Shown here in pieces: positions 1 through 20,339 of a stretch of DNA of 20,339 nucleotides. Below the pieces are notes generated by a model. It saw only the letters and a list, made by a program, of their open reading frames with translations, ran no database searches and was not told the DNA's origin. The DNA comes from a virus. The position numbers were made by a program, and so were the translations under genes. The stretch spans positions 1-20,339 of IMG/VR virus record IMGVR_UViG_3300005581_000177. One strand, written 5' to 3'. Each line of letters starts with the position of its first letter. Within the stretch, counting starts at the first letter, position 1.

Positions 1-16
1 TGCGGCGAAACCGGCG

Positions 17-25
17 GTGTATGTT
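17..25 (+). promoter_or_regulatory. Putative -10 region shared with the early promoter
   Basis: The sequence GTGTATGTT lies about 35 bases before the start codon of the first small gene. With one more leading G (GGTGTATGTT) it also occurs at the -10 position of the rightward early promoter near 3768. TATGTT is the likely -10 hexamer. The -35 element would fall at or before the window edge, so it cannot be judged. GTGTA is also the half-site of the operator palindromes seen at 3699 and 5608, so this promoter may answer to the same repressor. This is inference from one shared motif. Confidence 0.35.
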
Positions 26-59
26 CCTCGCATCGCAACCCCACCAACGGAGACGAACG

Positions 60-239
60 ATGATCAAGAACTCGAAGCAGAACTGGACGGTCGGCAGCAT
101 CGTGAAGGTCGGTTTCCTCACCCTCAAGGTGGCCGGGATCAGCGGCGGCGTGTACCGGCTGGTTCGGCCCGACGCCGAGTTCGGCTACACCGGGCCGATG
201 TGGGACTTCGTCCCGCACAGCGGCCTGTTCCGGGTCTGA
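60..239 (+). CDS. Conserved small phage protein of unknown function
   Basis: This 59-residue protein starts at the ATG at 60 because GGAG lies 7 bases upstream; an open frame extends to 21 but has no comparable start signal. The N-terminal half alternates hydrophobic and polar residues (VGSIVKVGFLTLKV) and the C-terminus ends in a FVPHSGLFRV motif. That looks like a small beta-rich fold. I recall similar short phage proteins with VGFLTL and PHNGL motifs, but no function is known to me. It is followed 7 bases later by another small plus-strand gene, so the two are probably one transcript. Confidence 0.7.
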   Translation: MIKNSKQNWTVGSIVKVGFLTLKVAGISGGVYRLVRPDAEFGYTGPMWDFVPHSGLFRV

Positions 240-246
240 GGCCGCC

Positions 247-450
247 ATGCGCATTTCCCCCGTCACGAGCCTCGCCCAGCTCCGCGACTTCATGGGCGAG
301 GCCTCCCTCCTCGACGCCGCCGCGCTGCGCGACGTCCTGATCCGCCGCCGGGTCCGCGACACGAACCGGCTGGCCGCGCCCGAGTGGCGTCAGGCCCTGG
401 ACGAGGCCTACCGCCGCCTCCCGCCGCACCTCCGACCAGAAACGCGCTAG
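247..450 (+). CDS. Small hypothetical protein, helical
   Basis: This 67-residue protein begins 7 bases after the previous stop; GAGG at the stop codon may act as a weak ribosome binding site. It is rich in Arg, Leu and Ala and looks entirely alpha-helical, with a basic RRRVRD patch in the middle. No family is recognised. Its position suggests an accessory gene co-transcribed with the gene at 60. It converges on the leftward replication operon and is separated from it only by a hairpin. Confidence 0.6.
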   Translation: MRISPVTSLAQLRDFMGEASLLDAAALRDVLIRRRVRDTNRLAAPEWRQALDEAYRRLPPHLRPETR

Positions 451-479
451 AACCGCCCTAGGAGCGCCGAAGCCCGGTC

Positions 480-508
480 GCCCGCTACCCCGCGTTGGGT
501 AAGCGGGC
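480..508. terminator. Hairpin between convergent operons
   Basis: GCCCGCTACCC and GGGTAAGCGGGC form an 11-bp stem with one bulged A and a CGCGTT loop. It lies between the plus-strand gene ending at 450 and the minus-strand gene whose TAG stop is at 485-487, inside the hairpin. Only two T residues follow on the plus side, so it is a weak intrinsic terminator. It may serve both directions. Confidence 0.5.
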
Positions 509-1087
509 TTCCGGCGTTCCTGAGCCATCCTCAGCGCTTCTGGAGGCATCCGAGGCGAACCGGGACCGGAACTTCGCCATCGCGGCGTCAAACTCGGCCT
601 TCTGCGCGTCGGTCATGGCCGAGTACTTGCCCGAGGGCCTCGACCCCTCGACCGGCAGGGCCACCGCCCGGCGCAGCTGGTGCCGCAGCGCCTTCGCCTG
701 CGCGACCTCGGCCTCGAGGTGCTCGACCAGCTCGGCGTAGCTCGGAAACCACCGGAACTTGCGCGCCGCCGCGTCGAGGCTTGACCGCGTGAACGCGCTG
801 GCCGGGAATTCCAGCATCGCCGCGTAGGCCCGAACCTTCGCCAGCCCGTCCGCCTCGCCCGGCCTCGTCGCCGTCAACGTGCCGAGCGCCGTCACGAACC
901 GCTCGGCCAGCGCCTGCGGTGCGGGCTGCAGCGCGGCTTCGGCGGCAACCAGCGCGCGCTCAGCCTCGGTCTTCTGCGTCGAGGAAATCGACAACGGAGC
1001 GCCCGGCTGCTCGGTCTGCATCCTCCCGAGCAAGGCGCTCAGCGTGAACGATAAACCCGTTGCGTTCGGTGCGAGATCCTGTGCCAT
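485..1087 (-). CDS. Putative replication accessory protein (helicase-loader-like position)
   Basis: This 200-residue protein starts at the ATG at 1087, with AAGGAAG about 8 bases upstream on the minus strand. The N-terminal third is Ala-rich and helical. The middle reads as a helical module ending in a FRWFPSYAELVEHL segment; such a 'fP..aEl' pattern resembles lambda P-type helicase loaders that follow initiator genes. It lies directly downstream of the DUF1376 replication gene, the position of a P analogue. Its first 128 bases overlap the end of that gene in another reading frame, which is unusually long. A start at Met23 (1021) would still overlap. Loader function is inference; the family was not recognised outright. 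Confidence 0.6.
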   Translation of the reverse strand: MAQDLAPNATGLSFTLSALLGRMQTEQPGAPLSISSTQKTEAERALVAAEAALQPAPQALAERFVTALGTLTATRPGEADGLAKVRAYAAMLEFPASAFTRSSLDAAARKFRWFPSYAELVEHLEAEVAQAKALRHQLRRAVALPVEGSRPSGKYSAMTDAQKAEFDAAMAKFRSRFASDASRSAEDGSGTPEARLPNAG

Positions 1088-1799
1088 TGCCCTGCTTCCT
1101 TTCACTGCTGCGGCGCACCCAATTCCTCCAGGTCGCGCTCCAGTTGACCTTCCGCCCGTCCGCGCCGGGCTTGCTGTGCCAGTAGTCCCTGAACGACGCC
1201 GCCTCGCGCTCGACCGCGACGCCGAGGCTGCCGGCGAAGGCGCGGTCCTCGTCCGAAGGCGACCAATCGTCCGGCAGGCGCGTTCCGCGGTCGGCGCGCT
1301 CTGCGCGCTTCCCCCCAGACCCCCCAGAACCAAGAACAGGTCCATGAGTATCTCTTTCCGAAGGAAAGGGTGGTTGTGGTTGTGGTTGTGGTTGTATGCA
1401 CGTTACGTTGGTCGTTACGTCCGACGTTACGTTCATCGTTACGTTGTCCGTTACGTTGCGCGCGGCCCTCGCGGCGGTCGCGGCCTCGGTGCGCCGCTTG
1501 CGCGCGTCGTAGAGGCGGGCGGCCTCGGCCAGTTCGTGGTCGATCCGGCCATGACGGATCTGACCGGACGAGACCGCGAAGAACGCAAGCACCGCGTCAC
1601 GGTTCTCGATCCACTCGTCAGGCGTCATCCTGGCCGCTCGAGCGAGCGCGTCGTCGCTCAGACGCAGCGGGCCGCCGGCTCGCCAGTAGGCCATGATGAG
1701 GTGGAGGTAGGCGCCGCTCTGGGCGGCGGTCAGATGCGCCGTGTCCGCGAGGTAGTCCGCGACGTACAGCGGCATCCAGCTATCTGGTCGTCCTGCCAT
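960..1799 (-). CDS. DUF1376-domain phage replication protein
   Basis: This 279-residue protein starts at the ATG at 1799, with GGAGA 6 bases upstream. Residues 7-90 match the DUF1376 (YdaU-type) pattern: WMPLYVADYLADTAHL, then a helical stretch, W at 38-39 and a second helix-turn region. Residues 115-133 are a five-fold NVT-type repeat and 136-143 are QP repeats; both are low complexity and encoded by DNA repeats. Residues 205-230 (DYWHSK...NWSATWRNWVRR) match the C-terminal DNA-binding segment usual in phage primosomal/initiator proteins. Family knowledge places DUF1376 proteins in phage replication, like lambda O. The internal repeats look like an origin. It precedes the possible loader gene and overlaps it. 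Confidence 0.85.
   Translation of the reverse strand: MAGRPDSWMPLYVADYLADTAHLTAAQSGAYLHLIMAYWRAGGPLRLSDDALARAARMTPDEWIENRDAVLAFFAVSSGQIRHGRIDHELAEAARLYDARKRRTEAATAARAARNVTDNVTMNVTSDVTTNVTCIQPQPQPQPPFPSERDTHGPVLGSGGSGGKRAERADRGTRLPDDWSPSDEDRAFAGSLGVAVEREAASFRDYWHSKPGADGRKVNWSATWRNWVRRSSERKQGNGTGSRTERNGFIVHAERLAREDADRAAGRSVVDFLDAEDRG
1372..1395. repeat. GGTTGT hexanucleotide repeat, four copies
   Basis: Four perfect tandem copies of GGTTGT encode alternating Gln-Pro on the minus strand. They sit between the 12-bp repeats and a dyad. A simple repeat like this can arise by slippage, but here it forms the strand-asymmetric part of the candidate origin. Confidence 0.9.
1401..1456. repeat. Five direct repeats CGTTACGT, 12-bp period
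   Basis: Five perfect 8-bp copies start at 1401, 1413, 1425, 1437 and 1449, separated by variable 4-bp spacers (TGGT, CCGA, TCAT, TGTC). In the minus-strand protein they encode the NVT repeats between the two folded domains. The conserved octamer with free spacers looks like selection on DNA rather than on the protein, though a coding explanation is possible. Confidence 0.9.
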
Positions 1800-1857
1800 G
1801 ATCGTCTCCGTTGATCCGGCCGGACGTCGCGGATACATTTCGCCCGCGAACCCTCGC

Positions 1858-1910
1858 CGGACCAGTTGGGTGGTCCGTTTGCCCCGGCGCGGCTGGAACC
1901 GCGTCGGGGC
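1858..1910. other. Two tandem hairpins in the leader of the DUF1376 gene
   Basis: Hairpin one (1881-1910) pairs GCCCCGGCGCGG with CCGCGTCGGGGC, 11 Watson-Crick pairs and one G-T, with loop CTGGAA. Hairpin two (1858-1877) pairs CGGACCA with TGGTCCG, loop GTTGGG. Both lie between the minus-strand microprotein and the DUF1376 start at 1799. On the minus strand no T-run follows, so they are not obvious leftward terminators; on the plus strand each is followed by a short TTT. They could be a structured leader or an attenuator of the replication genes. Confidence 0.5.
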
Positions 1911-1928
1911 TTTCGCATGCTAACCCGG

Positions 1929-2000
1929 CTACCGCCTGCCGTCCAGCAGCGCCCAGACGATGATGCCGATCACGACGAAATCCTGCCATCCGAGAACCAT
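1929..2000 (-). CDS. Single-span membrane microprotein, 23 aa
   Basis: A 23-codon frame starts at the ATG at 2000 with a strong GGAGG 5 bases upstream on the minus strand. The product is MVLGWQDFVVIGIIVWALLDGRR: a hydrophobic helix of about 15 residues followed by two arginines, the charge pattern of a membrane-anchored peptide. It lies between the GapR homologue and the DUF1376 gene. No family is recognised. The ribosome binding site and the clean hydrophobic core support translation, but the length makes the call uncertain. Confidence 0.5.
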   Translation of the reverse strand: MVLGWQDFVVIGIIVWALLDGRR

Positions 2001-2145
2001 GTCTGCCTCCGTTCGGGTTGAGTGGCGGGAGCGATCCATCCGGTAAACGCACCGGCCAGGGACCGGTTGACGGGCTATGCCCGCTGGGCCGCTTTTAGGT
2101 TCCGCGGCCCGCCGGCCACGGCAAGGGAGGGCCTGGCCTGTCCTG

Positions 2146-2394
2146 TCAGATCCCGAGGTCCAGCTGGACGCCCAGCCGGTCGGCGTAGAGCGTCACCGCC
2201 TGCAGCCGCTCCTGCTCGCGCGCCCGCTTGCGCTCGTCGCGCCGCAGCTGCACGACGCGCACCAGCGCCGCCGGGTCGTAGCCCGCGCTCTTGATCTCGA
2301 CCTTCAACTCCTTGAGGTCAGCGCGCATCTCGTCGGCGGCGTCGAGAATGTGGGTAAGGCGCTCCGCGTAGCGCTTCAGGTCGTCATTCGTCAT
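2146..2394 (-). CDS. GapR-like (DUF2312) nucleoid-associated protein
   Basis: This 82-residue protein starts at the ATG at 2394 with GGAGGAG about 8 bases upstream. It matches the GapR/DUF2312 pattern: an N-terminal helix (RYAERLTHILDAADEM), a long coiled coil with K/E-rich heptads, then GYDPAALVRVVQLRR, corresponding to the conserved 'G.d...lr.virlR' segment, and a final helix (RLQAVTLYADRLG). GapR in Caulobacter binds overtwisted, AT-rich DNA ahead of replication and stimulates topoisomerases. The gene overlaps the end of the RusA-like gene by 11 bases, so it belongs to the leftward DNA-metabolism operon. A role in phage DNA topology is inferred. Confidence 0.85.
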   Translation of the reverse strand: MTNDDLKRYAERLTHILDAADEMRADLKELKVEIKSAGYDPAALVRVVQLRRDERKRAREQERLQAVTLYADRLGVQLDLGI

Positions 2395-2752
2395 CGGTCA
2401 TCTCCTCCAGAAGGATCTCGGCGCGGGGATTGTCCCGGTCGAGGTGGTGGTACAGGTGCATTTCTCGCACCGCGCGGTCGTTGCGGTAGACGCGGCCCTG
2501 CAGCGCGTCGAGGATCAGCGACGGATCAAGGTCCGGTCGCCGCGAGGCGTAGTAAATGTGAGCGGTCATGCGGATCGGCTCCAGTAGCTGCTCCTGCGCC
2601 GGCAGTTCCGGCGCCTGACGCGCAACCGCTTCGATGTACGCGAGCCCCTTCTCGCTCTTGATCACCCGCAGTTTCGACCCAAACCGCACGATGCGGCGCG
2701 AGTTGGCCTTGCTGGCAGGCTCGCCCAGGATGGTGCCGCGCCACGTTCTCAC
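2384..2752 (-). CDS. RusA-like Holliday-junction resolvase
   Basis: This 122-residue protein starts with GTG at 2752, overlapping the preceding stop (GTGA), with GGAGGG 6 bases upstream. The core reads SRRPDLDPSLILDALQGRVYRND: the two Asp of the DLD motif and the later Asp of the ND motif correspond to the metal-binding acidic residues of RusA. The N-terminal KANSRRIVRFG segment and the FGSKLRVIKSEKG stretch are typical of phage versions. RusA proteins cut four-way junctions formed during recombination or replication; the active enzyme is a dimer. The lysine usually two turns after DLD in E. coli RusA is not obvious here, as in other phage members I recall. Confidence 0.85.
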   Translation of the reverse strand: MRTWRGTILGEPASKANSRRIVRFGSKLRVIKSEKGLAYIEAVARQAPELPAQEQLLEPIRMTAHIYYASRRPDLDPSLILDALQGRVYRNDRAVREMHLYHHLDRDNPRAEILLEEMTDDE

Positions 2753-3486
2753 GGCGACCCTCCTTCCGCGCTGCGGCTCTCGGCCAGCATTGCCCCGCTC
2801 GACCCGGTCATGCTGCGCTCAACCAGCGGCGGCGTCCATCGCAGCAGGCGCTGCGGGCGGATGAGGTGCGCCGGGATGTCCTCGTACCTGCGGCCGCGCA
2901 TCAGCTTCGGCCAGAGCTTCTCGGCGCGCGCGACGCAAGCCTCGGGATCGGTCGAGCGCGTCTCGGGCTCGGCGATGTCCTCGAAATCCGCGATGGTCGG
3001 CGCGATGGGAGCCACCGTGCGCCCGAGCGCGAGCGCCTGCCGGCCCGTTTCGGTCAGCCGAACATACGTCTTGGCGACCTCGATCAGCCCGCGCCGCCGC
3101 AGGCTGTGAACGCCGCTGTGCAGGCGCACCCGATGCGTGATCTGCGCGCTCCACGCGAGCCATGCGTCGATCGGCGCCTCGCCGCCAACCGCGTCGAGGT
3201 ACTCGACGACGAGCCGGGTGTAGCCGTTCGACACCGCCGCCTTGAACCGCGAGCCGCGATGCACCTTCTTCGCGGGCGTAAACCAGTAGGTCCAGCCGCA
3301 CTCGGGCTGCTTGCGCGGAGCGTAGTCGCTGTCTACCAGCTCGCGGCGCTTCAAGTGCGCGAGGGCCATCAACACCAACCCCCTGTCCATGCCGGGCAGA
3401 ACTTCGCACAGCCGCTGCGTCGAGGCGCGTCCGCCCTCGGCACGCAGCGCGTTGGACACGCGCTCGATTGCGGTGTCGCGCTTCAT
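2749..3486 (-). CDS. Tandem winged-helix DNA-binding-type protein, unknown role
   Basis: This 245-residue protein starts at the ATG at 3486, which overlaps the repressor stop (ATGA), with GAGG about 7 bases upstream. The open frame runs much further upstream, but that part crosses the control region and is not credible. Residues 5-48 look like a winged helix (helix, ASTQRLCEVLPG, recognition-type helix, RRELVDSD wing). Residues 95-160 look like a second one (YLDAVGGEAPIDAWL ... HSLRRRGLIEVAKTYVRLTETG). The C-terminal 80 residues are acidic then basic. Coupling to the repressor suggests a regulator or a replication factor. No specific family was recognised. Confidence 0.7.
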   Translation of the reverse strand: MKRDTAIERVSNALRAEGGRASTQRLCEVLPGMDRGLVLMALAHLKRRELVDSDYAPRKQPECGWTYWFTPAKKVHRGSRFKAAVSNGYTRLVVEYLDAVGGEAPIDAWLAWSAQITHRVRLHSGVHSLRRRGLIEVAKTYVRLTETGRQALALGRTVAPIAPTIADFEDIAEPETRSTDPEACVARAEKLWPKLMRGRRYEDIPAHLIRPQRLLRWTPPLVERSMTGSSGAMLAESRSAEGGSP

Positions 3487-3686
3487 CGCCGGGCCTCGCG
3501 GCGCGTCGCGGCGACCGGGTCGAACGCAAGGCGCTTGGCGCGCGCGATGCGGAAGGCCTCGAGCTGCCGCGCGGCGGGCAGCCGCTGGCGACGCTTCCAA
3601 TTGCTGATAGCCTGCGGCGTCGTGGAGAACGCGCGGGCGGTGGCATAGGTGCCGCCGAGGGCGGCAATGAACTGGGTCAAGGTCAT
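3483..3686 (-). CDS. Cro/YdaS-like HTH transcriptional regulator
   Basis: This 67-residue basic protein has a clear helix-turn-helix: FIAALGGTYATARAF then STTPQAISNWKRRQRLPAARQ, matching the YdaS/Cro pattern 'aLGG...vA..lg.t.qaisnWk.R.riP'. The start at 3686 has no ribosome binding site; the predicted promoter puts the transcript start within a few bases of the ATG, so it may be leaderless, as lambda cI is from its maintenance promoter. It is divergent from the rightward early operon and lies next to a perfect inverted repeat, so it likely represses its own promoter and the early promoter. It has no peptidase domain, so it would not respond to RecA cleavage. Confidence 0.85.
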   Translation of the reverse strand: MTLTQFIAALGGTYATARAFSTTPQAISNWKRRQRLPAARQLEAFRIARAKRLAFDPVAATRREARR

Positions 3687-3695
3687 TCGCGACGG

Positions 3696-3722
3696 CTACT
3701 ACACGCGCGGTGTAGAGGTCAA
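3696..3722 (-). promoter_or_regulatory. Putative leftward promoter of the repressor operon
   Basis: On the minus strand TTGACC (3717-3722) is a good -35 hexamer. The -10 is weak: TAGTAG (3696-3701) at 15-bp spacing, or GTAGCC at 17 bp. The operator palindrome fills the spacer and -10, so the repressor would block it. Transcription would begin almost at the ATG at 3686. Confidence 0.4.
3699..3715. promoter_or_regulatory. Operator palindrome O1 (CTACAC-N5-GTGTAG)
   Basis: A perfect 6-bp inverted repeat with a 5-bp centre lies between the divergent repressor and early genes, within the predicted repressor promoter. A near-identical site, TTACAC-N5-GTGTAG, occurs at 5608. It is the natural candidate for binding by the repressor encoded at 3483-3686. 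Confidence 0.65.
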
Positions 3723-3745
3723 GCACACAATTTCGCGGAAAGCGC

Positions 3746-3773
3746 TTGCGCGGGTAAAGCGATGGTGTATGTT
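3746..3773 (+). promoter_or_regulatory. Putative rightward early promoter
   Basis: TTGCGC (3746-3751) and TATGTT (3768-3773) are separated by 16 bases and lie 47 bases before the first gene of the rightward operon. The -10 overlaps GTGTA (3765-3769), an operator half-site; TAAAG at 3755-3759 matches the other half at 3 of 5 positions with the same 5-bp spacing, giving a weak second operator. Confidence 0.5.
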
Positions 3774-3779
3774 TCGCCT

Positions 3780-3799
3780 TGTCCGGGTGGTGCCGGACA
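3780..3799 (+). other. Leader hairpin upstream of the first early gene
   Basis: TGTCCGG and CCGGACA form a perfect 7-bp stem with loop GTGGTG. It lies in the untranslated leader, ending 7 bases before the AGGAGGGA ribosome binding site of the gene at 3820. It may stabilise the early transcript or affect translation. Confidence 0.5.
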
Positions 3800-3819
3800 G
3801 CAACCAGGAGGGACAGACA

Positions 3820-4137
3820 ATGCCGATAATGACCTACCGCAACGACGACGAGCGCGGCGAGACCTTCATCCGCAGCGCCGACTTCATCGAGAGCGCCGAC
3901 GACGCGCTGCGCGCGATCGAGTGCGCGAAGATCCGCGCCGAGCGCGAGATCATCGCCGCGATCACCCGGTTGCGCGACATCTGCAACCGACAGCTCGACA
4001 ACGTCGGCGCCGGCAACACCGCGACCGACAATGCAATCAGCGATCAGTTCGTGGACCTGACCAACCAGGCGGTGGACATGGTCGTCGAGATGGCCTGCCA
4101 CGCCGAAAGCGCGATCCACGCCGAGATGGAGGGCTGA
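3820..4137 (+). CDS. Hypothetical acidic helical early protein
   Basis: This 105-residue protein starts at the ATG at 3820, with AGGAGGGA about 6 bases upstream, the best ribosome binding site in the region. It is acidic and helical: residues 25-60 look like a coiled coil (SADDALRAIECAKIRAEREI and following), and the C-terminal half has a second long helix. No family is recognised. As first gene of the rightward operon, under the repressor-controlled promoter, it may be an early regulator or host-takeover factor, but nothing in the sequence shows this. Confidence 0.75.
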   Translation: MPIMTYRNDDERGETFIRSADFIESADDALRAIECAKIRAEREIIAAITRLRDICNRQLDNVGAGNTATDNAISDQFVDLTNQAVDMVVEMACHAESAIHAEMEG

Positions 4138-4139
4138 TC

Positions 4140-4445
4140 ATGGCTGCGATCATGGACATCGACAACGCGCAGCGCAGCGTCGAGCGCCTCAACGAGATGC
4201 GCCACGCCGCCTACGACAAGATCGAGGCGATCCTGCGCGCGGTCGCGGGGGAGGTCGAGGAGATCAACGCGCAGCACTACAACTGCCGCGCCATCTCCGA
4301 GAGCGAGTTGCGCGGCGTCCTCTACGACGCCGAGATCCTCGTCGAGCGGCTCACCGACCCCACGGCGCGCTTCATCCGCGACGACGCGACGCCCGCCGAG
4401 CCTTTCGACGGCGACTATCCCGATTGGCTCAGGGGGGACCGCTGA
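4140..4445 (+). CDS. Hypothetical early protein, helical
   Basis: This 101-residue protein starts 2 bases after the previous stop; the end of that gene supplies a GGAGGG ribosome binding site. It is acidic, with long amphipathic helices at residues 5-45 and 50-75 and an acidic C-terminal tail (FDGDYPDWLRGDR). It resembles the preceding protein in composition and helix pattern (both have an 'ERL'/'EIIA' helix followed by a polar loop), so a distant duplication is conceivable but not shown. No function is recognised. Confidence 0.7.
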   Translation: MAAIMDIDNAQRSVERLNEMRHAAYDKIEAILRAVAGEVEEINAQHYNCRAISESELRGVLYDAEILVERLTDPTARFIRDDATPAEPFDGDYPDWLRGDR

Positions 4446-4510
4446 TGTCCCCCCTCTGGATCAACGCCCTCATGGGCCTCGTTTTGGCCGCGATCATGGT
4501 GCTGGCATGA
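4445..4510 (+). CDS. Membrane microprotein, 21 aa
   Basis: A 21-codon frame begins at the ATG overlapping the previous stop (TGATG) and ends overlapping the next start (ATGA). The product MSPLWINALMGLVLAAIMVLA is one hydrophobic helix. Translational coupling on both sides makes real translation plausible despite the size. It parallels the microproteins at 1929 and 8577. Function unknown. Confidence 0.5.
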   Translation: MSPLWINALMGLVLAAIMVLA

Positions 4511-4686
4511 AGCCGCTTCCCGCCGCCCCGGCGATCCCGCAGACGCCCAACGTCCTGCGCGCCCGCATCCAGTTGCGCGTCGAGCTGGCCCGCGACCTCA
4601 ACCCCGACAGCATCGACTATCTGCTCGCTCACCAACGGATCGCGGAGCTGGAGCGCGAGCTTGCCAAGCTGGAGGGCAACCGATGA
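4507..4686 (+). CDS. Small hypothetical protein with C-terminal coiled coil
   Basis: This 59-residue protein starts at the ATG at 4507, overlapping the microprotein stop, and ends in an ATGA overlap with the next gene. The N-terminus is Pro/Ala rich (KPLPAAPAIPQTP). Residues 20-57 form an amphipathic helix ending in RIAELERELAKLEG, a short coiled coil. It likely forms oligomers or binds a partner. No family is recognised. Confidence 0.6.
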   Translation: MKPLPAAPAIPQTPNVLRARIQLRVELARDLNPDSIDYLLAHQRIAELERELAKLEGNR

Positions 4687-4829
4687 CCACCGAGAAGCGC
4701 AAGCTGCTGCGGGTCTATCGCAGCATGATCAAGCGCGCGGCCCACGCCCCGCGCGGCAAGAAGCAGTCCCGCCTCGCCGCCCTGCGCGGCTGGGTCCACA
4801 GGCAGATGAAGAGGGAGATCGAAAAGTGA
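4683..4829 (+). CDS. Small basic hypothetical protein, 48 aa
   Basis: This 48-residue, strongly basic protein is coupled to both neighbours (ATGA at its start, GTGA at its end). About a third of its residues are Lys or Arg, spread over two predicted helices, which would suit nucleic-acid binding. It lies directly before the RecE-like gene and may assist recombination, but no family is recognised. Confidence 0.6.
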   Translation: MTTEKRKLLRVYRSMIKRAAHAPRGKKQSRLAALRGWVHRQMKREIEK

Positions 4830-5695
4830 TCAACGACGGCATCCACAACGACGTCTCGTTCGAGGCGTACCTGAGCGCCGAGGCCTTCGCGGCCCCGGCG
4901 GTCAGCGGCAGCGACCTCGTCTCGTACGAGACCGAATGCCCGGCCCACGCCCACGCCTTCTGGCGCGGCAACCCGGCCCGCGTCCACCGCGAGCCGAGCG
5001 CGTCGATGGCGTTGGGGACCGCCGCGCACGCGTATATCTTGGAGGGCGCCGAGGCCTTCCATCAGCGCTTCTCGGTCAAGCCCGAGGGGCTCAATTTCTC
5101 GACCCGAGAGGGCAGGGCTTGGCGCGAAGAGCAAGGCGACCGGCAGATCGTCAGCTTCTCCGACCACATGCGGATCGTCGGGATGCGCGAGGGCCTCATG
5201 CGCAACGCCGACGCCCGCCGCTTGCTGGAGGCCGGCGGCCGCGCCGAGGTCACGATGGTCGCGAAGGACGAGGAGACCGGGCTCACGTTGCTGTGCCGCC
5301 CCGACCTCTACATCTCGCGCGCCGGGCTGGCGGTGAACCTCAAGACCACCGCATCGCCCGCGCCGAACTCCTGGCGCAAGACCGCCGCCAATCTCAGGTA
5401 CGACCTCGGGGACGCGATGTACCGGCTGGTCGCCGGCATTCTTGGCATCCAGCGCCCGACCCATGCGTTCATGGTGGTCGGCAACGACGAGCCCCACCTC
5501 GGCTACGTCGCGGCCCTGTCCGCCGACGCCGCGAGCGCCGCCGACCAGCAGCTGCGCCAGATCCTGCGCCGCTTCGCGAAAAGCGTTGCGGATGATAGCT
5601 GGCCGGGTTACACCACGGGTGTAGTCGAAATCGGCCTGCCGCAATGGGCCGCCAACGAGATCGCAACCAGCATTCAGAAGGGATACGCGCAATGA
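4826..5695 (+). CDS. RecE-like (DUF3799, PD-(D/E)XK) exonuclease, altered active site
   Basis: This 289-residue protein starts with GTG at 4826, overlapping the previous stop, with GAGGGAG about 10 bases upstream. It matches the RecE C-terminal/DUF3799 fold: LGTAAHAYILEG (His68, equivalent to the RecE active-site His), LLCRPDLY (Asp160), then VNLKTTAS (Lys173), and YDLGDAMY (Tyr192, Tyr199). RecE-type enzymes digest one strand of duplex ends to give a 3' tail for RecT. Here the metal-binding Asp two residues before the lysine (DxK in RecE) is Asn171, and the usual Gln of the QxxxY motif is Gly195. The enzyme may be weak or inactive. It is followed immediately by the recT-like gene (ATGA overlap). 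Confidence 0.8.
   Translation: MINDGIHNDVSFEAYLSAEAFAAPAVSGSDLVSYETECPAHAHAFWRGNPARVHREPSASMALGTAAHAYILEGAEAFHQRFSVKPEGLNFSTREGRAWREEQGDRQIVSFSDHMRIVGMREGLMRNADARRLLEAGGRAEVTMVAKDEETGLTLLCRPDLYISRAGLAVNLKTTASPAPNSWRKTAANLRYDLGDAMYRLVAGILGIQRPTHAFMVVGNDEPHLGYVAALSADAASAADQQLRQILRRFAKSVADDSWPGYTTGVVEIGLPQWAANEIATSIQKGYAQ
5586..5624 (+). promoter_or_regulatory. Second operator (TTACAC-N5-GTGTAG) with promoter-like context
   Basis: TACAC and GTGTA, separated by 5 bases, form an inverted repeat at 5609-5623, the same form as O1 at 3699. Six bases TTGCGG at 5586-5591 stand 16 bases before it, matching the spacing of the early promoter. The site lies in the 3' end of the nuclease gene, 68 bases before the recT-like start, and could be a repressor-controlled internal promoter. 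Confidence 0.4.
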
Positions 5696-6627
5696 CCAAC
5701 GAGATCGCCACCAACGTCGTGAACCTGCCCGCCGTGTCGGACTACGATCCGCTCGCGCCCGCGCACTTCGAGCATTCGCAGCGCGTCGCGAAGATGTTCG
5801 CCGCCAGCGAACTCGTCCCGCCGCACCTGCGCGGCAAGATGGCCGACTGCCTCATCGCCTACGCGATCGCCAAGCGCACGCGCGAGGAGCCGCTGGTCGT
5901 CCTGCAGAACATCTACTTCGTCAGCGGGCGCGCGGGCTGGTCGGCCACGTACATGATCGCCAAGGCCAACCGCTCGGGCGTGTTCGCGCGTCGCATCAAC
6001 TGGCACGTCGTTGGCGAGGGCAAGAACCTGCGCGTCACCGCCTTCGCCACGCTGGCCGACAGCGGCGAGCCGGTCGAGGCCACCGCGTCGATGGCGATGG
6101 CCGAGGCCGAGGGCTGGACGAAGAACCCGAAGTACCGGACGATGCCCGACCAGATGCTGCGCTACCGCAGCGCCACGATGCTCATCCGCCTCTTCGCGCC
6201 CGAGGTCATGATGGGCCTGCCGGTCGCGGAGGAGATCGACGTTGTCCAGGCGCGCGGCCCGGCCAGCGCCATCGACATCACCCCGCCATCCACCCCCCTC
6301 GCCGCCGTCAGCGCCGCGATGGACGCACTCCTCGATGCCACCGAACAAGAGGCCGACAACATCGCGCCGGCCGCGTCGGATGCGGAGCCTTCTCCCTCCG
6401 CAGCCTCCTCACCAGAGGCCCCGACCGGCGCAACTCTCTCCCCCGAGCTGGCCGAGCGCGGCCGCGCCATCGTCGCGGCGATCCGCAAGGCGGCGAGCGT
6501 CAAGGACATCGACAAGATCATGCTGGCCCAGCGCGGCAATCTCGACGACATCAGCGCCGCGTCGCCCGACGCGCACGAGCGCATCATGGAGGAGAGCCGC
6601 CGCCGGGTTGCGGATCTGGCTGGTTGA
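5692..6627 (+). CDS. recT: RecT-family single-strand annealing protein
   Basis: This 311-residue protein starts at 5692 in an ATGA overlap with the nuclease gene. Residues 30-190 match the RecT core: AASELVPPHLRGKMADC, the EPLVVLQNIYFVSGRAGW stretch, MIAKANRSG, and W...KYRTMPDQMLRYRSATMLIRLFAPEV. RecT proteins coat single strands and anneal them during phage recombination. Residues 205-260 are an Ala/Pro/Ser-rich linker with low complexity, followed by a helical C-terminal domain of about 50 residues, a common place for partner interactions in such proteins. It pairs with the RecE-like gene upstream; if that nuclease is inactive, RecT could rely on a host nuclease. Confidence 0.9.
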   Translation: MTNEIATNVVNLPAVSDYDPLAPAHFEHSQRVAKMFAASELVPPHLRGKMADCLIAYAIAKRTREEPLVVLQNIYFVSGRAGWSATYMIAKANRSGVFARRINWHVVGEGKNLRVTAFATLADSGEPVEATASMAMAEAEGWTKNPKYRTMPDQMLRYRSATMLIRLFAPEVMMGLPVAEEIDVVQARGPASAIDITPPSTPLAAVSAAMDALLDATEQEADNIAPAASDAEPSPSAASSPEAPTGATLSPELAERGRAIVAAIRKAASVKDIDKIMLAQRGNLDDISAASPDAHERIMEESRRRVADLAG

Positions 6628-6641
6628 AAAGGGAGGTTCAG

Positions 6642-7271
6642 ATGAACGCGTTCACGAAGCAAGAGATCGTCACCATCGCCGCGCCGAAGTTCGAGCGCGC
6701 GCAGTTCGAGATCGTCGGCACCGCGCCGCTGGTCATGGCCGCCTTCTCGGAGAAGGCTCGTCAGAAGATGCGCGAGAAGCACGAGGCCGGATCGACGGCG
6801 AAGTCGAAGAAGGAGCGCGAGGCGCGCGACTTCGCGGCCGATTGCGAGGCGGCGCTGCATCGCCTGGAGGATGGCACCATCGGCTTCCCGGCTTCGGCAT
6901 GGCGCGCGGCGATGATCGATGCCTGCCGCCTAGTCGGCTTCAAGATGACGATGGCGAAGATGTCCGTCTTCGTCGAGGCGGACGGACTCGACCTCGTCAG
7001 CGGACAGCCGCTGGTGCGGATCGCCGGCGACTACGAGCAGCACGTCGCTGCGACGCGAAACCAGACGGGCGTGACCGACTTGCGTTCTAGGCCGATGTTC
7101 CGGCGCTGGAGCGCCACTCTGCGAGTGCGCTGGGACGGCGACCAGTTCAGGGTCGGAGATGTGTCCAACCTGCTGGCCCGCGCCGGAATGCAGATCGGCG
7201 TCGGAGAGGGGCGTCCGTTCTCCCGCGAGAGCTACGGGCTCGGTTGGGGCACGTTCGAGGTGGTGTCGTGA
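6642..7271 (+). CDS. Conserved phage protein with RAMP-like glycine-rich loop
   Basis: This 209-residue protein starts at the ATG at 6642 behind GGGAGG; a TTG at 6624 is possible but unlikely. It follows recT by 14 bases. I recall it as a recurrent phage protein near recT, of unknown function. The N-terminus is a beta strand (FEIVGTAPLVMAAF), then a basic helical insertion (residues 36-65, many Lys/Glu), GFPASAWRAAMIDACR, a beta segment, and a C-terminal GVGEGRPFSRESYGLGWGTF (186-205). The 'ipas.fR.A...' step and the final Gly-rich loop resemble Cas7/RAMP RNA-binding folds. That likeness is by eye only. A nucleic-acid-binding role in recombination is inferred. Confidence 0.75.
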   Translation: MNAFTKQEIVTIAAPKFERAQFEIVGTAPLVMAAFSEKARQKMREKHEAGSTAKSKKEREARDFAADCEAALHRLEDGTIGFPASAWRAAMIDACRLVGFKMTMAKMSVFVEADGLDLVSGQPLVRIAGDYEQHVAATRNQTGVTDLRSRPMFRRWSATLRVRWDGDQFRVGDVSNLLARAGMQIGVGEGRPFSRESYGLGWGTFEVVS

Positions 7272-7726
7272 TGTCCCGCTGGGAGCGCGAACTGGAGGAA
7301 ATGGCGCGAGAACTTGGCGACAAGCTCACGCCCGAAACGGTCGTGGATCGGGCACGCAGCGCCAATTCGGCGCTGCACTCGATGTTCGATTGGAACGACG
7401 CAGAGGCTGCCGAGAAGTATCGGCTGCTTCAAGCCCGCGGGCTGATCCGCCGCGTGGTCGTTCATCTGGAGCCGCACAAGCCCAACGAGCCGCCGGTCCG
7501 CGCATACCTCAACGTGGATCGGGGGTCGCGCGAGTACGTCGCGGTCTCGGTGGTGCAGTCGTCGCCGGAAGCGACGCGGGCGGTCATCGCGCATCTGCTG
7601 ACCGACCTGCGAAGCGTCCAAGCGCGGCTGTTGCGCTACGCCGACGCGCTTGACGCCAGCGACGAGCTGCGCGCGAGCATCGACAAGTTTCTTGCGCGCA
7701 ACGAGCGCAAGAAGCGCGCCGGGTAA
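7271..7726 (+). CDS. Conserved phage recombination-neighbourhood protein
   Basis: This 151-residue protein starts at the ATG at 7271, sharing one base with the previous stop. Residues 25-60 carry the pattern SALHSMFDWNDAEAAEKYRLLQARGLI, which I recall from phage proteins near recT genes. A beta-rich middle (VVVHLEPHK to YVAVSVV) is followed by a long C-terminal coiled coil ending in a basic tail (RNERKKRAG). The function is not known to me. Its TAA stop is the first unit of the pentamer array that follows. Its place after RecT and the RAMP-like protein suggests a structural partner in recombination or DNA binding. Confidence 0.75.
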   Translation: MSRWERELEEMARELGDKLTPETVVDRARSANSALHSMFDWNDAEAAEKYRLLQARGLIRRVVVHLEPHKPNEPPVRAYLNVDRGSREYVAVSVVQSSPEATRAVIAHLLTDLRSVQARLLRYADALDASDELRASIDKFLARNERKKRAG

Positions 7727-7992
7727 GGCAAGGCGTGGTTGGGCTTGGTGTGGTGGGGCATGGCAGGCAGGGCGCGGCGAGGCACGGCTCGGCACGTCAG
7801 GGCACGGCAAGGCAGGCGCGGCGCGGCTGGGCTGGGCATGGTACGACGAGGCCAGGCAGGCACGGCGGGGCTGGGCGGGGTAAGGCGTGGCGGGGCAAGG
7901 CAGGCGAGGCGCGGCGCGGCGTGGCTGGGCGCGGCACAACGAGGCAGGCGTGGCATGGCATGGCCCGGCCCGGTGAGGCCCGGTGAGGCAGG
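7724..7992 (+). repeat. Array of 49 YNNGG pentamers and 6 CAGG tetramers
   Basis: From the upstream gene's stop codon to the next gene's ribosome binding site, the sequence divides without remainder into 49 pentamers of the form YNNGG and six CAGG tetramers (49x5 + 6x4 = 269 bp). Position 1 is always a pyrimidine, C in 41 of 49. Positions 4-5 are GG in all but three units (CACGT, TACGA, CACAA). Positions 2-3 vary freely. The tetramers start at 7764, 7813, 7857, 7901, 7945 and 7989, after 8, 9, 8, 8, 8 and 8 pentamers, so the array has a 44-bp superperiod. No stretch looks coding; open frames across it on both strands follow from the repeat. It fits a G-rich, transcribed element. Confidence 0.95.
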
Positions 7993-8009
7993 CAAAGGAG
8001 GAAATGGAA

Positions 8010-8171
8010 ATGACCGAGCAGCAGGAGCGCCGCGTCCAGGTCAGCAGGGATGCGCTGGCTTGGATGGAGGAGGACAGGAGGTGGCAGGGAACGGCGGTCT
8101 ACTGGTTCCTGTTCGCTTTGCTTGGCGTCGCGACCGGCGCGGTAGTGATTGCGCTGGCGGGGTTGCGGTGA
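8010..8171 (+). CDS. Small membrane protein, 53 aa
   Basis: This 53-residue protein starts at the ATG at 8010, with AGGAGG 8 bases upstream; the ATG at 8004 is too close to that site. The first 30 residues are charged and helical (EQQERRVQVSRDALAWMEED). Residues 29-51 form one transmembrane helix (AVYWFLFALLGVATGAVVIALAG). It is the first gene after the pentamer array and is coupled to the next gene (GTGA). A role in lysis control or superinfection exclusion is possible but unsupported. Confidence 0.7.
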   Translation: MTEQQERRVQVSRDALAWMEEDRRWQGTAVYWFLFALLGVATGAVVIALAGLR

Positions 8172-8332
8172 CCCCCGCCGAAACCGCCCGCCGCGCGTTC
8201 CGGCAGCTCTACCAGTACGCGCCCGATCCCGACTGCCCGGTCGATCAGCATCGGCTGGCGTTCCTGGTCCGCGTGGTCAACGCAATCGAGGCCGCCGGGA
8301 TGGCGGTGGTGGAAGGGGAGGATGGACGATGA
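8168..8332 (+). CDS. Small hypothetical protein, 54 aa
   Basis: This 54-residue protein starts with GTG at 8168 in a GTGA overlap, the only start that fits the coupled operon. It is helical with an aromatic patch (AFRQLYQYAPDPDCP) and an amphipathic helix (RLAFLVRVVNAIEAAGM), ending acidic. It ends in an ATGA overlap with the next gene. No family is recognised. Confidence 0.6.
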   Translation: MTPAETARRAFRQLYQYAPDPDCPVDQHRLAFLVRVVNAIEAAGMAVVEGEDGR

Positions 8333-8580
8333 GCGAAAGCGTTGTCGCGCAACTGGATAATATGCTTCAGCGTCTCGATGTGCTGCGCGCTCTTGAGCGC
8401 GACAACGAGATCACCCGCCTCCGCGCCCGCGTCGAGATGCTGGAGGGTTTGGCACATCAATCGCTGACGGTGTTGCAATGTTCAGACGACCACAGCGAGC
8501 ATTGGTGCGCTCATTGCGATGATAACATTGGCGGGTCGCACATCGTTGCATTGCGCGCCGCGCTGGAGGCCAAGCCATGA
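8329..8580 (+). CDS. Small protein with coiled coil and Cys/His cluster
   Basis: This 83-residue protein starts at the ATG at 8329 overlapping the previous stop. Residues 5-48 form a coiled coil (DNMLQRLDVLRALERDNEIT, then an LRARVEMLEGL heptad). Residues 51-67 hold Cys51, His55, His58, Cys60, His62 and Cys63 (CSDDHSEHWCAHC), a possible single zinc site. A dimer with a metal-stabilised tip would fit. No known family is recognised. Confidence 0.65.
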   Translation: MSESVVAQLDNMLQRLDVLRALERDNEITRLRARVEMLEGLAHQSLTVLQCSDDHSEHWCAHCDDNIGGSHIVALRAALEAKP

Positions 8581-8663
8581 GCCTCCACACCGTCGCCGCC
8601 GTCGTCGCGGTCGCGAGCTACGTCGCCTTGTGGGTCATCACGATCACGATGGCGCTGCCATGA
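8577..8663 (+). CDS. Membrane microprotein, 28 aa
   Basis: A 28-codon frame is coupled at both ends by ATGA overlaps (8577-8580 and 8660-8663). The product is one hydrophobic helix (VAAVVAVASYVALWVITITM) with a short polar N-terminus. It is too short for most gene finders, but the perfect overlap chain supports it. Function unknown. Confidence 0.5.
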   Translation: MSLHTVAAVVAVASYVALWVITITMALP

Positions 8664-9205
8664 CGCTCTGCACCGCCAGCGGCAGCCTGCCACGCCATCA
8701 ATACGTTTCGGTCTGCGGGGCTTTCATCGGCTTCGGCGCCGATGAGTGGTTCCCTGCGGTCTGGTTCGGCCTGCACAGCCATCCTGGCCGCGCATGGGGC
8801 TGCACGGTGCTGCTAGAGTCCGGCGCGGTCTACCGAGACCTTCCGCCCCACGCGCTGGCGTTCTGCAGCGATCCCGATCCGTGGACGATCAAGGACGCGC
8901 AGGAATGGGACTGCTATGGCTCGCAGTTCTCCCTGCACACCTATGACTACCTCGACGGCCTCGGCGCGATCGTGCGCGCGGCAGACGCCGAGCTGGGCGC
9001 GGAATACCTGTTTACGGCCATCCCGGTCGGTGACGCCTACACACACGCGCCGGCTCAGGCGAAGGAGTTCATGTTCTTGCGAACCGATGGCGGTCGCCTG
9101 ACCATCCAACCAACCAACCGCGTCCTGTTCCGCGACAAGTCATTCACGACCGTGCCGCGATGGCTGCCGCTGCGGCGGTCGGAGAGCGTCTACTCTTGCG
9201 AGTAG
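8660..9205 (+). CDS. Conserved hypothetical phage protein, 181 aa
   Basis: This 181-residue protein starts at the ATG at 8660, overlapping the microprotein stop; an upstream open frame crosses other genes and is ignored. It is rich in aromatic residues, with WFPAVWFGLHSHPGR, DLPPHALAF, EWDCYGSQFSLHTYDYLDGL and QPTNRVLFRDKSFT as notable segments. I recall these motifs from a recurrent protein of alphaproteobacterial phages with no known function. Predicted structure is mixed alpha/beta without signal peptide or membrane span. It ends the main coupled run of the early operon. Confidence 0.75.
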   Translation: MTLCTASGSLPRHQYVSVCGAFIGFGADEWFPAVWFGLHSHPGRAWGCTVLLESGAVYRDLPPHALAFCSDPDPWTIKDAQEWDCYGSQFSLHTYDYLDGLGAIVRAADAELGAEYLFTAIPVGDAYTHAPAQAKEFMFLRTDGGRLTIQPTNRVLFRDKSFTTVPRWLPLRRSESVYSCE

Positions 9206-9230
9206 CGATCGCGCGGCGTAAGCCGGTCGC

Positions 9231-9383
9231 ATGATCTCGATCCGCCTAACCGACCCCTGCGCTTACTGTGGCCGCCCGCTGAAGGATGTCATGGCGCAGG
9301 GGTGCGGCTCGCTCGAAGCGCCGAAGAAGGACGTAGACCGGCTCTGCGATGTCCTGGCGTGGGTCAAGCGGCAGAAGCGGTGA
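9231..9383 (+). CDS. Small zinc-ribbon-type protein, 50 aa
   Basis: This 50-residue protein starts at the ATG at 9231; the ribosome binding site is not obvious. It has one CAYCGRPL knuckle (Cys10, Cys13) and two more cysteines (Cys25, Cys39) that could complete a four-Cys zinc site, then a basic helix (LAWVKRQKR). It is the last plus-strand gene; its stop codon abuts the stop codon of the muramidase gene on the other strand with no gap. Confidence 0.55.
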   Translation: MISIRLTDPCAYCGRPLKDVMAQGCGSLEAPKKDVDRLCDVLAWVKRQKR

Positions 9384-9899
9384 TCAGGCCACCATCCCCT
9401 TCGCCTGCCGCCGCACATCCTCGACGCGCCGCTCCCAGCCTTTACCGAACGTCGGCCATGTCGGCAGGCCGCGCAGGAACGCCAGCCGCAGGTCGCAGAA
9501 CCGATCCACGGTCGCCTTCGCATCTGCCGCCTTGATCGCCGCCATCGTCTTCGGCCCGATCACGCCATCCGGCCAGACGCCGATGGCTTGCTGCAGCAAC
9601 ATCGCCGCGCGCCCCGGACCGCTGTTGACCGCGCAGTCGAAGACCGCGAGATCGACGCCCGGTGGGAGCTCATCGCCGCGAACCTTGCGCCAGTAACGCT
9701 CGCGGTAGAGCGGCTCGACCATGCCCGGCGTCAGGCCGCGCATGTCGGCTTCGTTGACCGGGTGGCTGGTCCATTCCTCCCAGACGCGCCGCGTCACGCC
9801 CAGGTTGGTCATGCCGCCGGGATCTTTCGGGTGGTTGACAAAGCCGCCTTCGTGGCGCAGCAGCGCGCGGAAGGCCTCGCCCCAGTTCTCAGCCGCCAC
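9384..9899 (-). CDS. GH108 muramidase (phage endolysin)
   Basis: This 171-residue protein starts with GTG at 9899, with AGGAG 7 bases upstream, overlapping the holin end by 11 bases. The long upstream extension of the frame lies over the holin gene and is not used. RHEGGFVNHPKDPGGMTNLGVT is the catalytic segment of glycoside hydrolase family 108; Glu17 is the expected general acid. The C-terminal part (GVIGPKTMAAIKAADAKA onward) matches the PG_binding_3 domain that follows GH108. The enzyme cleaves the glycan of peptidoglycan at the end of infection. It has no signal peptide, so it needs the holin encoded just upstream. Confidence 0.92.
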   Translation of the reverse strand: MAAENWGEAFRALLRHEGGFVNHPKDPGGMTNLGVTRRVWEEWTSHPVNEADMRGLTPGMVEPLYRERYWRKVRGDELPPGVDLAVFDCAVNSGPGRAAMLLQQAIGVWPDGVIGPKTMAAIKAADAKATVDRFCDLRLAFLRGLPTWPTFGKGWERRVEDVRRQAKGMVA

Positions 9900-10296
9900 C
9901 CTTGCGCTCCTGCGCCTTGTCCCACGACCGCAGCGCGCCCATGCCGAGCATGCCAAACATGAGTTCCCAGAGATTGTTGTCCAGCACCGGCCAGCGCGGC
10001 ACGGGCTGCCCGAGCAGGGCGAGCGTGAAGCCGACGAGCGGGACGAGCATGTAGCTGTAGGCCAGCGCGGCTGCGCAGACCCAGCCGATCGCCGGTCGCC
10101 ATCCCGCGACAAACACGCTCTGGTGCGCGGCCTCGACTTTGTTGACCTCGAGTTGTGCGAGCGCGCCCTGGGTGGCGGCGGCGACGAGCTGCGCCTGCGC
10201 CTCGAGCTTCGCCTTCTCGGCGGCGGCCTTGTCGGGGATGACCTTGTCGATCACCGACCCGAAGATCGGCAGCAGGGCGGCGAGCAGGGGTGCCAC
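9889..10296 (-). CDS. Holin, three-transmembrane (GTA holin type)
   Basis: This 135-residue protein starts with GTG at 10296, with GAGGAG 6 bases upstream. The N-terminus is a short hydrophobic helix (LLAALLPIFGSVIDKVIP), followed by an Ala/Gln/Lys-rich helix (residues 20-58). Then comes the signature FVAGWRPAIGWVCAAALAYSY of three-TM holins of the GTA/phage type, a second span (LVPLVGFTLALLG) and a third hydrophobic stretch near 112-122, ending in a charged tail. It makes the membrane lesion that releases the muramidase encoded next. The order holin then muramidase is typical. Confidence 0.85.
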   Translation of the reverse strand: MAPLLAALLPIFGSVIDKVIPDKAAAEKAKLEAQAQLVAAATQGALAQLEVNKVEAAHQSVFVAGWRPAIGWVCAAALAYSYMLVPLVGFTLALLGQPVPRWPVLDNNLWELMFGMLGMGALRSWDKAQERKGGG

Positions 10297-10306
10297 GTCG
10301 GTCTCC

Positions 10307-10666
10307 TCAACGATGCATGAAGGTCTGAAGGTGGCCCCAGAGCCACGCGGCGCCAGCCCCGAGCGTCGCGATGATGCCGCCGGCCTTCACCGCCGCGAGC
10401 CACGCGCCCTTGCCCATATTCGCCGCCGCGATGATCTGGTCGAGCTTCTTGTCCATGTCCTCGATCCGTTCGGTCATGTGCGCGACATCGGACTTCAGCG
10501 CGCCGATCTGCTGCGCGTGATCCAACAGGGCTTGTTCTTGCACGGCAGTCCTCCTCGGCGGCGCGATAAGGTCAGGTAGGGTATGCGAGGAGACGGCGGG
10601 CCGCCGCGCCTCGGGGCTGGGCCATGTCGCTCCGACCCGCCACTTCTCGTCCTCCAGGTCCGACAT
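10307..10666 (-). CDS. Coiled-coil/transmembrane lysis-cassette protein (XhlA-like)
   Basis: The full frame gives 119 residues from the ATG at 10666. Residues 48-78 form a coiled coil (HAQQIGALKSDVAHMTERIE and onward) and residues 92-112 one membrane span (KAGGIIATLGAGAAWLWGHL). This is the layout of XhlA-type lysis proteins, which are usually near 80 residues. An internal GTG at 10543 with a strong GAGGAGG site would give exactly 78 residues, whereas the ATG at 10666 has no clear ribosome binding site but sits 4 bases after the previous gene. Both products may be made. It may control or assist the holin. Confidence 0.65.
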   Translation of the reverse strand: MSDLEDEKWRVGATWPSPEARRPAVSSHTLPDLIAPPRRTAVQEQALLDHAQQIGALKSDVAHMTERIEDMDKKLDQIIAAANMGKGAWLAAVKAGGIIATLGAGAAWLWGHLQTFMHR

Positions 10667-10669
10667 CGT

Positions 10670-11149
10670 TCACGACGCCGCTGCCCACAGGATGCCTCCG
10701 AAGATCGCGCCCGTCATCCACTCGGCGCGCTCGGTCCAGCGACCACCGAACCGCTTGTTGATGTCATAAACCGCAGCGACCAGCAGGCCGGGAGCCGAGA
10801 AGGCCAGCATCAACGGAGAGCGATGCAGGATCGCGATCGGCACCAACATGATCGCCGCCACCGCGACGCCCCAGAGCGCGAGGAACGCATGGTCGCGGGC
10901 CGGCTCCTCAAGCCCCATGGACTTGTCGAAGTAACCGAGGGTCATGGCGGCGAAGGCCGCAGGAGCGACCGACAGCAGCCACGGATTGAAGATGGCAAGC
11001 GGCAGCGCCATGAGGAACGCGCAAGCCATCCTTGTCTCGCCCGTCGAGAGCGCATAGCCGAACCGCTGGAGCGTGATTTGGCTGATCATCCCGCCGCGCA
11101 GCCGCCAGCAGAACGCGCACCATGCCGCATACAGGAGCCAACCGATCAT
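10670..11149 (-). CDS. Polytopic membrane protein in the lysis cassette
   Basis: This 159-residue protein starts at the ATG at 11149, in an ATGA overlap with the gene upstream, with AGGTG 6 bases before it. It has about four or five hydrophobic segments (near residues 2-14, 42-58, 58-72, 88-108 and 112-127) and a C-terminal amphipathic part (RFGGRWTERAEWMTGAIFG). No known family is recognised. It could be a second holin, an antiholin or a membrane protein needed for release. Position alone links it to lysis. Confidence 0.7.
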   Translation of the reverse strand: MIGWLLYAAWCAFCWRLRGGMISQITLQRFGYALSTGETRMACAFLMALPLAIFNPWLLSVAPAAFAAMTLGYFDKSMGLEEPARDHAFLALWGVAVAAIMLVPIAILHRSPLMLAFSAPGLLVAAVYDINKRFGGRWTERAEWMTGAIFGGILWAAAS

Positions 11150-12780
11150 GGGTTCACCTGTGCATTGTTGGGCTTCCGGGACTGCACGAACCGCTTGCCA
11201 GCAGTCGCCGTCCAGGTGTTGGAGCCGCTCGCGTTGTAGCTGGAGCTAGACGAGCGCAGCTTGAACCCGCCAGCGGTCTTGTCCGCATGGGTGCCAAAAG
11301 TCACGGCGTTTCCGTTGATCGTCAGCGTCGCGGGGTTGCCGTTCGTCCACACGAAAGGCCCATCCGCCGCTGCGTTGCCGGTGAAGCTGCCGCTGGTGGA
11401 GACTGCGGTGCTGGAGAGGTTCGCGGTGTTCAGGGCCTTGAAGCCGCTGGGCGGGGTGTAGCTGAAGGCGCGCTGGCCGAAGTTGACGTAATTCGTGGTC
11501 GTCGCGTTAGAACTATCCCTGCCGAACATCGGCGCGTAAATCACGCCGGTTGAGATCGTTTGGGACTGGTTGGTCCCGGCAGCGGGATCACCGGCCGGCG
11601 AACCAAACCAGGTGCCGTTTTTCCCGTACCAGATTTTTCCTGCGTCGAAATCGACCGCAATCATCAACACATCGCCAGAGTTGATCTGCGATCCGTAATT
11701 TCCCGTCGCCGCTCCGTTGGCAAACAAGCGAGAGGTAGCGGCGCTCTCGAAACCATATCCCCCACCGCTGGTAGCATCGCCCGTGTTGACTGCGCTTACT
11801 GGAGAGATTCCATGCTGCGGGGAAGCCGTCCAATTTGCTCCAGCCGTGAGTTCCCAGTACCACTTGCCAGTCGATGCAGAGAAAGATGCCCGGCAAAACC
11901 CCGATGCTGCATTGCTGATCGTGTAGCCAAGATTTCCGTTCGTCACATCAAGGCCCGTGTCTCCCCTATCAATCGGGGACCACACCGCATAGTTGTTCGT
12001 CGGCGTGTCGGTCATCTGGTCGAACGTGACGCCGCTCGTCACCGAGATGCCGCTGGTCGTGAAGTTGTTGGAGTTGCCAGAGGTGTCGTAGCCGATGGTC
12101 GTGGTGCTGGCAGCGTCCTTGAACTGAAGGAAGAAGCCGTTGGTGCCAAACGTGCCAGAGTACGCCTTCGGCACCCACACGCCGGTCGTGGCATCTGTCT
12201 GGCCGAAAGAGGAAGGCGTCAGGGCTTGGCCGTCGATGAAGGTCTCGTTGGCTGCGTACATGTCTCCATAGAGCGCAGCATAGTCCAGCCTTCTCAGATA
12301 GTGAGTGCGACCTGACACATTCCATTGACATGCGGTGGACGCGCCAAACGGACCCGTTGAATAGCTGACAGTCTGTCGCGAATTGTTGACGTAGATCTGT
12401 ATGCGGTCTGTGCTGGTAGCGTTGGCGCTGTCGTAGATCACGACGAGGTGATACCACGCGCTTGGGTCACGAAAGACGGCAGTCGTCGCCATCTGTACGT
12501 TGTACGCGCCACTAGCTATCTGCGAGATCTGGATTGTGTCGCTGGCGGTGTAAGTGACAGCGAAGAAATTGTTACTAGAACCATCTCCAGCGCAAAATAT
12601 CTGCTGCGATCCCAGCGCGCCTCGCTTGATCCAGCCAGACCAAGTCCACTTAATGTTGGATGTCGGGCTGCCAAAGCTGCGCGACAGGTACGCGCTGTTG
12701 CTCGCGCGGAAGCGCAGCGAGTTGGTGATCTGGTAGCCAGCGCCGCCTCCAGCGAGCAGGACTTGATGAATGGCCGACAT
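11146..12780 (-). CDS. LamG/SPRY tail protein, likely receptor binding
   Basis: This 544-residue protein starts at the ATG at 12780, sharing a base with the fibre stop; the open frame upstream is out of frame with the fibre gene and not used. Residues about 20-200 look like a LamG/concanavalin-A-like lectin domain (SLRFRASNSAYLSRSFG, KWTWSGWIKRG, WYHLVVIYDS, IQIYVNN). Residues about 320-440 look like a SPRY domain (GKWYWELT, YGFES, VLMIAVDFDAGKIWYGKNGTWF). Such pairs occur in phage tail proteins that bind surface glycans. The base composition is visibly less GC-rich than the neighbours, consistent with exchange of a host-range module. Confidence 0.8.
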   Translation of the reverse strand: MSAIHQVLLAGGGAGYQITNSLRFRASNSAYLSRSFGSPTSNIKWTWSGWIKRGALGSQQIFCAGDGSSNNFFAVTYTASDTIQISQIASGAYNVQMATTAVFRDPSAWYHLVVIYDSANATSTDRIQIYVNNSRQTVSYSTGPFGASTACQWNVSGRTHYLRRLDYAALYGDMYAANETFIDGQALTPSSFGQTDATTGVWVPKAYSGTFGTNGFFLQFKDAASTTTIGYDTSGNSNNFTTSGISVTSGVTFDQMTDTPTNNYAVWSPIDRGDTGLDVTNGNLGYTISNAASGFCRASFSASTGKWYWELTAGANWTASPQHGISPVSAVNTGDATSGGGYGFESAATSRLFANGAATGNYGSQINSGDVLMIAVDFDAGKIWYGKNGTWFGSPAGDPAAGTNQSQTISTGVIYAPMFGRDSSNATTTNYVNFGQRAFSYTPPSGFKALNTANLSSTAVSTSGSFTGNAAADGPFVWTNGNPATLTINGNAVTFGTHADKTAGGFKLRSSSSSYNASGSNTWTATAGKRFVQSRKPNNAQVNP

Positions 12781-14042
12781 CAGGTCAGCCCCGTGCCGCT
12801 GATCAGCCACTCGGTCGATGTCACCTTCACCGCCGTCGCGATGCCATTGGCGGCCAGGGTGCGCGAGCCCGTCGAGCCGTCGCCCGCAAGGCGCATCGTG
12901 TCGGTGGTGATCGCGATCGTGATCGTGCCGGCGCCGTTCTGGTTGATGAACGTCACGGCGGTGCCGACCGCGAATGGCACGGAACCGTTGGCCGGGATCG
13001 TGAACGTGCGGCCCGTCGTGTCGGCGCTGGGGTGGAAGATCTGCTTGCCGGCGTCGCCGATGACGAGCCCGTAGTCGGCGCTCTGGCTGTTCTGCTGGAG
13101 CCGCGTGTTCACCGCCTTGCCGGTCTCTGGCGTGATGACCTTGGAGGTGTCGGTGCCGGTCAGCGCCTCGGCCTCGGTGGCGAGCGTGACCACGCCGGCC
13201 ACGCTCGTCGTGGCGGATGGATTGACCACCGCAGCGCCGCTCGCGCGCTGATACCACTCGCAGCGCCAATACCCGCTGCCCAGCGACCGGAAGCCCGCGA
13301 CATCGTTTGCCGCCGTCGTGATCGACGCCGAGCCCGGCAGGATCAGCGAGGTGCCGTTGTGCGTTAGGGTCAGGATGCCGTCGAACTTCAGCACCCGGTA
13401 GATGCCCGCAACGACCGTGTCGAACGCGGTGATCGTGGTGGTGCCGCTGACCGCGAGGTACTCGGCGTTCGCCGCGCCGATGTTGGTCGTGGTGGCCGAG
13501 GCGATGGTGCCGTTGACCTGGATCGACCTGTTGATCGACAGGAGCTGGAACTGCGTACCGTCGTAGACGACCAGCGCCACGCTGCCGCTGATGATGTCGC
13601 CCGCCGCCAGCGCCGCCGTGCCGCGCGTGATCGACTTGGCCCCAAGGCTGTCGATGTTGAGCGTCGCGGCGCCCGTGTTGGTGCCGCTGGCGACGAACCA
13701 GAACATCTGGCCGGTCGTGTAGGCAGTGACCTGGGGCGAGCCCGAGCCGGTGATCGTGTCGATGCCCGAGACGCCCAGCAGGCTGGAGATGCCGCCCTGC
13801 ACCTGAGACAGGCGCGCGCTGTCGGTCCCGAGGGTGCCAGCGCCGAGGCCGGTGAGTTTGTTGCCGCCCATCGGAAGGTTGGCCGTTACCGTCGTCTGGC
13901 CGTCCTTCGTCACGCAGGTCGAGAGCCCGGTCGCGAGGTCGGCGGTCAGCGCGTTGAAGGCGGTCGCCGTGATGACCGTTCCCGCGACGACCGGCTGGCC
14001 TGCGGTGTTGATCTGGAAGGTGCCGGAGCCGTTGAAACTCAT
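12780..14042 (-). CDS. Phage tail fibre protein
   Basis: This 420-residue protein starts at the ATG at 14042 in an ATGA overlap with the upstream gene. The N-terminal MSFNGSGTFQINTAGQPVV is the start typical of phage tail fibres, followed by ATAFNALTADLATGLSTCVT and KDGQTTVTANLPMGGNKLTG, a repeat module common to fibre shafts. The rest is Thr/Ser/Gly/Ala-rich beta-strand sequence, with a later STTSVAGVVTLATEAEALTG segment also common in fibres. A trimeric fibre attached to the tail is expected. It has no C-terminal chaperone; an S74 domain is instead on the protein encoded at 16997-18070. Confidence 0.85.
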   Translation of the reverse strand: MSFNGSGTFQINTAGQPVVAGTVITATAFNALTADLATGLSTCVTKDGQTTVTANLPMGGNKLTGLGAGTLGTDSARLSQVQGGISSLLGVSGIDTITGSGSPQVTAYTTGQMFWFVASGTNTGAATLNIDSLGAKSITRGTAALAAGDIISGSVALVVYDGTQFQLLSINRSIQVNGTIASATTTNIGAANAEYLAVSGTTTITAFDTVVAGIYRVLKFDGILTLTHNGTSLILPGSASITTAANDVAGFRSLGSGYWRCEWYQRASGAAVVNPSATTSVAGVVTLATEAEALTGTDTSKVITPETGKAVNTRLQQNSQSADYGLVIGDAGKQIFHPSADTTGRTFTIPANGSVPFAVGTAVTFINQNGAGTITIAITTDTMRLAGDGSTGSRTLAANGIATAVKVTSTEWLISGTGLT

Positions 14043-15766
14043 GGAGAGATCCCCTGCTGGAGAGCGTTGATGAGGGCGGCGCGGCGCGCGTCACCCGAAA
14101 GCGGCGTTGGGCCAGCCATCAATTGGTTGGTGAGGTACGCGCGGCCAGGCGCGGATTGCAGCGCGCGCTGGACAGCCCACGGCGCAGCTGCGCCGGCAGC
14201 CATTCCCAGAATTGGGTTGCCGGTTGCCATGCCGATCATGCCGCCGCCGCCAACTGGAGCGAGCGAAAGCGCGTTCGCCATCTGCGTGCGCTCCGACGTT
14301 CCGCTGCTCGGGATCTTGTCCGCGATGAAGCCGCCGAGGCGCGCAAGATCGTTGAGCTGTCCGCGCCCACGGCCAAAGCCAGCCTTGTCCTGCGCGCGCA
14401 CCGCCTGCTGGAAGGCGCCCAAAGGCAGATTGCCGGCCGCACGATCCTGAGCCGTTCCCTTCGAGGCGGCATCGTCGATGGCGAGCAGATTGCGGTACTG
14501 CTGGCGCGTCTCGCGCCACTCCTGCCTCAATGGCCCGCTGAATTGACGCTCGACGGCATCGTCGAGGGCATTGGCAAGCTGGTTCAGCGCAAATCGAGCC
14601 TCGGGGTTCTGGTTCGACCGAGCCATGCGCTTGAGGTTGGACGAAATGTTTTGATAGGCGTCGCCCGGAATGGCCGCGTTGGGCGCGCCGCGCACCAGAT
14701 TGAATTCGTCGATGTACGAAGTGACCGGCGGGCGAATGTTGACGTCCATTCGGCGCACGTACTGACGCTCGATGTCATCGACCGCACGGAAGAAGTCGCG
14801 ATCCAGCCGAACCTGCGGCGTCTGCGCGATCAGATTGTCGAACTGCTGCCCGATGCGCCCGAAAGCGCGGTCGAGCGTCTCGGGCCGCACGTCTGTCGCG
14901 GCCTCTCCAGTCGTCCGCATGACCGCGCCCTGGAACTGCTCGCGCATCCGCTGCTGCTGGTTCTGCGCCGCGCCGGCCGATCCGGGCAGCCGAGCCAGCG
15001 CGCTCTCGGCCAGCTTGACGGTTGGGCTGCCGGTCTGCGCGCCCACCGGAAGATCCACGCCCTCGCGCTGCGCCACCTGCACTAGACGGCGCTCCTCCTC
15101 GGTCAGGCGAGCGGGCAGCGGCGTCACGACGCGCCGAGCGGCACCAAGGGCGAGGGATGGCGCAGCCGCCCCCGCGACGCCGCCAGCGACCCCGGCGACG
15201 GCCTTGGCAGCCGGGCTCGCATCTGGCCCCACGGCCTCCTGCGCCGCCTGCGATCCGGCGCCACCCGTGGCACCCATGACCGCCTGCTGCGCGGGCGCGG
15301 CCTGCAGGACATCGGCCAGCCGCTGCCCGGCGGCCCCGGCCTGCTGCCGCACGACGCCGCCGAGGCCATACCCGGTCGGCACGCCAGCCGCGCCTTGGAT
15401 CGCCGCGCCCATGATGCGTTCGCCCGCGTCGCGTGGCTCGGGCAGGCCGACTGCGGTCGCGGCCTCGGAGACCTGCTGGGCGGCGGGTTTGGCGCGCATC
15501 CACTCTAGCCCCGGCACGTTCGACAGGAGGTTCTGCGGGATCGCCGCGACGTCGTAGACAAGCCCAGGAAGCCCTAGGAGCCCCTGAGCGGTCGCCCGGG
15601 TGCCGAGGCCCAGCTGCTCGGCCGTCGTGCGCGGAGCGGGCGCCTGCGGGGCCTGCGGGGCCGCCTGCGGGGTGGCGGGGGGCTGGGAGGCGGCGGGCTG
15701 TGCGCCAGCGCGAGCCTCAAGCTCGGCTAGGCGCCGAAGGGCCAGCAGTTCCTCGCGATCGCTCAT
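14039..15766 (-). CDS. Internal virion / DNA-ejection-type protein, 575 aa
   Basis: This 575-residue protein starts at the ATG at 15766 in an ATGA overlap, with GAGGG about 9 bases upstream. The first 20 residues are a charged helix (REELLALRRLAELEARAG), then an Ala/Pro/Gln linker to residue 47, Ala/Gly-rich hydrophobic helices near 115-215 that could cross membranes, and a mixed charged helical part with RLDRDFFRAVDDIERQYVRR. The Gly/Ala-rich C-terminus (GGGGMIGMATGNPILGMAAG) is again membrane-like. Large, Ala-rich helical proteins before the fibre gene are the ejection proteins of podoviruses. No enzymatic motif is seen. Confidence 0.7.
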   Translation of the reverse strand: MSDREELLALRRLAELEARAGAQPAASQPPATPQAAPQAPQAPAPRTTAEQLGLGTRATAQGLLGLPGLVYDVAAIPQNLLSNVPGLEWMRAKPAAQQVSEAATAVGLPEPRDAGERIMGAAIQGAAGVPTGYGLGGVVRQQAGAAGQRLADVLQAAPAQQAVMGATGGAGSQAAQEAVGPDASPAAKAVAGVAGGVAGAAAPSLALGAARRVVTPLPARLTEEERRLVQVAQREGVDLPVGAQTGSPTVKLAESALARLPGSAGAAQNQQQRMREQFQGAVMRTTGEAATDVRPETLDRAFGRIGQQFDNLIAQTPQVRLDRDFFRAVDDIERQYVRRMDVNIRPPVTSYIDEFNLVRGAPNAAIPGDAYQNISSNLKRMARSNQNPEARFALNQLANALDDAVERQFSGPLRQEWRETRQQYRNLLAIDDAASKGTAQDRAAGNLPLGAFQQAVRAQDKAGFGRGRGQLNDLARLGGFIADKIPSSGTSERTQMANALSLAPVGGGGMIGMATGNPILGMAAGAAAPWAVQRALQSAPGRAYLTNQLMAGPTPLSGDARRAALINALQQGISP

Positions 15767-16995
15767 CGTTGAGCCCTCGGGAACCGCTCGCGCAGGGCCT
15801 CAAGCTCGCGCTGTTCCTCGGGCGTCAGGCCACCACCGCCCCCCGGCTGCTGCCCCGGCGCGGCCCCAGGAGCCTGCGGCGCGGCGGGGCGCTGCGGGGC
15901 GGCGGGAGGCGTCGGCGCGGCAGGCTGGCCGCCGGGCTGGCGGTAGCTGCGGGTGCGGATGGCTTCCGCGCGCGCCTCGGCACCCCGGATGCGGTCCTCT
16001 GCCAACTTCACGGCGCGGTCGAGGATGTCGGCGCGCTGCTCGGGCGTCTTGCCGCTGCTGGCCTGCAGTTCGAGCAGAACCTTGCGCTCGCCCTCGGTCG
16101 GGTTGCCACCGAAGGTCGTCTTCAAGTTGGCGAGCGCCTGCTCCTTGACGAGGTTGTCGTAGTTGATGATGGCGTTGCTTTCCGCGCTCGGGGCCATACC
16201 GACAGCCGAGCGCGCCTGCGACCCGGCGTAGGCCATCATGCCCGCGCCCGCGCCGCCTCGGAACTGGCCGCTCAACCTGCGCGCCTCGGCAAGCAGCGAG
16301 AGCGTGCTTTGCCCGGCGCTGATCTGGTCTTCCTGCTGGGAGAGCTGCCGCTGCTCGGGCGCCGTCAGCTGCTCGCGGCGCTCGCGGCTCTCGCGCTCCC
16401 TGCGCTCGCTTTCGCGCTGCCGGTCCTCGCGACGACCCTCTTCCGCCTCACGACGAGCCGCCAGCGCATCCGCACGCGAACCGGCGGCTACGCCAGCGAT
16501 CATCTGCGCGTTCGCAAGCCTTTCGGCCGCCATATCCCGCTGCGCCTGCAGTCGATCCGCGACCTCCTGCTGCCGCGCCTCGCGCCTGAGAGCACTTTCA
16601 GTCCGCCTCTCGGTCACACCCAGCATAGGCCCGGCAATCGCCTGCGCGCGCTGGCCCATCGTGCCACCAAGCGCCTCCAGCGTCAGCTTCTCGCGCTCCT
16701 CTGGCGTCTTCGCGCCCTGCAGGGCGGCGGCGAACTCCTGGCCCTTCTTGATGTCGCCTGCGCGGAGTTCGCGGGCTTCGTCCTCTGCCTTCTTCAACAG
16801 ATACGCGCCGCCAGCGCCCTGCAAGATCTTCGCAAGTGTTGCGGCAATCGGCACGGGTGCCGGGATGCCTTGATAGGAGAACTGCTCAACAGGCTGAAAC
16901 GCCTGCTGCTGGAGCGCCTCGGCGTATTTCTGCCGGCGCGCGATCTCGGCCTTCTGGGCCTCGTATGGGTCGGGCAGGTTGAACGAAACGGCCAT
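15763..16995 (-). CDS. Internal virion protein with long coiled coil, 410 aa
   Basis: This 410-residue protein starts at the ATG at 16995, with GGAG about 10 bases upstream. The N-terminus (NLPDPYEAQKAEIARRQKY) and the hydrophobic APVPIAATLAKILQGAGGAYL segment precede a highly charged region at residues 140-225 (RREAEEGRREDRQRESERRE), a long alpha-helix. A conserved-looking segment NLKTTFGGNPTEGERKVLLE lies near 295-315 and is known to me from podovirus internal proteins. The C-terminus is a Pro/Ala/Gly-rich tail ending with a short helix. It probably assembles with its two neighbours inside the head or forms the ejection channel. Confidence 0.7.
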   Translation of the reverse strand: MAVSFNLPDPYEAQKAEIARRQKYAEALQQQAFQPVEQFSYQGIPAPVPIAATLAKILQGAGGAYLLKKAEDEARELRAGDIKKGQEFAAALQGAKTPEEREKLTLEALGGTMGQRAQAIAGPMLGVTERRTESALRREARQQEVADRLQAQRDMAAERLANAQMIAGVAAGSRADALAARREAEEGRREDRQRESERRERESRERREQLTAPEQRQLSQQEDQISAGQSTLSLLAEARRLSGQFRGGAGAGMMAYAGSQARSAVGMAPSAESNAIINYDNLVKEQALANLKTTFGGNPTEGERKVLLELQASSGKTPEQRADILDRAVKLAEDRIRGAEARAEAIRTRSYRQPGGQPAAPTPPAAPQRPAAPQAPGAAPGQQPGGGGGLTPEEQRELEALRERFPRAQR

Positions 16996-16996
16996 G

Positions 16997-18070
16997 TCAC
17001 AGGGCTCCGTAGTTCACCGCGAGGTATCCATCCGGCATCATTCGCACCGCGTGAGGCAGGATCGGCAGGACCTCCTGCGCCATCACGCCGCGCTCGCGAC
17101 GGCCTTCGATGTCGTATTCGTAGATGCCGAAACCGCGCGGATGCGTGCCGACGCGCACGATTTTGGACTTCAGGCGACGATCCGATCGAAGATACAAGCC
17201 TGCTGCGGTACCAAACAGATTGCCGAGCGCCGAGGTCTGCGCGTTGATGCCAGCTTGCTGGATGCCGTACTGCTGCATCGCGTTCTGCCCCGCCGCCTGC
17301 GCTGCGCCGAAGATGGGGGACGGCGCGACCTGCTGGCCCTGATAGGCCCCGAACTGCGGCATCTGGATCTGCGAGCCACCCATCAGGCCGATGATCTCGT
17401 TCAGCGGCTGCGAACGCAGCGACAGCTCGCGCTGCAAGGCCTGCGCGCGCGCCTGGTTCTCGAACGACATCGCCGCCTGCTGCTCCGCTGCCGCCTGCTG
17501 GCGTGCCTGCGTGTCGAGGCCGATGCCCTGCAGCGCCGCCTGCGAGCGGAGGTCGTTCTCCTGCTGCTGCTGCTCGCGGATCGCGGCGTTGTAGGCCTCG
17601 CCGCCGCGCGCCAGCCCTTGGTTGGCAAGCTGCGTCTCAAGCTGCGCCCGGCTGCGCTGGATCTGCGGCTCCAGCCGCGCCATGATCGCTTCCTGCGCGG
17701 TCGTCCCGGCGTTGACCGGCGCGCGCGGGAGACCCGACAGGTCGAAAACGGTGTTCAGATCGCCCGTCTGCGTCTGGAATGGCGTCCCGAGCGTGCTTTC
17801 GGCGGTCCCGATGCCCTGCAGGCCAAGCTGGGCCAGCCTGCGCTCGACCTGCTGCTGGGCATCCAGCGTCGCCTGCGCCTGCGGCGTGAGCGTCTGCCGC
17901 ACGGTCGGGATGTCGCCATCGTAGGTCACCGTCTGCGTGCCGAGCGGGCCGTAGACGTTCGGGTTCGAGAGCATGGCCGATGCGCGCGCAGCCTCGACGT
18001 TGGCGGCACCCTGCGCTTTCGCGGCGCCGGCGTAGTCAGGTGCTGGCGGTGCGGATGCCTTCTTGCCCAT
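16997..18070 (-). CDS. Virion protein with C-terminal S74 chaperone domain
   Basis: This 357-residue protein starts at the ATG at 18070, with AGGAG 6 bases upstream. The N-terminal MGKKASAPPAPDYAGAAKAQ is typical of podovirus head-tail internal proteins, followed by a Gln-rich helical body (residues 60-260). The last 64 residues form a peptidase S74 (intramolecular chaperone) domain: LRSDRRLKSKIVRVG, a GIYEYDI strand, RGVMAQEVLPILP and a final LAVNYGAL. Ser296 and Lys301 have the Ser-x4-Lys spacing of the autocleavage dyad in endosialidase-type chaperones, so the end of the protein may be cut off after trimer folding. Confidence 0.8.
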   Translation of the reverse strand: MGKKASAPPAPDYAGAAKAQGAANVEAARASAMLSNPNVYGPLGTQTVTYDGDIPTVRQTLTPQAQATLDAQQQVERRLAQLGLQGIGTAESTLGTPFQTQTGDLNTVFDLSGLPRAPVNAGTTAQEAIMARLEPQIQRSRAQLETQLANQGLARGGEAYNAAIREQQQQENDLRSQAALQGIGLDTQARQQAAAEQQAAMSFENQARAQALQRELSLRSQPLNEIIGLMGGSQIQMPQFGAYQGQQVAPSPIFGAAQAAGQNAMQQYGIQQAGINAQTSALGNLFGTAAGLYLRSDRRLKSKIVRVGTHPRGFGIYEYDIEGRRERGVMAQEVLPILPHAVRMMPDGYLAVNYGAL

Positions 18071-18467
18071 AGCGCTCTCCTAGGAAGCGGCAGTCCTCGC
18101 GCCGCATGGTGCAGATGATGAGGTCGCCGCCCGGCGAGGCATCGCGCAGGCAGGCCTCCTCGACGAAACCGAGGCGGCGCAAGAGCCGGATGCTGCGGAT
18201 GTGGTCCGCGCTGGTCGTCGCGATGATTTTGCGCGCGCCGAGCTGGCGAAACGGATAGTCAAAGATCGCGGAGATGAAGCCGCGCGTCAACGGCCTGTCA
18301 GCGGCAATCTGGCCTTCGATGGAGACGCCATTCCAATCGCGGTACGCCGCGCCTGCGGTCAGCTTGCCGTCGCTCTCCCAGCCGATGGCCGACATGCAGA
18401 CCGGGTCGAAGAAGCCGCCGATGCGGCCCAGCACCCAATGCCCGACATGCGGCCCCGCGACGATCAT
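18036..18467 (-). CDS. GNAT-family acetyltransferase-like protein
   Basis: This 143-residue protein starts at the ATG at 18467 in an ATGA overlap with the nozzle gene; the longer frame to 18512 is not needed. It follows the GNAT pattern: strands around HWVLGRIGGFFDP and SAIGWESDGKLTAGAAYRDW, then LTRGFISAIFDYPFRQLGARKI, and the C-terminal ATTSADHIRSIRLLRRLGFVEE, which fits the conserved 'v...N..si.l.eklGF' motif. GNAT enzymes move an acetyl group from acetyl-CoA to an amine. Such genes recur in podovirus late operons and may modify a virion or host protein. It overlaps the next gene by 35 bases. Confidence 0.75.
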   Translation of the reverse strand: MIVAGPHVGHWVLGRIGGFFDPVCMSAIGWESDGKLTAGAAYRDWNGVSIEGQIAADRPLTRGFISAIFDYPFRQLGARKIIATTSADHIRSIRLLRRLGFVEEACLRDASPGGDLIICTMRREDCRFLGERYGQEGIRTAST

Positions 18468-20029
18468 ATGCCGACCCAGCCCGGCATGAAGACGACGTCC
18501 GTCGCCGCCCATTCCAGCGACAGGCCCTTGCTGGCCGAGCGGAAGTTGATCGACCCGCAGTAGCCCACGCCCGTGACGCCCTGCCAGTTGAGCGAGATGT
18601 TCTGGCCCGCGCCCCAGTTCGAGCTATCCCAGATCGCCGTGTCCCAGACCGCGCCGGTCGGCGGCAGATAGGCCAGCGGAGCCGAGGTGTCGTTGGTCTG
18701 GAAATCGACGTTGATGCCCACGAAGACCGAGGGCTGCCCGTCCGCGAACAGGTTGGGCCTCGCCCGGGTGAAGATCTTCTTCTGTCCGCGCGAGCCGAAG
18801 TAGTTGAAAGCCTGCAGCGCGCCTGCGGAGATGGCGACGTTGTCATCCGCGTGGTCGTCCGTCCATGCCTTGGCGACGTAATCGGTGCCGCCAAACCATA
18901 GATCCTGCTTGTGGAGCGTGAAGCAGTTGGCGGGCCAGCCCGTGAAGTTGCACCAGCTCTGCACGATGGTGTTCATCACGTACTGCTGCTGCGAGCCGGT
19001 GCCGACGGGGATGTTCACTACGATGGCGTTGAACTTCGGCGCGACGCAGATCTCCCAGCCGAACAAGCCCTGATAGGCCGTCGTGGCGGTCGCGAACGCG
19101 CCCTGGATCTTGTCGGTCAGTGCCACGCTCTGCGGCGCGACGCGCGCGCTCTGGAGCGCCTGCGAGAGCGGGAACAGGCCGTCGAAGGCGATGTAGGCGA
19201 GGTCGCCCGCGAACTTGGCGAGGCACCGCTTGCCCATCGGCGCGCCCATCGCCCACACGCCGACCAGCGACCACGTCGAGATGTTGGCCGGGTCGGTGCC
19301 GCGATAAATGATGATCTCGCCCTGCGTCGTGACGAAGACGAGGTTGTCGTCGAGGCCGAAGCCCGCGTCGATCGTCCAGACGCCCATCGCGAGCAGATAG
19401 CCGCCCTTGCGCGCGACCGTCGAGAGGTCCAGCACCTGTGCGGCGCCGCCGACCGATTGCGTGGGCAGATACCAAGCCTTGAGCGTGTTGCGCTGGATGA
19501 ACCAGAGGCGGTTCTTGAACAGCGCGACGTTGTCGAGTTCGCTCGTCGTCACGCCCGTGATGGCAGGCGTCGAGGCGCCTGTGATCGCCGTCCAGGTCGA
19601 GCCGTCGTAGAGCAGCGGGCTGTTGCCGCCCGAGACCGCGTAGAGGAAGTTGCCGCCAGCGGTGGCGACGTTCGTGCTTTCCCAGCGGCTGTTGGTCAGG
19701 CCCGACACGACCGCCGCGCCGACCGCGCCCGCGCTTGTGACGTTGTAGATGTTGTTGCCGCTGATCGCGAACAGCGACTGCGTCGTGGCGCCGTTGTACG
19801 CCATCAGCGTCTCGACCTGACCGGGCAGGCCCGTGGCGTGCTTCTGGTAGCCGCCGCGCAGCACGACGTTGGTCGCGGTCGGGAAGTAGTTGGTCAGCGA
19901 CACCGCGTCGGTCGGCTTCATGTTCGCGAGGCTGTCGCGCGCGTTCCAGCCGCCGATGGGCGCCGGCACGGACGCGACGCGCGCCGTCGCCTGCTTGGCC
20001 GCGCGCATGATCGGAGACGGCCTGACCAT
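18464..20029 (-). CDS. Beta-rich tail nozzle/stabilisation-type structural protein
   Basis: This 521-residue protein starts at the ATG at 20029, 1 base after the previous stop; Met8 (20008) is an alternative. The N-terminus reads VPAPIGGWNARDSLANM and SLTNYFPTATNVVLRGGYQK, a pattern I know from podovirus head-tail proteins of the DNA-stabilisation/tail-nozzle kind. The rest is beta-rich with repeated short strands (NNIYNVTSAG, PLLYDGSTWTAI, RLWFIQRNTLKAWYLP, LVFVTTQGEIIIYRG), consistent with a beta-propeller. It follows the adaptor gene, the order expected for adaptor then nozzle. No enzymatic motif is seen. Confidence 0.75.
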   Translation of the reverse strand: MVRPSPIMRAAKQATARVASVPAPIGGWNARDSLANMKPTDAVSLTNYFPTATNVVLRGGYQKHATGLPGQVETLMAYNGATTQSLFAISGNNIYNVTSAGAVGAAVVSGLTNSRWESTNVATAGGNFLYAVSGGNSPLLYDGSTWTAITGASTPAITGVTTSELDNVALFKNRLWFIQRNTLKAWYLPTQSVGGAAQVLDLSTVARKGGYLLAMGVWTIDAGFGLDDNLVFVTTQGEIIIYRGTDPANISTWSLVGVWAMGAPMGKRCLAKFAGDLAYIAFDGLFPLSQALQSARVAPQSVALTDKIQGAFATATTAYQGLFGWEICVAPKFNAIVVNIPVGTGSQQQYVMNTIVQSWCNFTGWPANCFTLHKQDLWFGGTDYVAKAWTDDHADDNVAISAGALQAFNYFGSRGQKKIFTRARPNLFADGQPSVFVGINVDFQTNDTSAPLAYLPPTGAVWDTAIWDSSNWGAGQNISLNWQGVTGVGYCGSINFRSASKGLSLEWAATDVVFMPGWVGI

Positions 20030-20030
20030 G

Positions 20031-20339
20031 TCAGGTGGACCCGTAGCCGCTGTCGGGGATGTTGTCGTAGCCGATCAGCACCGTGCCGGGGCGCGGCGCG
20101 AAGGACAGGTTCGCCGCCGACATGTCCTGCCCCATCGCGGTCTCCAGCTCGCGCAGGAAGTCGCGGTAGAGCGCCGTCGTGTCGAAGCCCTTCGCCTCGA
20201 AATACTTCAGCTTCGTCATGAGGACCATGACGCGGTCGGGATAGACGCAGGTGTCGTCGTCGGCGGTGAAGCTGTTCTTCACCGCGCCGGCAGACGACAG
20301 CGCCCAGCCCTTGGAGCGGTACTCGAAGCCGAGGTATTC
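20031..20339 (-). CDS. Head-tail adaptor-type protein, C-terminal part (cut by window edge)
   Basis: The frame is open to the window edge: the 19 codons before the internal GTG at 20282 read EYLGFEYRSKGWALSSAGA, in frame and protein-like, so the gene starts outside the window. The visible 102 residues continue with FTADDDTCVYPDRVMVLMTK, YFEAKGFDTTALYRDFLREL and a C-terminal GTVLIGYDNIPDSGYGST. This matches the helical C-terminal part of phage adaptor proteins that join portal to nozzle. It is the first gene of the late operon in this window. Confidence 0.65.
   Translation of the reverse strand, partial: EYLGFEYRSKGWALSSAGAVKNSFTADDDTCVYPDRVMVLMTKLKYFEAKGFDTTALYRDFLRELETAMGQDMSAANLSFAPRPGTVLIGYDNIPDSGYGST

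Follow-up and report, generated by a model that had tools for sequence, protein, structure and literature searches.

Helix-phased repeats within DUF1376 genes are constrained as DNA and are likely to form phage replication origins

Origins of replication situated inside initiator genes are known for phage lambda and the lambdoid phages. In lambda, ori lies within gene O, where iterons and an easily opened tract are found between the DNA-binding and C-terminal domains (PMC7466680). The question addressed here, of whether genes of the DUF1376 family carry an origin of comparable design, is raised by a 20,339-bp virus record (the whole of which is referred to as the window), in which a minus-strand DUF1376 gene (1799 to 960) contains a cluster of short repeats. 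An original prediction, made from sequence alone, had proposed a lambda-like origin inside this gene. The nearest cellular relatives of the phage are mostly Alphaproteobacteria, e.g. Bosea and Methylorubrum.

The gene (960–1799, minus strand; stop codon 960–962) encodes an initiator-like protein of 279 amino acids, for whose families the PHROG annotations are 'primosomal protein' and 'replication initiation protein'. A Pfam scan returned DUF1376 only (PF07120; E = 8.6e-22, residues 8–91, 77.8 bits against a curated cut-off of 30.1), the Phage_rep_O N-terminal domain (PF04492) being absent from the protein. The DUF1376 domain, encoded at 1527–1778 (minus strand), was modelled by AlphaFold2 with a pLDDT of about 90 and is presumed to be an iteron-binding winged helix; the resemblance of the model to that fold is only weak, and its best PDB matches, to CRP/FNR and MarR proteins, were non-significant (E values of 0.03 and up). 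The C-terminal domain (1089–1289, minus strand) is common to all three of the cassettes described below and to phage replication initiators, with tblastn matches over residues 170 to 240, approximately, to 'replication initiation' proteins and matches to PHROG 1408 and 1032. A DnaT-domain match in the close relative L018 was weak (E 0.002) and fell under Pfam's cut-off. Residues 123–169, within the interdomain linker, are predicted by AlphaFold2 to be disordered (pLDDT < 50). The gene 3' of the DUF1376 gene (485–1087, minus strand) occupies the position of a helicase loader and encodes a helical protein of unproven identity, for which no Pfam, PHROG or PDB-fold match and no recognisable loader homology were found. 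In the nine relatives tested, the next gene encodes a DnaB-type helicase, a DnaC/IstB-type ATPase or a Toprim primase.

Other features of the window were noted in passing. A gene for a GapR-like (DUF2312) DNA-binding protein (2146–2394, minus strand) lies near the initiator gene, and DUF2312 is found beside DUF1376 in a Bradyrhizobium phage too. GapR binds overtwisted DNA, and a role for the GapR-like protein near a phage origin is conceivable. A recombination module, comprising a PDDEXK-like nuclease (DUF3799) and, after it, a RecT-like annealing protein, is encoded at 4751–6627 (plus strand), and a dense, GC-rich, degenerate tandem array (periods of 5, 10, 15 and 44; GGCA and GGCGCGG units) is located between two genes at 7727–7990, where both strands have long open frames.

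Within the linker, five copies of CGTTACGT start at 1401, 1413, 1425, 1437 and 1449, in exact 12-bp steps, forming an iteron array (1401–1456) that is over 340 bp inside the gene. These are the only copies in the 20,339-bp window, for which 0.30 would be expected by chance, and none of 100 shuffles reached five; the degenerate core CGTWACG is likewise confined to the array. A hexamer tract, (GGTTGT)4, at 1372–1395 reads as (ACAACC)4, free of G, on the coding strand, and only two further copies of GGTTGT occur elsewhere in the window. Both arrays were picked up by Tandem Repeats Finder; since the gene is on the minus strand, their coding-strand readings are ACGTAACG and CAACCA. The tract is adjoined by a dyad, CTTTCC-GAA-GGAAAG (1354–1368). 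Iterons, tract and dyad all lie between the DUF1376 and C-terminal domains, in or beside the stretch predicted to be disordered, and each of these elements of the original prediction, i.e. five iterons at 12-bp spacing, four GGTTGT hexamers and a dyad in the interdomain linker, was confirmed.

Since the array of the window is in frame, encoding NVT-D, NVT-M, NVT-S, DVT-T and NVT-C, relatives were used to separate constraint on the DNA from constraint on the protein. Sixteen virus contigs (L002–L017) carry the same cassette, and codons were counted over seven distinct arrays of this type. The valine codon in the arrays is GTA in 24 cases and GTT in 7, with neither GTC nor GTG among the 31, although GTC and GTG are the common valine codons of this phage and GTA and GTT together account for just 37 of the 243 valine codons in the main genes of the window. 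Indeed, five of the ten GTA codons in those genes sit in the iteron array. Threonine is encoded by ACG in 31 of 31 cases, whereas the codon between the repeats is of 10 kinds. Replacement of GTA by GTT is the only wobble change in the arrays, and it does not disrupt the odd palindrome CGTWACG. In distant DUF1376 genes, the NVT peptide is lost and iterons are kept in other frames, GCAATGC, for example, being read as SNA, AM or QC. A palindromic core (CGTWACG, GCAWTGC) was considered as a rule, but it holds for several cores and not for all.

The generality of the repeats was examined in a collection of 235 DUF1376 genes, drawn from viral contigs, from the genomes of bacteria and from E. coli, which were reduced to 60 non-redundant genes at 70% identity. 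Of eight viral scans, three yielded few or no relatives (none for L112 and L102, a single locus for L114). In each gene, the 75 codons that follow the domain were searched for exact 7-mer repeats, and the counts were compared with synonymous-codon shuffles of the same gene, in which protein and codon usage are kept. For the 60 linkers, the ratios of observed to expected repeat pairs were 5.64 in frame, 5.58 out of frame and 3.09 inverted, as opposed to 1.94, 1.77 and 1.38, respectively, in the DUF1376 domain itself, 1.86, 1.65 and 1.40 in the next 75 codons past the linker, and 1.56, 1.29 and 1.08 in 580 control windows from 187 other genes in the same loci. The out-of-frame excess can be attributed neither to protein selection nor to tandem duplication of whole codons. 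As a positive control, lambda O gave significant out-of-frame repeats (p = 0.003) where its iterons are annotated, and its C-terminal third gave none; the lambda record annotates four ori iterons, the starts of which are 20, 24 and 23 bp apart. The E. coli ydaU linker was significant in the same test. Repeats in DUF1376 linkers are constrained as DNA, a conclusion that for the array of the window itself rests on codon choice and on the relatives.

The spacing of the repeats was analysed from the distances between repeated 6-mers, with tandem tracts masked, again in comparison with synonymous shuffles. Across the 60 genes, peaks were observed at 11 bp (41 versus 8.1 expected) and 12 bp (40 versus 20.9), and also at 22–24 and 33–35 bp, spacings that correspond to one, two and three helical turns. 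Pooled phased distances numbered 194 versus 67.9 ± 8.0, whereas the remaining distances numbered 76 versus 64.4 ± 7.2. The excess persisted in the 20 genes with domain identity below 50% (67 phased distances versus 22.6 ± 4.6), and other genes showed no peaks at the phased spacings. The list of distances had been chosen after seeing the 60-gene data and was hence applied unchanged to 18 fresh genes, in which 68 phased distances were found versus 18.8 ± 4.1, the maximum in 300 shuffles being 33; off-phase distances in this set were mildly raised (34 versus 21.8 ± 4.2). The linker iterons are phased with the helix and recur across the DUF1376 family. Phasing was significant in 25 of the 60 genes taken singly and, at p ≤ 0.05, in 13 of the 18 fresh ones; as the others lack individual support, a degenerate linker, or an origin at another site, is possible for some members of the family.

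Taken against these data, the comparison of linker repeats at the DNA and protein levels proposed in the original prediction has been carried out, and the idea survived and was generalised. The result that would have refuted it, with NVT kept and the octamer scrambled synonymously, is the opposite of what was found in the relatives, and its suggestion that the NVT and QP peptides are by-products of selection on DNA is supported by the codon choice and the out-of-frame repeats. It had also been anticipated that recurrence of NVT-type repeats would imply a general design. Here the generality held, but the NVT peptide as the recurrent feature did not; the feature that recurs is an 11–12 bp phased iteron array, the sequence of which varies by cassette.

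The hexamer tract was found to have counterparts elsewhere, with a period-6 or period-7 tract present in 30 of the 60 linkers, mostly just after the iterons, versus 2 of 729 control windows. The composition of the tracts on the coding strand is 36% A, 41% C, 20% T and 3.8% G, such that the 'AT-rich' part of the predicted origin is better described as a G-poor hexamer or heptamer tract. The pooled AT excess over the local mean was +0.095 ± 0.013, with its peak in the 30-bp bin starting 120 bp past the domain, which coincides with the usual position of the tract. A given tract unit can be read in different frames, as with CAACCA, which encodes QPQP in the window and NHNH in L092. By inference, and without melting data, the tract would serve as an unwinding or strand-loading element. 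A capacity to form G-quadruplexes was rejected as a general feature, since the tracts of types A, B and C looked G4-capable but others (antisense TTGTGA repeats) did not. Similarly, the dyad is present as predicted but its general role failed: its arms are kept solely in relatives with the type A cassette, where the loop codon is TCG, ACG or ATG, and it is absent from types B and C.

Comparison of close relatives revealed that the N-terminal half in front of the shared C-terminal domain comes in three versions, designated types A, B and C. In blastn comparisons of L003, L027 and L019, the flanks of the cassette are 93–96% identical on both sides, with no identity inside, which places the exchange cassette of the window, comprising DUF1376 domain, iterons and tract, at 1338–1799 (minus strand). 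When type A (L003) is aligned with type C (L027), 95% identity extends until 6 bp before the start codon, is followed by approximately 500 bp of nothing, and is then restored at 96%, while between L003 and type B (L019) identity picks up again at 3466, right after the tract and dyad. Type B has three copies of GTTCAAC, 12 and 11 bp apart and in three reading frames, and then a heptamer tract (ACCCATT...), and type C has two copies of TCCGTTACGGA and a GGAGA-rich tract. Since the block is replaced between flanks of 93–96% identity, the domain, repeats and tract travel together as a single unit, leaving the C-terminal domain and the gene after it in place; this is shown, albeit with metagenomic contigs. 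Co-transfer of this kind is the behaviour that, by inference, would be expected of an initiator carrying its own binding sites.

Some further observations were made on the exchange junctions. The cassette junction (L003:3466–3500 and relatives) lies at a conserved GGGGGTGCAGGGGGG stretch common to many type A and B members, which could conceivably be a recombination hotspot. Two E. coli Rac phages (L120 and L121; ydaU) have the N-terminal half and linker in common but unrelated C-terminal halves, the joint being directly after a GATACA tract, and in another Rac phage the C-terminal half is shared and the N-terminal half is different, representing the same modular swapping in E. coli.

The most likely interpretation is that the DUF1376 linker is a phage replication origin and the DUF1376 protein its initiator, although there are no binding, melting or replication data. 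This reading is favoured because DNA-constrained, helix-phased repeats are a recurrent feature of the DUF1376 family and are transferred along with the DUF1376 domain, and because the lambda O iterons are detected by the same test, a G-poor tract adjoins the repeats and replication genes follow in nine relatives. The prediction of a lambda-like origin inside the gene withstood every test run, with the start of replication there remaining an inference. By analogy with lambda O (PMC7466680), the N-terminal DUF1376 domain would bind 7–9 bp iterons, and since these are one helical turn (11–12 bp) apart, several protomers are proposed to line up along a single face of the DNA. The bound array would then strain and open the adjacent G-poor hexamer or heptamer tract, at which the C-terminal domain, together with the helicase or helicase-loader product of the neighbouring gene, may load the replicative helicase.

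Three alternative explanations were considered. The first is that the repeats act as operators, bound by the DUF1376 protein or by some different regulator, and govern how the replication operon is transcribed as opposed to governing initiation. A DNA-binding domain beside its own repeats would suit autoregulation, and initiator sites often have both roles. However, the array is placed far into the gene, no sigma-70-like promoter was detected in 900–2200, the CGTWACG core has no copy upstream, and a phased array with an adjoining G-poor tract is an origin-like pair, the known lambda O iterons standing out in the same test; a purely regulatory role therefore appears very improbable. Secondly, the array could serve some other DNA function, such as partition, incompatibility, packaging or as a recombination target. 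Iterons occur at sites of these kinds as well, and the cassette is a recombination unit, but in diverse phages and prophages the repeats are found together with the DUF1376 domain, and a replication gene is next in the nine relatives tested, leaving this explanation with little to recommend it. Finally, selection of the repeats as protein (a flexible, low-complexity linker) or their origin as recent neutral tandem duplications, despite the predicted disorder of the linker and the in-frame array with NVT kept, can be virtually ruled out, since different-frame repeats are as strong as same-frame ones, spacings of 11, 22, 23, 34 and 35 bp are not multiples of three, cores and rare valine codons are kept while spacers vary, and the three type B GTTCAAC copies occupy three frames.

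The origin reading can be set against known systems. In DUF1376 genes, as in lambda, iterons and tract are inside the initiator gene and between two domains, and the lambda O iterons respond to the test used here for the DUF1376 linkers. The differences are that DUF1376 replaces the Phage_rep_O N-terminal domain; that the DUF1376 cores are 7–9 bp long every 11–12 bp, whereas lambda iterons are 18 bp long every 20–24 bp, i.e. the former are half as long and one turn apart as opposed to two; and that a repeated G-poor hexamer or heptamer tract takes the place of the simple AT-rich stretch of lambda. Over its C-terminal half, E. coli YdaU is similar to proteins that carry the annotation of lambda O homologues. 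The DUF1376 system is likely to work like a lambda-type origin, but it falls outside the lambda O family. An active origin, oriJ, is stated to be present in the E. coli Rac prophage (PMC3945230), the ydaU of which is a DUF1376 gene with a DnaC/IstB-type gene next to it and a significant linker, the iterons of which, unlike those of the window, are TGTTCAAACA-like and accompanied by a GATACA tract. With the exact position of oriJ relative to ydaU not located here, this is an independent hint in favour of the origin reading. Mycobacteriophage RepA-like initiators resemble the protein of the window in the C-terminal domain, but the matches cover only that part of the query and not DUF1376. For some mycobacteriophage RepA proteins (Miko, Rachaly and Jeeves), which may or may not be those matched here, repA itself or the DNA immediately upstream of it is the suspected site of the origin (PMC7157519), and in the same study the interval from the tail genes to parS-L was reported to lack repeated motifs. 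In Francisella phage KIRK, iterons within the replication-protein gene ORF43 belong to a putative lambda-like origin; the product of this gene has a peptide repeat (PMC7924643) but is of another protein family (Phg_2220_C). No description of such an origin for DUF1376 or ydaU was found in the literature searched, which largely did not cover subscription journals.

In an exploratory analysis, initiators with an FWxxYPRK C-terminal domain and no DUF1376 hit (L278–L340) were also found to have phased linkers, at 10–11 and 20–23 bp in 25 non-redundant sequences. At the preset distances, these 25 gave 72 versus 25.9 ± 4.9, with 19 versus 3.0 at 10 bp and 23 versus 2.9 at 11 bp; intragenic iterons may therefore be general among phage initiators. 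A bolder reading, which could as readily prove wrong as right, is that of a general origin code, in which several initiator families with unrelated N-terminal domains embed short, helix-phased (10–12 bp) iterons and a G-poor repeat tract in the interdomain linker, in any frame, with domain, iterons and tract forming a mobile specificity cassette and peptides such as NVT, SNA, SPSPSP and QPQP arising as by-products of the DNA. If true, such peptides could mark the origins of thousands of phages that are as yet unannotated.

For the DUF1376 family itself, these results propose a function, that of an origin-binding initiator, for a domain of unknown function that is common in prophages and phages, and would explain the repetitive peptides of its members as coding by-products. 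The position of the origin, and the pairing of initiators with iterons, would become predictable from sequence alone for many uncultured phages, in which replicon specificity may be exchanged as a compact cassette.
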